From positions 62,001 to 126,000 of the forward strand of contig DASYZB010000105.1 in assembly GCA_035946615.1 (NCBI GenBank): a stretch of DNA of 64,000 nt. The letters are read 5' to 3'. The position numbers were made by a program, and so were the translations under genes. Each line of letters starts with the position of its first letter. The stretch's first letter is position 1. Shown piece by piece: positions 1 through 64,000 of the stretch. The DNA is from Verrucomicrobiia bacterium (GTDB lineage: Bacteria > Verrucomicrobiota > Verrucomicrobiia > Limisphaerales > UBA8199). The notes below the pieces were generated by a model. It did not search any database. It was not told the origin of the DNA and saw only the letters and a program-made list of their open reading frames with translations.

Positions 1-133
1 GCGCGAGGTGTTTCGACCAAAGCCACTGGTAAGCTTCGTCGGTGCTCAACTCAATGGTCCCAGAGGCAATATAGGCGAGACGGGCCGCCAAAAGCGCTGC
101 AATCAAGACATACCCGAGCCAAACCCAGTGGCG
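1..133 (-). CDS. N-terminal fragment of a GT39/ArnT-type membrane glycosyltransferase (cut by window edge)
   Basis: Reading the minus strand from about 133 to 1 gives an uninterrupted peptide with one hydrophobic helix (WLGYVLIAALLAARLAYI) followed by ELSTDEAYQWLWSKHLA. An acidic pair just after the first membrane helix, in a D-E-A-Y context, is typical of family 39/83 glycosyltransferases (PMT/ArnT-like), which move sugars from polyprenyl carriers at the inner membrane. The rest lies outside the window. The start is unclear: no in-frame ATG is visible, a TTG at 106 is possible, and the frame stays open upstream only to a stop near 210 through simple GC-rich repeats. Confidence 0.55.
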
Positions 134-260
134 GTCGAGTTCCGAGTTCCGCGCTCCGCGCTCTCCACGGGGCTTCTGTCGCTCTTGTACGCGCAAAAAC
201 CAAGTTCTAACTCTCAACCACGCGCAGAGCAAGTCGCAAGGAAGGCGTTGAGCAGAAGGG

Positions 261-392
261 AGCGCATCTTGACACTGCCACCGGAACGCCGGCTTCAGCC
301 GGCAGCAGTGTGTAATTCACCACCCCTGCCCGCTAAAGCCGACGTTCCGCGGCGGCTACAACAAGTTCCCGGTGGCAGTGTCAAGATGCGCT
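261..392. repeat. 132-bp element with perfect 24-bp terminal inverted repeats (MITE/REP-like)
   Basis: The left end (261-284, beginning AGCGCATCTTGACACTGCC) and right end (369-392) are perfect reverse complements over 24 bp. The interior contains a second palindrome, GCCGGCTTCAGCCGGC, near 288-303. There is no room for a transposase and no clear target-site duplication. It lies in the intergenic gap between the glycosyltransferase fragment and the pseudouridine synthase gene. It could be a miniature inverted-repeat element or a large REP-type hairpin. Confidence 0.75.
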
Positions 393-465
393 CAGCAGAG
401 GGGGCGCAGAGCCGCAGGGTCCGAAAGCGCTGTCGTCGCTGCGCTTTGCCGCGCGCTGCAAAAGA

Positions 466-2127
466 TTATTTCAGCCGGTACCAAACCGTCTTAAGGTAAG
501 CGGGCTCGGCGCGCGTGACGGGAAAATCGGGTGGTTGCGGGGCGTAATGCTTTTGGAGGATGGTTCGTTTCGAGCCCTCGATGGAGGTTTCCAGCGAAAG
601 GACGAATTGTTCAGCCGGCCAGCCGGCGGCGTTGGTCGAGGCCAAAAGCACCCCGGGAGAAGCCAGCAAGGGCAGGGCTGCGGCTACGAGCTTTCCATAA
701 TCTTTTTCAACCCGGAACACCCCCGAGCCTTTTGATCGCGAGAAAGTAGGCGGGTCTAGAATTATTGCGTCGAAGCGGCGCCTCTTTCTCGCCAGGCGCC
801 CGAACCAATCGAATACGTCGCCGAAAATAAATTCGTGGGCGCCAGGGTCGAGCCGGTTCAGTTCGAAATTCCGTTTGCCCCAATCGAGATATTTCCGGGA
901 CAAATCGAGACTCGTAACTCGATGGCCAGCGGCAGCGGCGCAAACCGAGAAGGCTGAGGTATAGGAAAAGGCATTGAGAATTTCCATGGGCCGGCTTGGG
1001 TCACGTCCGGGGAAAAGCGAAAAACCCGCCGCGACATGGCTGCGCAGAAGACGGTGGCGGTTGTCGCGTTGGTCGAGAAATAAGCCGAACGAATACCCTT
1101 CATTGAGACTAAGCTCGAACTGCAGGCCGTTTTCGCGGATGTTAAACCGCTCGGAGGCAGCCTCGCCAAGGACCGGACAAGCCAATGCATGAGAGCCAGT
1201 CTCCTGAACATTTCTGATGAACAGTTTATGGTAGGCGCCGCGAGATCGGAGTCGCTCGACCCAGTCTCGTAATTTCTCACGTTGTTCGGGGCTCAGCGGC
1301 TGCGCGGCTTGAGAGAGGAGGAATTCCCCAAGCCGCTCGACATACCAGCCGGGCTGGCCATCAGCGGCGCCGTGAATGAGGCGCCACGCGTTGGTCGAGG
1401 ATTGATCGATCAGCGCCCGCCTCAGCGCCAGTCGCGGGTCTGCCGCAAAATCGACCGGCGCGCGGAATGTCACTTCCTCATTTGAGACCGGGTGCTTAAT
1501 GCTCAGTTCGGCGGCGTGTAAAAAGAGGCGTGAGGCGGGTGAGCCGCCATAGAGGCTGTCCCCGAGAATTGGAAACTCGCTGCTGGCGGCATGGACGCGA
1601 ACCTGGTGGGTGCGGCCTGTCAGCGGCTCGGCTTGGACCAGAGAACAGGCCTGAAACGCCGCGGGCAAACCCGCTGGAAAAGTGCCCGCGCGCTCAAGAC
1701 CGGCAGGCGGTCCTCCTGAGCCAAGGGCGCCTAAATGCCGGAAGCGGGTTATGGCCAACTCTCCTCCAATGCCTGCCGGCTTGCTCACGTACTTTGCTCC
1801 AAGCCGAACGAGAGACGTTTTGATGGTTAATTCACGCTCCGGCCCGAGGGCGTCCGTCAGCAGAAGATATTTTTTGCGGACAGCGCGCTGGGAGAATTGC
1901 TCGGTCAACGAGCGGTTGGCAAGGGGAGTTTTGGCAAAAAGAAGCACACCCGAAGTTTCTTTATCCAGCCGGTGGATGATAGCTAAGGAAGCCCAGCGCG
2001 GCTCCCGGTGCCGCAGCCAATCGTAAATGCCCTCGCCTGAAAAGGGGGCAGGCGCATGGGTATTCAGGCCGGGCGGTTTGTTCACCACCAGCAAATGGTC
2101 GTCTTCAAAAATCAGGCACGGCAACAC
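466..2127 (-). CDS. Fusion of RluA-type pseudouridine synthase and RlmI-like SAM methyltransferase
   Basis: The N-terminal ~230 residues are an RluA-family rRNA/tRNA pseudouridine synthase: HRLDKETSG at 52-60 holds the catalytic Asp55, followed by the family's RTHQVRVH motif. The C-terminal ~300 residues are a class I SAM-dependent RNA methyltransferase of the RlmI/RlmK type, with a SAM-binding stretch (ILNAFSYTSAFSV) and a DPPTF motif at 458-462. Both halves look intact, so one cytoplasmic polypeptide probably carries two RNA modification activities. These enzymes are usually separate proteins of about 300 and 400 residues. The RNA targets cannot be read from the sequence. Confidence 0.88.
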   Translation of the reverse strand: MLPCLIFEDDHLLVVNKPPGLNTHAPAPFSGEGIYDWLRHREPRWASLAIIHRLDKETSGVLLFAKTPLANRSLTEQFSQRAVRKKYLLLTDALGPERELTIKTSLVRLGAKYVSKPAGIGGELAITRFRHLGALGSGGPPAGLERAGTFPAGLPAAFQACSLVQAEPLTGRTHQVRVHAASSEFPILGDSLYGGSPASRLFLHAAELSIKHPVSNEEVTFRAPVDFAADPRLALRRALIDQSSTNAWRLIHGAADGQPGWYVERLGEFLLSQAAQPLSPEQREKLRDWVERLRSRGAYHKLFIRNVQETGSHALACPVLGEAASERFNIRENGLQFELSLNEGYSFGLFLDQRDNRHRLLRSHVAAGFSLFPGRDPSRPMEILNAFSYTSAFSVCAAAAGHRVTSLDLSRKYLDWGKRNFELNRLDPGAHEFIFGDVFDWFGRLARKRRRFDAIILDPPTFSRSKGSGVFRVEKDYGKLVAAALPLLASPGVLLASTNAAGWPAEQFVLSLETSIEGSKRTILQKHYAPQPPDFPVTRAEPAYLKTVWYRLK

Positions 2128-2209
2128 CGGGCAATCAAAGCAGAACGCAAACGAAATTTCGTGCTAATTCGTGAAATTATCGTCCTCTCCGTATGGCTTG
2201 GAAGGGGTC

Positions 2210-2875
2210 TTACCAAAAGGTCCAAGCCCCCTTGTAAATCACCCAAAGGCCGAGCAGGAAATTCGTGATGGCATGGGCTGTCATGGCGTCGCCGAGCCTG
2301 TTCTTGCGAATCACCAGCCATTGAAAGGCCAGGCCGCACAGAATACCCGCCACCCACCGGTCCGGATGCATCAGGCCGAAGATGACCGAGGTGACTACAA
2401 ATGATAACCCGTGAAACTGTCCAAGAGGCATCGCGCGGAAATCAATTTTGACAAAATACCGGTAAAGGAAGGAGCGATAAAACACCTCCTCGACCGGTGG
2501 CACAACAATGGCAGAACCTGCCAGGCGAACACCCACATGAAACCACGCCAGCGCCTGGCCAAATTCCCGATGGGGGTTTGCGCCTGCGCCCACCGCGCTC
2601 AACCTCGGATACAAGCCATCGAGCCCGACCCAAATCGCCCAAAGTGCGATGCCCACGGCAACCGCCTCCCAACTGAAGGCCCAACGCATCTCGGGAACGA
2701 ACGGGCGAACCTCCCAAAGCATCCAGGCAGCGATCAGCGTTTTCGCCAGATACACCCAATAACGCGATTCGGGGCCGAACTGGCTTTGGAGCGGAGTCAG
2801 GACCGCATAGACTGCGAATGGAGCGATGCGCGCCAACTCCGGCGAGGCGGCGAATTTAGCGGGGAGAAACTTCAT
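2210..2875 (-). CDS. CPBP/CAAX-type intramembrane protease, PEP-CTERM-locus type
   Basis: A polytopic membrane protein of about 221 aa with the glutamic intramembrane protease motifs EEVFYR (about 129-134), FGLMH (about 166-170) and a final HAITN helix. It resembles the CAAX prenyl protease-related family found in exosortase/PEP-CTERM loci. ATG at 2875 was chosen because the open frame upstream starts only with TTG at 2929, directly after the neighbouring stop, without a ribosome site. It lies downstream of the GspB-like and ExeA-like genes on the same strand, so it is probably co-transcribed. Likely role: processing of exported or membrane proteins (inference). Confidence 0.8.
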   Translation of the reverse strand: MKFLPAKFAASPELARIAPFAVYAVLTPLQSQFGPESRYWVYLAKTLIAAWMLWEVRPFVPEMRWAFSWEAVAVGIALWAIWVGLDGLYPRLSAVGAGANPHREFGQALAWFHVGVRLAGSAIVVPPVEEVFYRSFLYRYFVKIDFRAMPLGQFHGLSFVVTSVIFGLMHPDRWVAGILCGLAFQWLVIRKNRLGDAMTAHAITNFLLGLWVIYKGAWTFW

Positions 2876-2931
2876 GGGCCTGCCATCATTCCGAGAGCGG
2901 CCTGCCGCGCCAAGCGAAAAGTGAGGCAAGG

Positions 2932-3609
2932 TTACGGCTCCAGCACCAGCACGGTCGCATGGCCACCACTGACCAGGGTGGCGCTGTCCGGGCCGATGGC
3001 CTTTACCCGGAATTCGCCTAACCTCTCACCGATAAAAAGGGTTTTGCCGTTGATAACAGCCGAGGGATGCCGGGGGTTATAGGTAATCCCCTGCAATTTG
3101 AGCAGCGCGGGCTTGGGAGGCGCCTGGGCCTGGGAAGTAAGATTTGAGCCGGCCTGTGCAATAGCGGTTTGGGCCGAAGCGGAGGCGGACCCGGCGAGAG
3201 GCGTGGGAGCGGGCACGGTGGCCGTCATGTTATCGAGCCCCGGCTTGGGGGCAAAGCCCATATCAGCCCTGGTGAGTGGAACCGAGGCTGACGTAACAGG
3301 GGCCGAGGCAGCGGGCATGCGCGTGGACGAGACTCCAGCCGGCGAACCAGGCGTTTCAATCACAGCTTTTCGTAGAGGGGCAATCTGAGGCTTTGAAGCG
3401 AGCAAACCGGCTGGGCGTGATGCCATCCAGACCAGCACAAATGCAAGCAATACCAGCACCACAACCGCGATTGGAAGAACGGGGCTTAAGGGCCGAGGCG
3501 CCGAGGACAAAGCTTCAACTGGACGAAGCTGTAGAGCGGTTAGTTCGCCGGAAGGACCTTGCTGTTGCGCCTGCTTGGCGCGTTTGAGTGCGTCATTGAT
3601 GAGGCTCAT
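2932..3609 (-). CDS. GspB-like protein (type II secretion/PEP-CTERM locus)
   Basis: The protein begins MSLINDALKRAKQAQQ, the N-terminal signature of GspB-like proteins. A single membrane helix follows at about 44-63, then a Pro/Ala-rich linker, then a C-terminal domain (about 165-225, LQGITYNPRHPSAVINGK) like the periplasmic GspB/T2SSB domain. In known systems GspB works with the ATPase GspA/ExeA to assemble the secretin through the peptidoglycan. Its start overlaps the stop of the upstream ExeA-like ATPase by 4 nt (ATGA), which implies translational coupling. Confidence 0.82.
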   Translation of the reverse strand: MSLINDALKRAKQAQQQGPSGELTALQLRPVEALSSAPRPLSPVLPIAVVVLVLLAFVLVWMASRPAGLLASKPQIAPLRKAVIETPGSPAGVSSTRMPAASAPVTSASVPLTRADMGFAPKPGLDNMTATVPAPTPLAGSASASAQTAIAQAGSNLTSQAQAPPKPALLKLQGITYNPRHPSAVINGKTLFIGERLGEFRVKAIGPDSATLVSGGHATVLVLEP

Positions 3610-4421
3610 GCGTGGATGTGCCCTTCCAATTCGCGCACAGCGCGATTGACGAGGCGGAAATCGATTTCAGAGCGTTGTTCGACGAACCCGGCCAGCAGCG
3701 CCTTGTCACATAGCGCGTTGACCAACCGCGGGACGCCTTGCGTGTAATGAAACACCCGCCATAAGGCCGGACGCGTAAAACAAGGAATTCCATTCCCACC
3801 GCAGAGATGAAGCCGGTGTTGAACATACTGTTTAACCTCGTTGCGGTTAAGCGGGAGCAAGTGATAACGGACCGTGATGCGCTGGCGGAGTTGGCGCAGC
3901 CTGGGGTTATTCAGACGGTCCCGCAGTTCGGGCTGGCCCAGCAGCACAATCTGCAGCAACTTGCGGTTGTCTGTCTCGAGATTCGAAAGCAGCCGCACCT
4001 GTTCGAGCAATTCCTCGGTCAGGTCCTGCGCCTCGTCGATAATCAGCACCGCCTCCTGCCCGGTTTCAACTTTCTGCAACAGAAACTGGTTAATGACAGC
4101 CAGGGTGTCCAGGCGGTCCAGCCCATTGACTGGAAGACCAAACTCCAAGGCAATGGCTTTCATCAGCTCATCCGGGCTCATCACGGGGTTGAGGATGAGG
4201 GCGGTGGCGTAGCGGCCATCAAGCTGTTCGAGCATCGCCCGGCAAAGGGTGGTCTTGCCCGCACCCACTTCCCCGGTGAGCTGGACAAAGCCTTTGCGCT
4301 CGCGAATGCCATAAAGCAAATGGTTGTAGGCCTCGCGATGCTTGGCGCTATAAAAGAGGAACCGGGGATTCGGCGTGATGTCGAATGGCGGCTCCGTCAG
4401 CCCGTAATAGTCCAAGTACAC
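3606..4421 (-). CDS. ExeA/GspA-like AAA ATPase
   Basis: A 271-aa ATPase with Walker A GEVGAGKTT (50-58) and Walker B AVLIIDE (124-130). The opening MYLDYYGLTEPPFDITPNPR is typical of the ExeA family and its PEP-CTERM-locus subfamily (putative secretion ATPase). It lacks the C-terminal peptidoglycan-binding domain of full ExeA, matching the short subfamily. It is the first gene of a tight minus-strand operon with the GspB-like gene and the CAAX protease. Likely function: energising assembly of an envelope secretion structure. Confidence 0.85.
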   Translation of the reverse strand: MYLDYYGLTEPPFDITPNPRFLFYSAKHREAYNHLLYGIRERKGFVQLTGEVGAGKTTLCRAMLEQLDGRYATALILNPVMSPDELMKAIALEFGLPVNGLDRLDTLAVINQFLLQKVETGQEAVLIIDEAQDLTEELLEQVRLLSNLETDNRKLLQIVLLGQPELRDRLNNPRLRQLRQRITVRYHLLPLNRNEVKQYVQHRLHLCGGNGIPCFTRPALWRVFHYTQGVPRLVNALCDKALLAGFVEQRSEIDFRLVNRAVRELEGHIHA

Positions 4422-4502
4422 AACGCTTTATCAGCAAAAACGGTGCCGTTAAAGTGAACGATGAGCGACGGAAAACCTCAGCCCAGGAAGAATCCAGCCC
4501 TG

Positions 4503-5465
4503 TCATTCTTTGAGACACATGAACTCCTTCCACAAACACGCCAACCGCCCCGCTGTGGCCTCTGCGCGTTCCTCTGGCCCAAGCCGAACCCAACGCAGCC
4601 GCAGCTTTCTGCGAAACCAAGTCATTTGGCGTTTTGCAAATTGACGTGTGCGAATCTTCACCAGCTCGACGGTTTCGGCCAGCGAGCGGACGCCCCGCAA
4701 ATGCTCGATTACCTGTCGGTATCCGAGGGCTTGTGAGGCAACCTTGTTTTCGCCCAGCCCGGCGTCGAGCAACCCTTGGGTTTCGCCGACCAGCCCACCG
4801 CGGAACATCGCCTCCACTCGCGCTTCAATCCGCTGATGCAAGCCGCCTGCCGCCCGCTCCAGGCCAAACAACCACTCCGGCCTAGCCGGGCTGGGGTTGT
4901 TTTCCCACGCGGACTGCTGTTGAGAGAAGGGCTGGCCTGTCAAACGGATGACTTCGACGGCACGAATGATACGGCGCAGGTTCTGCCGATCAATCCGGCC
5001 ATAACAGACAGGATCGCGTTGCTCCAATTCCTCGAGTAACCGGGGTAGCGGGGTTGTCTCCAATTCGGCTCGCAATGTCGCGTCACTTGGCGGGCTTTGG
5101 CCTAATCCCTCGAATAATGCTTTAAAGTAAAGGCCCGTCCCGCCGCATAGAATGGGAATTTTCCCGCGCCCCTCGATATCGGCAATGGCAATCTGGGCCA
5201 ACCGCACGAATTGCGCGGCATCGAAAGGCTGCTTTACGCCCACGACATCGATCAAGTGATGCGCCACTCGCCCGCGCTCGGCTGCAGACGGTTTGGCAGT
5301 GCCAATGTCCATGCCGCGATAGACCTGCATCGAATCGACCGAGACGATCTCGCCGCCAATTTTTTCGGCCAACAGCAGGGCTATCTCCGATTTGCCGATT
5401 GCGGTCGGCCCCGCTGCCAGCACGATACGGCAATGAAGCTCTGAACCCATGTTTTCTTGCCTCAT
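4503..5465 (-). CDS. miaA: tRNA dimethylallyltransferase
   Basis: Transfers the dimethylallyl group of DMAPP to A37 of tRNAs that read UNN codons. The P-loop GPTAIGKS is at 19-26, followed by the family's DSMQVYRGMDIGTAKP stretch, HHLIDV, and CGGTGLYFKAL. The 320-aa length is normal. It sits 3 nt downstream of lgt on the same strand, so the two are probably co-transcribed. An internal ATG at 5450 is a possible alternative start. Confidence 0.96.
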   Translation of the reverse strand: MRQENMGSELHCRIVLAAGPTAIGKSEIALLLAEKIGGEIVSVDSMQVYRGMDIGTAKPSAAERGRVAHHLIDVVGVKQPFDAAQFVRLAQIAIADIEGRGKIPILCGGTGLYFKALFEGLGQSPPSDATLRAELETTPLPRLLEELEQRDPVCYGRIDRQNLRRIIRAVEVIRLTGQPFSQQQSAWENNPSPARPEWLFGLERAAGGLHQRIEARVEAMFRGGLVGETQGLLDAGLGENKVASQALGYRQVIEHLRGVRSLAETVELVKIRTRQFAKRQMTWFRRKLRLRWVRLGPEERAEATAGRLACLWKEFMCLKE

Positions 5466-5468
5466 GGC

Positions 5469-6257
5469 TTATCTCTTTCCGGATGCTTTTTGCCTGAGGG
5501 ACAGCCGCGGCAAGCCCCACCACAACAGGAGGCCGGCAGCAAAAATGCCGAGGCTGACTTTTTGGCCGGGTGTGGCCCACCCGTTTAGATAAACCGGGTA
5601 GTCGCCGCGAAAGGCCTCGACGAAGGAGCGCAGCAAAGCGTAGCCGCCCAGGTAGCTGGCGAAAACCTGGCCGTCGAATTTCTTTCGGCGATAAAGCCAG
5701 GCCAACCCGCCATACAACGCCAGATTCAGCAACGAATCATAAATCTGCGTCGGGTGAAGCGGCACACCCGGAGGGGCGCCGCGAGCGGTTTCAGGAAACG
5801 TCACTGCCCAGGGCAGATGGCAGGCTCGCCCATAACAACAGCCATTGAGGAAGCAGCCGATGCGTCCAAAAGCACTGCCCAGGGCCACACTGGGCGCCAT
5901 CACATCCGCCAATTTCCATAACGGGAGCTTTCGCACCCGCGCATAGACAATGCAAGCCAATGCAGCGCCAATGAATCCCCCATAATAGACCAACCCCCCG
6001 TTCCACACCATGAACAACTCCCAAAGCGGTTGCCCGGCAAACCGTTCGGGCCAATAGGAAATGACATACAGCAGACGCGCCCCTGCAATACCCCCGACGA
6101 TAAGCCACGGTCCAAGGTCCAGCACCTTCTCCCCCGGGATTCCGCCAAATGGCGCCAGCCTGGCAGCAGTCCATATTCCGGCCAGAAAAGCCAACGCCAT
6201 CATCACTCCGTAGGAGGTGATGATGAGCCGTCCAAGTTGTAAGGCGATCGGATGCAC
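5469..6257 (-). CDS. lgt: Phosphatidylglycerol-prolipoprotein diacylglyceryl transferase
   Basis: Inner-membrane enzyme that attaches diacylglycerol to the lipobox cysteine of prolipoproteins. The signature GRIGCFLNGCCYGR is at 131-144, within a 262-aa protein that has the expected seven or so hydrophobic helices and an N-terminal HPIALQLG. The gene precedes miaA by 3 nt and is divergent from the response regulator at 6383. At least one lipoprotein substrate lies in the window, the ABC binding protein at 23252. Confidence 0.96.
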   Translation of the reverse strand: MHPIALQLGRLIITSYGVMMALAFLAGIWTAARLAPFGGIPGEKVLDLGPWLIVGGIAGARLLYVISYWPERFAGQPLWELFMVWNGGLVYYGGFIGAALACIVYARVRKLPLWKLADVMAPSVALGSAFGRIGCFLNGCCYGRACHLPWAVTFPETARGAPPGVPLHPTQIYDSLLNLALYGGLAWLYRRKKFDGQVFASYLGGYALLRSFVEAFRGDYPVYLNGWATPGQKVSLGIFAAGLLLWWGLPRLSLRQKASGKR

Positions 6258-6382
6258 AAGTATCTGCGCCGTTTCGCGGGGACTCGGCCTGCAAAATCCT
6301 CCAGGTCAGCGGCCATTATCTCCATAACCGGGGTGAATACCCCATAGCAAGAACAATCCCTACCTTCGACAATCATAAAGAT

Positions 6383-6871
6383 ATGCCTGACGATGCCATC
6401 TTTCTGCTGGTTGACGATTCAGAGGACGACGTGATTCTGATACGGCGGGCCTTCGCCAAGGGCAACATCCTCAATCCACTGCAAGTCGTCCGCTCGGGCG
6501 ACGAAGCGATTGCTTATTTCAAGGGCGAAGGCAAATACGCCAATCGCCTCGAGTTTCCTTTGCCGGAGTTGGTATTGCTGGACCTCAAGATGCCCGGTAA
6601 GAGCGGCTTTGATGTGCTGACTTGGGTCCGCCAACAACCAAGTCTGAAGGCCCTGCGCATTGTCGTGCTGACTTCCTCTAATGAAATCCGCGATGTCAAT
6701 CTGGCCTACCAGCTTGGCGCCAATTCGTTTCTGGTTAAACCCGTCGATTTCGACCGGTTCGTCGAGATCAGTCAGGCCCTCCGTGGCTATTGGCTCTGGA
6801 TGAGCAAAGCCCCTGAAGTCTCTCGTCCCCTGCCGGCTAAGAATATCCCCGTCCGTAGGGACTTGGCTTAG
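6383..6871 (+). CDS. Single-domain response regulator (Rcp1/CheY-like)
   Basis: A stand-alone receiver domain of 162 aa: acidic pair DDSEDD near the N-terminus, phospho-acceptor Asp67 in LLDLKMPG, Thr97 in VVLTSS and Lys119 in FLVKP. The insert after helix 1 and the C-terminal WLWMSKAP tail resemble receivers that pair with phytochrome-type histidine kinases. No output domain is present. A PAS histidine kinase of that general type lies 2.4 kb downstream (9318), separated by a glycosidase-like gene. That makes it a plausible but unproven partner. Confidence 0.9.
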   Translation: MPDDAIFLLVDDSEDDVILIRRAFAKGNILNPLQVVRSGDEAIAYFKGEGKYANRLEFPLPELVLLDLKMPGKSGFDVLTWVRQQPSLKALRIVVLTSSNEIRDVNLAYQLGANSFLVKPVDFDRFVEISQALRGYWLWMSKAPEVSRPLPAKNIPVRRDLA

Positions 6872-6905
6872 TCAGGGCCTGTTTCAAAAAATAGAATTGC
6901 GCCAT

Positions 6906-6946
6906 TCGTCCTCGTTCACGAAAGCCCTGAAAACTCGAGGACGAAT
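6906..6946 (+). terminator. Inverted repeat downstream of the response regulator
   Basis: TTCGTCCTCG (6906-6915) pairs with CGAGGACGAA (6937-6946) across a 21-nt loop, 35 nt after the response regulator stop. There is no clear T tract, so termination is possible but not certain. Confidence 0.4.
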
Positions 6947-7032
6947 GAAACGAAAACGAAATGGCCCTTCGTCCTTCATTCCTCTTCCCTCTTCTATTGA
7001 TTGTTTTGCCAACACTCTTTACTGATCAGTCC

Positions 7033-9165
7033 ATGCGTCGCACCTGCATTGCCGGCCTTTTCCTATTGTGGGCCATACCGGGTCTGAGTGCCGCCGAGAC
7101 CAATCACCTTCGGCCCTGGCTCGAGTACCGGACCATCATGTGGGTGGGCGACAGCGCGTATCACGAGCCGAAGAAGCTCCCTCTGTTTTTTCAGCGCTTG
7201 CGGGAGATGGGAGTCAACACGGCGATGGCTTATGGGGATGGCGACCTCCAACCGCTGCTGGAGAACCATTTCCCTTATTACGTCGAGAACATGATTAATC
7301 GGGGCCTGTGCCTCAAATGGAACTCGAAGGTGCGGGACTGGGATAACTTCATCACGGACTGGTCGAAGGCGGGGCGGCCCGAGTCGGGCCTGGTGCGAGA
7401 TTATTGCCTGGACGATCCAGAATGGACTGGATGGGCCAAAACCGAGATGCAGAAGCTGGCGCGCAAGAACAGGGAACATCAGCCGGTTGCATATAACATT
7501 CGTGACGAGCTCTCGGTTACTTTTTCGGCCAACCCGTTTGATTATGATTTCAATCCGTTGGCCCTTGAGAGCTTCCGGCGCTGGCTTCAGACGCAGTACC
7601 AGGATTTGGCCGCGCTCAACAGCGAATGGGACACGCGCTTCGAAACTTGGGACCAGGTCAAGCCTTTCACAACAGACCAGATAAAGGAGCGCATGGCCAG
7701 CGGCCAATCGCTCCCACGCGGCAAGCCGGATTGGGGAGAAGTCGCGGCTATCAATTTCGATCCAGTCCAGGCGCGTCAGAATCCGGCGCGGTGGAATTTT
7801 TCGCCGTGGGCTGATTTCCGCACCTACATGGACATATCATTGGCGCGCACGTTGGACGGCTTGCGCCAGGCGGCGCACCAGGCGGACCCATCGACCCCCG
7901 TCGGCATCGAAGGCACGCAGATGCCTCACGCCTTTGGCGGCTACGATCTGTGGCGGCTTTCCCAGGCGCTGGATTGGGTCGAGCCTTATGACATCGGCTG
8001 TTCGCGCGAGATTTTCGGGTCCTTTATGCCCGGCCAGCCGATTGTCACCACCGTCTTTGAAAAGGAGACCAAACCGGCGCGCCGCAGGCTATGGCATCTG
8101 TTGCTGGAAGGCGACCGGGGCTGCATCATTTGGTGGAGCGAAGATTGCCTGGACTGGAAGAGTCCGCAGTACGCGCTCAAACCCAAAGCCCGGGCGCTTG
8201 AACCGGTGCTTAAGGAAATGACCTCCCCTTTGGCGCGCCTGTTTCTTCGCGCCCAACCCGTACGCGACCCTGTCTTTATCCATTACTCGCAACCGAGTAT
8301 CCAAGCCGATTGGCTGCTCGAATCCACTGTGGACGGCCCAACCTGGCTGCGGCGCTTCTCGAGTTTCGAGAGCGACCACAATCGCCTGGCCAAGGTCCGC
8401 GATAGCTGGCTCAAGGCCTTTCAGGACCTCGGTTTCAGCCCGCAGTTCCTCTCCTCGGAACAAATCCAAGCCGGCCAGTTGCGCCAGGTCCCCGGGGCAG
8501 TGCTGGCTCTGCCCGGTTCGCTGGCCCTCTCACAAAAGGAGGAGGAGGAGATTCAATCCTTCCTCTCGGATGGCCACACACTGTTGGGCAGCGGCGGCCC
8601 GCCCGGAGCGTTTGACCAACACGGAAAGCTGCGGACTTTCGCCCCTATAAAGGAGTTCCAAGGCCTGGAAACGGCCCCGCTCCAGAGTTGCTTCGCATTG
8701 ACCCCAGCGCAGCGGCCCAGCTTCAAACCGGGTGACATCAGCGCCGGCCTAAAGGACCGCCTCAAGGCCCAACCCGATTTCGAATGGGCCCGCTGGATTC
8801 AAGCCCGCCTCGGGTCGATTGCACCCCAGGTTTTGGTCCCATTGGAGGCCCGCGCCCGCATCCACCGCTTCCGGGTTGCCAAAGGCCAGCTCCTCGCTTT
8901 CGAACACAATATCGATTACCAAATGAGCGAAGAGTTGAAGCAAGCCGGGGGCAACGAGGCTCTCGAACAACCGGTACACGTTGAGGCCACGCTCAAAACG
9001 CCCATGCACGTCTATGACCTGCGCGCGCAAAAGTACCTCGGCCACACCGCTCGACTCCAATTTACACTCGCTGCGTGGCAGCCCTCGCTCTTCGCGCTGA
9101 CGCCGGAGCCCTTGAAGGGTCCGGACATTCTGGATGCTTTGAGCGAGAGCGGCGGCGGTGGGTAA
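7033..9165 (+). CDS. Secreted GH42-like glycoside hydrolase family protein
   Basis: From ATG 7033 the protein begins with a clean Sec signal peptide (MRRTCIAGLFLLWAIPGLSA, then AE), so this start is preferred over ATG 6961, which would add a second hydrophobic run. The first ~400 residues resemble the TIM barrel of GH42 beta-galactosidases: a NIRDELS segment (Glu159, candidate acid/base), the FRRWL and LNSEWDTRFETW region, and a later IIWWSED segment. A beta-rich C-terminal part follows. The substrate cannot be assigned. It lies between a receiver gene and a histidine kinase and may act in plant or algal polysaccharide breakdown. Confidence 0.7.
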   Translation: MRRTCIAGLFLLWAIPGLSAAETNHLRPWLEYRTIMWVGDSAYHEPKKLPLFFQRLREMGVNTAMAYGDGDLQPLLENHFPYYVENMINRGLCLKWNSKVRDWDNFITDWSKAGRPESGLVRDYCLDDPEWTGWAKTEMQKLARKNREHQPVAYNIRDELSVTFSANPFDYDFNPLALESFRRWLQTQYQDLAALNSEWDTRFETWDQVKPFTTDQIKERMASGQSLPRGKPDWGEVAAINFDPVQARQNPARWNFSPWADFRTYMDISLARTLDGLRQAAHQADPSTPVGIEGTQMPHAFGGYDLWRLSQALDWVEPYDIGCSREIFGSFMPGQPIVTTVFEKETKPARRRLWHLLLEGDRGCIIWWSEDCLDWKSPQYALKPKARALEPVLKEMTSPLARLFLRAQPVRDPVFIHYSQPSIQADWLLESTVDGPTWLRRFSSFESDHNRLAKVRDSWLKAFQDLGFSPQFLSSEQIQAGQLRQVPGAVLALPGSLALSQKEEEEIQSFLSDGHTLLGSGGPPGAFDQHGKLRTFAPIKEFQGLETAPLQSCFALTPAQRPSFKPGDISAGLKDRLKAQPDFEWARWIQARLGSIAPQVLVPLEARARIHRFRVAKGQLLAFEHNIDYQMSEELKQAGGNEALEQPVHVEATLKTPMHVYDLRAQKYLGHTARLQFTLAAWQPSLFALTPEPLKGPDILDALSESGGGG

Positions 9166-9317
9166 GATTAGCTTTTGGAAATGATAATAGATTCTTTTGA
9201 CTTGGCAAATCGCCCGTTGTGGGTTACGTAAGCTGCGCGCAACGTCGGCGCTTCCGGCCCTGGAGAATGGCGTGAGGTTTCCATGGCGGGCCGGTCCCCG
9301 GCGGACCAAGTGTTGAA

Positions 9318-10526
9318 ATGGGCCATTCCAAACCCCCAAAGCCGCGATCCAGCAGAGAACGCCCAGCCGTTGAAGCCGGGGCAGCCAAGCTGGCGGCGCC
9401 AGCCCAAGCGATGCTGGCGGCAATAGTCGAGTCCTCGGAAGACGCGATCATCAGCAAGAATCTGCAGGGAACCATTACGAGCTGGAACGCCGGGGCCCAA
9501 AGGCTTTTTGGGTATGCGCCGGAGGAGATAATCGGGCAGCCCATTCTGCGCATCATTCCGCCGGAACTGCAGGCCGAAGAAGCACAAATCCTGGCATCGC
9601 TCCGGCGCGGGCAGCGTATCGAGCATTTCGAAACCGTGCGGGTTACTAAAGACAAGCGGCGCATCGATGTATCGCTGACGATTTCTCCAATCCGGGATGC
9701 GAAAGGTGTGGTGATTGGGGCTTCAAAGATCGCGCGGGATATCAGCGAGCGGAAACGCTCGGAGGCGGAGCTCGAGAAAGCGCGCGGGCTGCTGGCGGAG
9801 CAGGCGGCTGGGTTGGAAAAAACGGTTGCCGAGCGGACGGCCCAACTGCGGGAAACGGTCGCCGAGTTGGAGGCTTTTTCCTATACGCTCTCGCATGACC
9901 TGCGGTCGCCGTTGCGCGCCATCAGCAACTTTACGCAAATCGTGCTGGAAGATTACGGCTCGACGCTGGCGCCAGAGCCCGCAGAGTTGCTCAACAAAGT
10001 GTTGGGCGCCGCCGGGCGAATGGAGCAGTTGATGCAGGACGTGCTGGCCTTCAGCCGCATCTCGCGCCAGCCCATCGAATTGGGCCGTGTCGATTTGGAC
10101 AGGTTGGTTTCGGAGATAGCCCTCGAACGCCCCGAGCTTCAGTCTGCCGGGACCCAAATCCATATCGAGCATCCGCTGTTGCCCGTGCAGGGCCATGCCC
10201 CCTCGCTCAACCAATGCCTGACCAATCTCTTGAGCAACGCCGTCAAATTCGTCGCCCCTGGCGTCGGGCCGCGCGTGCGCATTTTCACCCAGCCGATCGA
10301 TGGCCGGGTGCGGCTGTGGGTTGAAGACAACGGGATTGGCATCGAACCCGAAGCGCAACACCGGATTTACGAGATTTTCCAGCGTCTGAGCGCCAAGTAC
10401 GAAGGCACGGGCATCGGCCTGGCTATCGTCAAAAAAGCCGCCGAGCGCATGGGCGGCGCCACCGGCTTTGAATCGCAGCCCGGCAAAGGCAGCCGCTTCT
10501 GGATCGAGCTGCCTCAAGTCCAATAG
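9318..10526 (+). CDS. PAS-domain sensor histidine kinase
   Basis: A cytoplasmic 402-aa kinase with no membrane helix. A PAS domain covers about 30-145 (ESSEDAIISKNLQGTITSWN, then DISERKRSE). A coiled-coil linker at 150-185 follows, then the HisKA domain with phospho-acceptor His193 in SYTLSHDLRSPLRAI. The HATPase domain shows NLLSNAVKF (N box), VEDNGIGIEP (G1) and GTGIGLAIVKK (G2). The kinase core is of the bacteriophytochrome-associated type. It may signal to the receiver at 6383. A terminator follows at 10543. Confidence 0.92.
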   Translation: MGHSKPPKPRSSRERPAVEAGAAKLAAPAQAMLAAIVESSEDAIISKNLQGTITSWNAGAQRLFGYAPEEIIGQPILRIIPPELQAEEAQILASLRRGQRIEHFETVRVTKDKRRIDVSLTISPIRDAKGVVIGASKIARDISERKRSEAELEKARGLLAEQAAGLEKTVAERTAQLRETVAELEAFSYTLSHDLRSPLRAISNFTQIVLEDYGSTLAPEPAELLNKVLGAAGRMEQLMQDVLAFSRISRQPIELGRVDLDRLVSEIALERPELQSAGTQIHIEHPLLPVQGHAPSLNQCLTNLLSNAVKFVAPGVGPRVRIFTQPIDGRVRLWVEDNGIGIEPEAQHRIYEIFQRLSAKYEGTGIGLAIVKKAAERMGGATGFESQPGKGSRFWIELPQVQ

Positions 10527-10542
10527 AGTCTTTCCTCAAATG

Positions 10543-10570
10543 AAAAGCCCACGCTGACGCGTGGACTTTT
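10543..10570 (+). terminator. Rho-independent terminator after the histidine kinase
   Basis: CCACGC (10549-10554), loop TGAC and GCGTGG (10559-10564) form a 6-bp stem. Flanking AAAAG and CTTTT extend it across one mismatch and supply U runs in either direction. It begins 16 nt after the kinase stop. Confidence 0.75.
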
Positions 10571-10636
10571 GGGGCCGACTCTTTCCAAGTCGCGCGCGGG
10601 TGAGACCACAAAACTCAACCGCTACCTTGCTTTATT

Positions 10637-10929
10637 CTAGTGACGCTCCCACCTCTTTGCATTAGGGTCCTTGCCGGGAGGCAATCCCCCCATCCTGCCA
10701 CGCGCTATTGTTTCCGCTACGTGCGGCTGTTCCAACTCAAGGAGCGGGAGGATGACACCTTCAATTTCGAGCGGGAACCATTCCTTGACCGCTCTGCGCG
10801 AGCTGGCCGGCTTGCCTTCGTGCTCGGCCACGTGTACGGTGCCGTGGATTCCGAAACCGAGCCGTTCGACCGACCGCAGTGGTAGCGGGCGGCCTATGCG
10901 GCGGCGTTTGTCAGAGCAATGTCACTCAT
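10637..10929 (-). pseudogene. Remnant of a protein-kinase-like gene (N-lobe only)
   Basis: On the minus strand an ATG at 10929 starts MSDIALTNAAA and then meets a stop. In a shifted frame the sequence continues RPLPLRSVERLGFGIHGTVH and VAEHEGKPASSRRAVKEW. GFGIHGTV resembles a glycine-rich loop and AVK the following lysine of a kinase fold. This matches a small family of kinase-like hypothetical proteins recalled from other genomes, often encoded beside a short protein like the one at 10919. Here the rest of the kinase is missing and at least one frameshift is present, so it is judged to be decayed. The family assignment is from memory of motifs, not from a search. Confidence 0.4.
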
Positions 10930-11179
10930 TGATTTCCAGTCCAGCAGCCACTGCGGCCACTCCGCAGACGTTAGAATCGAGCTCCTTCTCAACGGACGTT
11001 CCATTCCTGTGGCTCAACTGGGACCAGGCTTTCTGCTGCTCGACGCTCCTAGCGACCACCCGCCCTCTGAGGGCAGCATCGTACTTCGCGTGGACCAGAG
11101 CGAGCGGCGTTGGACTGTTCGCCTGCCTGACGGCATCTCCTCTCGTTCCAAGCGGGTGGTCATCGCGGGTGGTTCTTGA
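10919..11179 (+). CDS. Small conserved hypothetical protein
   Basis: An 86-aa protein containing NGRSIPVAQLGPGFLLLD, VLRVDQSERRWTVRLPDGIS and KRVVIAG, a pattern with clear coding character and a beta-strand-rich look. It has no signal peptide or membrane helix. It starts 11 nt inside, and divergent to, the broken kinase-like gene, which suggests the two once formed a functional pair. Function unknown. Confidence 0.6.
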   Translation: MSLIDFQSSSHCGHSADVRIELLLNGRSIPVAQLGPGFLLLDAPSDHPPSEGSIVLRVDQSERRWTVRLPDGISSRSKRVVIAGGS

Positions 11180-11222
11180 TTGAGTGCCATACGTAAGACG
11201 AGTGCATAATCCACACTCCACA

Positions 11223-11268
11223 TGGTACCCCCGCCCGGAATTGAACCGGGATTTACGGTTTAGGAAAC
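11223..11268 (-). pseudogene. 3' half of a tRNA-Arg(CCT), truncated
   Basis: On the minus strand 11268-11223 reads GTTTCCTAAACC, an intact T arm (CCCGG/CCGGG) and a 3' acceptor end with encoded CCA. It is equivalent to the anticodon loop through CCA of a CCT-anticodon tRNA. No matching 5' half precedes it. It shares about 38 of 46 positions with the intact tRNA at 12777, and its T stem differs by compensating changes. It is therefore not a fresh duplicate but a fragment of another tRNA-Arg(CCT), as left by integrative elements that recombine at tRNA 3' ends. Confidence 0.75.
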
Positions 11269-11412
11269 TTCTGCTCCTTTTCTGGGGCCAGACCAGAATC
11301 ATTCTGGCCTGCTTGCGTTTCTGTGCGTTTGCCAAGGATGAGGCGGGGAACCTTGTAACCCACTTTTGTAACCCCAACGCGGGCATTCCGTAGTCCTTGA
11401 GGTGCGTGACCA

Positions 11413-12423
11413 TCATTTCTGTGCCGAAGCCCTCTGAGTAAGAATTGGACAGTAAAGCTGCACATTCAAATTCGTGCTGCCCAAACTCGCAATGGCCTCA
11501 ATCTGGGCGAAAGGATAAACCAGCGACTGGATTTCTTCGCCAGTGGCCCCCATATAGAACGGGACGACCTCTGTGATGGTCAATTTCTTTACGTCCCGTG
11601 GGTTCACGCTGTCCCGGTGCGTCATGACTGCCCCGCCTGCCCGGACATACTTAACGATTTCCGCCGGAGATGCAACCGAACGCTGCTCGCCCGGTTGCAT
11701 ATTTCGCCAGACCAGTTCAAAATCCGCGATTTTGGCGTCATTCCCAAAGCACACCTCGCAGCCAGCTCCTGTCCCGATGCCTGCAAAGCCTATTCCGGCG
11801 ATTCGTCGCACGAAGAAGACGCCGCGATAAAACTCCTCATCCTTGACCTCTCGTCCCCTCTCCCTGTCGAAGTAGGTTCGCGTTCGCTTTATTCCAAACG
11901 TCAAAAGGTTCGTGCTTGATGGCTTCGTAACGAGGTCGCAGCGATGTATGCCGAACTGCTCTACAAACTTGAGTGCACCATCTTCAAGCCGCTTTCCACC
12001 GGGCAAGTCTCTCACGGGCTCCCACGTGTGATTCGTTTTGTTGTAGTGGTTCGCAGGAGCGTATTCGTCGTGGTATTTTATCCAGCCCTGGGAGGGCACA
12101 ACGGTCAACGTGCGTGTCTGTTGTTTATTGCAGAACACCAGCGGGTCTTCATTGGTGTTCGAAAAGCCACCGTGCCGACGGCGCTCATCCCTCAGTGTTA
12201 ATGCCCCTAAAGCCACCAGGTTGGAGACCGCAGCGGCTGAAAAGTGCTGCGGAACCACCTTGTAAATCCAGAGGGCCGCGGGCAACTGATTTGTTGCCGC
12301 AGCCCATTTGATTTCAGTGTCGGGGGGAACCTGAAATCTCAGATACCCAGCGAATGAAGGGCCGTCGGCAGCAAAAGCCGCTCTGGCTACGAGGACCAAT
12401 AATGCGACGGCCGCCTTTCTCAC
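11413..12423 (-). CDS. Secreted hypothetical protein in tRNA-flanked segment
   Basis: A 336-aa protein with a signal peptide (VALLVLVARAAFAAD). No domain was recognised. The body is rich in beta-prone segments and contains a glycine-rich AGIGFAGIGTGAGCEVCFG stretch with two cysteines. The start is GTG at 12423, overlapping the TGA of the upstream small gene, so translation is probably coupled. It lies between a truncated tRNA-Arg 3' half and an intact tRNA-Arg, so it may be cargo of a small integrated segment. Confidence 0.6.
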   Translation of the reverse strand: MRKAAVALLVLVARAAFAADGPSFAGYLRFQVPPDTEIKWAAATNQLPAALWIYKVVPQHFSAAAVSNLVALGALTLRDERRRHGGFSNTNEDPLVFCNKQQTRTLTVVPSQGWIKYHDEYAPANHYNKTNHTWEPVRDLPGGKRLEDGALKFVEQFGIHRCDLVTKPSSTNLLTFGIKRTRTYFDRERGREVKDEEFYRGVFFVRRIAGIGFAGIGTGAGCEVCFGNDAKIADFELVWRNMQPGEQRSVASPAEIVKYVRAGGAVMTHRDSVNPRDVKKLTITEVVPFYMGATGEEIQSLVYPFAQIEAIASLGSTNLNVQLYCPILTQRASAQK

Positions 12424-12734
12424 GGGTTGTTAAAAACGGTCTGGTCCTGCTTCGTGATATCGGCGGGGTTGCCCGTACCTGGGGTATTATTCACGTCCGA
12501 GAGATGCTCGCTGAACGCATCCGGCCAACCAGCTACGCGGAACGTGATGACAAGGTGGTTTGTTTCGCCGGCGGTGTAAGCCTTGGAGCCAGCATCGAAC
12601 CACGCCTGCATCACTGTTTCCGCAGGAGCATTTGTATTCAAGGTGCCCAACATGTTGCCTGCCCAGAGCTTCCCGATATGCCCTGCATCATTCATATCAT
12701 TCATATCATGCAGTTCGTCACTATCTGTTTGCAT
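12420..12734 (-). CDS. Small hypothetical protein coupled to the secreted protein gene
   Basis: A 104-residue reading frame ending in GNPADITKQDQTVFNNP. Its stop overlaps the GTG start of the downstream secreted protein gene. The N-terminal part is encoded by short direct repeats (CATATCATTCATATCATGCA on the plus strand) and is Met/Asp rich, so the true start is uncertain. No signal peptide and no recognised domain. It may be the 3' part of a longer gene cut at the tRNA boundary at 12777. Confidence 0.4.
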   Translation of the reverse strand: MQTDSDELHDMNDMNDAGHIGKLWAGNMLGTLNTNAPAETVMQAWFDAGSKAYTAGETNHLVITFRVAGWPDAFSEHLSDVNNTPGTGNPADITKQDQTVFNNP

Positions 12735-12776
12735 GATGGACATGATACACATGCTCCCTGGGACAACCAATATGGC

Positions 12777-12852
12777 TGGTACCCCCACCCTGAATCGAAC
12801 AGGGATCTGACGTTTAGGAAACGCCAGCTCTATCCATTTGAGCTATGGGGGC
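12777..12852 (-). tRNA. tRNA-Arg (anticodon CCT)
   Basis: The minus strand folds as a full cloverleaf of 76 nt including encoded CCA: acceptor GCCCCCA/TGGGGGT (first pair G-U), D arm AGCTC...GAGC, anticodon stem GGCGT/ACGTC with loop TTCCTAA (anticodon CCT), and T arm CCCTG-TTCGATT-CAGGG. CCT-anticodon tRNAs read the AGG arginine codon and are frequent integration targets. Integrase and tRNA remnants lie on both sides. Confidence 0.93.
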
Positions 12853-12878
12853 AACCTGCCCGCTGCCGTGAACTCCAC

Positions 12879-13022
12879 GGCAAGCTAATCCAGAACCCTT
12901 TCAAAAGGGTTGGCCAATGCCTTTACCGCTATCGACCCAACGGAAAATATTATGCTCTCGCAAAGAGGAACGGCAAACAGAAACGCGATTGCCTGAAAAC
13001 CACAGACCGGCATGAGTCCAAA
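12879..13022 (+). pseudogene. Integrase (tyrosine recombinase) N-terminal remnant
   Basis: The plus strand encodes FKRVGQCLYRYRPNGKYYAL, then a Lys/Arg-rich KRNGKQKRDCLKTTDRHESK. This follows the pattern of the N-terminal arm-binding region of phage-type integrases (a YRY-P-NGKYYA strand followed by a basic turn and S/C-LKT). No catalytic domain follows and no start codon is visible. It lies 27 nt beyond the 5' end of tRNA-Arg(CCT), which fits the tRNA-targeted integration scar. Assignment rests on motif memory only. Confidence 0.45.
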
Positions 13023-13278
13023 ACTGTCAAAGTCCTCAACCGGAATGAGGCTCCTGTGGTATCGAAATCGTTGATCCCTGCTCCATTCTGTTCAGGATGG
13101 AAGTGCCAAATCAACCGGACGGCACCGATCATCAAGAAGACGTTTCTCAAGGCCGTGCGACTCGAACGGGAAGGGGTCAAAAGTTTCAAGGGTTACCCTT
13201 CTGTATTCGCGCCGTGCGGGGGGTTGTTGTGAAGCTCATGCCTTGGAAAGGCGGTCTGAGCAGTTACCGGCTCCTTCG

Positions 13279-13294
13279 TGCTAACTTTTTAGCA
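13279..13294. promoter_or_regulatory. Palindromic operator 1 for the BlaI-type repressor
   Basis: TGCTAACTTTTTAGCA is a perfect 6-bp inverted repeat (TGCTAA/TTAGCA) with a 4-nt spacer, 46 nt upstream of the repressor start. It matches operator 2 in both arms. BlaI/MecI-type dimers bind such dyads. Confidence 0.75.
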
Positions 13295-13321
13295 TTTTGT
13301 TATCGACGCCCTCCGTTTTGA

Positions 13322-13337
13322 TGCTAATATTTTAGCA
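13322..13337. promoter_or_regulatory. Palindromic operator 2 for the BlaI-type repressor
   Basis: TGCTAATATTTTAGCA repeats the TGCTAA/TTAGCA arms of operator 1. Its centre is 43 bp away, about four helical turns, so two dimers would sit on the same DNA face. It ends 2 nt before the ATG and would block transcription or initiation of the repressor-sensor operon. Confidence 0.75.
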
Positions 13338-13339
13338 TT

Positions 13340-13723
13340 ATGAACGCCGAAACACACCTCAGCCGACGCGAGCGGCAGATCATGGATGTCTTGCACCGGA
13401 GTGGCCGCGCCACGGCTGCCGAGGTGCAGGCGGCTTTGCCTCGGGCGCCCAGCTACTCCGCCGTGCGCGCCCTGCTGCGGATTTTGGAGGCGAAGGGCCA
13501 TTTGAAACATTTCAAAGACGGCGCCCGCTATGTGTATCAGCCGAAGGTATCGCGGGAAACCGCCCGCCGTTCGGCACTGCGCCGGGTGGTCTCGACCTTT
13601 TTTGAAGGCTCGGTGGCGCAGGCCGTGGCGGCGTTATTGGAGACAGCCGACACCCGGCTCGCCAATTCCGAGTTTGAGCAACTCAAGCGCCTGATTGAAC
13701 AAGCCCGAAAGGATGGCCGGTAA
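13340..13723 (+). CDS. BlaI/MecI family transcriptional repressor
   Basis: A 127-aa winged-helix repressor: LSRRERQIMDVLHRSGRATAAEV, SYSAVRALLRILEAKGHLKH and the wing strand RYVYQPKVSRE are all typical. The C-terminal helical part (about 80-127) is the dimerisation and protease-sensitive region. It sits directly under two palindromic operators and next to an M56 protease, the classic arrangement in which the membrane protease inactivates the repressor on receiving a signal. No beta-lactamase gene is nearby. Confidence 0.92.
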   Translation: MNAETHLSRRERQIMDVLHRSGRATAAEVQAALPRAPSYSAVRALLRILEAKGHLKHFKDGARYVYQPKVSRETARRSALRRVVSTFFEGSVAQAVAALLETADTRLANSEFEQLKRLIEQARKDGR

Positions 13724-13724
13724 G

Positions 13725-16136
13725 ATGAACGGATGGCTCGAGCCCGTTGCGGGATTTCTTCAGCGCTCTTCTTATCCTGGCCTGCTGATTGAAGTGCTCA
13801 TCGAGAGTGTGCTGCTGCTGGCCGTCGTGGCTGCAGGTTGCCTGTTCTGCAGGCGCGCGACTGCCGGCACTAAACATCGCATTTGGTTCACGGCAATTGT
13901 TTGCCTGGGTTTGCTGCTTTGCCTCAGTCCGGCGCCACATATGTTGCTGAAACCACTTTGGTCTGTTTCGACAGGCATTGATTCAGGCAATCAAGTTTCT
14001 GTGTCGCTCAGCCTGGCGCCGCTGGGCAAAAGCGGGCAGGCCGCTTTGCCAGCATCCTCGCCGGAAACGGGTTCCGCTTCTGATAATTCATTGGCTCGGA
14101 CCGCCGACCGACCCATCGCTGCGCGATTCAGCGCGTCATGGTTCTTCATTCTATTTTTCGCCTGGGCCGGTGGAGCTGTGCTGGGCCTGGTATCCCTATT
14201 AGCAGGGGAGCTTCAGCTCGGTCGATTGGCGCGAAAATCGAAGGTGTTGTCCAATCCTGATTGGGGTTTCGTCTTGCACGAAGCGCGCGCCATGCTGGGT
14301 TTGCGGCGGGCGCCACGAATCATGCAATCGGCAGAAAACTGCATTCCGTTGACGTGGGGGGCTTTGCGGCCCGTGGTGCTTTTGCCGGCGGCGGCCACGG
14401 GGTGGGCTATCGAGAGGCGGCGGGTGGTTTTGCTGCATGAATTAGCGCACGTGAAACGATGGGATTGCCTGACGCAAACGGTCACGCGGATTGTGTGCGC
14501 GCTGTTCTGGATCAATCCATTGGTTTGGGTTGCGGCCCGCCGAATGCGCATCGAACGCGAGCGGGCTTGCGATGATTTTGTCCTCAACCGCGGTTGCAAG
14601 CCTTCGGATTATGCCGCGCAACTGCTCGACATCGCCAACACTTTTCGTTCCGTGCGATGCGCAACCGGCATCGCCATGGCGCGCCGGGGGCAATTGCAAG
14701 GGCGCATAGAGGCGATCATAGATGTCTCGCGCCCGCGCAAGCCTCATCCCATAACTGCAATAGTCGTTCTGGGACTGCTTGGCATCCTGACGGGTTGCCT
14801 GGCCGCAACAAGCGGAACGACCGCGCGAGAAGCGGCGGAAAACTCGACGTTGCGCGAGCAGCAGATTGCGCGTCTTGAATCCTTCGCGGCGGTAAAGGAG
14901 AAGCAATCGGAACGCTTGGCCGCAATAGCGGGCGAAACCATTTCTCCGGACTTTCAGCGCTTTTTCGAGGCAGCCATCAAGGGGGATTGGCGGATGGTAA
15001 CAAATCGTTACGAATTCTTCAAACGCCATCACCCTCAATATGCCAACGGCGCCAATTCCATCCCGCAACTTCGCACCGCTTATTGGTCGCCGGTTTTGGA
15101 GATTTGCCTCGCCTACGATCACGTCGTTAATTGCGAACCGAAATACACCAAGATATTCGCTGATGGCATCATCAACTCGATTCCTCCCGGCAGCATTTAC
15201 TTTGGCGGCACGGACCCGGGGCGCGGGGTGCCGACGGCGTTTTGCAAGTCGCAGGCGGATGGCGACCCGTTTTTCACGGTAACACAGAACGCCCTGGCCG
15301 ACGGCACGTATTTGGAGTACCTGCGCGCCATGTATGGGTCAAAGCTTTACATCCCCACGCAAGACGATTCGCAGAAATGCTTTGATGAATATCTCCAAGA
15401 CGCCAAGCACCGGCTGGAGGAGCATCAGCTCAAACCGGGAGAAGACGTCAGGGTCAAGAATGGGGCAGTGCAGGTCTCCGGGCAGGTCGCCGTTATGAGT
15501 ATTAATGCCTTAATTGCCAAGGTCATTTTCGACCGGAACCCCACCCGCTACTTTTTTATCGAGGAAAGCTTTCCACTGGACTGGATGTATCCGCATTTGG
15601 AGCCCCACGGACTGATCCTGAGAATCAACCGCCAGCCCTTGGCGGGGTTGCCGGAGGAGATCGTGGCCCGGGATCACGAGTATTGGCGCAGCCTGGTGGC
15701 CGGAATGCTCGGAAATTGGTTAGAGGACAACACGTCAGTGGACAAAGTAGCCTCATTTGTGGACCGCATTGATGTCCGCCGGAATTTCCATGGGTTCAGG
15801 GGCGACCCGGAGTTCGTCGGGAACGATTATGCCAAGAAATGGGCCTCGAAGCTGCGCAGTTCGATTGGCGGGGTCTATGCGTGGCGGGTCGCCCACTCAA
15901 ATAACGCCGCAGAGCGACAGCGCATGGAGGCGGAGGCGGACTTTGCCTTTCGCGAGGCCTTCGCAATTTGTCCCGACAGCCCGGAAGTCGTGTTCCGCTA
16001 TTCGGATTTCCTGGTTAAGGAGAGCCGTCCGAAGGATGCTTTAGTTATCGCAAGCGCGGCGGCAAGGGTGGCCCCGGAGAGCGGCCAGTTCAAAGACCTG
16101 GTTGCGAGATTGAAGGAATCGGCGCGAACGAGGTAG
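13725..16136 (+). CDS. BlaR1-like M56 membrane metalloprotease with large non-PBP C-terminal domain
   Basis: Several N-terminal membrane helices surround a cytoplasmic M56 zinc protease domain with HELAH (His238, Glu239, His242), followed by RERACDDFVL. A further helix (about 344-363) leads to a ~430-residue C-terminal domain. That domain is not the penicillin-sensing domain of BlaR1. It contains HEYWRSLVAGMLGNWL, WASKLRSSIGGVYAWR and a TPR-like end (AFAICPDSPEVVFRYSDFLV). ATG 13725 directly follows the repressor stop; ATGs at 13695 and 13713 would overlap it. The trigger is unknown, but the extra domain is the likely sensor or effector. Confidence 0.82.
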   Translation: MNGWLEPVAGFLQRSSYPGLLIEVLIESVLLLAVVAAGCLFCRRATAGTKHRIWFTAIVCLGLLLCLSPAPHMLLKPLWSVSTGIDSGNQVSVSLSLAPLGKSGQAALPASSPETGSASDNSLARTADRPIAARFSASWFFILFFAWAGGAVLGLVSLLAGELQLGRLARKSKVLSNPDWGFVLHEARAMLGLRRAPRIMQSAENCIPLTWGALRPVVLLPAAATGWAIERRRVVLLHELAHVKRWDCLTQTVTRIVCALFWINPLVWVAARRMRIERERACDDFVLNRGCKPSDYAAQLLDIANTFRSVRCATGIAMARRGQLQGRIEAIIDVSRPRKPHPITAIVVLGLLGILTGCLAATSGTTAREAAENSTLREQQIARLESFAAVKEKQSERLAAIAGETISPDFQRFFEAAIKGDWRMVTNRYEFFKRHHPQYANGANSIPQLRTAYWSPVLEICLAYDHVVNCEPKYTKIFADGIINSIPPGSIYFGGTDPGRGVPTAFCKSQADGDPFFTVTQNALADGTYLEYLRAMYGSKLYIPTQDDSQKCFDEYLQDAKHRLEEHQLKPGEDVRVKNGAVQVSGQVAVMSINALIAKVIFDRNPTRYFFIEESFPLDWMYPHLEPHGLILRINRQPLAGLPEEIVARDHEYWRSLVAGMLGNWLEDNTSVDKVASFVDRIDVRRNFHGFRGDPEFVGNDYAKKWASKLRSSIGGVYAWRVAHSNNAAERQRMEAEADFAFREAFAICPDSPEVVFRYSDFLVKESRPKDALVIASAAARVAPESGQFKDLVARLKESARTR

Positions 16137-16148
16137 GGGACGTGAGCG

Positions 16149-16174
16149 TGCACGCCGGTTGCAACCGGCTGCAT
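16149..16174. repeat. REP-like palindrome between convergent genes
   Basis: GCCGGTTGCAACCGGC (16154-16169) is a perfect 16-bp palindrome, flanked by GCA on both sides. It resembles the internal hairpin of the element at 261-392 (GCCGGCTTCAGCCGGC). It lies between two convergent genes and has no U tract. Confidence 0.55.
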
Positions 16175-16234
16175 GAAAGGGAGGAAGAATCAGAGCCCTC
16201 TCGCGCCGGCTCCAACAACTCTAAAACGCGTCCG

Positions 16235-17008
16235 CTATTTGGGCACCGTGGTGGCGTGGGCGAGGCGGGCGAGGTCCATGTTGCCGGATTGCTCGACGTT
16301 GTTGGAGCTAACCGACAAGGACCGCTGGTCGCTGAATCGCCAGACTTCCGAGTGGCCATCGGCAAAACAGAGGCTGTAGCTGAAGTTGTGGCGCTGCTCG
16401 GAGACGGCGGGGAAATCAAACCACATGTGGCCGCTGGGGTCGGTGATGAAGAAGCCGTCATTGATGCTGCGTTGGTCTTCATCGAGCAGCACCCACATCT
16501 CAGAGGGGCGGCGGATTTCGGCATCTTTAGCAAAGAACGGGACGTAATCGACAGCGGTAGGCGGAATGACGGTCTGGTCGTTACGGGCGCCCATGAAACA
16601 ATTCATCGAATAGCTGCGCACGGCATGAACCAGGTTGCCGTCGATGATTTTGCCTTGATCGGCTGGGCAATGGTAGATGGAGGGGCTCTGGTTGTAATGA
16701 TAGAGCTTGCCCTGGCGAATGAGATCGAGGTTCACGGCCTGGTTGGAAATCGACATGTCGCCCTGGACCCACACGTCGGGGCTATCGGGCGAAGAGGGAA
16801 CCAAGGCGCCGGCGTTGTCGTTGTAATACATGACCCACGCCAGGCCGAGTTGGCGCAGATTGGAAGAGCAGGCAGTACGCTGCGCTTTCATTTTGGCTCG
16901 CCCGAGGATAGGCAAGAGGAGCGCGGCGAGGATCGCAATGGTTGCAATTACCGCCAGGAGCTCGAGGAGCGTGAAACCTCGGCGCCGAATTGACTGACCC
17001 GAATTCAT
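16235..17008 (-). CDS. Type II pseudopilin-like secreted protein (prepilin N-methylation signal)
   Basis: From ATG 17008 the 257-aa protein starts [20 protein letters not shown]. This is a class III signal peptide cleaved by prepilin peptidase before Phe (Arg-Gly|Phe), with Glu at +5 and a hydrophobic helix. The body has four or more cysteines ([21 protein letters not shown]) and an [14 protein letters not shown] segment, as in the large family of pseudopilin-like proteins of Verrucomicrobia and Planctomycetes. The long upstream open frame to 17290 overlaps feoB and was rejected as the start. Role: envelope or extracellular, exact function unknown. Confidence 0.85.
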
Positions 17009-17148
17009 TGAACGCCAATTCTGCAAGGCTTGGCTGTGCAGGATAATATAGTTTAAATAATGGAGACAAGGCAAGAGAATTATCTCTTTGCGGGAAAGAG
17101 ACTTGCGACCGGAACGAACTCCAACAGGCGAACGTCGAACATCGAACG

Positions 17149-19527
17149 TCACCCCCACCCAAATAAATGCCCCAGGCGGTAGGTGACAAAGGCCAGGCCC
17201 CAAGCCAGCACTCCCATATACAGCCATTGGAACAGGGGCCATTTCCAGGAATTGGTTTCGCGCCGGACAATGGCCACGGTGCTGACGCATTGCAGCGCAA
17301 AGACATAAAAGACCATCAAGGTAATCGCCAACAGAGGCGTGTAGAGCGGTGAACCGTCCGGGCGGGTCTGGGCCTTGAGTGTCTTTGCCAGGCTGTTCAT
17401 GCTGGACTCGGAGCGGTCGTAATTGCCCACGTTATAGACTGTGGACATGGTGCTGACGAATACTTCGCGCGCGGCGAAAGAGGAGACAATGCCGATGCCC
17501 ATTTTCCAGTCAAAACCGAGCGGGGCAATGAGCGGTTCGATCAGCCGTCCCAAATGGCCGGCATAACTCTGCCGCAGTTTTGCGCCGGCCTCTTCGGTGT
17601 CCAGGGCGGCCAGTTGCGCAGAAGCGGAAGGAATGGCGGCTGACGCGCCCGGTTGTTGGCGCGCATCCAGTAGAATGGCGGCGCGGCGGGCGGCGTATTG
17701 GCTGGTAATATGGGGGTCGTGCGGGTAAGTGGCCAGGAACCACAGGAGAATGTTGATGCCCAGAATGACCGTGCCGGCGCGGCGCACAAAGAGCTTCGAG
17801 CGGTCCCACATGTGCCGCACCACGACGCGCGCCAGCGGTCGTTTATAGGGGGGCAACTCCATAATCAACAGCGGCGTTTCGCCTTTGAGCAGGGTCTTTT
17901 TGAATAGCCAGGCCATCAACAGCGCGACGACAATGCCCAGGAGATACATCGAGAGCATGGTCAGGCCCGCCAGCTTGAGCCATCCAAGGACGGTAATGTC
18001 GGGGATGCAAGCGGCAATGAGCAGCGTGTAAACGGGCAGGCGCGCCGAGCAACTCATCAAGGGCGACACCAGGATGGTGACGAGGCGGTCTTTGGGACTC
18101 TCGATGGTGCGCGTGGCCATGATGCCCGGGATAGCGCACGCAAAGGAGCTGAGCATTGGAATAAAGCTTTTACCGTGCAACCCCACCTTGCTCATGAGGC
18201 GGTCCATGAGAAACGCCGCGCGCGCCATGTACCCGGTGTCTTCGAGAAAGCCAATGAACAGGAAGAGCAAAAGGATTTGCGGCAGGAACACAATGACCGC
18301 CCCTACCCCGGCGATGATTCCCTCGACCAGCAGGCTGTTGAGGTCCCCTGGCGGAATGAGCCGGCTGGTGGCGCCACCCAGCCAGTTCACGGCGGATTGC
18401 AGCGCGTTCATGGGGATTTGCGCGAAGGTGAAGATGCTCTGGAACATCACCAGCATGATGGCGACGAAAATGATTGTGCCCCAGACCTTGTGGGTCAGCA
18501 CCCGGTCGAGCCGGTCGCTGAAGGTCTGGCCGGGAGCCGACAACTCGGTGGTGACAGCGCGCTGAATGGCCGAGATGCGTGTATAGCGTCCTTCAATGGC
18601 TGCGCCGCGCCAATCCACTCCGGCCGCATCGAGCCGGGCGCGAGCGGCCAGGACATCGGCCTGCACAGCGGCCGGGTAATGCGCGCCGCTGGATGTCAGC
18701 GCGTTTTCATTGTTCAGGATGAGCATGGCCTCGGCGCCTGCCTGCGCCCGCCGTTCAGGGAACAGGCGGCCCAATAGGGCGGCGAGGTTCGATGTTTCCT
18801 TTTCGATGGCTTGAGGCAGGTCGCAAAAAAGGGCGGATGCCCGGGCCGCCGGCTTCTGGCGGATTACCGAAATGATGCGCTGTTTGAGGTCGCTGATTCC
18901 TTTGCCTTCACTGGCGATAATGGGAAGCACCGGCACGCCCAACTCAGCGCCGAGCTTCTCGATGTCGATGAGCAGGCCGTTGCTTTCCATTACATCGACC
19001 ATGTTCAAGGCGATGATGGTGGGATAGCCCAGCTCGATGACTTGCGTTGCGTAATAAAGGTTGCGCTGCAAATTCGATGCATCGACTACCACAACAATCA
19101 GGCTCGGAGCGGGCAGCTCGGGCAGACGGTTGAGCAGGACATCGCGCGAGATTTGTTCATCGAGCGATTGAGGACTGAGACTGTAAGTGCCGGGCAAATC
19201 GAGCACGCGCGCGTTCAAGTCCGCAGGGGCGCCCAGCAGCCGCCCCTCCTTGCGTTCGACGGTGACTCCGGCGTAGTTGCCGACTTTGGCGCGCAAACCT
19301 GTCAGCGCGTTGAATAGTGTTGTTTTGCCCGAGTTTGGGTTGCCGGTTAAGACGATGAACAACGGGAGCTTGGCCGAGAGTCGAGAGGTGGGTGGCTCAG
19401 CGTGTGAGGGCGCGATGCCGGTATGGAGGTTCGAGGCCCCGCCTGACGGCTCGACTGCAGGCGAGGCAGTGGTCGCTGCCACAGGTAAAACGGGCTGCCC
19501 CTGGGCGCTGGGAGTTCCGGGACTCAT
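17149..19527 (-). CDS. feoB: Ferrous iron transporter B
   Basis: GTP-dependent Fe(II) uptake permease of 792 aa. The G domain shows GNPNSGKTT (62-70), [10 protein letters not shown] and NMVD. It is followed by the gated membrane part with two Gate repeats, CAIPGIM, and [13 protein letters not shown]. An N-terminal ~55-residue Ala/Pro-rich extension precedes the G domain. The gene is downstream of two feoA-type genes in the same orientation, forming an iron-uptake operon. Confidence 0.97.
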
Positions 19528-19548
19528 TTGACCTCTGCTCCCGAGCGC

Positions 19549-19791
19549 CTATTCGGTGGGTTGAACGAATATCTGCTCGGCCTCGTGCTTCCGCAGGGTC
19601 AGATTGTAACCGCGAACCTTGATTTCAATTGGGTCGCCCAGCGGGGCAAATCGAACCAGCTCGACTTTCGTTCCGACGAGCAGTCCCATTTCCATAAGGC
19701 GCGGACGCCTGGCCGGCGGCAACTTGATCTCGGCGACGGTTGCCGAGTGGCCTGCAGGGACAGAACTCAAGGGCTGAAGAACCGGCGGCAT
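19549..19791 (-). CDS. feoA: FeoA-type SH3-like protein
   Basis: An 80-aa SH3-fold protein with RPRLMEMGLLVGTKVELV, LGDPIEIKVRGYNLTLRK and AEQIFVQP, all standard FeoA. It is thought to bind FeoB and modulate its activity. It lies 21 nt upstream of feoB and 3 nt downstream of a second FeoA-type gene. Confidence 0.93.
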   Translation of the reverse strand: MPPVLQPLSSVPAGHSATVAEIKLPPARRPRLMEMGLLVGTKVELVRFAPLGDPIEIKVRGYNLTLRKHEAEQIFVQPTE

Positions 19792-19794
19792 AAA

Positions 19795-20097
19795 TTACTC
19801 CTCGGTGAACGAGCCCTGCACAGCCTGAACAAAGATCGAGTCAGCCAGCTTTTTGCTGATGCCAAGCCGCGCGTTGCAGACCTGGCAGATAAAGCTGGAT
19901 TCGCACGCAACTAATTTGATTTGCTGGTCCTCGCAAAAACCCATTTCACGGAGGCGGTCGCTCATTTCTGGAGTGGTAGAAAGGCGTTTGATGCAGACTG
20001 TCATGCCCGCCTGGACCCGGCTCAGGGGGCAAACGCCCGGCCCGGCGCATTGGCCCTCGAGAATGAAAATATTTTGACGCGGTTGTCTTTTCACCAC
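19795..20097 (-). CDS. Second FeoA-type protein, cysteine-rich
   Basis: A ~100-aa FeoA-domain protein with LSRVQAGMTVCIKRLSTTPE, SDRLREMGFCEDQQIKLV and LADSIFVQ. It differs from its neighbour by seven cysteines, including QCAGPGVCPL at the N-terminus and ICQVCNARLG later, which suggests metal or redox sensitivity. The start is GTG at 20097 (or the adjacent GTG at 20094); the longer open frame upstream runs through an interspersed repeat and is not coding-like. First gene of the feo operon. Confidence 0.82.
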   Translation of the reverse strand: MVKRQPRQNIFILEGQCAGPGVCPLSRVQAGMTVCIKRLSTTPEMSDRLREMGFCEDQQIKLVACESSFICQVCNARLGISKKLADSIFVQAVQGSFTEE

Positions 20098-20213
20098 CCG
20101 TCCAGAATAGGCTAATAATGACTCGGTTGCAAGGGGTATGGTGGATGGGTTTCGAGTCCCCACGTCCTGTGGCCTTGGATTTGGGCGGCGGCGTCGGAGC
20201 GGGAGGACATCCA

Positions 20214-20266
20214 AAAGCGGCAGAGGACTGCCGCAGTCCAAGACGCTGGCGCGCTCTCTTGTACCA
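20214..20266. repeat. Interspersed 53-bp repeat, copy 1
   Basis: Shares 46 of 53 positions with the copy at 21469-21521. It contains the hairpin GCGGCA-GAGGAC-TGCCGC. It sits between the divergent feo operon and the cupin gene. Confidence 0.75.
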
Positions 20267-20308
20267 TGCTCGCCAAAGCAAACCCGGTGTGCTATAGGTC
20301 CCACCAAA

Positions 20309-20740
20309 ATGCCTGAATCCACGCTTTTGTCCGGCAAAGTCCATGTGCAGTCGCTTTTTACCGTTCATGGCCGGCCCGGGCCGGAAGCGCCCCGCCTGAA
20401 GCGCTTGTTTTTGTCCCAAGGCGAGTTGGCGCAGTTTTATGATGGAACCGAGGGCATCTGCTACATGGCGGCGGTCGAACTGCAAGCAGGCAGTGCGCGC
20501 GGGAATCATTTTCATCGAGTCAAAGAGGAGCAGATTTATCTCATGCAAGGCGAACTGAAGTTAGTTGTGGGCGATATCGAGTCCGGCGCGCGGGAATCCA
20601 TCACGCTTAAGGCCGGAGACCTAGCTGTCATTTCGCCTCGAGTGGCACACGCCCTCCACACCCTCAGCCCTGGATGGACCATAGAATTCTCCACAACAAG
20701 GTTCGACCCTTCGGATATTCACCGATTTGACCTTTGCTGA
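20309..20740 (+). CDS. Cupin-domain protein
   Basis: A 143-aa single-domain cupin: GNHFHRVKEEQIYLMQGELK carries the first cupin motif (two His and a Glu), and LKAGDLAVISPRVAHALHTL the second (His). These residues normally bind a divalent metal. ATG 20309 begins MPESTLLSGKVHVQ; the open frame upstream runs through the repeat and is not coding. It may be a sugar-nucleotide or small-molecule cupin; the substrate is not assignable. Confidence 0.85.
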   Translation: MPESTLLSGKVHVQSLFTVHGRPGPEAPRLKRLFLSQGELAQFYDGTEGICYMAAVELQAGSARGNHFHRVKEEQIYLMQGELKLVVGDIESGARESITLKAGDLAVISPRVAHALHTLSPGWTIEFSTTRFDPSDIHRFDLC

Positions 20741-21070
20741 GTAAACTGAGTTTTTGGAACTGGAACGGGGTCAAAGCCCGACGCTGGATTGAAAAATGTG
20801 TCCATTGCCCGCCAGGTTTTGTAGTTGTAAATAGCTGTGCATGAACAAACTGCGTCGCAGTGGGGTTAAACCCTACTTCTTTTTTCGTCGATAGGGCTTG
20901 CAATTTTTCCAAAAGGGCGCACTGTTCGGCAATCTGTCAGATAGCTTGTCGCTTCCACGGCCATGGTGAATCTTCAGGTGAACACAGGTTCAGTGACGAT
21001 TTGAAACCCGATAGGCGGGAACAGTCTGGAGAAAGCAAGAGTTAGTCAAGGACAGGGAAATAGTTAATAG
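20741..21070. other. Intergenic region and presumed long leader of the RRM gene
   Basis: No coding frame with support was found in this 330-nt gap. The part nearest the RRM start is purine-rich (GGACAGGGAAATAG just upstream of ATG 21071) and probably holds the ribosome site. RRM cold-response genes often have long leaders, but no specific structure was established here. Confidence 0.35.
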
Positions 21071-21412
21071 ATGAGTGCAAAATTGTTTGTTGGAAACCTT
21101 AGTTTCAACATTACGGAAAACGACCTGCAGGATGCCTTTGCGGCACACGGCACGGTCCTGGAAGCAAACCTGATGATGGATCGCGCCACGGGCCGGCCAC
21201 GGGGTTTTGGCTTTGTCACTATGAGCACGCCCGAGGAAGCCCAGAAGGCCATCGACGCGTTGCACGGCAAAGAACTAGGCGGCCGAGCCTTGACGGTCAA
21301 TATTGCCCGTCCTCGTGAAGAGCGCCCCGGCGGCGGCGGCGGCGGTGGCCGGCGTGAGTTTCGTGGCGGCGGCGGCGGTGGCGGTGGCGGTGGCCGGCGC
21401 GAACGCTACTGA
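21071..21412 (+). CDS. RRM-type RNA-binding protein with glycine-rich tail
   Basis: A 113-aa protein with one RNA recognition motif: RNP2 LFVGNL (5-10) and RNP1 RGFGFVTM (about 44-51), then a C-terminal Gly-run/Arg tail (about 85-113, RGG-like). Bacterial proteins of this type bind single-stranded RNA and are often cold-induced. The gene is monocistronic, with a good terminator downstream at 21435. Confidence 0.95.
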
Positions 21413-21434
21413 ATTTCTGTTTCGTCAATCTCTG

Positions 21435-21468
21435 GAGGCCTGGAGGACCCGGGCCTCTCTTTTTTTTC
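21435..21468 (+). terminator. Rho-independent terminator of the RRM gene
   Basis: GAGGCC (21435-21440) pairs with GGCCTC (21452-21457), followed by TCTTTTTTTTC. It lies 22 nt after the stop codon. Confidence 0.9.
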
Positions 21469-21521
21469 AAAGCGGTAGAGGACTACCGCAGTCCAAAGCG
21501 CTGGCGCACCCTCTTGTGCCA
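21469..21521. repeat. Interspersed 53-bp repeat, copy 2
   Basis: Pairs with the copy at 20214-20266. Its hairpin is GCGGTA-GAGGAC-TACCGC, which carries compensating changes relative to copy 1. It sits between two convergent genes. Confidence 0.75.
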
Positions 21522-21531
21522 GTCCTCCTTC

Positions 21532-23148
21532 TTACAAACCAATCACTACTGCTTTGGTCTCGGTATAGTGTTCCAGGACCTCGTGGCCCATTTCGCGGCC
21601 CCAGCCGGATTGTTTGTATCCGCCGAACGGCAGAGCGGCATCGAAGACGTTGTAGCAATTAATCCAGACCGTGCCGGCTCGGAGTGCTGCTGCAACGCGA
21701 TGGGCCTTGGCGATGTCCCGGGTCCAGACACCTGCCGCAAGACCATATTCGGTCCCGTTGGCGCGCGGCATCAGTTCCTCCGCATCCGTAAACGGCTCGG
21801 CCACCACGACCGGCCCGAAGATTTCCTCCCGGACGATGCTCATTTTTGGGTTAACGTCTTTGACCACGGTGGGCTGGACGAAGTAGCCCTGCTCGCCGAC
21901 CCGCGCCCCTCCGGTGACAAAGCAGGCGCCGTCCTGTTTGCCCTGGTGCAGATAGCGGGTGACGCGCATCAGTTGTTCCTCCGAAACCAGCGGCCCCATC
22001 TCGGTTTCCGGCGCTAATCCCGAGCCCAGCTTGATCTTCTTGGCGCGTTGCGCAATCCCGGAGACCACATCATCGAAAACTTCGCGTTCGACCAATAACC
22101 TGGAACCGGCGCAACAGCATTGGCCGTGATTGAAAAAGATCGCGTTGGCTGCCCCGTTTATAGCTGCCTCAAGATCGCCGGCATCTTTAAACACTATATT
22201 GGGAGACTTTCCTCCCAGTTCCAGCGTGACCTTTTTCAGGTTTCCAGCCGCCGCCCGCACGATGAGCTTGCCGACCTCGGTCGAGCCGGTGAAGGCGACC
22301 TTATCCACATCATCATGGGCTGCCAGGGCGGCTCCGGCGGTTTCCCCAAAACCGGTAACGATGTTGACGACGCCCGAAGGAAGCCCGGCTTCAAGCAGCA
22401 ATTCGCCCAGGCGCAATGCCGAAAGCGGGGTTTGCTCAGCCGGTTTGAGCACGACACAGTTGCCGGCCGCCAGGGCAGGGCCCAGTTTCCAGGCCGCCAT
22501 CAGGAGCGGGAAATTCCACGGAATGATTTGGCCAACGACCCCGAGCGGTTCGCGCAGCGTGAAGGCATGAAACTGCGCGCCCGGCGCGTAGGGGACGCTA
22601 ATGGGGATGGTATTGCCTTCAATCTTGGTGGCCCATCCCGCCATGTAGTGGAACAGATCGGCTGCGAGGGGGACATCGGCGACACGCGCCACCGCGCACG
22701 GTTTGCCGTTATCGAGCGATTCCAATTCCGCCAGCTCGTCCGCATGTCCTAGAATCAGGTCGCCAATGCGCCATAGCAATTTGCCCCGCTCGCTTGGGGT
22801 CATTTTGCGCCAAGGCCCCGATTCGAAGGCGCGCCGGGCAGCCGCGACAGCGCGGTTGATGTCCTCCCGTTCGCTATCGGGCACCCGGGCGAGCACCGAA
22901 CCGTCGGCTGGATTGACTGTGTTGAAGCTCTTCCCAGCCGCGCTGGGCGCCCATCGCCCGCCGATAAGGTTGTGTTTGGGGCGAGCCAGCCAGGCCGCCA
23001 CCTCCGCCCGGATTCCATGGCCATTTCCACGCGCTGCGCTGTGACCGTTGCCGTGACCGGCGGTTGTTGAGGCGCGCTGGTTCTTAATGGCGCCGGCCTT
23101 CGATCGCTGATGAGAAGTGATGGTTTTCATAAAAGCTAATTTGGGCAT
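21532..23148 (-). CDS. NAD(P)-dependent aldehyde dehydrogenase
   Basis: A 538-aa ALDH-superfamily enzyme that oxidises aldehydes to acids. LELGGKSPNIVF carries the general-base Glu, and FFNHGQCCCAGSRLLV the catalytic Cys (the middle Cys of CCC, as in class 1/2 ALDHs). EIFGPVV and GGYKQSGWGREMG are also present. An N-terminal extension of ~50 residues rich in Gly/His/Arg precedes the catalytic fold. It stands alone between the RRM gene and the divergent ABC transporter. The substrate is unknown; general class 1/2-type specificity is likely. Confidence 0.93.
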   Translation of the reverse strand: MPKLAFMKTITSHQRSKAGAIKNQRASTTAGHGNGHSAARGNGHGIRAEVAAWLARPKHNLIGGRWAPSAAGKSFNTVNPADGSVLARVPDSEREDINRAVAAARRAFESGPWRKMTPSERGKLLWRIGDLILGHADELAELESLDNGKPCAVARVADVPLAADLFHYMAGWATKIEGNTIPISVPYAPGAQFHAFTLREPLGVVGQIIPWNFPLLMAAWKLGPALAAGNCVVLKPAEQTPLSALRLGELLLEAGLPSGVVNIVTGFGETAGAALAAHDDVDKVAFTGSTEVGKLIVRAAAGNLKKVTLELGGKSPNIVFKDAGDLEAAINGAANAIFFNHGQCCCAGSRLLVEREVFDDVVSGIAQRAKKIKLGSGLAPETEMGPLVSEEQLMRVTRYLHQGKQDGACFVTGGARVGEQGYFVQPTVVKDVNPKMSIVREEIFGPVVVAEPFTDAEELMPRANGTEYGLAAGVWTRDIAKAHRVAAALRAGTVWINCYNVFDAALPFGGYKQSGWGREMGHEVLEHYTETKAVVIGL

Positions 23149-23251
23149 GTCTTGGGTTCACTGCGAAAAAACCTGAATAGAACCTAGTCCCGGGATATGA
23201 AGAAGGCAAATGTGGAGTATTAAACGGTCTCCGTGCTACAATGCCGGGCGC

Positions 23252-24061
23252 ATGAACAACCGCCCAATCGCCGCACCGGCTGCTTCTGTGAAGTGGTTGC
23301 TGGCGCTGGCTCTTTGCCTTGCCGCCCCGGGCTGCGCTCCCAACCCTGCGGCACGACTTGTCGTCGGGATGGAACTCAACTATCCCCCATTTGAGATGAT
23401 TGATCCGCAGGGCAAGCCCTTCGGAATCAGCGTCGAAATGGCCGGGGCGCTGGGCAAATTTCTGGGACGCGATGTGCGGATTGAAAACATCCCTTTTGAC
23501 GGTTTGATTCCGGCGCTCAAGACCGGCAAGATCGATTTGATTATTTCTTCAATGACAGAGACTCCGGAGCGCGCGGAATCGATTGACTTTTCCGAGCCGT
23601 ACTTGCGGACCGGGCTTTGCCTGCTGGTCAACAAGTCGGCCCTGATCCGCTCTATTGCCGACGCGGATGAATCCGGCTTTCATATCGCGGTGAAGCAGGG
23701 GACAACCGGCCAGCTCTATGCCCAAACCCATCTGAAGCGGGCGCAGGTGCTGGTGTTCGACAAGGAGGATGCCTGCGTGCTGGAGGTCGTTCAGGATAAA
23801 GCGCAGGCCTTCATTTATGACCAGATGTCTGTCTTCAAGCATTGGCGGCAGCATCCCGATGCCACCCGCGCCCTGCTCGAGCCCTTCCAGGAGGAGGCCT
23901 GGGCCATCGGTCTGCGCAAAGGAGACGCCGCTCTCAAGACCCAGGTGAACCGGTTCCTGTCCGAGTTTCGCGCTCACGGCGGCTTTGAGGCTCTGGGCGA
24001 GAAATATCTCCCCGGCCAAAAGGAAGAGTTCAAAAAACTGGGCATACCATTTTATTTCTGA
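23252..24061 (+). CDS. Polar amino-acid ABC transporter substrate-binding lipoprotein
   Basis: A family 3 solute-binding protein of 269 aa. From ATG 23252 there is a lipoprotein signal with lipobox AAPGC, so it is anchored to a membrane after Lgt processing. The fold markers are VVGMELNYPPFEMIDPQG, GISVEMAGALGKFLGRDV, TPERAESIDFSEPY and VKQGTTGQLY. Such proteins bind amino acids or related compounds. Permease and ATPase genes follow immediately. Confidence 0.93.
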   Translation: MNNRPIAAPAASVKWLLALALCLAAPGCAPNPAARLVVGMELNYPPFEMIDPQGKPFGISVEMAGALGKFLGRDVRIENIPFDGLIPALKTGKIDLIISSMTETPERAESIDFSEPYLRTGLCLLVNKSALIRSIADADESGFHIAVKQGTTGQLYAQTHLKRAQVLVFDKEDACVLEVVQDKAQAFIYDQMSVFKHWRQHPDATRALLEPFQEEAWAIGLRKGDAALKTQVNRFLSEFRAHGGFEALGEKYLPGQKEEFKKLGIPFYF

Positions 24062-24066
24062 TTCCT

Positions 24067-24855
24067 TTGAGGAGAATTCTCTTTGCACCAGTTAGCGCGG
24101 CCGACGGCTCGGCGCCGTGGTCTTCACGGGTTATTGGATTGCTGCTGGCGCTGTTGCTGGTGGCCTTTGTCTTTTACTTTTCGTTCCACCAGGTCGCCTA
24201 CCAATGGAATTGGGGCGCCGTTTACAAGTACCGCCGCACGTTCCTGGAGGGGTGGTTGGTGACGATTGCCATCTCGCTGGTCTCCTTGGGCCTCAGCACC
24301 ATTATTGGCGTGGTTTTCGCCCTGGTGCGCCGCTCCCGTTTCCTGCCCATGCGCTATTTCGGCCAGCTCTACATCGAACTGGTTCGAGGCACGCCGCTCC
24401 TGGTGCAAATTCTGATTTTTTTCTACATTGTGGCGGATGCCTTTCGCATCGAGAACCGGTATGTGGCGGGTGTGTTGATACTGTCCTTTTTCAGCGGGGC
24501 CTATATCAGCGAGGTGGTGCGGGCTGGAATCGAGAGCATCGGCCAATCCCAAGTCGAATCCGCGAAAGCCATCGGACTGACTCGCGCGCAAACGTATGGA
24601 TACATCATTTTCCCCCAGGCGCTGCGCTTGACGCTGCCGCCGCTGGTTGGACAGTTCGTCTCGCTTATTAAGGATTCGTCGCTGCTCTCGATTATTGCTG
24701 TAAACGAATTCACTCAGGCCGCGCGCGATGTGAATTCGGTCACTTACAGCACCCTCGAATCCTACATCCCGCTGGCCTTGGGGTACCTGGTTTTGACCTT
24801 GCCGATTTCCCTCTGGACACGGGCCCTGGAAAAGAGACTCCGCTTTGAAACTTAG
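24067..24855 (+). CDS. Polar amino-acid ABC transporter permease
   Basis: A HisM/GlnP-type inner-membrane permease of ~262 aa with about five helices. The EAA loop reads ESAKAIGLTRAQTYGYIIFP, with YIELVRGTPLLVQI upstream. The start is odd: the frame opens at TTG 24067, while the best Shine-Dalgarno (GAGGAG, 24069-24074) lies just inside, so a rare downstream start is possible; no in-frame ATG is near. Its end overlaps the ATPase start by 11 nt. Confidence 0.93.
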   Translation: MRRILFAPVSAADGSAPWSSRVIGLLLALLLVAFVFYFSFHQVAYQWNWGAVYKYRRTFLEGWLVTIAISLVSLGLSTIIGVVFALVRRSRFLPMRYFGQLYIELVRGTPLLVQILIFFYIVADAFRIENRYVAGVLILSFFSGAYISEVVRAGIESIGQSQVESAKAIGLTRAQTYGYIIFPQALRLTLPPLVGQFVSLIKDSSLLSIIAVNEFTQAARDVNSVTYSTLESYIPLALGYLVLTLPISLWTRALEKRLRFET

Positions 24856-25576
24856 CATCCGCAATATCAGCAAAGCATTTGGACCCCACCGAGCATTGGA
24901 TGGCGTGTCGCTCGAGTTGTCCGGGGTCCATAGCCTTGTCCTGGTGGGGCCATCGGGCGGCGGCAAAACGACCCTGTTGCGAATCCTGGCCGGTTTGGAA
25001 ACACCCGATGCCGGGGAGTTCACATTGAACGGGGAGCGGGTGCGGTTCGATGAAGAGTCGCTGCTACGCCATCGCCGCAGTGTGGGTGTGGTTTTTCAGG
25101 CATTCAACCTCTTCCCGCACTTAACCGCATTGGAGAACATCACGCTGCCGCTCCAGAAGGTGCATGGCTACGAGGCGGCGGAGGCTATCGAGACCGCCCG
25201 GGGGCTGCTGCGGCGCTTCCAACTTCAAGCGCATGAGGCCAAGAGACCGGCCGCCCTCTCCGGGGGCCAACGCCAGCGGGTAGCCATTGCGCGGGCGGTG
25301 GCTATCAAGGCACGGGTGCTGCTCTTTGATGAGCCAACCTCGGCTTTGGACCCGGAGATGACCGCCGAGGTGCTCGATATGATACGGCAACTCCGCGCCG
25401 AAGGCTCCGACCTGGTGCTGGTCACTCATGAGATGGGCTTTGCGCGGGTGGTGGCGGACCGCGTCGCGTTCCTTGCCGACGGGCGCATTGTCGAGACGGG
25501 CGAAGGCGCGGCGCTGTTCGACTCCCCCACGACCGAGCAATGCCGGAGGTTCTTGGCAACGGTGCTGAAGTATTAG
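24845..25576 (+). CDS. Polar amino-acid ABC transporter ATP-binding protein
   Basis: A GlnQ/HisP-type ATPase of 243 aa: Walker A GPSGGGKTTLLR, Q-loop FQAFNLFPHLTALENI, signature LSGGQRQRVAIARA, Walker B VLLFDEPTSALDPE and switch VTHEMGFARVV. The start is TTG at 24845, inside the permease gene, implying coupled translation. With the two upstream genes it forms a complete uptake transporter. Confidence 0.96.
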   Translation: MKLSIRNISKAFGPHRALDGVSLELSGVHSLVLVGPSGGGKTTLLRILAGLETPDAGEFTLNGERVRFDEESLLRHRRSVGVVFQAFNLFPHLTALENITLPLQKVHGYEAAEAIETARGLLRRFQLQAHEAKRPAALSGGQRQRVAIARAVAIKARVLLFDEPTSALDPEMTAEVLDMIRQLRAEGSDLVLVTHEMGFARVVADRVAFLADGRIVETGEGAALFDSPTTEQCRRFLATVLKY

Positions 25577-25604
25577 GCGGGTTGCGGAAAGTTGCAGACG
25601 CGCT

Positions 25605-26744
25605 ATGCTAAGAGCCATGGGAATCCCTGGGTTTGATCTGGTTCGCCTCATGAAAACGGTGTTCCACCCCAAAGCATCCGAGCGGGTGGGTGTTTTTATC
25701 GACCTGCCCCAATTATCCGAGATCGATAATTGGAAATTCAAGCAAAACCCGGCGTTCATTACCCAGCGCATTGCCTATGAGGTATTTTATTTAGGGCTGC
25801 AGCAGCGCCGGGCGGAGTTGCCTTTCGCCACAATCGAATTTTATGCCTACGAGCCCACCGGCGGCAGCAACCTGGAGTTGCCGCCTGACGTCGTGAATCC
25901 GGAGGGCCGCAGGCTGCGGCTGGTCGAGGACGCGCTGGCCCACCTCGACATCGTGCTGTACTTCTCCACTTACTCCGCTACAGCCCCGTTGACAGCTCTC
26001 GCCAGGAAAATGGGCTTTCGCGGCGCCACCATGCACGGGTGCAACCCGATTATTCTTCAAAGCGGCCTGGCCAAGGATTACGAACAGGTCTCGCTCAAAG
26101 CCGAGCGCTTTCGCCAGGCCCTGACCCGCTGTGAGGAGGTGCTGGTTGAATTCGAAACGCTTGGCGGCACATACCGTCTGACGCTCCAATTGGGAGGACA
26201 GGAGGCGCAAAAGAGCCATGGCCTCTGCCGCACCCCCGGCGAAATTGCTAACCTGCCGGCAGGGGAAATCTATTGGGTCCCTACGGGCGCTGATGGGCAG
26301 TTTCCAATGAAACTAAAAGAAGACGGCACTCTGGCTCTGATGGAAGTGAGCGGGGGGCGAATTCGGGATGGGAGATTACTGCAAGGCAACGCGGAAAGTC
26401 TCGAGCGCGCCTTGGCGCTTTTCAAAGAGGACCCGGCTACGGGCCAGTTGGGTGAACTCGGTTTGGGCACGCAGGTCTTGCCGGTGGCCGGCGCCGATAT
26501 CCAGGATGAAAAGATTCTCGGCACCATGCATTTGGCCACCGGACGGGATGATCATTTGGGCGGTGATTTGGGCCTCGCTCGTTTCAAAGACAAACGCCAC
26601 GCCACGCACGAGGACATCCTCTTTGCCCCTCATAAAACCCCCGAGATTCACCTCAACGGCCTCTGGATGCGCAAGGACAAACAGGAGGTCCTTTTGCTCA
26701 AGGATTATCAGCCCACCGATTTTGTAAAACAGGTCGCTCTGTGA
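25605..26744 (+). CDS. M29-like aminopeptidase family protein
   Basis: A 379-aa cytoplasmic protein resembling the M29 (thermophilic aminopeptidase T/AmpS) family in its C-terminal half: PAGEIYWVPTGADGQF, GELGLGTQVLPVAG, EKILGTMHLATGRDDHLGG and HATHEDILF supply the Glu/His/Asp residues that ligand the two metals in that family. The N-terminal half is more divergent. Downstream of the transporter ATPase by 28 nt, and its stop overlaps the next gene (GTGA). It probably processes small peptides or amides that the transporter imports (inference). Start may be 25617. Confidence 0.72.
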   Translation: MLRAMGIPGFDLVRLMKTVFHPKASERVGVFIDLPQLSEIDNWKFKQNPAFITQRIAYEVFYLGLQQRRAELPFATIEFYAYEPTGGSNLELPPDVVNPEGRRLRLVEDALAHLDIVLYFSTYSATAPLTALARKMGFRGATMHGCNPIILQSGLAKDYEQVSLKAERFRQALTRCEEVLVEFETLGGTYRLTLQLGGQEAQKSHGLCRTPGEIANLPAGEIYWVPTGADGQFPMKLKEDGTLALMEVSGGRIRDGRLLQGNAESLERALALFKEDPATGQLGELGLGTQVLPVAGADIQDEKILGTMHLATGRDDHLGGDLGLARFKDKRHATHEDILFAPHKTPEIHLNGLWMRKDKQEVLLLKDYQPTDFVKQVAL

Positions 26745-27472
26745 CCTCCAATCCTTACGAGAGCAACCGTTACTTAAGCGAATATCTCCTGTTCCACTAC
26801 GGGACGGCGCCGCAGCTCCGCGCCTTTGGTTGCCTTGCGCCTGAGATGCTGCGATTCCACAAGAGAATACGGACCGAATGCCTGCTGCCAATCCGCCGCA
26901 AGGGACACATTGCGGCGCTCGATTTGGGCTGCGGTGTGGGCCGCTTCACCTTCGAGCTGGGGCGCCTTGCGGACCAGGCAGTGGGGATAGATTTCTCCGG
27001 GCGCTTCATTCGCGCCGCCCGCCGGATGGCATCGGAGCGTCAGATTCAGATTCGGCTCCAGGAGACTGGCAAACAATTCCGCTCGCTCCGATTAACATTG
27101 CCCGCTGGGCTGCGCAAAAGCTCAGTGGAATTTCGGGCGGGTGACGCTATGGATTTGAGCCGCTACGCGGCTGGCCCGTTCCAGATTGTCGCATGTATCA
27201 ATCTGCTGTGCCGGCTGCCGCATCCGGCCCGTTTCCTGGCCCAGCTTGAGCGGGTGGTCGCCCCGGGCGGTCAACTGGTGATTGCCTCGCCGTTTTCATG
27301 GCTCGAGGAATTCACGCCAAAAAATGAGTGGCTCACCAGCCGCCGGGTGCAGTCCCTGTTGCGCCCCGGGTTCAAGCTGGCGAAGCGGGTGGACCTGCCA
27401 TTTTTGATTCGCGAACATCGTCGCAAGTATCAGTTGGTCATTTCCGAGGTGATGGTGCTGGTGAGGAGGTAA
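26741..27472 (+). CDS. OvoA C-terminal-like (4-mercaptohistidine N1-methyltransferase-like) SAM methyltransferase
   Basis: A 243-aa class I methyltransferase with SAM motif DLGCGVGR (61-68). The pattern YESNRYLSEYLLFHYG at the start, SPFSWLEEFTP (183-193) and LPFLIREHRRKYQL near the end matches the methyltransferase part of the ovothiol synthase OvoA as I recall it. In OvoA this domain methylates the ring nitrogen of 4-mercaptohistidine. Here it is a free-standing protein; the iron-dependent sulfoxide synthase half is absent from the window. GTG start overlaps the preceding stop. The actual substrate is inferred, not shown. Confidence 0.75.
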   Translation: MTSNPYESNRYLSEYLLFHYGTAPQLRAFGCLAPEMLRFHKRIRTECLLPIRRKGHIAALDLGCGVGRFTFELGRLADQAVGIDFSGRFIRAARRMASERQIQIRLQETGKQFRSLRLTLPAGLRKSSVEFRAGDAMDLSRYAAGPFQIVACINLLCRLPHPARFLAQLERVVAPGGQLVIASPFSWLEEFTPKNEWLTSRRVQSLLRPGFKLAKRVDLPFLIREHRRKYQLVISEVMVLVRR

Positions 27473-27759
27473 TGGGCGCTTGATTTAAACTGATTTGCGG
27501 ACCAACATGAGACGATGCGCAGGAAAACCCTGAATTTTACAGCCGTCACTTATCCGGATGCGGACAGTGATTGGCTCGGGCGCACAATCCCGAAACGGGC
27601 ACGACCACCCAAGGCAAGAAATCCTGGAATAGATCAACACATGAGCGCTAACCAATCACTTCACTGACGCCGCGATGAGCTTTCTGTTTCATATCCGAGC
27701 CCAGGGGCCCGGCGCGAGTGAGTTTTACCGTTAAGCCACATCGAGCGTCGCACAAATTT

Positions 27760-27984
27760 ATGCGTTGTTTCTATCACCAAGACAGAGAAGCGGTCGGCAC
27801 CTGCAAGTCTTGCGGCAGAGGTTTGTGCCGAGAGTGCGCCGTCGAGCTTCCAAAGAGTTTAGCGTGTCGCGGACGCTGTGAAGCCGACGCACAGGCAGTC
27901 ACCCAGCTGATTGACAGCAACATCCAGGTTTCAGCCACTTCGACGCGCTTGGTCCAGACGAGCCGAATAACCGGACGGAGCTAA
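27760..27984 (+). CDS. Small zinc-finger (B-box-like) protein, apparently truncated
   Basis: From ATG 27760 the 74-aa protein has MRCFYHQDREAVGTC, KSCGRGLCRECAVEL and LACRGRCE, a Cys/His set like the B-box-type zinc finger found at the N-terminus of some bacterial membrane proteins. In those proteins a membrane domain follows; here the frame ends shortly after, so the gene may be a shortened relative. The preceding ~285 nt hold nothing recognisable. Confidence 0.55.
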   Translation: MRCFYHQDREAVGTCKSCGRGLCRECAVELPKSLACRGRCEADAQAVTQLIDSNIQVSATSTRLVQTSRITGRS

Positions 27985-28083
27985 CCGCCGCCAGCGTCTT
28001 GGTTTTCGAAAGGGAAGGGGCGATGCGGGCGCCAGTATTCTCAGCGGCAGTAGGTCATCCGGCCCGTTGGGCCGCGACACGCA

Positions 28084-28734
28084 ATGTCCCTTTCTGACAT
28101 CTCGCTTATCCTTGCGCCACCCCGAGCCGTGGAGGCAGCATGGCAGTCGTCAGGCCTGGCGGAGATTCCTGCCAACGCATTACGCGACAGCAGCTCTTAT
28201 GATCTGGTTCCACAAGCAAAAACGTTTCTCGACACGCTATACCATGCCGGTGGTGGACCTGCTTTTGAGGGGTTGTCCGGGATTCTTGGGCCTGCGATTG
28301 ATGGGACTACGGCAGCGTGCTTTGGTCACGACTACATCCTGTTTCGCGAGGCCCTGCTCCGCTCGGATAGAGGCGCTTTCGACCGACTATTTGGCCCGTT
28401 CGTGCCTGGAGGCGAAGGGGCAGACCTCATCGACTGCTATGATCCGGAGAAGCTGCGGAAAATCGGGATATTTTTTCTTTATGTGCCGGAGCGCAGCGCC
28501 GCTTTGGCGGAACTCACACGTGTCTATTCGATGAACACACTCCTCGCGCTCTTAGCCGACCAGGGCGGAGAGCTGCCAGCCAAAACCGCCCATCGCTTGG
28601 GCGAGCTAACCGATCTGGAGAACATCCACTGGCGGGATGTTCTCACCCGGTATGAGCAGTTGACCGTGTTGTGGAGATCCGCCTTGCTCTGCGACTCCGC
28701 GAACGGGCGCCTACTGATCGGATATGTGGAATAA
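28084..28734 (+). CDS. Hypothetical protein
   Basis: A 216-aa reading frame with good coding character, no signal peptide and no membrane helix. It is mostly predicted helical by eye (LAELTRVYSMNTLLALLADQ, LTDLENIHWRDVLTRYEQL). No family was recognised. It stands alone between a small zinc-finger gene and the convergent GH43 gene. Confidence 0.6.
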   Translation: MSLSDISLILAPPRAVEAAWQSSGLAEIPANALRDSSSYDLVPQAKTFLDTLYHAGGGPAFEGLSGILGPAIDGTTAACFGHDYILFREALLRSDRGAFDRLFGPFVPGGEGADLIDCYDPEKLRKIGIFFLYVPERSAALAELTRVYSMNTLLALLADQGGELPAKTAHRLGELTDLENIHWRDVLTRYEQLTVLWRSALLCDSANGRLLIGYVE

Positions 28735-28846
28735 GAGCCCAACTATCCTCCCGCACTGGACGCGGCGATGACCATCATCTCGGATGTCGCCGTCGCCGCG
28801 CCATGAAAAACCCCAAACTGGCAGAACTTAATCTCCGAAAGCCCGG

Positions 28847-28867
28847 TTCGTGCTAATTCGTGAAATT
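28847..28867. repeat. Short exact repeat, copy 2 (copy 1 at 2158-2178)
   Basis: TTCGTGCTAATTCGTGAAAT plus one T occurs identically at 2158-2178 and here, 26.7 kb apart, both in intergenic DNA near gene ends. It contains a tandem TTCGTG unit. Origin unknown. Confidence 0.6.
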
Positions 28868-28954
28868 CGTGCCGTTTCCCCCTGCGTCCCCCGTATCTTT
28901 CTTCGTAAGTCGCATTTCTAGCCCCTGAATCACCGCACTGTTTTCCCAAAGGAT

Positions 28955-30028
28955 TTACCTCGACGCAGGTTCGGCAAGGTTGGGAGGTTTGACATCAATC
29001 ACCGTTGCCTCCGGCCATCCGTCCAGATTCCATCGCAAGGGCATGATCGCAAGGGTTGCTTTTCCATTCATCCGAAGGTCACCTTCGAAATCTGACGTGA
29101 ACCAAGTCCTGCCTTCCGCAAGCAGCGTTCCCGCATGGCCCGGTCCGATCAACGGCCCGTTGGTAGTGGCCAAAAACACGCTGCCCCCGCCGTGTAACAT
29201 GTCCACACCGGCTTTGTCAAGATACGGCCCGGTGACCTTCGTGCTCCGACCGATCCGGATGTTGTAAGTGCTCCTGGGGCCCTGACAGCAAGAACCCCAG
29301 TTCACAAAAAGATAGTAGTAGCCATCATGCTTGCACAGATAAGACGCCTCGATTGATTCATTGTAGGCCAGTGAATATATCTCCGAATCCGGCGCGATGC
29401 GTTTGCCGGTCTTGGGATCGAGCTGAATCAGCTTGATGCCGCTCCAATAGGAACCAAACGTCAACCACAGGCTGCTGTCGGTGTCACGAAATACAGTTGG
29501 ATCGATCGCATTGTAGTTGTCACCCTCCCGCGTCCGCACCACGACACCTTCATCAGTCCACTGATACGCCGGGTCGTTTGGGTCTAAGGTGGCATTCGTG
29601 GCCAGCCCGATGGCCGAGGTCATTTTTCCCATCGAGGAAACGGCATAATAGAGCAGATACCGGTCGCCGACTTTCATGATGTCCGGCGCCCAATAGGACA
29701 TGTGGCGGTTTTCGGGAACCGTGTTGGCGATCCATTCCGGCGCCGTTTTGAATACCGCAGGCCCGCGTTCCCATTTCACCAAATCCTTGGAATGATAAGA
29801 CGGCACGCCGCGCCCGGTGTAAAAGACCCAATATTCACCCTTGCACTTTACGATGTCGGAAGGATCGCGCGTGACAATTCCCCGGCTCGCGGATTCTTCC
29901 AGGGGCAGGGCGGCCATGGATTCTGCCGGCGGCTGTTCGGCTGCGCCGGTTTGCGCATTTGCCGTCGATGAAAGAGCCAAGGCTGCGATAAATGTCCTTA
30001 GTAGATGGATATTTCGGCTGAATTTCAT
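28955..30028 (-). CDS. Secreted GH43 arabinanase-like glycoside hydrolase
   Basis: From ATG 30028, a 357-aa protein with a Sec signal peptide (LLRTFIAALALSSTANAQ). The five-bladed propeller GH43 fold is shown by the three catalytic acids: Asp55 (TRDPSDI), Asp176 (AIDPTVF) and Glu227 (SIEASYL). MSYWAPDIMKVGDRYLLYYA and FVNWGSCCQG are close to endo-1,5-alpha-L-arabinanases. The longer upstream frame to 30106 does not start with a signal and was not used. It probably cuts arabinan in plant cell-wall material outside the cytoplasm. Confidence 0.9.
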   Translation of the reverse strand: MKFSRNIHLLRTFIAALALSSTANAQTGAAEQPPAESMAALPLEESASRGIVTRDPSDIVKCKGEYWVFYTGRGVPSYHSKDLVKWERGPAVFKTAPEWIANTVPENRHMSYWAPDIMKVGDRYLLYYAVSSMGKMTSAIGLATNATLDPNDPAYQWTDEGVVVRTREGDNYNAIDPTVFRDTDSSLWLTFGSYWSGIKLIQLDPKTGKRIAPDSEIYSLAYNESIEASYLCKHDGYYYLFVNWGSCCQGPRSTYNIRIGRSTKVTGPYLDKAGVDMLHGGGSVFLATTNGPLIGPGHAGTLLAEGRTWFTSDFEGDLRMNGKATLAIMPLRWNLDGWPEATVIDVKPPNLAEPASR

Positions 30029-30252
30029 TGGCGTCAGTGTGAACGAATCCGGACTGAATTCAAGACAGTGTAAATTCGCATCGAGAATTCGCAGCAGGAG
30101 GGTCACGACTTGGCTATGCTTGTACGCCGCCCTCGCGGAGACTCCTGACTCGTTCGTCCAATCGTGAATTCGAGCTGCTTTGCGGATGCAGGTTGTTGCC
30201 CGCTGTTGGACGCGGAGCGCCTGCCCGACGACATTGACTTTCGCGACGTGGT

Positions 30253-30345
30253 GGACGAGATGCCCTTCTTGCAGCTATTCAGGAGGCAGAGGGCGACATT
30301 GAGCAGGGCCGACTGATTTCGAATGAGGAAATGAAATCGCGGATC
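30253..30345 (+). pseudogene. Possible antitoxin C-terminal remnant
   Basis: The plus-strand frame encodes DALLAAIQEAEGDIEQGR, then ISNEEMKSRI, a pattern like the C-terminal end of short RelB/Phd-type antitoxins (AIQ-x-G-x-x-D-x-x-xGR-x-x-S-x-EE). An in-frame stop at 30235 and no start codon indicate a broken gene. The surrounding ~390 nt hold no other recognised feature. Confidence 0.3.
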
Positions 30346-30421
30346 GGCCAGTCAACTCCAAAACGGCGTCGTGCTTTGTTTGCGGCTGCACTCCAAAATG
30401 TGAGGCCGCGTTCGCCGGTTC

Positions 30422-31147
30422 CTATTTCACCGCCGAGTACTCGCTTAGTATGCCAAAACGGCTATCCCGTTTTACCTCTCTGAATCCTGCTCGACGCAAA
30501 GTTTCCAGGATCAGCTCGGGGCGCACGCAAGCTTCGATCGTTTCCCAGTAATACTTCACCAGGTCCTGTGCGGCTTGGCTTCCGGTGAAAATCCGAGTGA
30601 GCCAGGGGTATAAAGAGTTGAAGTAGGTCTTCAACAGGGCGGCGCCAAGCCGGTTGGACGGCTTGGTAATTTCGAGCAGCAGCACCTTGCCCCCGCTCGC
30701 CAGCACCCGGTGGTATTCCTGAAAGGCCTGATCCAGGCTGGTCACGTGCCTCAGCGCGTAACCCATCGTCAGAAAATCGAACGACCCGTCCGGCAACGGA
30801 ATCTCTTCCGCCCGCCCCTGGAGGAAGCGCGCGTTGAGTTTGCGTTTTGCCACTGAAAGCATACCGCTGCTCGGGTCCAGACAGGTAATGCTCTGCGCGG
30901 TGCCCAGGAGCCTGGCTGCTTCGACCGCCACAAGGCCCGTGCCGCAACCGACATCCAGCAGCCGTTGGCCGGGGCGCAAACCTTGCCGCCCCAACGCCCA
31001 CCGGCGGTAACTGCTGCCGCTCCTGAGGAAACCCCAGGACACAATGCCATCGTAATATTGCGCGCCGCGATCAAAGAGCTGGTTTACGAAATCGGGCTTC
31101 TGCTCGGCGGCCTCAAATCGGGTTCTTATTACGGGGTGTGGAAGCAT
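30422..31147 (-). CDS. UbiE/MenG-like SAM methyltransferase
   Basis: A 241-aa class I methyltransferase with VNQLFDRGAQYYDGIVSWGF, SAM motif LLDVGCGTGLVA and EIPLPDGSFDFLTMGYALRH, characteristic of the quinone C-methyltransferase family UbiE/MenG. The C-terminal SRFGILSEYSAVK also fits. It lies 16 nt downstream of the ferritin-like protein on the same strand, so it may be co-expressed with it. True quinone methylation is likely but not certain; other UbiE-like methylases exist. Confidence 0.75.
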   Translation of the reverse strand: MLPHPVIRTRFEAAEQKPDFVNQLFDRGAQYYDGIVSWGFLRSGSSYRRWALGRQGLRPGQRLLDVGCGTGLVAVEAARLLGTAQSITCLDPSSGMLSVAKRKLNARFLQGRAEEIPLPDGSFDFLTMGYALRHVTSLDQAFQEYHRVLASGGKVLLLEITKPSNRLGAALLKTYFNSLYPWLTRIFTGSQAAQDLVKYYWETIEACVRPELILETLRRAGFREVKRDSRFGILSEYSAVK

Positions 31148-31163
31148 ACTGGAGTTTGCGCGG

Positions 31164-32588
31164 TCATGCGCTGCCGGTGAGTTCTTTGAGATCGGCGCGA
31201 ACGGTTTGATAGGTGGTCGAGTAGGCCAGGACCGCCGGGTCGGGCTCGATACCCCAGCGCTGGCAGGCGGCCCGGTAAAGGTCCGGCCACCAATTGCGAT
31301 GTTCAGTCAGGCCCTGGCGGCGCCAGGTTTCCCAATCCATCAAGACCCGGGACCAGCACTGGTCACCGTAGCGGACGGCTTGTTGTGGGTCCTTGAATTC
31401 CTTGAGATACCAATCGCGTCCGATGCGCGCATGAAGGACTTCATCGGCCCAATCGTAATCCTGGAACAGGGCGGCCAAAGGATTTTGGGAGGCTCGCCCC
31501 ACTTCCCACTCGAAACGCTTGCCATTTTTGGGCATCAATCCCTGCTCGATAAAGTACAGCACCGCGTGGCGTTCAATGGGTTTGAGCTGGGTATTGAGGG
31601 CCAAGGACCAGGTATAGTTCACCATGACTTTTTGGGGCCACTCAATTCCGAGGTTGGCAAAACCGACCTCACCCATCATGGCGTGGCGGGCCTCGTCCCA
31701 GAGCTGGCGGGTCATGTCGCGGTAATAGTCCCAAGGCTTGCTCTTGGTCTCTGTGATAATGCTGGCCATCATCTCGGGCACATCGATCTCGCGCAGCCGC
31801 TTGTAAAACATCATCAGCGTTTTGGGCTGCGGCGGGAACTTTTCGTCATAAAGGAAGACTTCGGCGTTGACGCCCATGTTGTAGGGGTCAGGAAAACGTT
31901 CATCGCGTTTGGGCACCCCCTCGTAACGATACGGAACGGCGGAATGCCGGCGCGCTACAGCCTGGCCGCTGGGCTTGGCCGTTCCATCCAGTCCACCTGC
32001 CGCATCGAGGCACGTGTCCAGCAATCCCAGCCATTCTTTCATTTGTTCACGCCCCGAGGCATCCACCAGCGCCTCGCCGCACTGAGCCCCAAATTGAAGC
32101 ATATCGGCGATATCCATCAAAGCAATGCGGCACACCCTGGCGCTGGGCTGATCGGCGAGCGGATTGGTGTCCTGGAGATGCTGTTCGAGCGCCTGTTGAA
32201 GCGCAGGCAACGCTTTCTCATACAACCCGGCCAGAAGCTCGCCTGTCGTGGGGGCCCCCAGAATTTCATCCCAAAAAATTTCGAGGTTTGCATCCGGGAC
32301 AGCCTCGAGCCCGAGCGGGGGTTCGCGCATTTCACCGACCCGCTGGCGCAAGGCGGTGACGTGCTCGGCGCACAAATGCCCATGATAACTGAAACCCATC
32401 TTGAGCTCATAGAGCGGCTCGGCCGTGATGCGCGCGATGAAGATTCCGTGCAGCCGCTTGAAAGCGTAATGGTACCGTTTCAGCCGGCGGACGCATTCCT
32501 CGACGGCAAGGCCCGGTTTCATGGCTTTTTGCAGAGTGGCAATCCCGGCGAGGGTCGGCAGAGAACGATGCGGCTGGTGGGCGCTCAT
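31164..32588 (-). CDS. Ferritin-like diiron-type protein of unknown function
   Basis: A 474-aa protein with two helix-borne ExxH motifs: Glu299-x-x-His302 in LWDEARHAMMGE and Glu383-x-x-His386 in ADEVLHARIG. Upstream glutamates (Glu272, Glu280 in EMMASIITET) could complete a ferritin-like carboxylate-bridged diiron site. A further N-terminal helical region (about 30-190) has GFSYHGHLCAEHV and no known motif. It is divergent to a corrinoid methyl-transfer operon, with 144 nt between the starts, hinting at a shared control region. The chemistry is unknown; an oxidative step on a methylated substrate is one possibility. Confidence 0.7.
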   Translation of the reverse strand: MSAHQPHRSLPTLAGIATLQKAMKPGLAVEECVRRLKRYHYAFKRLHGIFIARITAEPLYELKMGFSYHGHLCAEHVTALRQRVGEMREPPLGLEAVPDANLEIFWDEILGAPTTGELLAGLYEKALPALQQALEQHLQDTNPLADQPSARVCRIALMDIADMLQFGAQCGEALVDASGREQMKEWLGLLDTCLDAAGGLDGTAKPSGQAVARRHSAVPYRYEGVPKRDERFPDPYNMGVNAEVFLYDEKFPPQPKTLMMFYKRLREIDVPEMMASIITETKSKPWDYYRDMTRQLWDEARHAMMGEVGFANLGIEWPQKVMVNYTWSLALNTQLKPIERHAVLYFIEQGLMPKNGKRFEWEVGRASQNPLAALFQDYDWADEVLHARIGRDWYLKEFKDPQQAVRYGDQCWSRVLMDWETWRRQGLTEHRNWWPDLYRAACQRWGIEPDPAVLAYSTTYQTVRADLKELTGSA

Positions 32589-32732
32589 AACTTACTTTTG
32601 GGGCAACTTACCATTTTTTGCCATGGCCGCAGCAGAAAAGTTCGCGCCCGTTCACCACGGCAATGTTTGCTTTCCAAACCTGCGCAGGTTATAAATGGGT
32701 GGTCGCTGCAACCGCCGACCCGAATTGCTCCT

Positions 32733-33377
32733 ATGCCCGAACTGAACCAACTCCAAGAGGCTATCATCAATGGGGACGCCCTGCTGGCTCGAGGCGCCGC
32801 CGAACAAGCCCTGGCCCAGGGAATCGACCCGCTCAAGCTTGTGAACGAACAGATGGTGCCCGCCATGGACGAGGTGGGACGCCGGTTCGAGTGCAGCGAA
32901 TATTTTGTGCCGGAGCTGCTCATCTCGGCGCGGGCGATGAAAGCCGCCCTGGAACTGATCCGCCCGCTGCTGGCCGCCCGAGGCGAGCAACCGGTGGGGC
33001 GCGTCGCCATTGGAACTGTCCGAGGTGACTTGCACGACATCGGCAAGAACCTCGTGGCCTCGCTGCTGGAAGGAGGCGGGTTCGAGGTGATTGATCTCGG
33101 CGTCAATGTGCCGCCCGAGAAATTCATCGAGACGATCAAGGAGAAGCACGCCAATATCATCGCCATGTCCGCCTTGCTGACGACTACCATGCCGGCGATG
33201 AAAACAACCATCGAAGCCCTCGAACGCGCCGGGGTGCGCCAGCAGGTGAAGGTCTTTGTGGGAGGCGCGCCGCTGACGGAGAAATTTGCTCACGAAATCG
33301 GCGCCGATGGCTACTCTGAAAATGCCGTGGGCGCGGTGGCATTGGCCAAAAGGGCCGTCGCGGCGCCTCAGGCCTAG
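32733..33377 (+). CDS. Corrinoid (cobalamin-binding) methyltransferase protein
   Basis: A 214-aa protein of the MtaC/MtbC/MttC and MetH corrinoid type. The N-terminal four-helix cap (about 1-85, MVPAMDEVGRRFECSEYFVP) is followed by the Rossmann-like B12 domain with GTVRGDLHDIGKNLV; His101 in DLHDIG is the lower cobalt ligand. ALLTTTMPAMKTTIEAL and VFVGGAPL complete the family pattern. It carries methyl groups on cobalt. ATG 32733 was chosen; the very long open frame upstream is antisense to the ferritin-like gene. First gene of the operon. Confidence 0.95.
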   Translation: MPELNQLQEAIINGDALLARGAAEQALAQGIDPLKLVNEQMVPAMDEVGRRFECSEYFVPELLISARAMKAALELIRPLLAARGEQPVGRVAIGTVRGDLHDIGKNLVASLLEGGGFEVIDLGVNVPPEKFIETIKEKHANIIAMSALLTTTMPAMKTTIEALERAGVRQQVKVFVGGAPLTEKFAHEIGADGYSENAVGAVALAKRAVAAPQA

Positions 33378-33394
33378 GCAGGTTTTACCGCTTG

Positions 33395-34315
33395 ATGCAT
33401 TCGCTTTTTCAAAAGCTCCTCGCTTCCGGCCCGGTCCTGACCGATGGCGCCTGGGGCACCGAGTTGCAGTGTCGGGGCCTGGGTTTGGGTGAGTTTCCCG
33501 ACACCTGGAACGTGACGCATCCGGAGCAGGTGGGGGAAGTGGCTCGCGCTTATGTTGCGGCCGGAAGCCAGGTTATCCTCACCAACACCTTTGGCGCAAA
33601 CCGGCTTAGGCTCGCCGAACAGAACGCCCCTTTTGATGTGCAACAGATCAATCGGCGCGGGGTGGAGATTTCGCGCATGGCAGCCAGCGAGCGCGCCTTG
33701 GTTTTTGCCTCGATTGGCCCCAGCGGCAAACTGCTCGTCACTGGTGATATCGACCCTGGCGAATTGCAAAGCGCCTTTGCCGAACAAGCACAAGCCCTTG
33801 CCGAAGCGGGCGCTGACGCATTGCTGGTCGAGAGCTTGTCCGACCTCGAAGAGGCGTCCGTCGCCGTGCGCGCGGCCAAAGAGACGGGTCTCCCGGTGGT
33901 TGCCTCGATGGTATTCAACAGCGGCAAGGACAAAACCCGTACGATCATGGGCCAAACTCCTGAGCAGGCTGCGCGCGCGCTTGGAGGAGCCGGCGCCGAT
34001 GCCCTCGGCGCCAACTGCGGCCAGGGCATCAGCGGGTTCATCCCCGTTTGCCGCCAATTGCGCGCGGCCAGCCCGCTCCCAATCTGGATTAAACCCAACG
34101 CAGGTCTGCCGCGGCTTAGCGATGGCAGGGCGCATTACGATACATCGCCTGCTGAATTCGCCGCTTTTGTCCCGGCCCTGCTCGAGGCGGGCGCGAATTT
34201 TATCGGGGGTTGCTGCGGCACACGACCCGATTTTATTGCGGCAATGAAAGATGTCCTGGCAAAAACCCGGCGCGCTGAGGGGCGCCTGGCATCGCCAACT
34301 TACAGTCATCTATGA
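33395..34315 (+). CDS. Homocysteine S-methyltransferase family protein
   Basis: A 306-aa TIM-barrel homocysteine methyltransferase like the MetH N-terminal domain and BHMT: LTDGAWGTELQ, VILTNTFGANRLRL, GANCGQGIS and GGCCGT supply the zinc-binding cysteines. It could methylate homocysteine from the corrinoid protein encoded just upstream. ATG at 33395 is preferred over TTG at 33392. Its stop overlaps the next start (ATGA). With the corrinoid gene it looks like a split methionine synthase lacking the folate-binding and reactivation domains. Confidence 0.92.
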   Translation: MHSLFQKLLASGPVLTDGAWGTELQCRGLGLGEFPDTWNVTHPEQVGEVARAYVAAGSQVILTNTFGANRLRLAEQNAPFDVQQINRRGVEISRMAASERALVFASIGPSGKLLVTGDIDPGELQSAFAEQAQALAEAGADALLVESLSDLEEASVAVRAAKETGLPVVASMVFNSGKDKTRTIMGQTPEQAARALGGAGADALGANCGQGISGFIPVCRQLRAASPLPIWIKPNAGLPRLSDGRAHYDTSPAEFAAFVPALLEAGANFIGGCCGTRPDFIAAMKDVLAKTRRAEGRLASPTYSHL

Positions 34316-35328
34316 CCTCTCGCGAACGAGTCCTGGCGCACTTGGCCGGCCAGCCAGTCGATCACCTGCCTCTGATGCCCATCACCATGATGTTCGCCGC
34401 AAACCTTATCGGCGCGCGTTACCGCGATTATTGCACCGACTACCGTTTGCTGGTCGAAGGCCAAATCCGCACCGCCGAAACTTTTGGTTTCGATTATGTC
34501 AATACGATGTCGGACCCGGCTCGAGAGGCGGCCGATTGCGGGGCTACGGTGGAATACTTCGACAATCAGCCGGTAGCGATTATTGAAGACCAGGCGCTCC
34601 TGGCCGACAAAGCCAAGTTAGCTTCGCTCAACGTACCTGACCCGTACGCTGGCGGGCGCATGCACAACGCCCTTAAGGCCCTGGCGCTTTTAAAAGAAAA
34701 AGCCGGCGCCGAAAAGATCGTCGAAGGCTGGGTGGAAGGGCCCATTGCCGAAGCGGCGGATTTGCGCGGCATCAACACGGTGATGATGGATTTCTTTGAT
34801 GACCCCTCGTTCGTGCGCGACCTGTTTGCTTTCGTTGTGGAAATGGAACTCCGGTTTGCCCGCGCTCAAATCGAGGCTGGGGCGGACGTAATTGGCGTGG
34901 GGGATGCCGCCGCCTCGCTGGTGGGACCGCAGATATACAACGAATTCGTATGGCCCTATGAGAAGAAGTTGGTGGATGGCATCCACGCGCTGGGAGCCAA
35001 AGTCCGGATGCATATCTGCGGCAACACGCGCCCGATTCTCGAAGGGCTCGGCAGGTTGCAATGTGAAATCGTCGATTTGGATTCTCTGGCGCCCCTCTCC
35101 GAGGCCCGGCGAAAGATGGGTCCCGAGCAGGTGCTGCTGGGAAACCTCAACCCGGTGGCTGTCTTGCGAAATAGCCGTGCGCGGGACGTCACCGCCGCCG
35201 TGGCCGATTGTCACCAGCAAGCCGGCCCCCGTTTTATTGTTGGCGCCGGTTGTGAAGTGCCGCGCGACACCACATCGGAAAACCTCCGCGCCATGTGCGA
35301 TTACGCCCTCAACCATTCACCGATTTGA
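34312..35328 (+). CDS. Uroporphyrinogen decarboxylase-fold methyltransferase (MtaA/CmuA-like)
   Basis: A 338-aa protein of the HemE/MtaA superfamily. HICGNT (His234, Cys236) plus GAGCEVP (Cys314) form the H-x-C...C zinc site of the methylcobamide methyltransferases MtaA/MtbA/CmuA, which true uroporphyrinogen decarboxylases lack. Such enzymes move methyl groups between a corrinoid protein and a thiol or other acceptor. It overlaps the homocysteine methyltransferase gene by 4 nt. Which methyl donor or acceptor it uses is unknown. Confidence 0.88.
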   Translation: MTSRERVLAHLAGQPVDHLPLMPITMMFAANLIGARYRDYCTDYRLLVEGQIRTAETFGFDYVNTMSDPAREAADCGATVEYFDNQPVAIIEDQALLADKAKLASLNVPDPYAGGRMHNALKALALLKEKAGAEKIVEGWVEGPIAEAADLRGINTVMMDFFDDPSFVRDLFAFVVEMELRFARAQIEAGADVIGVGDAAASLVGPQIYNEFVWPYEKKLVDGIHALGAKVRMHICGNTRPILEGLGRLQCEIVDLDSLAPLSEARRKMGPEQVLLGNLNPVAVLRNSRARDVTAAVADCHQQAGPRFIVGAGCEVPRDTTSENLRAMCDYALNHSPI

Positions 35329-35622
35329 CGCAGTACAGCGGTGAGCGCGCCCGCCCCGGGCGCTCCCTCGGTGCCGCCGTTTCTGAAACGACCAGTCCTC
35401 GCGCGGGTCCGAAGTGCGCTGGTTATTCTCGAAGGTGGGAATTTGGCCGCTGAGAGAGAGCCGGAGGCAATAAAGTCCCTGCGTGTGGGCAGGAAGAGTT
35501 AATGGGCCATATAATCAGATATAATACTTAGCTTATGGAGGTTGCCATGCTTTAGCTAATGTCACATAATAAAGCCAAGCGACGGACTCGAAGCTCAGGG
35601 TCTGGCGCTCGGAAAGGACCCT
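35329..35622. other. Intergenic region and leader of the PEP-CTERM gene
   Basis: No supported coding frame. The stretch at 35505-35545 is AT-rich (CATATAATCAGATATAATAC), unlike the GC-rich surroundings, and is a reasonable promoter location. GGAAAGGA just upstream of ATG 35623 is a good ribosome site. Confidence 0.45.
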
Positions 35623-36342
35623 ATGAAAACGAAAGCCCTGCTGTTGATGGCCGGTGTGGGATCTCTGGCCGGTTCCCTGGCCGCCCAACCTCTGCTGTTT
35701 GATTTTGATAACGCTCCGCTGCACTCCTCCCTGCCGCTCAGCCTCACTTTGGCCGGTGTCACCGCCCAGTTCTCTGCAACGGGCCAGGGGTTCTCCATTC
35801 AACAGGCAAACAGTCTTGGGTTCACGCCGACAGGTTTTTCAGGGTATTGCATTTATCCCAACAGCGTGTTTGCCTCTGACCTACAGGTGAGTTTTTCCCA
35901 GGCGCTGAGCGGTTTCTCAATCCTCTATGCGCCAGAGGAGTATGCTTGCGATTCCTCGGCGCAACTGAGGGTAACGGCCTATGTGGACAGCGCCTTCGTG
36001 GGAACAAGCGTTATGACCGCAGACCCTCCCGGCACGTGGCCTTCGGCGACCTTGTCCATCAGCGCTCCCCAGGGATTTAACAGCGTTGTGGTTCATTATG
36101 ACGCCGCGCCGCCAACCGGAGGAGACTGGGGTCCCATCTTTATGGCCGACAATATGAGCGTGACCCCTGTGCCTGAACCCTCATCTCTGGCGGGTTTGGG
36201 GCTCGGCCTGGGCATCTTTTTCGGCTTCCGGCACGGTCAGCGCTGTCGGTTCATTGGGGGATATGGATTTCCGGAGGCAAGTTGTGGCGTAGCAGTTCCA
36301 GCAGGTCCCCGTAAAGGGGTTGCTTTTGAACGTAACCGGTAG
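35623..36342 (+). CDS. PEP-CTERM sorted exported protein with extended C-terminus
   Basis: Signal peptide (LLLMAGVGSLAGSLAAQ), a beta-rich body of about 160 residues, then the sorting signal VPEPSSLAGLGLGLGIFF ending in GFRHGQRCRF. The motif, hydrophobic helix and basic end are those recognised by exosortases. Normally the protein stops there; here about 29 residues follow and the gene runs 92 nt into the convergent receiver gene, which suggests a lost stop codon. No exosortase gene lies in the window, though PEP-CTERM-associated genes are at 2.2-4.4 kb. Confidence 0.82.
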   Translation: MKTKALLLMAGVGSLAGSLAAQPLLFDFDNAPLHSSLPLSLTLAGVTAQFSATGQGFSIQQANSLGFTPTGFSGYCIYPNSVFASDLQVSFSQALSGFSILYAPEEYACDSSAQLRVTAYVDSAFVGTSVMTADPPGTWPSATLSISAPQGFNSVVVHYDAAPPTGGDWGPIFMADNMSVTPVPEPSSLAGLGLGLGIFFGFRHGQRCRFIGGYGFPEASCGVAVPAGPRKGVAFERNR

Positions 36343-36706
36343 CCCCCAAAGACTGGGCGCGCTGCTTTTCGCCAGGTCTCTCAGAACCGGTCAAAATGAA
36401 GATCGGGAGATTCTTCATTTGCTTCTGGCGGCGCGCCCAGGCAAGCACGTCCAATCCGCTGCCCTGGGCGAGCCTGGCATCCAGAAGCACCGCAACGGGA
36501 AAGGGGTACTCTTCGCGATTGGAGAACGGCCCCTCGCCCCTCAGCCAGGCAATAGCTTGCTCGACATCCTGGACACGGAAGAAAGCCACCGGAAGCCGCG
36601 CCAACTCCGCGGCTGTGCGCAGAAGAAACGCATCGTCAGGATTGTCCTCGAGATGAAGAATGGCGTGGGCGCTCACGGGATTGATTTCAATCGGATAATC
36701 TAACAT
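36251..36706 (-). CDS. Stand-alone response regulator receiver protein
   Basis: A 151-aa receiver: HAILHLEDNPDDAFLL carries the acidic pair, Asp76 in VAVLLDARLAQGSG is the likely phospho-acceptor, and FILTGSE supplies the Thr. The usual D-x-x-MP after the phospho-Asp is D-A-R-L-A-Q here. No output domain. Its 3' end overlaps the end of the PEP-CTERM gene tail to tail. Confidence 0.87.
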   Translation of the reverse strand: MLDYPIEINPVSAHAILHLEDNPDDAFLLRTAAELARLPVAFFRVQDVEQAIAWLRGEGPFSNREEYPFPVAVLLDARLAQGSGLDVLAWARRQKQMKNLPIFILTGSERPGEKQRAQSLGATGYVQKQPLYGDLLELLRHNLPPEIHIPQ

Positions 36707-36802
36707 TGGCTCCTCGCATTCAATGGGTTGTCCACCCCAGGAAAAAGCGGCTGTTTTGTTCCACAGTCACGCGCTGTCTGGCACCGCCCCTGGGCTGCGG
36801 GG

Positions 36803-36834
36803 AAAAAAGGCGACCCGCTTCAAAACGGGCCGCC
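36803..36834 (-). terminator. Rho-independent terminator on the minus strand
   Basis: On the minus strand AGGCGGCCCG-loop-CGGGTCGCCT forms a 10-bp stem (one G-U pair) followed by TTTTTT. It lies upstream of the receiver gene, so it would end transcripts from the small secreted protein gene at 37365. Confidence 0.75.
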
Positions 36835-36839
36835 TCAAC

Positions 36840-37364
36840 CACCCCAATACTAACCCCGCTTCAAATTGGCACTGCTCCGTAGAATTACCAATAGGGTGAT
36901 GACCCAGAAAATAAAGTAGGCAAGGGACCCAGCTATTCCATCCTCATTCCTCGCGCCGCCTCCATGTCCGGGGGGCTAATGACAGAATCGGAGCAACGAG
37001 CCGCCATTCCTGAGTGTAGGAGACGACGTAAGGAGTCTCTGATCAGCAACTTCCGGGTGAACCAAAGGCGGCCTGGCCAATCTTGATCAGAGACTCCTTA
37101 CGTCTCCTATAAAGGTTTGGAACTGACCTTGTCATTGGCGCTGCCTCCACGTCTTCGCTCTTACTCTTACTCTTGCTCCTGCTCTTGCTCCCACTCGGCT
37201 CCGACGGGGACGTTACGGGCGCTAACTGGCGCTCCTCGTAAACGGCCTTCGGGTGCCTCCTCTATGCGGCCTCTGCGGCCCTGCGTTCCGCCTGCGCGGG
37301 CGCTGCACCGGCCGGGCGGCTCGGCGAACCGGCCCCCTACCAACGCTCCATGCTCCCACGCTTT
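36840..37364. other. Non-coding region with repeats
   Basis: Apart from the 93-bp inverted repeat at 37017-37109 and a run of CTCTTG/CTCTTA hexamer-like units (about 37155-37195), nothing was recognised. Open frames here are low-complexity and not supported as genes. Confidence 0.5.
37017..37109. repeat. 93-bp inverted repeat (26-29-bp arms)
   Basis: The left arm 37017-37045 (TAGGAGACGACGTAAGGAGT...) and right arm 37084-37109 are reverse complements apart from a 3-nt GAC insertion in the left arm. The spacer is 38 nt. It is probably a MITE-like or large hairpin element in the intergenic region; no open frame inside. Confidence 0.75.
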
Positions 37365-37808
37365 CTACCCGCCCGGCTTATCCCGGCGCACCACGATGAA
37401 CCACGCGCTTTTCCGTTCGTCACCCCCAATGAAGGTCATCGCCTGGCCACGCGGGCAAATCGTCCGCTCCATGACTGTTCCCTTATGATAGGCCGCCACC
37501 GTTCGCGTCTTCGGGTCGGTGAGGTTTATTTCGACCTCCCGCTCGGTGTTCAGACGGACTCGAGCCGAGTTGCCGGGAGCCACTTCGACCCGGCGCGAGG
37601 CGACCTCCCAGTAATGCTTCCACTTGAAAACGGCATGGAATTTTTTGGCCAGAGCTGGTCCTATGCGTTTGCATCCGGGCATAGGGCTCTGGTCCGAATC
37701 GACGCCACGAATTAATTGAACGTAATAAGTCGTGGGGCCTGCCCTGGTCTCGGACGCCTGGAGCGGGCCGAGCGCCAGCATCAACAATAAAATCAAATGG
37801 CCTTTCAT
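37365..37808 (-). CDS. Small secreted hypothetical protein
   Basis: A 147-aa protein with a signal peptide (LILLLMLALGPLQASE). The mature part has TYYVQLIRGVDSD, FHAVFKWKHYWEVASRRVEV and KSAWFIVVRRDKPGG, which look conserved in character, but no function is known to me. It is divergent from mscS. Confidence 0.7.
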   Translation of the reverse strand: MKGHLILLLMLALGPLQASETRAGPTTYYVQLIRGVDSDQSPMPGCKRIGPALAKKFHAVFKWKHYWEVASRRVEVAPGNSARVRLNTEREVEINLTDPKTRTVAAYHKGTVMERTICPRGQAMTFIGGDERKSAWFIVVRRDKPGG

Positions 37809-37924
37809 CGGAGCATTTGGTCTCTGAGATTCAGACGTGCCAGGGGCCGTTTTATTTGAAAAATCGGCGGGAACTTCAAATCTCTCGCCTGCGGTATTGA
37901 TCCTTGCCGCAAATTGTGCGCGTA

Positions 37925-38869
37925 ATGGCAGAGCAGAAAAAGTCGTTATTTCAAAAAAGTCGCATGAAAGAAGTGATTGCCGCCTGGAAAGGCATCCTGG
38001 ATTTTCCGCTCATTAAGGCAGGGGGGATTCAGTTCACGGTGGGCCATGTCATCGAATTGGCCTTGCTCCTGGCGTTGGTTTTCATCGCCGAAGTCATTTT
38101 GCGGCGCATCTTTCTCACTCGCCTTCTGGGGCGGACCCGGCTGCGGCCCTCGGTTCAATTCGCCGTCCGCCAGGTGGTCCGTTACACGTTTCTGGCCTTT
38201 GGAATCTATCTGTCTCTGGGCGCAATTGGCATCAACCTGAGTTCACTGGCCTTCATGGCCAGCGCCTTAGCCGTTGGCGTGGGATTCGGGCTTCAAAACA
38301 TCGTGAGTAATTTTGTCAGCGGGCTTATCATCCTGGCTGAGCAACCGATTGCCATCGGGGACCGGGTTGATGTCAACGGCGCAGTGGGGCGGGTAACGGA
38401 AATCAACTTGCGCAGCACCACAGTCATCACCAACGACAACATTTGCATTATCGTTCCCAATTCCAACCTGATTACCGGCACTGTCATCAACTGGAGCCAC
38501 GGGGACCCCAAGGTGCGGACCCGGTTGCCGGTGGGCGTGGCGTATGGAACGGACATCGAGAAACTGCGGGGCCTGCTGCTGGACGTGGCGGCCCAGAATC
38601 CGGACATCCTGAAGACACCGGAACCCGAACTGCTGTTTGTTGGCTATGGCGACAGTTCGATTAATTTCGAACTGGCTGTGTGGAACACCATCACCCTGGA
38701 CAAGCCATTGCGCTTTAAAAGCGCCCTCTATTTCGCGATGCACAGGGCTCTTGAGGCGAACCAAATAGAGATTCCCTTTCCGCAGCGCGATCTGCATCTC
38801 CGGTCAGGGAGCCTGATATTGCAAAACGGCACAGTCAGCGTAGTGCCCCTTTCGCCCAAACGGCTTTAG
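37925..38869 (+). CDS. MscS-type mechanosensitive channel
   Basis: A 314-aa small-conductance channel protein with three N-terminal helices. The pore helix ASALAVGVGFGLQNIVSNFVSG is the hallmark of the family (Gly/Ala-packed TM3), followed by the beta domain GDRVDVNGAVGRVTEINLRST and the C-terminal cage. ATG 37925 (MAEQKKSLFQKS) is preferred to TTG 37904. It relieves turgor on osmotic downshock. Confidence 0.92.
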   Translation: MAEQKKSLFQKSRMKEVIAAWKGILDFPLIKAGGIQFTVGHVIELALLLALVFIAEVILRRIFLTRLLGRTRLRPSVQFAVRQVVRYTFLAFGIYLSLGAIGINLSSLAFMASALAVGVGFGLQNIVSNFVSGLIILAEQPIAIGDRVDVNGAVGRVTEINLRSTTVITNDNICIIVPNSNLITGTVINWSHGDPKVRTRLPVGVAYGTDIEKLRGLLLDVAAQNPDILKTPEPELLFVGYGDSSINFELAVWNTITLDKPLRFKSALYFAMHRALEANQIEIPFPQRDLHLRSGSLILQNGTVSVVPLSPKRL

Positions 38870-38882
38870 AGCCTAATCACCC

Positions 38883-39725
38883 GTGTTCGTTCACCATCTC
38901 CATAACGAACTTTATAAGCTGTTCGGCAAAAAGCGCACCTACATTGGGTTTGGCGCATTCCTGGTCGCCCAAAACGCAATCCTGATTGCCTTTCATTTCA
39001 CCCGCTGGCAAAGCGACGTGGAACGCATGCTCGCCGGCAACGGCTATTTGGCGCGCGATTACATCTCGGCGCTGACCGTTGCCCTGATCATGCTCATTCC
39101 CCAAATCCTGCTGCTCATGCCGTTGTATGCGTCCCTGGTCGGGGGCGACCTCGTGGCCAAGGAAGCCGAGGACGGCACCCTGCGGATGATTCTCTCCCGG
39201 CCCATCTCGCGGTTCAGGCTGCTTTTTGTGAAATGGCTGGCCGGCGTTATCTTCGCTGCGGTCCTGGTGCTTGTCTTGGGAGCCACAGCATTGGGGTTTG
39301 CACGGCTCTGGTTTCCCTGGCGCGGCATGTTCGTATTATCAGTGTGGCCCGAATCGATCTTTAACCTGGTAACTGCGGGTGAAGGCTTGAAACTTTACAT
39401 CTATGCGCAGTTGCTGATGACCCTCAACGCCTCGGTGGTAGTGGGGCTGGCTTTCATGTTTTCGTGTTTCAATATGAAACCAGCCGCCGCCACGATCCTC
39501 GCCCTTTCCTTCCTATTCATCAATCTTGTGATGGAGCACATCCCCTTCTTCGAGCGCTACGAAGAATGGTTTCTCCCATACCACTTTCGGGCTTGGCTCC
39601 TGACCTTTGCCGAGCCCATTCCCTGGCCACGCGTTTTGGGCTCGCTCTGCATCCTGCTGGCCTTCAATTTGACCACATTTCTGGTGGGGGTAGCCGCCTT
39701 CCAGGCCCGCGATATTAAATCCTAA
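38883..39725 (+). CDS. ABC-2 type transporter permease (orphan)
   Basis: A 280-aa membrane protein with six hydrophobic segments and the ABC-2 opening HNELYKLFGKKRTYIGF, then KEAEDGTLRMILSRPISR, the cytoplasmic loop typical of this class. GTG start at 38883. No ATPase partner gene is adjacent; the neighbours are mscS and gyrB. The substrate is unknown. Confidence 0.85.
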   Translation: MFVHHLHNELYKLFGKKRTYIGFGAFLVAQNAILIAFHFTRWQSDVERMLAGNGYLARDYISALTVALIMLIPQILLLMPLYASLVGGDLVAKEAEDGTLRMILSRPISRFRLLFVKWLAGVIFAAVLVLVLGATALGFARLWFPWRGMFVLSVWPESIFNLVTAGEGLKLYIYAQLLMTLNASVVVGLAFMFSCFNMKPAAATILALSFLFINLVMEHIPFFERYEEWFLPYHFRAWLLTFAEPIPWPRVLGSLCILLAFNLTTFLVGVAAFQARDIKS

Positions 39726-39909
39726 AACTGATTGATTTTCGGTGGGAAAAAAGTAGATTATGCGGAGCGCAGAGACCCCCGAAAAAGCCCCAAGCTGTAG
39801 GATTTAGACCAGGTCAGTTCCACAACTAATTGTGGTTTTGGCGCTTCGAACAAACCCAGATTTGGAGTTGTGTTTGGAAGCCTTTTTTCCTACAATCCCT
39901 GCATGGTGA

Positions 39910-42459
<2,550 letters not shown>

Positions 42460-42511
42460 ATAAGCGGAATGGGATTTTGCTTGATGTTGTGACAAGGGCT
42501 GAAGGGTACCG

Positions 42512-43090
42512 ATGCCAATCCTTTATATCATTGCTGGGCCGAATGGCGTTGGCAAAACGACGTTTGCAGATCGCTACCTGCCCGATGAGGCCAAACAACT
42601 GGAATTTGTGAATGTGGATTTAATAGCGCGCGGGTTATCGCCATACGACCCGGACTCAGTTGCCATTGAGGCAGGCAAAATCGCCCTGAGAAGAATCCGC
42701 GAACTCATCGAGCAGCGCGCCGGGTTCACCTGGGAGACGACCCTGAGCGGAAAAACCGCTGTGACCTGGCTGCGGCAGGCGCGCCAGGTGGGTTATGAGC
42801 TGAAGGCGTATTTTCTTTGGGTGCGCGACCTTGAAATCGCGATGCAGCGAGTGCGCCAACGGGTGACAGAGGGCGGCCACAACATTCGAGAAGAAGTATC
42901 TCGCCGGCGGTTTATGAAAGCCATCCAGAACTTTTTTGATGTTTATCGGCCGCTCCTGCATAGCTGGAAGCTTCTCGAAAATGACGCGTCCGGGCCCCGC
43001 TTGCTCGCAGTAGAGAAGTCGGGCCGGCTCGTGGTTCGAGATCGGTTAAGGTTTGAATCTATCTGCCGCGCAGCCGACCTTCATTTATGA
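42512..43090 (+). CDS. Zeta-toxin-like P-loop kinase
   Basis: A 192-aa protein: YIIAGPNGVGKTTFA is the Walker A (9-17), VNVDLIARGLSP the substrate-site segment, and FTWETTLSGKT plus RVRQRVTEGGH the downstream arginine/lid motifs of the zeta/PezT-like family. Zeta toxins phosphorylate UDP-GlcNAc, but this branch may have another substrate. Located 52 nt after gyrB and overlapping the small downstream gene by ATGA. Confidence 0.82.
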   Translation: MPILYIIAGPNGVGKTTFADRYLPDEAKQLEFVNVDLIARGLSPYDPDSVAIEAGKIALRRIRELIEQRAGFTWETTLSGKTAVTWLRQARQVGYELKAYFLWVRDLEIAMQRVRQRVTEGGHNIREEVSRRRFMKAIQNFFDVYRPLLHSWKLLENDASGPRLLAVEKSGRLVVRDRLRFESICRAADLHL

Positions 43091-43389
43091 CGAGTCGAAT
43101 TGAGCCTTGGGATGAGTCCTTTCTAGACCTCGAAGATTATCAGGTTGAACGAGCGGCGACTAACGCTGCTCTCGATGCAATCTATCGCGCGCGCCGTTAC
43201 GGCACCGACTACGTGATTTGGGAGAACGACCGCGTCACGGCCCTTAAGCCCGATCAGACCGAGCCGTATGAAAAGCAACTGCTCGCCGACCTCGACCGTC
43301 TCAACCGCAAGATAGCGGAATTGCAGGCGCAACAGCCGAATGCTCTAGCATTGAACGAGCGCCCGAATCGCCGGCCCCCAAAACCATAA
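43087..43389 (+). CDS. Small partner of the zeta-like protein (putative antitoxin)
   Basis: A 100-aa protein with an acidic N-terminal half (WDESFLDLEDYQVERAATNA), RRYGTDYVIWENDRVTALKP and a helical stretch LLADLDRLNRKIAELQAQQ. The C-terminus is Pro/Arg-rich. It overlaps the toxin-like gene by 4 nt, so the order is toxin then partner. The family is not recognised; the antitoxin role is inferred from context. Confidence 0.6.
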   Translation: MTSRIEPWDESFLDLEDYQVERAATNAALDAIYRARRYGTDYVIWENDRVTALKPDQTEPYEKQLLADLDRLNRKIAELQAQQPNALALNERPNRRPPKP

Positions 43390-43446
43390 AGCGCAACGCC
43401 AACACTCCAGCATTCCCATACCGCAGTCTTTCACTTTTGATTTTCT

Positions 43447-46119
43447 ATGCCTGAAGAGAACACTCCACCCGAACAGGGAAGCAACGACATCCAGTCGAGC
43501 AGCGTCCCTGCATTTGCCGCTAACGAGAAGATAGCCAACGTCAATGTCGCCGACGAAATCAAGAACTCGTTTCTGGATTACTCGATGTCGGTCATCATTT
43601 CGCGAGCGCTGCCCGATGTGCGCGATGGGCTCAAACCGTCGCAGCGCCGCATCCTTTATGCGATGCACGAACTGGGCCTTTACCCGCCCAGAAAGCATAT
43701 GAAGTGCGCCAAGATATGCGGCGACACATCGGGCAACTATCACCCCCATGGAGAAGCGGTGATTTATCCCACCCTGGTTCACATGGCCCAACCCTGGGCC
43801 ATGCGCGAGCGGTTGATCGATCCACAAGGCAATTTCGGTTCGGTTGAAGGCGACCCACCGGCGGCCATGCGTTACACCGAGGCCCGCTTATCACCGCTGG
43901 GCGGCACGCTCATGCAGGACATGGAAAAGGACACCGTCGATTTTGTCCCGAACTATGATGAGCGCCTCACTGAGCCGACCGTTTTCCCCGCAGCGTTTCC
44001 CAATCTGCTGGTCAACGGCGGCACCGGCATTGCCGTTGGCATGGCCACCAACATCCCGCCGCACAATTTGGGTGAGATTATCGATGGCATCTGCGCTCAG
44101 ATTGATAATCCTAACATCACCCTGAGGGAACTGATGAAGCATGTCAAAGGACCCGATTTTCCCACCGGTTGCATGATTTGCGGGCTGGAGGGCATCGGCC
44201 ATTACTTTAAGAGCGGGCGCGGGGCAATCAAGGTCCGAGGCAGAGTCGGCATCGAAGAACTCAAAGGTGGCAAAGAGCAGATCATTATTACCGAAATCCC
44301 GTTCAATGTGAACCGGGCAGTGCTGGTCGAGCGCATCGCGGCGTTGGTGAATGACAAAATCATAACGGACATCACGGGTGTGCGGGATGAGTCGGACGAA
44401 AACACCCGGGTGGTTATCGAAATCCGGCGCGATGCGATTCCCAAGGTGGTCATCAACAACCTCTACAAACACACGGCGTTGGAATCGAGCTTTGCGGTCA
44501 ATGCATTAGCCATCGACAACGGGCGGCCCAAAACCCTCGGCCTTAAAGAGCTTCTCAATGCCTATATCGAGCATCGCCGGGATGTTATCGTGCGGCGGAC
44601 CCGTTTCGAGCTGCGCAAAGCCGAGGAGCGGGCCGAAACGCTCGATGGTTACCTCATCGCCCTGGCCAACCTGGATGAGTTCATTCGCATCATTCGCCAT
44701 TCCGCAACACGCGAGGAGGCCAAAATCAAATTGCTCGCCTTCGACTTCACGCGGGCGCAAGTCGAGGCCTTTGGGGTTTTGATCCGCAGCGAAGCGCGCC
44801 TGAGCAGCGGGCGCTACTCCTTCAGTGAGGCCCAGGCGGTTGCCATTCTGGAATTGCGCCTCTACCAGTTGACCGGGCTGGAAATTGACAAGGTCAAAGC
44901 CGAGTATCGGGACCTGCTGGAACGCATTAAGGACCTGTTGGACATCCTTTCTAAAGAGGCCCGCGTGCTGGCTATAATAAAAAGCGAGCTGCTGGCCATT
45001 AAAGAAAAGTATGCCACGCCGCGCCTGACTGAGCTGGTATTTGATGAAGGCGAAATGGCCATCGAGGATTTGATCGCTAACGAAGGGGTCATCATTACGC
45101 TGACCCATGGCGGCCTGATTAAGCGCACCAATATCAGCTCCTATCGCTCCCAGCGCCGCGGCGGCAAGGGGGTCATCGGCATGGCCACACGCGAAGGGCC
45201 TGCGGACGAGGACAAGGATTTCATCGAGCATCTGTTCACCGCCAGCACCCACGATTATCTCATGTTCTTTACCAACATGGGCCGCGCCTATGTCGAGCGG
45301 GTCCATGAGATTCCGGACATGGGGCGCGCCTCCAAAGGCCGGAGCATCGCCAATTTGCTCGAACTCAAGCAGGGGGAGACCATTGCCGCGCTAATCCGCA
45401 TCGAGGCCAAGTCCGGCCCCAACAAGGAAGACACCACCTGGGGGCAGGAAGGGTTCCTGTTTTTTGCGACGCAGCATGGAACAGTCAAAAAGACGCCGCT
45501 GGGCGACTTTGGCAACGTGCGGAAGGGGGGCATCATCGCCATTGGGATTGATCCGGGGGATACGCTCATCGATGTGAAGCTCACCTCCGGCGCCGACCAG
45601 GTCGTGCTCATCACGCGCGGCGGGATGAGCATCCGCTTTTCCGAGGAAGACGTTCGTTCGATGGGCCGTCCGGCCGCCGGGGTGCGCGGGATCAATCTGG
45701 AAAAAGGCGACGCGGTCGTGGCCCTGGCCATCGTGGTGCGCGATGCCACGCTGCTCGTGGCCGGCGAAAACGGAATCGGGAAGCGGACGCCCTTCGATAT
45801 GGTCCTGGAGGATGGGACTACGGAGCCGGTTTACCGCCTGCAGTCCCGAGGCGGCAGGGGCATTATTACCATGAAAACAACCGAAAAAACCGGCGGAGTA
45901 GTCGGCGCATTGACGGTCCGGGAGGAGAGCGAGATCATGCTCATTACGACCGCCGGTCAAATGGTGCGCACATTTGTAAAGGACATCCGCCAAACTGGCC
46001 GGGTGACACAGGGAGTAAAGCTCATCGAACTGGGGGCAAGCGACAAGCTGCAGGCCATTGCGCCGGTCATCAGCGAGCAGCAGGAGGACGCCGCCGCCGA
46101 GCAACCTTCCGCCAAATAG
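43447..46119 (+). CDS. gyrA: DNA gyrase subunit A
   Basis: An 890-aa subunit with catalytic Tyr143 in [27 protein letters not shown] and the GyrA box QRRGGKG in the C-terminal beta-pinwheel, which identifies gyrase rather than ParC. In the quinolone-contact region the sequence is [11 protein letters not shown]. Aligned with E. coli HPHGDSAVYDT, Ser83 is Ala and Asp87 is Pro, so both residues that anchor the drug-metal bridge are missing. Confidence 0.96.
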
Positions 46120-46280
46120 CGGGGGTTTTGGGACTTGGCGCCGCAAGTTCATTTAAATGCGCACATGGAAAAATGTGGAAAAATGAGGGTGATGACAAGA
46201 GTTTCCAACCTGCTGCTCTCACACCTTTGCCGGAAACTTTTCAAAAGCCCAACCGGCGAGAGATTTTGGCCGGGCACCCC

Positions 46281-46802
46281 TTACCTCATCAAGTGCGGTG
46301 GGGCCACAGCCTGATGCAGAATCTCATCCAGAACGCTCGTGACCTGCTGGGCCCGGGCGCAGCAGGACTCAGGCGATTCAGGCAACGGGTCGGTGATGCT
46401 TTGGGGGACCTGCGTCAGGTAGTCCATGCCGGCCAGATGCGCCACTTTCCGTAAATAAAGGTGGCTGGGGCTTTCCTCGCCGCTCTCCCCGGACGTAAGT
46501 AATCCGACGAGCATCCCTTCCCGTTTGCCTCTGCGGTGAAGCCAGCGCTCCGTCCAGGCGCACACGTGGCGGGGCAGTTCTTTATCGCTCCGGGTTGCAA
46601 AGACGACTACGTCCGCCTCGGCGATCTTGTTGGCCGACTGCTCCGAAGGGGCAGATTCGTTGAGGAGGTCGAACGACCACCAGCTCACGTCGAGGCCAAG
46701 CCGGCTCCAGAACTTAGCAACCAAATGATCGCAGAAAGCCACCGCGCGTTCCCGCGTTTCTTTATCTTCGTAAACGACCACTATCGACGGTGTTGCTCTC
46801 AT
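46281..46802 (-). CDS. Hypothetical protein, Rossmann-like
   Basis: A 173-aa soluble protein with SIVVVYEDKETRERAVAFCD, EADVVVFATRSDKELPRHV and WLHRRGKREGMLVGLL, alternating strand-helix in a Rossmann-like rhythm. It has no catalytic signature that I recognise. It is convergent with gyrA. Function unknown. Confidence 0.7.
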   Translation of the reverse strand: MRATPSIVVVYEDKETRERAVAFCDHLVAKFWSRLGLDVSWWSFDLLNESAPSEQSANKIAEADVVVFATRSDKELPRHVCAWTERWLHRRGKREGMLVGLLTSGESGEESPSHLYLRKVAHLAGMDYLTQVPQSITDPLPESPESCCARAQQVTSVLDEILHQAVAPPHLMR

Positions 46803-46917
46803 ATCTCAACTTCTCCCCGTTACCTGCCGGCATCGAGCGATGTGCCCGACCTTCTTCAGGCATTAAGAACATCCGCCCCTCAGAGCGGGAAAGCAACTAA
46901 AAAGCATCAAAAAAACT

Positions 46918-47625
46918 TTACGGAGCGAGCCGCTCGATGAGCCAGACGCCATCCGCCTGCCGGGAGTAACGAAACCGGTCATGCAGCCGATTGGGACGGC
47001 CCTGCCAGAATTCCAAACGGCCTGGAACCAGCAAATAACCTCCCCAATGCGGTGGCCGCGGCACCTCCGCCCCGGGGTGCTCCCGCTCGATTGCCTGCCA
47101 TTTCCTTTCGAGCTCCGCGCGGTCCCCAATGACCTCGCTCTGATTGGAAGCCCAGGCAGCGATGCGGCTCCCACGCGGACGGCTGTTAAAATAACCATCC
47201 GACTCGCTGGCAGGGAGTTTGGCGACCTTTCCGGACACGGTAACCTGCCGTTCTAACTCGGGCCAATAAAACGCCAGCGCCGCATTGGGATTTTCGGCCA
47301 GTTCCTGACCCTTGCGGCTATTATAGTTGGTGAAGAAAACAAACCCGCGCTCATCCACGCCTTTGAGCAGGACAACCCGTGCCGAAGGCCGGCCATCCTT
47401 GTCGGCGGTGGCCAATGTCATCGCATTCACATCTACCTGTTCCGTGCCGCTGATGAGCATCACTGATTTGTACAAACGGATGAGAAACTTCAGCACCCGT
47501 CCGCTCGTCTGCTGGCCTGTAGCCTGTTCAAACCACCTTTTGAACTGGGTAATAGCATCCGGGTCCAGGTCCCGCCGCCGCAGGCCCGCCAGATTGTATT
47601 CTCTTCGAATATCCGATATGCCCAT
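46918..47625 (-). CDS. pdxH: Pyridoxamine 5'-phosphate oxidase
   Basis: FMN-dependent oxidase that makes pyridoxal 5'-phosphate from PNP/PMP. Motifs: ISDIRREYNLAGLRRRDLDP, AMTLATADKDGRPSARVVLLKG, GFVFFTNYNSRKGQELAENP, RQVTVSGKVAKLP, PRGSRIAAWASNQS and the C-terminal RLHDRFRYSRQADGVW. An extra ~20-residue insert (about 45-65, VLKFLIRLYKSVMLISGTEQ) lies between helix 1 and the first strand, where typical PdxH has a short loop. Confidence 0.96.
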   Translation of the reverse strand: MGISDIRREYNLAGLRRRDLDPDAITQFKRWFEQATGQQTSGRVLKFLIRLYKSVMLISGTEQVDVNAMTLATADKDGRPSARVVLLKGVDERGFVFFTNYNSRKGQELAENPNAALAFYWPELERQVTVSGKVAKLPASESDGYFNSRPRGSRIAAWASNQSEVIGDRAELERKWQAIEREHPGAEVPRPPHWGGYLLVPGRLEFWQGRPNRLHDRFRYSRQADGVWLIERLAP

Positions 47626-47848
47626 GAATCGCCCCGGAGGTTACAATGACTGAATCGGGGCTGTCGATGATCTCTGGACATGCGGAAAGAGGAAAGAGGA
47701 ACAGAAGGAAACGGGGGTTTTTGAAGCACTTTTGTGGGCAACGGAGGCACAAACGGCGCCTCACCATTCAGTGACCAGCCACAAGGGAAACAGGAAAAAG
47801 CGGAAAGCGGAAACGGGGAAACGGAGTGATGGAGTATTACGTTTTTAT

Positions 47849-47879
47849 TTAGCCTTTAGCCTTCAGCCTTTAGCCTTTT
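47849..47879. repeat. Short tandem repeat (AGCCTTT/AGCCTTC heptamers)
   Basis: TTAGCCTTTAGCCTTCAGCC continues to AGCCTTTTC, about four heptamer units. They run into the last codons of the NusG-like gene and give its C-terminal Lys-Ala-Lys-Gly. Preceded by purine-rich simple sequence (GGAAA units) at about 47780-47825. Confidence 0.6.
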
Positions 47880-48456
47880 CCCCTATAGCTCTAAGCCGAT
47901 GGAATCCTTCCTCCGGAACCACCTGATCGGCAGGTAATTCCACGCTCGTTTGGCGCCCTAAAAAATCCAGGAGAACCGCAACGCGCTGGCCGTTGGACAT
48001 GACTTTTGAGATTACCGCTTGCAGGCCGCCGAGCGCGCCCGTTGATATCTCGACGGCATCGCCCGGCTGGACGCGCGTGGGCATCACACGGATTTCCTCG
48101 AGCCCCATCGCCTCGCGAAGTTCCTCAATTGCGGCTTCCGGAATGGTCGGCCAGCGCAGACCGAAATGGACCACCCCGCGCACCCCTCTGGCGCCTTGAA
48201 TTCGCCGCAGCGACGCCGCGAGGTCAAAGCGGGCAAAAAGGTAATTCGGAAACAGAGCTTCTGTTACCCAGGAAAGACCCGTCCGCCTCTTCCTCCGGTA
48301 GCGGATTCGGGGCAGGAACACATCGATACCGGCGTCGTGGCGCAGTTGGGCGGCGGCGATGTGCTCGCGCTTGGGATGCGTGCGGACGCAAAACCAAGCG
48401 CCCCCGCAGGTTTGTGCGGTTGTGGTGTGCGTCGATTTAGCGGGTTGGTGGGGCAT
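47863..48456 (-). CDS. Specialised NusG/RfaH-type transcription antitermination factor
   Basis: A 197-aa NusG paralogue: NGN domain with WFCVRTHPKREHIAAAQLRH, VFLPRIRYRRKRR and ALFPNYLFARFDL, then a KOW-type C-terminal domain with QPGDAVEISTGALGGLQAVI. The lengths and the loose N-terminus are those of operon-specific RfaH/LoaP/UpxY-type factors. It is 11 nt downstream of a porin gene on the same strand. The operon it serves is not evident in the window. Confidence 0.88.
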   Translation of the reverse strand: MPHQPAKSTHTTTAQTCGGAWFCVRTHPKREHIAAAQLRHDAGIDVFLPRIRYRRKRRTGLSWVTEALFPNYLFARFDLAASLRRIQGARGVRGVVHFGLRWPTIPEAAIEELREAMGLEEIRVMPTRVQPGDAVEISTGALGGLQAVISKVMSNGQRVAVLLDFLGRQTSVELPADQVVPEEGFHRLRAIGEKAKG

Positions 48457-48467
48457 CCATATACGAC

Positions 48468-50102
48468 TTAAAACCTGAGTGTCAGGTCCAATTGTATCAG
48501 GTTGTAACGCGAGATAGGGTTGACCTGGGGAATATCCTGGTTGCTGCCGCCGGTGCCGAGCTTGTCGTTGATCCGTGTGGCATAGCCGTAGCGGATAGTG
48601 CCGATGACGTTGTCGGTTAGACTATATGCGACGGCGGTGTAAAAACCTTCGAGGTTGCCGCGTCCTTCAAAGAAGTCCGAGTCGAGCAGGTTGGGGTCCA
48701 AGGCGTATTGTTCGACGTGTTGGTAGTAAGCTCTGACTTCCCAATTATGTTTTTTGGAGGAGGTTCCATAGACCAGGCCCTGCATCGGCCCATAGACATG
48801 CCCGGCGTTGCCGACGCCGAGGCCGACTTGGTAGGCCTTCACATCGTTGCGCTGGGGGGAGAAGGATTTAACTGAGACCGGAGCAATCGAATTCTGAAAA
48901 GACAGATAACTGGCATAGCCAGCGGCGGCTTCCTCAGCACGCTGAGCGCCTTCGAGGTTGTAGGCAAAATCGCCGAACAATCGCCCGTTCAGCTTCCAGA
49001 TCGGGAAATTGACCTCGGCCGGAATCTCCAGGATGAGCAGGTGGTTGAGGCCGACCTGGTTGTTGGGGAACCCAAGGCTCTCGTTGCCCAGGAGCGTATT
49101 CGAGGTCCCGTAACCGCTGGCGCCATTGATCGGGTTGGCGGAGGAGTTACCGGTGAAAGCGCCCTCGCCAACGAAGGGATCGCCGAAAAACGGAGAGACG
49201 TTGGTTTGCATGCCAACATATTGATAAATGGCGGCGGCCATTTTTGCAGTGACGTCTTTGGGGAAGTGGTAGGTCATGCCCGCCTCATATGCGAGTTGGA
49301 AAATCGGGGTAGTCCGCTGCCCCAGGAAGCCATTAAACCCATACCCAGGCGAGGCGTAGGTTGGATTGGTGTCCTGGTAAAGGAATTGACCAAAGGTCGC
49401 GAAGAAATCGGCCTCGCCAATGGTATATTTAAACTGTTCCGCTGCTCCTTCCGGGTTGAGATCTGAGTCCCAGACCATTGGGGTGGTATAAAGCGGATTG
49501 GGCATCCTGCCCAAAGTAATATCAAACCAGTTTCCAGGCCGCCACCCGAGATAAACCTGGCCCAGGTAAATAATCGAAGTCGATTTTCCGTAGGGACCCT
49601 GATAAGGAACGCCGCTGCTGGAGGTGCCCATGGTCACCCACGGCGAGCGCGGGTTGGCGGCCGTTTCGAGCCTCAGTCCGTAATAAAAATCATCGAAGGC
49701 TTCGCCGCGCAATCCCACGCGCAGGGCGAAGCGGGCGCGGTCGAGTTCGAGCCGGCTGTCGTCCGGCGCGGTGGCTTTGCGGTACTCATAGCGAATGCGG
49801 GCGTCGCCAAACAATTCGATATTCTTGATGGCGTTGCTGATTTTCCATTTGGACGCCATCGACGGCATGGCGTTCGCAAACTCGTTGGTTCGGATGGCCT
49901 CCGCCTCGGCTTTGGCCTTTTGGACCTCGTCCTGAGTAACGATGCCCTTTTGCAGCAGTAAATTCAGGATGGGATCGGAAGGATCGGCGCATTTTCCTGT
50001 TGTGGCGGCCAGCCCCAGATACACACTGAAGAACAATCCAATCAGACGGCCAGAGAATGGCCTAAACAGCGCCTCCTGAAGGCATTTTTGAGTATGGTTC
50101 AT
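48468..50102 (-). CDS. Putative outer-membrane porin
   Basis: From ATG 50102, a 544-aa protein with a signal sequence (about 20-40, GLFFSVYLGLAATTGKCA). A helical segment (ILNLLLQKGIVTQDEVQKAK) precedes a beta-barrel of alternating aromatic strands (ARIRYEYRKATA, YYGLRLETAANP, NWFDITLGRMPNP) ending in a C-terminal Phe (LDLTLRF), as outer-membrane barrels do. It belongs to the putative porin group with an N-terminal periplasmic helix. Substrate unknown. Confidence 0.83.
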   Translation of the reverse strand: MNHTQKCLQEALFRPFSGRLIGLFFSVYLGLAATTGKCADPSDPILNLLLQKGIVTQDEVQKAKAEAEAIRTNEFANAMPSMASKWKISNAIKNIELFGDARIRYEYRKATAPDDSRLELDRARFALRVGLRGEAFDDFYYGLRLETAANPRSPWVTMGTSSSGVPYQGPYGKSTSIIYLGQVYLGWRPGNWFDITLGRMPNPLYTTPMVWDSDLNPEGAAEQFKYTIGEADFFATFGQFLYQDTNPTYASPGYGFNGFLGQRTTPIFQLAYEAGMTYHFPKDVTAKMAAAIYQYVGMQTNVSPFFGDPFVGEGAFTGNSSANPINGASGYGTSNTLLGNESLGFPNNQVGLNHLLILEIPAEVNFPIWKLNGRLFGDFAYNLEGAQRAEEAAAGYASYLSFQNSIAPVSVKSFSPQRNDVKAYQVGLGVGNAGHVYGPMQGLVYGTSSKKHNWEVRAYYQHVEQYALDPNLLDSDFFEGRGNLEGFYTAVAYSLTDNVIGTIRYGYATRINDKLGTGGSNQDIPQVNPISRYNLIQLDLTLRF

Positions 50103-50594
50103 TCTGGATTGGCTCGGCATCCGGCGCACGCTAAGAAGGCAATGTGACTATTAAATGTCGCGAATGTTACGTTCCTGTTACCTGTTTAACGCAGACGCGG
50201 AATTCCTCTCTTTTTTCCGCGTATTTCGCGTATTCCGCGGTTCAAAACCCCCTGTCTTTCCGCATGATTCTGCCCTCCCCTGATTCTGCCTCCCCTTTTT
50301 CCTCCCCCTTTTAGCTTTTCTCCTGTTACCTTTTCGCGTCGAACTCTCCTTCGCTTTGGTCCGTCTGTGAATTAGCGCTTCAACGCACTGTGGATTAACA
50401 ACTTACACAACAACCAAACACGTCTTAAAAGCAACAGGCCGTGTCCTATCTCAGGACGTGCAATATGCATCGAAGCCGTAGAGTCATCCTCGTTGGGCCA
50501 CGGGTCGCCGGGCTTTCAAAAGAGAGAGTAAAAAGAACAAGAACAGAAAGTTGAGCAGTTAGTAACACAGCACAGCAACCAAATCTCAAAACGT
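50103..50594. other. Intergenic leader region
   Basis: Upstream of the PEP-CTERM-family remnant, on the plus strand, with pyrimidine-rich simple sequence at about 50230-50340. The notable feature is the conserved leader motif at 50437-50459. No supported gene. Confidence 0.5.
50437..50459 (+). promoter_or_regulatory. Conserved leader motif, copy 1 (GTGTCCTATCTCAGG)
   Basis: GGCCGTGTCCTATCTCAGGA lies about 140 nt upstream of the exported-protein gene at 50595. The core GTGTCCTATCTCAGG is identical in the leader at 52459. It can form GTCCT-ATCTC-AGGAC. Function unknown. Confidence 0.6.
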
Positions 50595-50819
50595 ATGGAC
50601 AAAATCACAAGAGCTGCATTAGCACCGGCGGGGGTAGCCTTGAGCATCTTGACTGCCCAGGCGCAATCCAATCCCAATCCGAATGATATCGTTCTTGGCT
50701 TCACTTCAGGAACATCAGCCAACGACTACGTTGTCGATCTGGGCCAGATCACCGCAGGATCGGGCTCATTGGACCTCAGTTCATCCATCTCATCGACAGC
50801 AAAAATTGAATCGATATGA
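50595..50819 (+). CDS. Truncated exported protein of a PEP-CTERM-type family
   Basis: A 74-aa frame with a signal peptide (AALAPAGVALSILTAQAQ) then NDIVLGFTSGTSANDYVVDL and GQITAGSGSLDLSS, the start of a family otherwise much longer (compare the gene at 52577). The frame ends abruptly at 50819, in an ATGA overlap with the next gene. It is probably a remnant now serving as a leader cistron that couples translation of the downstream gene. Confidence 0.55.
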   Translation: MDKITRAALAPAGVALSILTAQAQSNPNPNDIVLGFTSGTSANDYVVDLGQITAGSGSLDLSSSISSTAKIESI

Positions 50820-52114
50820 ATCGTAAATCATTGTTTATCACTGTTCTGCTCGCTGCGGGTTTCATAACCGCTGCCAGCGCGCAGCACGTTGTTTATGTCA
50901 CAGGCTCCACTGCCTTCCGGGCCACCGTTTTCACCGCTGCGACTGCGACAAGCGATATCTTCGACGCACCGGCGACCGTCCTGCCGACAGGGGCTGGGAG
51001 CGGGTCTGGGAACATCATCTATAAGGGCAACATTGGTGGCGTCGCTTACGAACTGGTCTGCGGCTGGAGCGGTTCGGAAGCAGGCATCGCGAATGTGGCG
51101 GGCAAGACCTCGCTGGCCAACGTAAAAGTGCCAAAGAACTGGAATGGCTATGCCGGCCAAACCACCGGCGGCACTGGACCGACGGACCCATTTCAGAACA
51201 TGCCTGGTGTTCCCTACACATTCCTCGATCCCGCCGGTAACGGGACAACATTCGAGGCCACTCCCCGGACTGCGGACCTTGCCTTTGCTGATACCTCCCG
51301 GGCCGGTTCATTGACCCCTGACCCGAGTCTCACCCATGAGTACGGCCAAGTGGCTGTAGTCACGTTCGCCTGGGATAAAGGCTATGAGAGCACTCCGGAC
51401 TCCTCGTGGAACAACCTGCACAACGTGACGCTGCCGGAGCTTCAATACGCCGTTGCCAGCGCTGTCAGTGCCTCGTTTTTTACGGGCGATTCGGCTGATG
51501 GCGATGCAGTCTTGCTGATTGGCCGCAACAAAGGATCGGGCACTCACCAGAACACCTTCATCGACGTTGGCACCTACCCTGCCCCCTCCAGTCAGTGGGC
51601 TGCTTACTCAAGTTACCAGGGGACTTCTCCGAACCTTCAACTGAAGTTTACGGGCTCGCCCCATGCCTCAGTGGCCGCAGCGATCACAGCCAATTCCTCC
51701 GATCAACCCGGCAACACCCCCAGTGGTGATGGGTTTGACTCGGGTAGCGGTGTGGCAGGCAATATGGGATTGGATTGGGCGAACACAGGCTACGTCGCTT
51801 TGGGCTACATGGGCGTCAGCGACGCGTTGGGCGCTGAAGCCAATGGCGCTGTCCGTTTGACCCTCAACGGCGTTTCTTACAGCGTTGGGGCGGTCACGCT
51901 AGGTCTCTATCCGTATTTCGGCTATGAGCACATTTACGGCCAACCCAGCCCCAGCGGAGACGCCAACACCGTCGAAAGCCATTTGGCGAGCGGGATTAAT
52001 ACCTACCTCGTCGGGGTATTTAACGCAGCGGACACCACTGCGGGTGGTATCGCGTTGAGCGAGATGGTCGCTAATCGGCCAGGCTTCAGTGACTTCGGCT
52101 ATCCGACCCAATAA
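50816..52114 (+). CDS. Secreted PstS-like periplasmic binding-fold protein
   Basis: A 432-aa protein with a signal peptide (LLAAGFITAASAQ). VVYVTGSTAFRATVF followed by long loops and a late GYVALGYMGVSDALG is the pattern of a PstS/PBP-II-like group of exported proteins in which GSTAFR stands at the phosphate-binding-type loop. ABC membrane genes are not adjacent. There is no ribosome site of its own, so expression probably depends on the upstream short frame. A strong hairpin follows the stop. Confidence 0.72.
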   Translation: MNRKSLFITVLLAAGFITAASAQHVVYVTGSTAFRATVFTAATATSDIFDAPATVLPTGAGSGSGNIIYKGNIGGVAYELVCGWSGSEAGIANVAGKTSLANVKVPKNWNGYAGQTTGGTGPTDPFQNMPGVPYTFLDPAGNGTTFEATPRTADLAFADTSRAGSLTPDPSLTHEYGQVAVVTFAWDKGYESTPDSSWNNLHNVTLPELQYAVASAVSASFFTGDSADGDAVLLIGRNKGSGTHQNTFIDVGTYPAPSSQWAAYSSYQGTSPNLQLKFTGSPHASVAAAITANSSDQPGNTPSGDGFDSGSGVAGNMGLDWANTGYVALGYMGVSDALGAEANGAVRLTLNGVSYSVGAVTLGLYPYFGYEHIYGQPSPSGDANTVESHLASGINTYLVGVFNAADTTAGGIALSEMVANRPGFSDFGYPTQ

Positions 52115-52147
52115 GCTTTGGCTTAGGCTTGTTTTCGGTCACAATCG

Positions 52148-52173
52148 CCAGCGCGGGATTTGCCCCGCGCTGG
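52148..52173 (+). terminator. Strong hairpin after the PstS-like gene
   Basis: CCAGCGCGGG (52148-52157), loop ATTTGC and CCCGCGCTGG (52164-52173) form a perfect 10-bp GC-rich stem, 33 nt after the stop. The U tract is weak (CCTCTTG), so it may act as a terminator or 3'-end stabiliser. Confidence 0.7.
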
Positions 52174-52576
52174 CCTCTTGCTATGAAGAAGTGGCTGGCT
52201 TGTTCGATAGCGGCGAACATGGCTTTCTGCCTTGTCGGTATTCACTTGACGATTTTCTCTTCATCGAACTGCAAAAGTTGGCAGGACGCTCAAGTGGCTG
52301 CAAGTTACAATTCCCGGACGAATGGTCGCAAAGCGAACGGCGATTGTTACGGTTTATCGATAATCAAAGGACGCTTTGACAGCACTCACGTCGTTTCCTA
52401 TGCATCCACTTCATTTAAAACTAGTTGCAATTCCCCATTACAAAGTCCGTTTGCGTATGGCCTGTGTCCTATCTCAGGCCGTCACACCATTGCATTTGGG
52501 TTACCTTACGAAAGCTTATCGGCAAACTGAACTGTAACAAAGCGCAAAAACAAGGACATGGAAGGTACGTATTAAC
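52174..52576. other. Intergenic region with leader motif copy 2
   Basis: No gene is supported. An open frame on the plus strand here is rich in Ser/Cys without family likeness. The motif at 52459-52482 lies 95 nt before the start at 52577. Confidence 0.45.
52459..52482 (+). promoter_or_regulatory. Conserved leader motif, copy 2 (GTGTCCTATCTCAGG)
   Basis: GGCCTGTGTCCTATCTCAGG followed by CCGT. The 15-nt core equals copy 1 exactly. Flanking GGCCT/AGGCC can form a 5-bp stem holding the core in the loop. Confidence 0.6.
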
Positions 52577-53650
52577 ATGAAGAAGAACTATAGAAAACTT
52601 CGTAGCCTGTCGAGCTTGGTGGTTCTGGTGGCTATTCTCGCTCGGGGCGATGGAGCAAATGCACAGGTATTTGGCATCTATACCGGGGACCTGGTGGCCA
52701 CTTTTCGAAAGACAGGAACCCACCAAGGGACGTACGAGATGGTGGCCAACATAGGGAATATAACGAATTTCCTGGCAATGGCGCAGGGTTCGAGTCTGAA
52801 CATCACCTCCTATAACCCCGCCCAATTGTCTCAGGCTTTTCCGGACGGGTATGCCGATCTCCAGTGGGGTGTGTTCGCGACTTTCCCGCAAGCGTCCTCC
52901 TGGATTACCCCGTTAGGGTCTTTTCCGCAAGCAACCCTGTGGTTCACGCTGGCGACTGCCGACGCGAACTCATCGACTAACCCGCCGATTCGAGAATCGG
53001 TGAGTGCCAATGCGCCGACGAGGCAGGATATCCTTGGGATTGAGAATGGGGCATCTATCGTCAGTACGGAAACGGCCACGAACCAGACCCTCCTGGTTAC
53101 CGTCCAGATTGAACTGGCCAGTGACATGCAGAACAGCGTCACCGCCTTCATCGGTTCCAAGACCGACCCGTCATTCGGAGACTTCAACGGCTACACGTAT
53201 TATCTCTCTTTTGAGGGTTTAACTCCCGACACTTTTTCTGCGCCCGGTCGCTGCGATCTGTTCCAGGCATGCCCAACCAGCAAACTAGGGGTAGTTAACA
53301 AGGACCCGATTACCGGACAAACCAACGGGCCGGCGTACCGGGTCGGATTCTTTCTGCTGAACCCGGATGGGACCATGAAATTTACGCGACAGTCTGCGAG
53401 TTCTATAGGTAATCCTCCACCGCCTCCGCCGTTATTGTCTGCAGTGCGCCTGGATACGGCCACGACTATCTCGCTGACGACAACAAACGGGGCAACCTAC
53501 ACGCTGTATTTTACGAATAGCGCCGGGTTGGGTTCGCCTGTGACGAACTGGCCGTCTTTGCCCGGGACGATAACCGGAGATGGCACCGTCCAGTCGTTTA
53601 TCGACAGTTCAACGGACGCGGAGCGATTTTATAGTGTGGTTGCGCATTAA
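52577..53650 (+). CDS. Secreted hypothetical protein of the PEP-CTERM-type family without the sorting tail
   Basis: A 357-aa protein with a signal peptide (LSSLVVLVAILARGDGANAQ). GIYTGDLVATFRKT and YEMVANIGNITNFLAM resemble the family of the short gene at 50595, but the C-terminus (WPSLPGTITGDGTVQSF, then AERFYSVVAH) has no PEP motif or hydrophobic tail. It is instead a short beta domain often found at ends of exported Verrucomicrobia proteins. Its leader carries the shared motif. Confidence 0.65.
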   Translation: MKKNYRKLRSLSSLVVLVAILARGDGANAQVFGIYTGDLVATFRKTGTHQGTYEMVANIGNITNFLAMAQGSSLNITSYNPAQLSQAFPDGYADLQWGVFATFPQASSWITPLGSFPQATLWFTLATADANSSTNPPIRESVSANAPTRQDILGIENGASIVSTETATNQTLLVTVQIELASDMQNSVTAFIGSKTDPSFGDFNGYTYYLSFEGLTPDTFSAPGRCDLFQACPTSKLGVVNKDPITGQTNGPAYRVGFFLLNPDGTMKFTRQSASSIGNPPPPPPLLSAVRLDTATTISLTTTNGATYTLYFTNSAGLGSPVTNWPSLPGTITGDGTVQSFIDSSTDAERFYSVVAH

Positions 53651-53745
53651 AACGCCAAACAATTTGAGGACACACGTTACGAGGTCAGATTGCCTCGCTT
53701 GCCCTGGTTGCGGGCCTCTGTTCTGTTATCTCCTGTTAAACTGAA

Positions 53746-54204
53746 TTAACAGCAGGCCACGGTATCGACGAGGCACGCTTCCTTGCACCACTCGTTTATC
53801 TTGCTCCGGATCATATCGCGAATTTGACGGACGCGAGCCAATTTTTCCTCGTGGGTCCCCGAGAGGGCCGAAGGGTCAGGGAAGCTCCAATGGAGGCGAT
53901 TGGTGACGCCCGGGAAAATGGGGCATCGTTCGGCGCTGGCCTGGTCGCAGACGGTTATCACGCAGGCAAATAATTGTCCTGATTTGAATACATCAAAGAC
54001 GCTCTTGGTGGCGTTTTTGGAGATGTCAATGCCGGATTCCTGCATTGCTTCTACTACCAGGGGATTGAGAGTACCGGGCTCCAACCCGGCGCTGTGGGCC
54101 TCGAAACATTGTGAGCAATCGTGGTTAAGCCATGCCTCGGCCATTTGGCTGCGTGCGCTGTTGTGGATGCAGACGAAGAGGACTCTCTTTTTCATGGCAT
54201 TCAT
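53746..54204 (-). CDS. arsC: Arsenate reductase (LMW-phosphatase type)
   Basis: A 152-aa ArsC of the thioredoxin-linked family: P-loop [17 protein letters not shown] with Cys12, then [18 protein letters not shown], whose two Cys form the redox cascade, and [11 protein letters not shown]. The C-terminus carries extra cysteines ([13 protein letters not shown]). It lies 2 nt downstream of the large exoprotein gene, probably by chance. MKKRV at 54195 is an alternative start. Confidence 0.88.
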
Positions 54205-54206
54205 TA

Positions 54207-57200
54207 TCAGGAACCGGACGGCAGGATGACGGTGACCCGGCCAACGCGCCTGACCAGGGCGGGTTGTTTGCCTTTTTTCTTTTTGTCATCATCCTGGGTA
54301 TCGTTGCTGGCGACTTGCTGTTGGGTGTCAGCGTTGGCCTGCTGAGCGGCGCTCTGGCTGGCGGCGGTCCCGCTGGCCGAGGCGCCCAGTGTCGATTGCG
54401 CCTGACCCCCGCCAACCGAAACGTTTTGCGAAAGCAGCGCGGCGGAAACGCCTTGGCCGCCAGAAGCACTAACACCTGTCACACCCACAATGGTGCCCGA
54501 AATCGTTCCGCCTGCGGACAAGTTGGCCGTCCCTCCTGAGAGCACTGTCCCACTGAAACTTTGGGCCGCATTGATCGTGCTGTTCTGACGGGAGATGACC
54601 AGGCCAGTGATGTTGCCATTGGCATCGGCATTGACGGTGCCGCCTATCACACCAGATTCGCCCAGATTGATATTGCCTTTATGACCGGGTGAGCCGGCCG
54701 AAGGGCGTGTGCCGGCAATAAGGGTGACGGTAGGCCCTGCAGAAACGTTTCCATTCAGAGCCTCTTGCAGGATGCCACCTAGGCTCGCATTGATATCGCC
54801 ATTTGGAGTCTTGATGGTGATGTTGCCTGGTTGCGCAGCGCTGCCTGATACTTGGGAAGGGTCCACAAGGGTATTGGCCACAATGCCGCTTCCAAAAACC
54901 TGTTCGGCATAATAGCCGGCTTTGCCGGTGACCGGATTGACGTAGGACGTCAGCATCGTCGAGTATGATGTCCCACCATTGCCCGCGTCCACGTTTCCTT
55001 GCAGCGATTCGACGGTGATGTTCCCTCCATTATAGGCGGCGATCCGGGAACCATCCACATTCACATCACCAAAAGCAGTCACATTGACATTGCCTCTGCC
55101 GGTAGTGAAAACACCAAATCCTACGTCCCGGTTTACTGGGGCCAACAGTGTCTGGGAACCCAAATCCAACGTGCCAGAGGTGCTGGTCAGATCGAGGTTT
55201 CCCCCTCCCAGAGACGCTATTGTTGAGGTAATCATGTTGAGATCATTGTCCACCGTCACGCTCAGGTCGGCTCCTGATTTGGTCACCGAGGCGAGGTTAG
55301 CATAGTGGGTGGAACTGCCCTGCACATCGTGGACGCCAACACTGAATATGCCCAGGGCGTTCCCTAATGAGATCGACCCGGCTTGGATGTTAAAATGACC
55401 AGGACCGCCAACGCGAAGTCCCGGTTGAGGGTTCGCAGGATTCGGATTTCCCAGGCTCGAAGTGTAGAGAGTCGAGAGCGAACCCGCATCCGCCCATTGA
55501 ATCGGGTCTGTTACAAAATAGCGCTTTCCATCAGCGCCAACCCGGGTCTCTGGAAAGCCGTCCGGGCCGTAGCGCAATGCGACCAGGGGGTGGGTCAACC
55601 GATTCAGGATAGTTGAGTTGAACCCCGATCCCCCAAAACCCAACTGCCGCGTAGCCGGATTATAGACAAATCCTGGGTCGCTGAATCCCTGGCTATTGGC
55701 GGGAAAAGCGGCGGCGTTGCCGAGAGCGTAGGAGGCCAACTGGCTCGGGAGAACGTAGGAAGGTATTTTTAGATTGGCGACAGCACTTGGCAGAAGCGCG
55801 ACGCTAAAGAGAGTGTCCCAGATTTGGGAGGTGTTTGGCGGTAGATCATAAAGAGGGAGAGAAGGAATAGCCCGGTTCAAAACAACAAAAGAGTAAGCGC
55901 TCCGATAGTCGATTTGGCCCGCAACGGTGATAGAGGTAATATCATTGGGGTGCAGGTTTTCGCCGGCAAAACTCGAGTCGTCCATGTTGCCACCCACTTT
56001 GATTTGAGTCGCCTTGGTTGTCGTGAGACCGAAATTCTGGATGTTGCCCGATATGTCCACTATTACGGGAGCAGGGTTGTTGACCTCGAGCGGGGCGGCG
56101 CCGTGGTCGTCCGCGCCGAATTGACCTGCGGCGGTCCAACTGTGGCGGACGCTATCCGACATGATCAGTTGGGGAAGACTCGATTGGCCGGAGGGATTGG
56201 TCGTTAGGCTGCCGCCGTCTTTGGTCTGAATATCGAGGTTGCCATAGGCGGAGGGGAAGAGAATGACAGTATCTTCCAGGACAATGCCGCCGGAACCCGC
56301 TGACATCTTGAGGCTGGGTGGAAACAGGATGGGCACTGCCGCGGATACGAATGGGCGCGGGACGCTGGCACAAGTAAGGTCAATTCCAATTCCGGCTTCG
56401 AGGTCCACGGAGGCCTGTGGGTCATAGCCAAAGAGATGGGCGCCTGGGGACCTGTTGATGGCATCAAAGACGCCGTTGGGGTTGCGCACCTCCTGCAAAT
56501 TGATGCTGCCATTGGGCGCGTTTACGGTCCAACTGCCCTTCACCAGACTGAGAGCAATATTCCCACTGGGCGCCCTGGCGGCCCCGGCATTCCCGTTCAG
56601 AGCCGTGATGGCGCCTACCCCATTGGCCAGGACGTAATGCCCAATCACGTTGCGCCCTGCGACGATGGTGACATTACCGGGCTCGGGCCCGAAGGCCCCG
56701 GAACCGTAATCGGACACCACCGAGTTGCCGGTACCATTGACTGGGATCGCGCTGATGACGTCGCGGCCGGCCTGGATGCTCACATTGCCGCCTTCAGCAG
56801 TGCTGATCCCGCCAAGCAGATCGTTGGCGTTAAGCCCCTCGGCGGGGCTGTAATAGGGCGCAGAGTGAGAATAGTCATACCCGCTGGGGTTGTTTCCAGC
56901 GTTCACATCCCCGTACAAGGCATTGACGGCGATATTCCCGCCGCCCAGAGTCCGGATTCCGTTATTTGCCACGGCGCCGGCGGTCCCGCTCGCCACGATG
57001 ATCTCATTACCGGCCCAAAGGTTAATATTGCCGTCCAGCGTCTGGACTTGGCCGCTCCCTTTCAGGTAGATGCCGTCGAGGCCGGCCTTTGCGTTGGCGG
57101 CGGATGTAAGTTCCGTCCCGGCCTTCATTGTAACGCTCCAGTTTTTCCATGCCTGAATGCCCGCGCCATTATCGATGGTTATGTTCCGGGCGGCCTCCAG

Positions 57201-58487
57201 GGTAAGCATTGCATTGGGAGTCGGGCTGTCAGGCAGCGTCCATAAAGTGGCAATTTCGATGTTCTGCGCGGCCTGCAAGGTGATCTGGGACAAGCTGCTT
57301 GCGAAAGAATTGACGTTCAAGGTGAGCGTGCCGGCGGCGGGCGGGTCCGAAGGGCCCACCGAACCCGAGGAAGGAGCGGTGCTGCCTGAATCCGACAAAA
57401 CGATATTCATTGGGTCCAAGACAAGCTTCCCGCCGACAAACCCGGACCCGGCCTGGCCATTGATGCTGGCTTCGAGCGCGCTCATTTGGGGGGCGGAGAC
57501 CTCGACCTGGCCGCCGTTGCCGCCCTGCGCGCCACCGGAGATATCGATGACGGAACCGGATTGATCGGAATAGCTGCCCGATGACTTGATGGTCACATTG
57601 CCACCAGGGCTGTTCCCTTGCGAATCGCCCTTGGCGGAAATCACCGCATTTGGCCCGAGGTCGATAGCCTCACTTGCGACCAATTCGATGGCGCCGTTGA
57701 CTTCACGGACCGAGTTGGCCTGGACAATGCCTCCCTCATTCACGACCTGGGCATGAATCTCAATGCTGCCGGCGTCCGCGACCAGTTTTCCGGAATTATC
57801 AACCGAACCCTCGGGAAGGGTCACGCGGGCGCTCAATCCCCGGCCATCGGGCCGCGTGGAAATGAGGACGTCTTTGCCGGCGTACAGGCCGATGTCGCCT
57901 CCCGGAGCGGTAATCGAGCCGTGGTTATCGATATCATGGGCGAGCACGAAGACCGACCCGCCTTTGTCGGTGCTAATCTGGCCATAATTGACGATGCTGG
58001 CGGTAGGGGGCGGGGCATTGAAATCCCAGGGGCCGGCCTCGGAGAGATCAGGCATGGGGATTGGGGCGGTGGTCATCAGCAAGCCATGGGCGGTAATCGA
58101 TGCCTTGCCGCCGATATAAAAGCCGGACGAATTCTGCAGCACGACGTACCCGTTGGCGTTCAGGTTGCCCAGGATTTGGGACGGGTTCGGGTCGTGAATC
58201 TGGTTCCACACCAGCGATGAGGTCGAGGGCTGGATGAAGGTGGTGGTTTCTCCCAGCCCGATATTAAAGCTTTGCCAGTTGATGAACGCCCGGTCCGAGG
58301 TGCGGATTGTGAACTGCGAGCCCTGGGAGTTGAAGGTGGCCCTGCCCTGGCTCACGGTGCCGCCGGCGGGGTTGGCTGCGGCAGGAAAGGCGCACGCCAG
58401 GAACAAAACCGCGAGTTTAACCCAGAGGCGCAAAGACGCAAAGCCGCGGAGAGGCAGGGCCGCATCAGAATGAAAGCAATTGCTCAT
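54207..58487 (-). CDS. Two-partner secretion exoprotein (filamentous haemagglutinin-type, TpsA)
   Basis: A 1426-aa secreted protein with a Sec signal (about 20-38, [14 protein letters not shown]). The TPS domain covers about 40-200: [40 protein letters not shown] and [14 protein letters not shown] are typical of FHA/HMW1 N-termini recognised by the TpsB pore. The remaining ~1200 residues are Gly/Asn-rich beta-helix-like sequence. The C-terminus ends in an Asp/Lys tract ([12 protein letters not shown]) then [19 protein letters not shown]. It is encoded 114 nt downstream of its transporter gene, in the same orientation. Confidence 0.88.
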
Positions 58488-58601
58488 AACATTTCCAGGA
58501 GACGCAGTTTAGCCCATCCACCCAGGCCGCAAAACGCTTTCATTGTGATTTTCTGGTGACATTGCGTCTCCGCGCCTCTGCGTTGAAGAATTTTCCATTC
58601 A

Positions 58602-60890
58602 TTAAAACTGTCCCACCAGCGCAAAGTTGAACCTCGGCTGCAATGCCTCGGTTGTGCCGGCACTCAGCAGAGGCAGGGAAAAGAGGAGGCGCGCTTCCCA
58701 ATGTGTTCCCAGGGAAAAGACGCCGCCAAAACCGGCGCCCCAAAGGGGAATGCGTGATTTGGCGCCCTGGGGGTCGAGCAGGTAAGCCTCGGCATAATCC
58801 ATATAGACCGCGCCGCGCACAGTAAGGGGCGCTTTGCTGTAAGCCAAGCCAATGACGTGCGGGGGCGTTTTTTGTTCGAGGGTGATGTGCCAGCCGGTAT
58901 CGCCGAATATCTCGCCTTCGCGGTAGCCGCGCACGCTGTTGACACCGCCAACGCCGAAACGCTCGACACTGACCAAGGGTTCGCTGGCCCATTGGCCATC
59001 CGCGCGGGCGGTCAGGACCCAGTTTGTATAGACAATGAAATCGCGCGAGATGCTGGGAGTGAAGGCGACCCAGTGACCTGAGGATTGAGTTGAACCGGTA
59101 GCCGCATGGAGATTGCTCGACGACCCGGAATACCAGGTGTTCATACTGAATCCGAGGCCGATGAAGGTTGTGCCGCCGCTGTCGCGCATGCTGGCGTCGT
59201 AACGCAATGAAAAAGGCAGGTAATTCAAAGGCGTATAGGTGGTGGGCACCGGCGAGGCGACCGTGCTAATGACGGGCGGGTTTGTGGTGCCGTTCGCGTT
59301 GACCGTAATTTCGGTAAACGAAAAATTATTTGTTTTGGTGCTGAGCAGGGAATAGGTTTTGAAATCCAATCCCGGCGAGAGCGTCGAGCGAAATTGTTCT
59401 GTTCCCTGGCCCGGCTCGCTCCAGCGCACGCCGATGTCCTCGTTGAGCGTGATGTCCTCCTGAACGTCCTGGCGGCTAACCTGGCGCACCCCCGGCACGT
59501 TGTAGAGGAGTTCGCTTTGGAGCGTTTCCAAACCGGTATCGATCGTCGCGCGGCTGGCGTAGAAGTTTAGCTCGGAACGGCCCGAAGGGGGAGGCAGTTG
59601 GAACTTCCGGGTGGCCTCGTTATAGCCGAAGTTGCCCGGCTGGCTGGCGATGACATCCGCGATGGCCTCCGGGTTGCCCAGAGGCATCCGGTAAAAGGCG
59701 CTGTAATTGGCCACCAGCGGCGTGTCATACCAATTCCATTGGTTGCCTGCCTTGTCTTGTTCGGGAGAAAAGCTGTATTGAACGCCAAAAGAATGCTCGT
59801 ATCCCCAAAGGTTGTCGTACTCGGCGGATGAATTGAGGCGCAGCTCGGGTGTGCCGGGAGAACTCTGGTTATTGAACTCGATCTTGGCGTGCAGCGGCAG
59901 GCGGTCCTTGACCTGCAGCACCAGCTCCGTCGTGTTCGGCTCTTCGCCCGGCTGGACTTGCGGGTAGATTTGCCTGTCCCGATTGGCATTGGCGCGGTCC
60001 ACTTCGGCCTGAAACACCGGGCCGCTGAGGATGGTGTTGGCGTGCAAGCCCGGCAGGTTGCGCATGACGTTGTTCGAGCTGAAAAAGCGATTGCCGGTAA
60101 CGACGATATCGGACAGGCGGCCTTCGAACACGCGTATTTTAACCATGTCATTGGTGATTCGCTGCTGAGGAATCGTAACGCTCACGGTCGGAAATCCACG
60201 ATCGCGGTATTCCATTTGCAAGTCTGAGGCCGCCTTTAAGATGTCCGAGATACTCACATTGGTGCCGGTGTACTTGCTGAGGACTCGCGTGAGTGCTTCG
60301 GTCGTGAGGAGGGTGTCGCCTAGGATTTGGTAATGCCGTACTGTGAAATGCGGCCCGGTATTGGTTTGTGTGTTGGAGGCAGTGCCGGCCGCCGTCGTGG
60401 TCTTTTCGGGGGGAATTTTTTGCGAGGCGGCATGTTCATTTAGAGTATAGCGCTTTCCGGAGACGAGAATCTGGGGAACGCTGCCGCGAAAAACATTCAT
60501 GGTCACAACGCCATTGGTAATGTTCCCGAACGCGACGGCGACACTGACTGCGGGCTTTCCTTGCTTTGCGTACTGCGCTTGCAGCGCTGCTGCGGCCTGG
60601 GCTATCTCGCTTAAACCAACCTCCGGGCCGGTGTATTTGCAGAAAGCCGAAGTCACGAGATTTGTGGCGATGGAAGGCTCGCCCCAGACCTGATAGACCC
60701 GCACATTAAAGCGCGGTTCGGCCTTGGTGGCAGAAAGTGAAGGGGCGTTTGTGACAGCCGGCGGCGGGCCGGGGTGGTTTGGCTCAGCGGAGAATAGCGT
60801 GGTGATGGGAATGGCGCGCCACCAAAGGCAAAGAGCAAACCGTCTCAGCATTCGCCCGCTTGAACTCATGTCAAAAGGCTGGCGGAACAC
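58602..60890 (-). CDS. TpsB outer-membrane translocator with POTRA domains
   Basis: An outer-membrane pore of the FhaC/ShlB family, 762 aa. After a signal region there are two similar POTRA-like units, about 60-150 (RVYQVWGEPSIATNLV...) and 181-270 (RHYQILGDTLLTTEAL...ILVVTGNRFF), and a third segment at 271-330. FhaC-type proteins have two POTRA domains, so this has one extra, apparently by duplication. The barrel begins near 335, with FGVGGVNSVRGYREGEIFGD carrying the conserved RGY motif. It exports the TpsA protein. Start may be 60869. Confidence 0.88.
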   Translation of the reverse strand: MFRQPFDMSSSGRMLRRFALCLWWRAIPITTLFSAEPNHPGPPPAVTNAPSLSATKAEPRFNVRVYQVWGEPSIATNLVTSAFCKYTGPEVGLSEIAQAAAALQAQYAKQGKPAVSVAVAFGNITNGVVTMNVFRGSVPQILVSGKRYTLNEHAASQKIPPEKTTTAAGTASNTQTNTGPHFTVRHYQILGDTLLTTEALTRVLSKYTGTNVSISDILKAASDLQMEYRDRGFPTVSVTIPQQRITNDMVKIRVFEGRLSDIVVTGNRFFSSNNVMRNLPGLHANTILSGPVFQAEVDRANANRDRQIYPQVQPGEEPNTTELVLQVKDRLPLHAKIEFNNQSSPGTPELRLNSSAEYDNLWGYEHSFGVQYSFSPEQDKAGNQWNWYDTPLVANYSAFYRMPLGNPEAIADVIASQPGNFGYNEATRKFQLPPPSGRSELNFYASRATIDTGLETLQSELLYNVPGVRQVSRQDVQEDITLNEDIGVRWSEPGQGTEQFRSTLSPGLDFKTYSLLSTKTNNFSFTEITVNANGTTNPPVISTVASPVPTTYTPLNYLPFSLRYDASMRDSGGTTFIGLGFSMNTWYSGSSSNLHAATGSTQSSGHWVAFTPSISRDFIVYTNWVLTARADGQWASEPLVSVERFGVGGVNSVRGYREGEIFGDTGWHITLEQKTPPHVIGLAYSKAPLTVRGAVYMDYAEAYLLDPQGAKSRIPLWGAGFGGVFSLGTHWEARLLFSLPLLSAGTTEALQPRFNFALVGQF

Positions 60891-61521
60891 TGGCCCGCAT
60901 GGGGATTTGCCGCAACCAAGGAGACAGAATGATGGCGGGACAGAATCATTGGGAATTCACTCATAAACCCGCTTCGTATGACTCTGTCCTGCATGATTAT
61001 TCTGTCCAATGTCTTCACGGTTCGCATCCTGAGAGTTAGTCGCATTTTGGCGGGCCAACCTAAGAGCCTGAAAGGGCGGGCGTGTGTCACCCGTGTTACG
61101 TTTCTGTCACGGGACCCCGCCGCCACCAGCGAGTCTCGGCGACGGCTCCGATTGCGTTCCATGACGATGGGCCGCAGGGAGAATCGGATTCTCAAGGGGT
61201 TGGGTCAGAATCGCATGGCCTCTCCGCGCGAGCGCGCGCAGTTTCGAAGTTTCGAAAGTGATTTTAACGGGTGGGGGTCGTTGCCATTTCGTTGCCCTTC
61301 CGTCATGTGTTCGCCATCTCCCCATTCTAGGGTTTCGGCCTGCACAACACCTGCCGGCTTTACAGCAAGGTGGCTGTCGGCTGTGGGGTGATTGTTCGAG
61401 CCCAGGCGATGGTGCTTATTAGGCACTTAACGGCTCAGATCGAACCGGTCGATCTGTCTCTGCAGAGCCTTTGGAAAGCTTTATATGGCTGTAAATTATT
61501 TAACAATAACTGATAGAGCTT
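60891..61521. other. Intergenic region between divergent genes
   Basis: About 630 nt with no supported gene. The part at 61480-61515 is AT-rich (GTAAATTATTTAACAATAAC), a plausible promoter for the AraC gene. Confidence 0.4.
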
Positions 61522-62388
61522 ATGAAAGCGAATGATTCGATGGGTCAGCAGTTGGTCCTGACAGAGATCGTTCTCGTGCCGGGCGGCGAATGGTCCCCCC
61601 GGGTTTCCGGATGGTGTTTTATCAGGATGAGACGAGGTATTGGATATTGGATGGATTCGCGGAACAATCACGAAATGATCGCCGGGACGGTGCTGGTCGT
61701 ATCGCCGCGGGCCAAGGGAACAATCCGTTCGAGCCAGTTAGGCGAGGCAGTATGCCAATATTTTATCGTCGTCCCTGAGAGGCTGCCCGGTCTTATGACG
61801 CTTGGTGAACAGAGGGTCCTCGATGCGGCCGGACGCATCGAAGCCGCCATGGCGCGTGTTTTCCCGCCTGTGGACCTGGCCGCCGAAACGTTCAAGAAAC
61901 TTTGCGAGAACCCGGGAGACGCTTCCCTGCGTGTCCGGGTGTGGATGCTGGAGCTGTTTGCCCAAGCCCTCGAAAATGAGCTCAACGCGAAGGGCGCCGA
62001 ACCGGAACCGGACAACGGCGCCAAAGGGCGCCTCGAGGAGGTGCTGAGGCAAATGCCCGCCGAGGACATGCTGGACTTGAGTTTTAGCGAACTCGTGGCG
62101 CGGGTGGGGTGCTGTCCGCGGCACACGGCCCGGCTTTTCCAGAAGACAGTAGGCGTTTCCTTCCGAGAGAAGCAAGCCGAGGTGCGGCTGTGGCGAGCGC
62201 GTGAATTACTGGCGACGACAGAATCGAAGGTAGTGGATGTGGCCTTCGAGAGCGGATACCAATCGCTGAGTTTGTTCAATCTGATGTTCAAGAAGCGTTT
62301 TGGCATCAGCCCAAGCCAATGGCGCCAGCGGGAAAACGGGAAAAAGAACGGCGCACGGCAGCGCTCCTTAACCATTGTCATGGCGTAA
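61522..62388 (+). CDS. AraC-family transcriptional regulator
   Basis: A 288-aa regulator with a C-terminal double helix-turn-helix: FSELVARVGCCPRHTARLFQ, EKQAEVRLWRARELLATTES and VVDVAFESGYQSLSLFNLMF, then GISPSQWR, all typical AraC positions. The N-terminal ~170 residues would be the sensing or dimerisation part and match no motif that I recognise. It is a solitary regulator, divergent from the two-partner secretion genes, so it could control them. Confidence 0.9.
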   Translation: MKANDSMGQQLVLTEIVLVPGGEWSPRVSGWCFIRMRRGIGYWMDSRNNHEMIAGTVLVVSPRAKGTIRSSQLGEAVCQYFIVVPERLPGLMTLGEQRVLDAAGRIEAAMARVFPPVDLAAETFKKLCENPGDASLRVRVWMLELFAQALENELNAKGAEPEPDNGAKGRLEEVLRQMPAEDMLDLSFSELVARVGCCPRHTARLFQKTVGVSFREKQAEVRLWRARELLATTESKVVDVAFESGYQSLSLFNLMFKKRFGISPSQWRQRENGKKNGARQRSLTIVMA

Positions 62389-62527
62389 GGCGCAAGATGC
62401 GTACGCCGGCTATCAGCCTGGGCGCGCCCGCGCTCGGGGAGCCGCAAACGCCACCCGTTCGGTGCCGCTTCAGGTTTAATTTGTCTTCCGCCGGTGCTGG
62501 AATATTCTTTGAGATGAGAGGGTTGAT

Positions 62528-63103
62528 ATGAACAAAACAAAGGCCAGCGCCTCTAGCAGGCCATCAAGAGCAACGAAAACCTCGCCGGTCATTCTGACAG
62601 TCGGGCATTCAACTCACTCGATGGAGGAATTCGTGCGCCTGCTACAGGCGCATGGCGTAACACGGGTCGCGGATGTGCGCACCATCCCGCGCTCACGGCA
62701 CAATCCCCAGTTCAATGGGGATTCAATGCCTGAATCTCTGAAGGAGGCTGGCATAGGCTATATCCATCTGCCTGGCCTGGGCGGATTGCGGCGCGCCAAT
62801 CGCGCCTCGTTTAATACGGGTTGGCGCAACGGCTCCTTCCGCGGCTTTGCCGATTACATGCAAACTACGGAATTCAAAGTTGCCCTCCAAGAACTGATCA
62901 AGCTGGCCAAGCAGGGTCAAATTGCGCTGATGTGCGCTGAAGCGGTGCCTTGGCGGTGCCATCGTTCGCTCATTGCGGATGCGCTGCTGGTGAGGGGCTT
63001 CCACGCCGAACACATCATGAACACCAAAAATCGCAAGCCCCACACCTTAACGCCCTTTGCCAAAGTCCGGGGCATGGGTCTCACTTATCCATCAGATGCT
63101 TGA
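62528..63103 (+). CDS. DUF488 family protein
   Basis: A 191-aa protein: ILTVGHSTHSMEEFVRLLQ, VADVRTIPRSRHNPQFNG, YIHLPGLGG and ALMCAEAVPWRCHRSLIADA are the DUF488 signature. The conserved Cys and His (MCAE...CHR) and Arg pattern suggest a nucleotide- or acid-binding site; function is unknown. Confidence 0.92.
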   Translation: MNKTKASASSRPSRATKTSPVILTVGHSTHSMEEFVRLLQAHGVTRVADVRTIPRSRHNPQFNGDSMPESLKEAGIGYIHLPGLGGLRRANRASFNTGWRNGSFRGFADYMQTTEFKVALQELIKLAKQGQIALMCAEAVPWRCHRSLIADALLVRGFHAEHIMNTKNRKPHTLTPFAKVRGMGLTYPSDA

Positions 63104-63164
63104 TTCGTGGCGAGTTGCTGTTCCGGCCTCTAATGCCCGGACATTTATGACATGCGTTCCAATG

Positions 63165-64000
63165 CTAGGGCCGGACGATGAGTACATTGAATGTGGTGCC
63201 CACCGCCATGGTCGCGAAGTCATCATTGTAGATTTCCCATTTCGAATTGGCGCCGTTGTACCAAACGCTGTAGGGATGAGTCTCTAAATTGCCACCCGAC
63301 CCGCCCGGATTGTAGTTGTGGGTTACCAGGAGAATGGCATTGGGATTGCCGTTGCAGAGCGGGTTGTCAATGGTCGTGCGATGGGGAGCGGTTTGGTTGG
63401 CGGACGTGCAAACCTGTACGAACGCAGCGGTCGGAGTGCTCAGACCGGCGCCGCTGACCTGGATGCCCCCGCTGGCAATTGTCAGGGCGTTCGAACCACT
63501 CGATGCATACACGCCGCTCCCTGTTGCTGACGCCCCTATGACGCCGCTCTCTGCTGATGACTGCCCTACGACCCCGGACCCGTTACCACTGTAACCATAA
63601 ACCCCGTAGCCGTTGGGCGTGTAACCATAAACGCCCCAGCCTGAGCCGTTTTGCGAGCCGTAAACCCCAATGCCAAAGTAGTTGGTGCCACGGTTCTCTC
63701 CGCGAACCGCAGCCGAACTTCCGCCCGGCGAAGTGGAACTGACCAATCCGTACACCGCGTTTACACCCCCGTTGGTAGAGGCCGTCGTGCCCTGCACCGC
63801 CGGGGCAAAAGCCGAACTGTCGGTGGTCTCGACGTCCAAACGGGCCGCCGGGTTGATGGTGTTGATACCCACGTAACCGTTGTTCATGATGATCATGCGG
63901 TTGATAAAAGCCGTGTAGAAAGACAAACTGTACAAATCGATCCCCGCCGTACGCTGCGAAGCAATGCCTTCGCCGCTGGCGCTGCCAAACGTGATGCCGT
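63165..64000 (-). CDS. Repeat-rich surface/tail-fibre-like protein (5' end outside the window)
   Basis: The minus-strand frame runs from the right edge to a stop at 63165, so at least 278 residues. After RMIIMNNGYVGINTINPAARLD, a motif seen before trimeric fibre ends, come Gly/Tyr-rich repeats (VYGSQNG, VYGYTPNG, VYGYSGNG, VVGQSSAE). A compact C-terminal domain follows. It resembles the collagen-like or tail-fibre C-terminal tip proteins of environmental bacteria. The start lies beyond base 64000. Confidence 0.65.
   Translation of the reverse strand, partial: GITFGSASGEGIASQRTAGIDLYSLSFYTAFINRMIIMNNGYVGINTINPAARLDVETTDSSAFAPAVQGTTASTNGGVNAVYGLVSSTSPGGSSAAVRGENRGTNYFGIGVYGSQNGSGWGVYGYTPNGYGVYGYSGNGSGVVGQSSAESGVIGASATGSGVYASSGSNALTIASGGIQVSGAGLSTPTAAFVQVCTSANQTAPHRTTIDNPLCNGNPNAILLVTHNYNPGGSGGNLETHPYSVWYNGANSKWEIYNDDFATMAVGTTFNVLIVRP

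Follow-up and report, generated by a model that had tools for sequence, protein, structure and literature searches.

The operon described here, from the genome of an uncultured Verrucomicrobiota bacterium (5.6 Mb, 96% complete), is probably the core of a modular corrinoid hub, in which several donors would pass methyl groups to a free-standing corrinoid protein (CORR) and from there to homocysteine, served by a RamA-type activase and lacking a dedicated folate module. This reading is supported by gene content, motifs and co-occurrence, by the predicted fold of the UroD-superfamily protein (UROD), by operons that other phyla share, and by a search that found no dedicated folate methyltransferase outside MetH. 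Against it stand the presence of a complete MetH, the absence of DUF1638, and the position of the activase gene and of a donor candidate gene on contig C149, neither of which is linked to the operon here. The catalytic steps, the direction in which UROD works and the methyl donors are what we infer from sequence.

Architecture of the locus

The operon lies in a window of 64,000 nucleotides, the whole stretch of DNA analysed, and the near relatives that carry names are 'Verrucomicrobia subdivision 3' and Limisphaerales MAGs. The features, with the evidence for each, are as follows.

30422-31147, minus strand: UbiE-like methylase (ORF; Pfam Ubie_methyltran)
31164-32588, minus strand: FERR, DUF455-like ferritin protein, 474 aa (ORF; Pfam DUF455 below cut-off)
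32733-33377, plus strand: CORR, free-standing corrinoid protein and putative methyl carrier, 214 aa (Pfam/NCBIfam; His motif; nearest solved structure 1y80)
33392-34315, plus strand: HCY, predicted homocysteine S-methyltransferase, acceptor side (Pfam; zinc cysteines; neighbours)
34312-35328, plus strand: UROD, MtaA-like UroD-superfamily methyltransferase by prediction (Pfam; His-Cys-Cys; model; co-occurrence)

Open reading frames, Pfam matches and conserved residues confirm the original prediction of a tight CORR-HCY-UROD operon from which FERR and the UbiE-like gene diverge. CORR starts at ATG 32733 and occupies the 3' portion of a longer frame; HCY starts at a TTG, with an alternative ATG at 33395. 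A gap of 14 bp separates CORR from HCY, whereas HCY and UROD overlap by 4 bp (ATGA). The divergent starts of FERR and CORR are 144 bp apart; promoter and terminator scans of this gap were empty, and an Rfam scan for a riboswitch governing the operon returned no match.

CORR and HCY are separated methionine synthase modules by domain content

CORR is composed of a B12-binding_2 cap and a B12-binding domain (Pfam), and its cobalamin-binding histidine motif (GD-x-HD-x-GKNL) is kept in 20 relatives. HCY matches S-methyl_trans (Pfam, 2.4e-66), with its zinc cysteines (NCG and GGCCG) conserved across relatives, and its nearest solved structure is the homocysteine domain of MetH. Judged by these features, CORR and HCY are the cobalamin and homocysteine modules of methionine synthase, separated. 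MetH itself combines homocysteine, folate, cobalamin and activation modules; the operon does not encode such an enzyme, holding the homocysteine and cobalamin parts only, as separate proteins.

The triad co-occurs and is clustered across phyla

Co-occurrence was assessed by Fisher tests on 97 related genomes, treated as independent with phylogeny ignored, using presence sets taken from search tables and identity thresholds set by hand. On this basis, CORR and UROD occur jointly in 30 genomes against 11.2 expected (p 3e-18), with only three genomes carrying CORR without UROD and three the reverse. CORR is likewise found with HCY in 29 genomes (p 4e-18) and with the RACo/RamA-type activase (RACo) in 31 (p 5e-17), and 27 of the 33 UROD-positive genomes also encode DUF1638 (p 4e-17). 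The relatives carry CORR-HCY-UROD in this order or as the pairs CORR-HCY, HCY-UROD and CORR-UROD. Co-occurrence and gene order together identify the CORR-HCY-UROD triad as a real unit. Within the order, ORF clustering revealed no conserved substrate-specific neighbour of the triad beyond the core genes; greedy ORF picking in this clustering lost some genes, and tblastn maps were used instead.

Outside this order, fuller operons are present. CORR-HCY-DUF1638-UROD-RACo is encoded in L170 and L199, and CORR-MtaB-HCY-DUF1638-UROD-RACo in L180, with partial versions of the CORR/HCY/DUF1638/UROD/RACo set in L177, L179, L212, L227 and L233. The DUF1638 gene is positioned between HCY and UROD in L169, L170, L188, L199, L212 and L233, and also in L180, where it is split across two frames, and L227 has it between CORR and UROD. 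A family search did not find DUF1638 in the present genome.

UROD carries a predicted MtaA-like zinc site

UROD belongs to the URO-D family (Pfam, 1.8e-62), and its zinc site, H234-x-C236 and C314, is invariant in 27 aligned orthologs, with the same His-Cys-Cys ligands in the orthologs checked from other lineages. These ligands align with those of MtaA, zinc binding itself being predicted. The UROD model (pLDDT 95) superimposes best on MtaA (Z 41.4, rmsd 1.9, 326 residues), which is the closest solved relative by sequence as well as by structure; UROD nevertheless scores under the curated cut-off of the MtaA/CmuA family (TIGR01463; 153.8 versus 235.4 bits). According to PMC10418091, His-Cys-Cys is the mark of S/Se-methyltransferases in the UroD superfamily, and the zinc site thus points to sulfur (or selenium) as the atom on which UROD works. 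UROD most likely loads CORR from a methylthio donor, its place being the least certain part of the mechanism.

Orthologs of UROD at ≥64% identity occur in records labelled Verrucomicrobiota, Planctomycetota, Acidobacteriota, Hydrogenedentota, Omnitrophota and Armatimonadota, these being MAG labels that can be wrong. At many of the loci in those phyla, the sequence covered shows UROD with none of its partner genes. Six Opitutae-labelled loci (L168, L172, L173, L176, L186 and L193; ~9.0-12.5 kb each) carry an operon with three consecutive UroD-family genes, the products being the core UROD, a short protein of HFDANN type and another His-Cys-Cys protein ~33% identical to UROD.

Candidate donor methyltransferases

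Family searches found neither MtaB nor MttB in this genome, and both were rejected as its donor enzyme. A further UroD-superfamily gene lies outside the window.

L261:5782-7230, contig C149, minus strand: CdmB/O-demethylase-like UroD-superfamily protein, 482 aa (CdmB match)

The only PDB match of the C149 protein is CdmB (E 9e-33), a chloromethane methyltransferase close to O-demethylases (PMC13222342), and an invariant YAEG replaces the HxC zinc motif of UROD. Its orthologs adjoin CORR in L114, L120 and L179 and UROD in L210 and L224, while its own gene is not linked to the operon. The C149 protein is the best candidate for a donor methyltransferase in this genome, its activity being predicted. 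The earlier claim that no MtaB/MtbB-type enzyme is present holds within the window; for the genome as a whole, the absence of a dedicated donor methyltransferase is not supported, given this candidate and its orthologs beside CORR or UROD.

Among the relatives, MtaB adjoins CORR in L114, L125, L163 and L180, and genome G036 has it next to a corrinoid protein that is less closely related (47% identical). Further UroD-like genes average 4.8 in CORR-positive genomes versus 0.3 in CORR-negative ones. The sampled paralogs have His-Cys-Cys, carboxylate-type or ligand-free zinc sites; by the rule given in PMC10418091, the His-Cys-Cys and carboxylate-type sites would fit S/Se-type and O-type chemistry, respectively.

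MtaA, to which UROD is closest, works on the acceptor side, so UROD may run in the opposite direction. It is possible, if rather doubtful, that UROD passes the methyl group of CORR to a thiol, a second outlet beside homocysteine, leaving other UroD paralogs and MtaB as the only donor enzymes. That MtaA is a methylcobalamin:coenzyme M methyltransferase speaks for such a role, as do the near-constancy of UROD in the core against a changing set of donor-type enzymes and the presence of MtaB together with UROD in the L180 operon. However, HCY already supplies the thiol acceptor, and we know of no second acceptor thiol for these bacteria. PMC10418091, moreover, links UROD relatives from mlp clusters to the demethylation of methyl-selenium compounds. 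Loading of CORR by UROD is the reading that we prefer.

Activase and folate modules elsewhere in the genome

Contig C15 encodes a 518-aa RACo/RamA-type activase (PF14574, 223 bits), whose gene is unlinked to the operon. PF14574 activases are present in 37 of the 97 genomes, 31 of which also contain CORR and only three of which lack all of CORR, UROD and HCY. The activase gene adjoins or lies near UROD in L170, L175, L177, L179, L180, L199, L206, L212 and L227. Because HCY and CORR represent separated methionine synthase modules that co-occur with a corrinoid activase, the original proposal of a demethylation route feeding methionine survives as a corrinoid route that would end in methionine, whereas the diiron step and the absence of a donor enzyme that it included do not.

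A complete MetH is encoded on contig C81, so the triad route would not be needed for methionine as such. The PF00809 proteins of this genome comprise MetH and two DHPS-type proteins only. No MtgD-type pterin methyltransferase was found by PF00809, the 96% completeness leaving a small chance of a miss, and no tetrahydrofolate acceptor methyltransferase (MTII) was found among the same proteins. A second dihydropteroate-synthase-like protein (L265:1264-2205, minus strand, contig C161) scores below the DHPS cut-off.

MetH and the DHPS-like proteins could in principle make CORR and HCY a spare methionine synthase, fed methyl-tetrahydrofolate through the MetH pterin domain or an unrecognised pterin protein and using no external donor. 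Split methionine synthases of such composition exist in Phaeobacter (PMC5764234). We consider this unlikely: an MtgD-type pterin protein was not found, and UROD, the adjoining MtaB/CdmB-like genes and the UroD expansions would be left unexplained.

In the modular hub that we favour, CORR would receive its methyl groups from donor UroD proteins or from MtaB, the C149 protein being the best candidate here and MtaB, with methanol, the probable donor enzyme in some relatives. UROD would load CORR from a methylthio donor, standing where MetH has its folate module, and HCY would transfer the methyl from CORR to homocysteine, yielding methionine. The RACo/RamA-type activase would re-reduce oxidised CORR at the expense of ATP, a task that falls to a SAM-dependent activation domain in MetH.

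FERR and the UbiE-like gene

FERR misses the Pfam gathering cut-off of DUF455 (25.1 versus 34.3 bits). Two ExxH pairs, E299xxH302 and E383xxH386, are invariant and located in the DUF455-like half. The N-terminal ferritin-like bundle is well predicted, while the C-terminal half of the model has low pLDDT, and the PDB comparison covers mainly residues 24-205. Together, the ExxH pairs and the ferritin-like bundle make it plausible that FERR is a diiron protein.

Orthologs of FERR are present in 45 of the 97 related genomes and are conserved at 65-80% identity across families of the order. None of the 20 ortholog loci with flanks (up to ~10 kb) has CORR, HCY, UROD or a UbiE-like gene beside FERR, and 29 short loci agree, showing no triad or UbiE-like neighbour. 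FERR and CORR occur jointly in 11 of the 97 genomes versus 15.3 expected, and no positive association of FERR with CORR, UROD, HCY or RACo was detected in this set (odds ratios 0.44-0.65, all p > 0.08). On synteny and co-occurrence, FERR is rejected as a partner of the system and regarded as a bystander to the triad. The UbiE-like gene was also rejected as a partner, lying beside neither FERR nor the triad in other loci; across genomes, both genes are found independently of the triad, the outcome that the original proposal had named as its refutation. As separate observations, FERR is a solitary gene with paralogs of ~28% identity in several genomes, and the UbiE/MenG-like methylase scores under the UbiE/MenG cut-offs.

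The original model, in which FERR is a diiron enzyme acting on the methyl donor together with the operon, draws on the conserved ExxH pairs and on the divergent arrangement across the 144-bp gap in this one genome, but the arrangement is absent from the 20 relatives with flanks and positive co-occurrence is lacking, which largely refutes it and leaves it highly improbable.

Comparison with known corrinoid systems

Roseobacter genetics ties separate CORR- and HCY-type proteins, together with RamA and DUF1638, to methionine synthesis, and the roseobacter corrinoid protein has a further role in the demethylation of glycine betaine (PMC5764234, PMC12478193). The hub is best read as a variant of this split methionine synthase/Mtg system. 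In common with the Mtg systems of Phaeobacter inhibens and Ruegeria pomeroyi (PMC5764234, PMC12478193), it has a free-standing corrinoid protein (MtbC/MtgC there), a free-standing homocysteine methyltransferase (MtgE there), a RamA-type activase, donors predicted to be added as separate methyltransferases and DUF1638 as a system part, although the last is absent from this genome. It differs in that no MtgD-type pterin module was found, an MtaA-like His-Cys-Cys UroD protein standing in the core instead, that a full MetH coexists, and that the donor candidates are UroD-superfamily proteins or MtaB rather than MtgB.

With type 1 mlp clusters, as described in the accessible text of PMC10418091, the hub shares the proposed methyl-sulfur/selenium chemistry and methionine salvage, and UROD matches the His-Cys-Cys zinc site of Mlp. 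The same text gives these clusters as needing at least two Mlps, reports them from obligate anaerobes only and describes no dedicated homocysteine methyltransferase gene for them, whereas here a single UROD accompanies HCY, with the activase elsewhere (C15). Cdm chloromethane and O-demethylase systems (MTI, corrinoid protein, MTII and activase; PMC13222342) likewise contain a corrinoid protein and an activase, and a putative CdmB-like UroD donor enzyme is encoded in this genome, unlinked to the operon. Their acceptor enzyme is a tetrahydrofolate methyltransferase, while here it is predicted to be a homocysteine methyltransferase. UROD shares its predicted fold and zinc ligands with Methanosarcina MtaA (4ay7/4ay8) at ~23% identity.

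Implications

Split methionine synthase/Mtg systems and mlp clusters are already known as kinds. The published work searched contained no system that pairs HCY with an MtaA-like His-Cys-Cys UroD protein and lacks a pterin module, and a literature search for the module in these phyla, covering few subscription papers, returned nothing direct. We tentatively propose that a widespread, undescribed corrinoid hub exists in Verrucomicrobiota, Planctomycetota, Acidobacteriota, Hydrogenedentota and relatives, in which interchangeable UroD-family or MtaB donor enzymes would feed one corrinoid protein and, through it, homocysteine, bypassing folate, and UROD would contribute methyls from methylthio (or methylseleno) compounds.

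UroD-family arrays are present in many uncultured soil, sediment and freshwater bacteria, where they are easily annotated as uroporphyrinogen decarboxylases. If the proposal is true, demethylation of methoxyl, methanol or methylthio compounds would be coupled directly to the supply of methionine and SAM, not to folate-based energy metabolism. It would also account for the UroD gene expansions and uncover a sink for methyl groups to which surveys of folate methyltransferases are blind.
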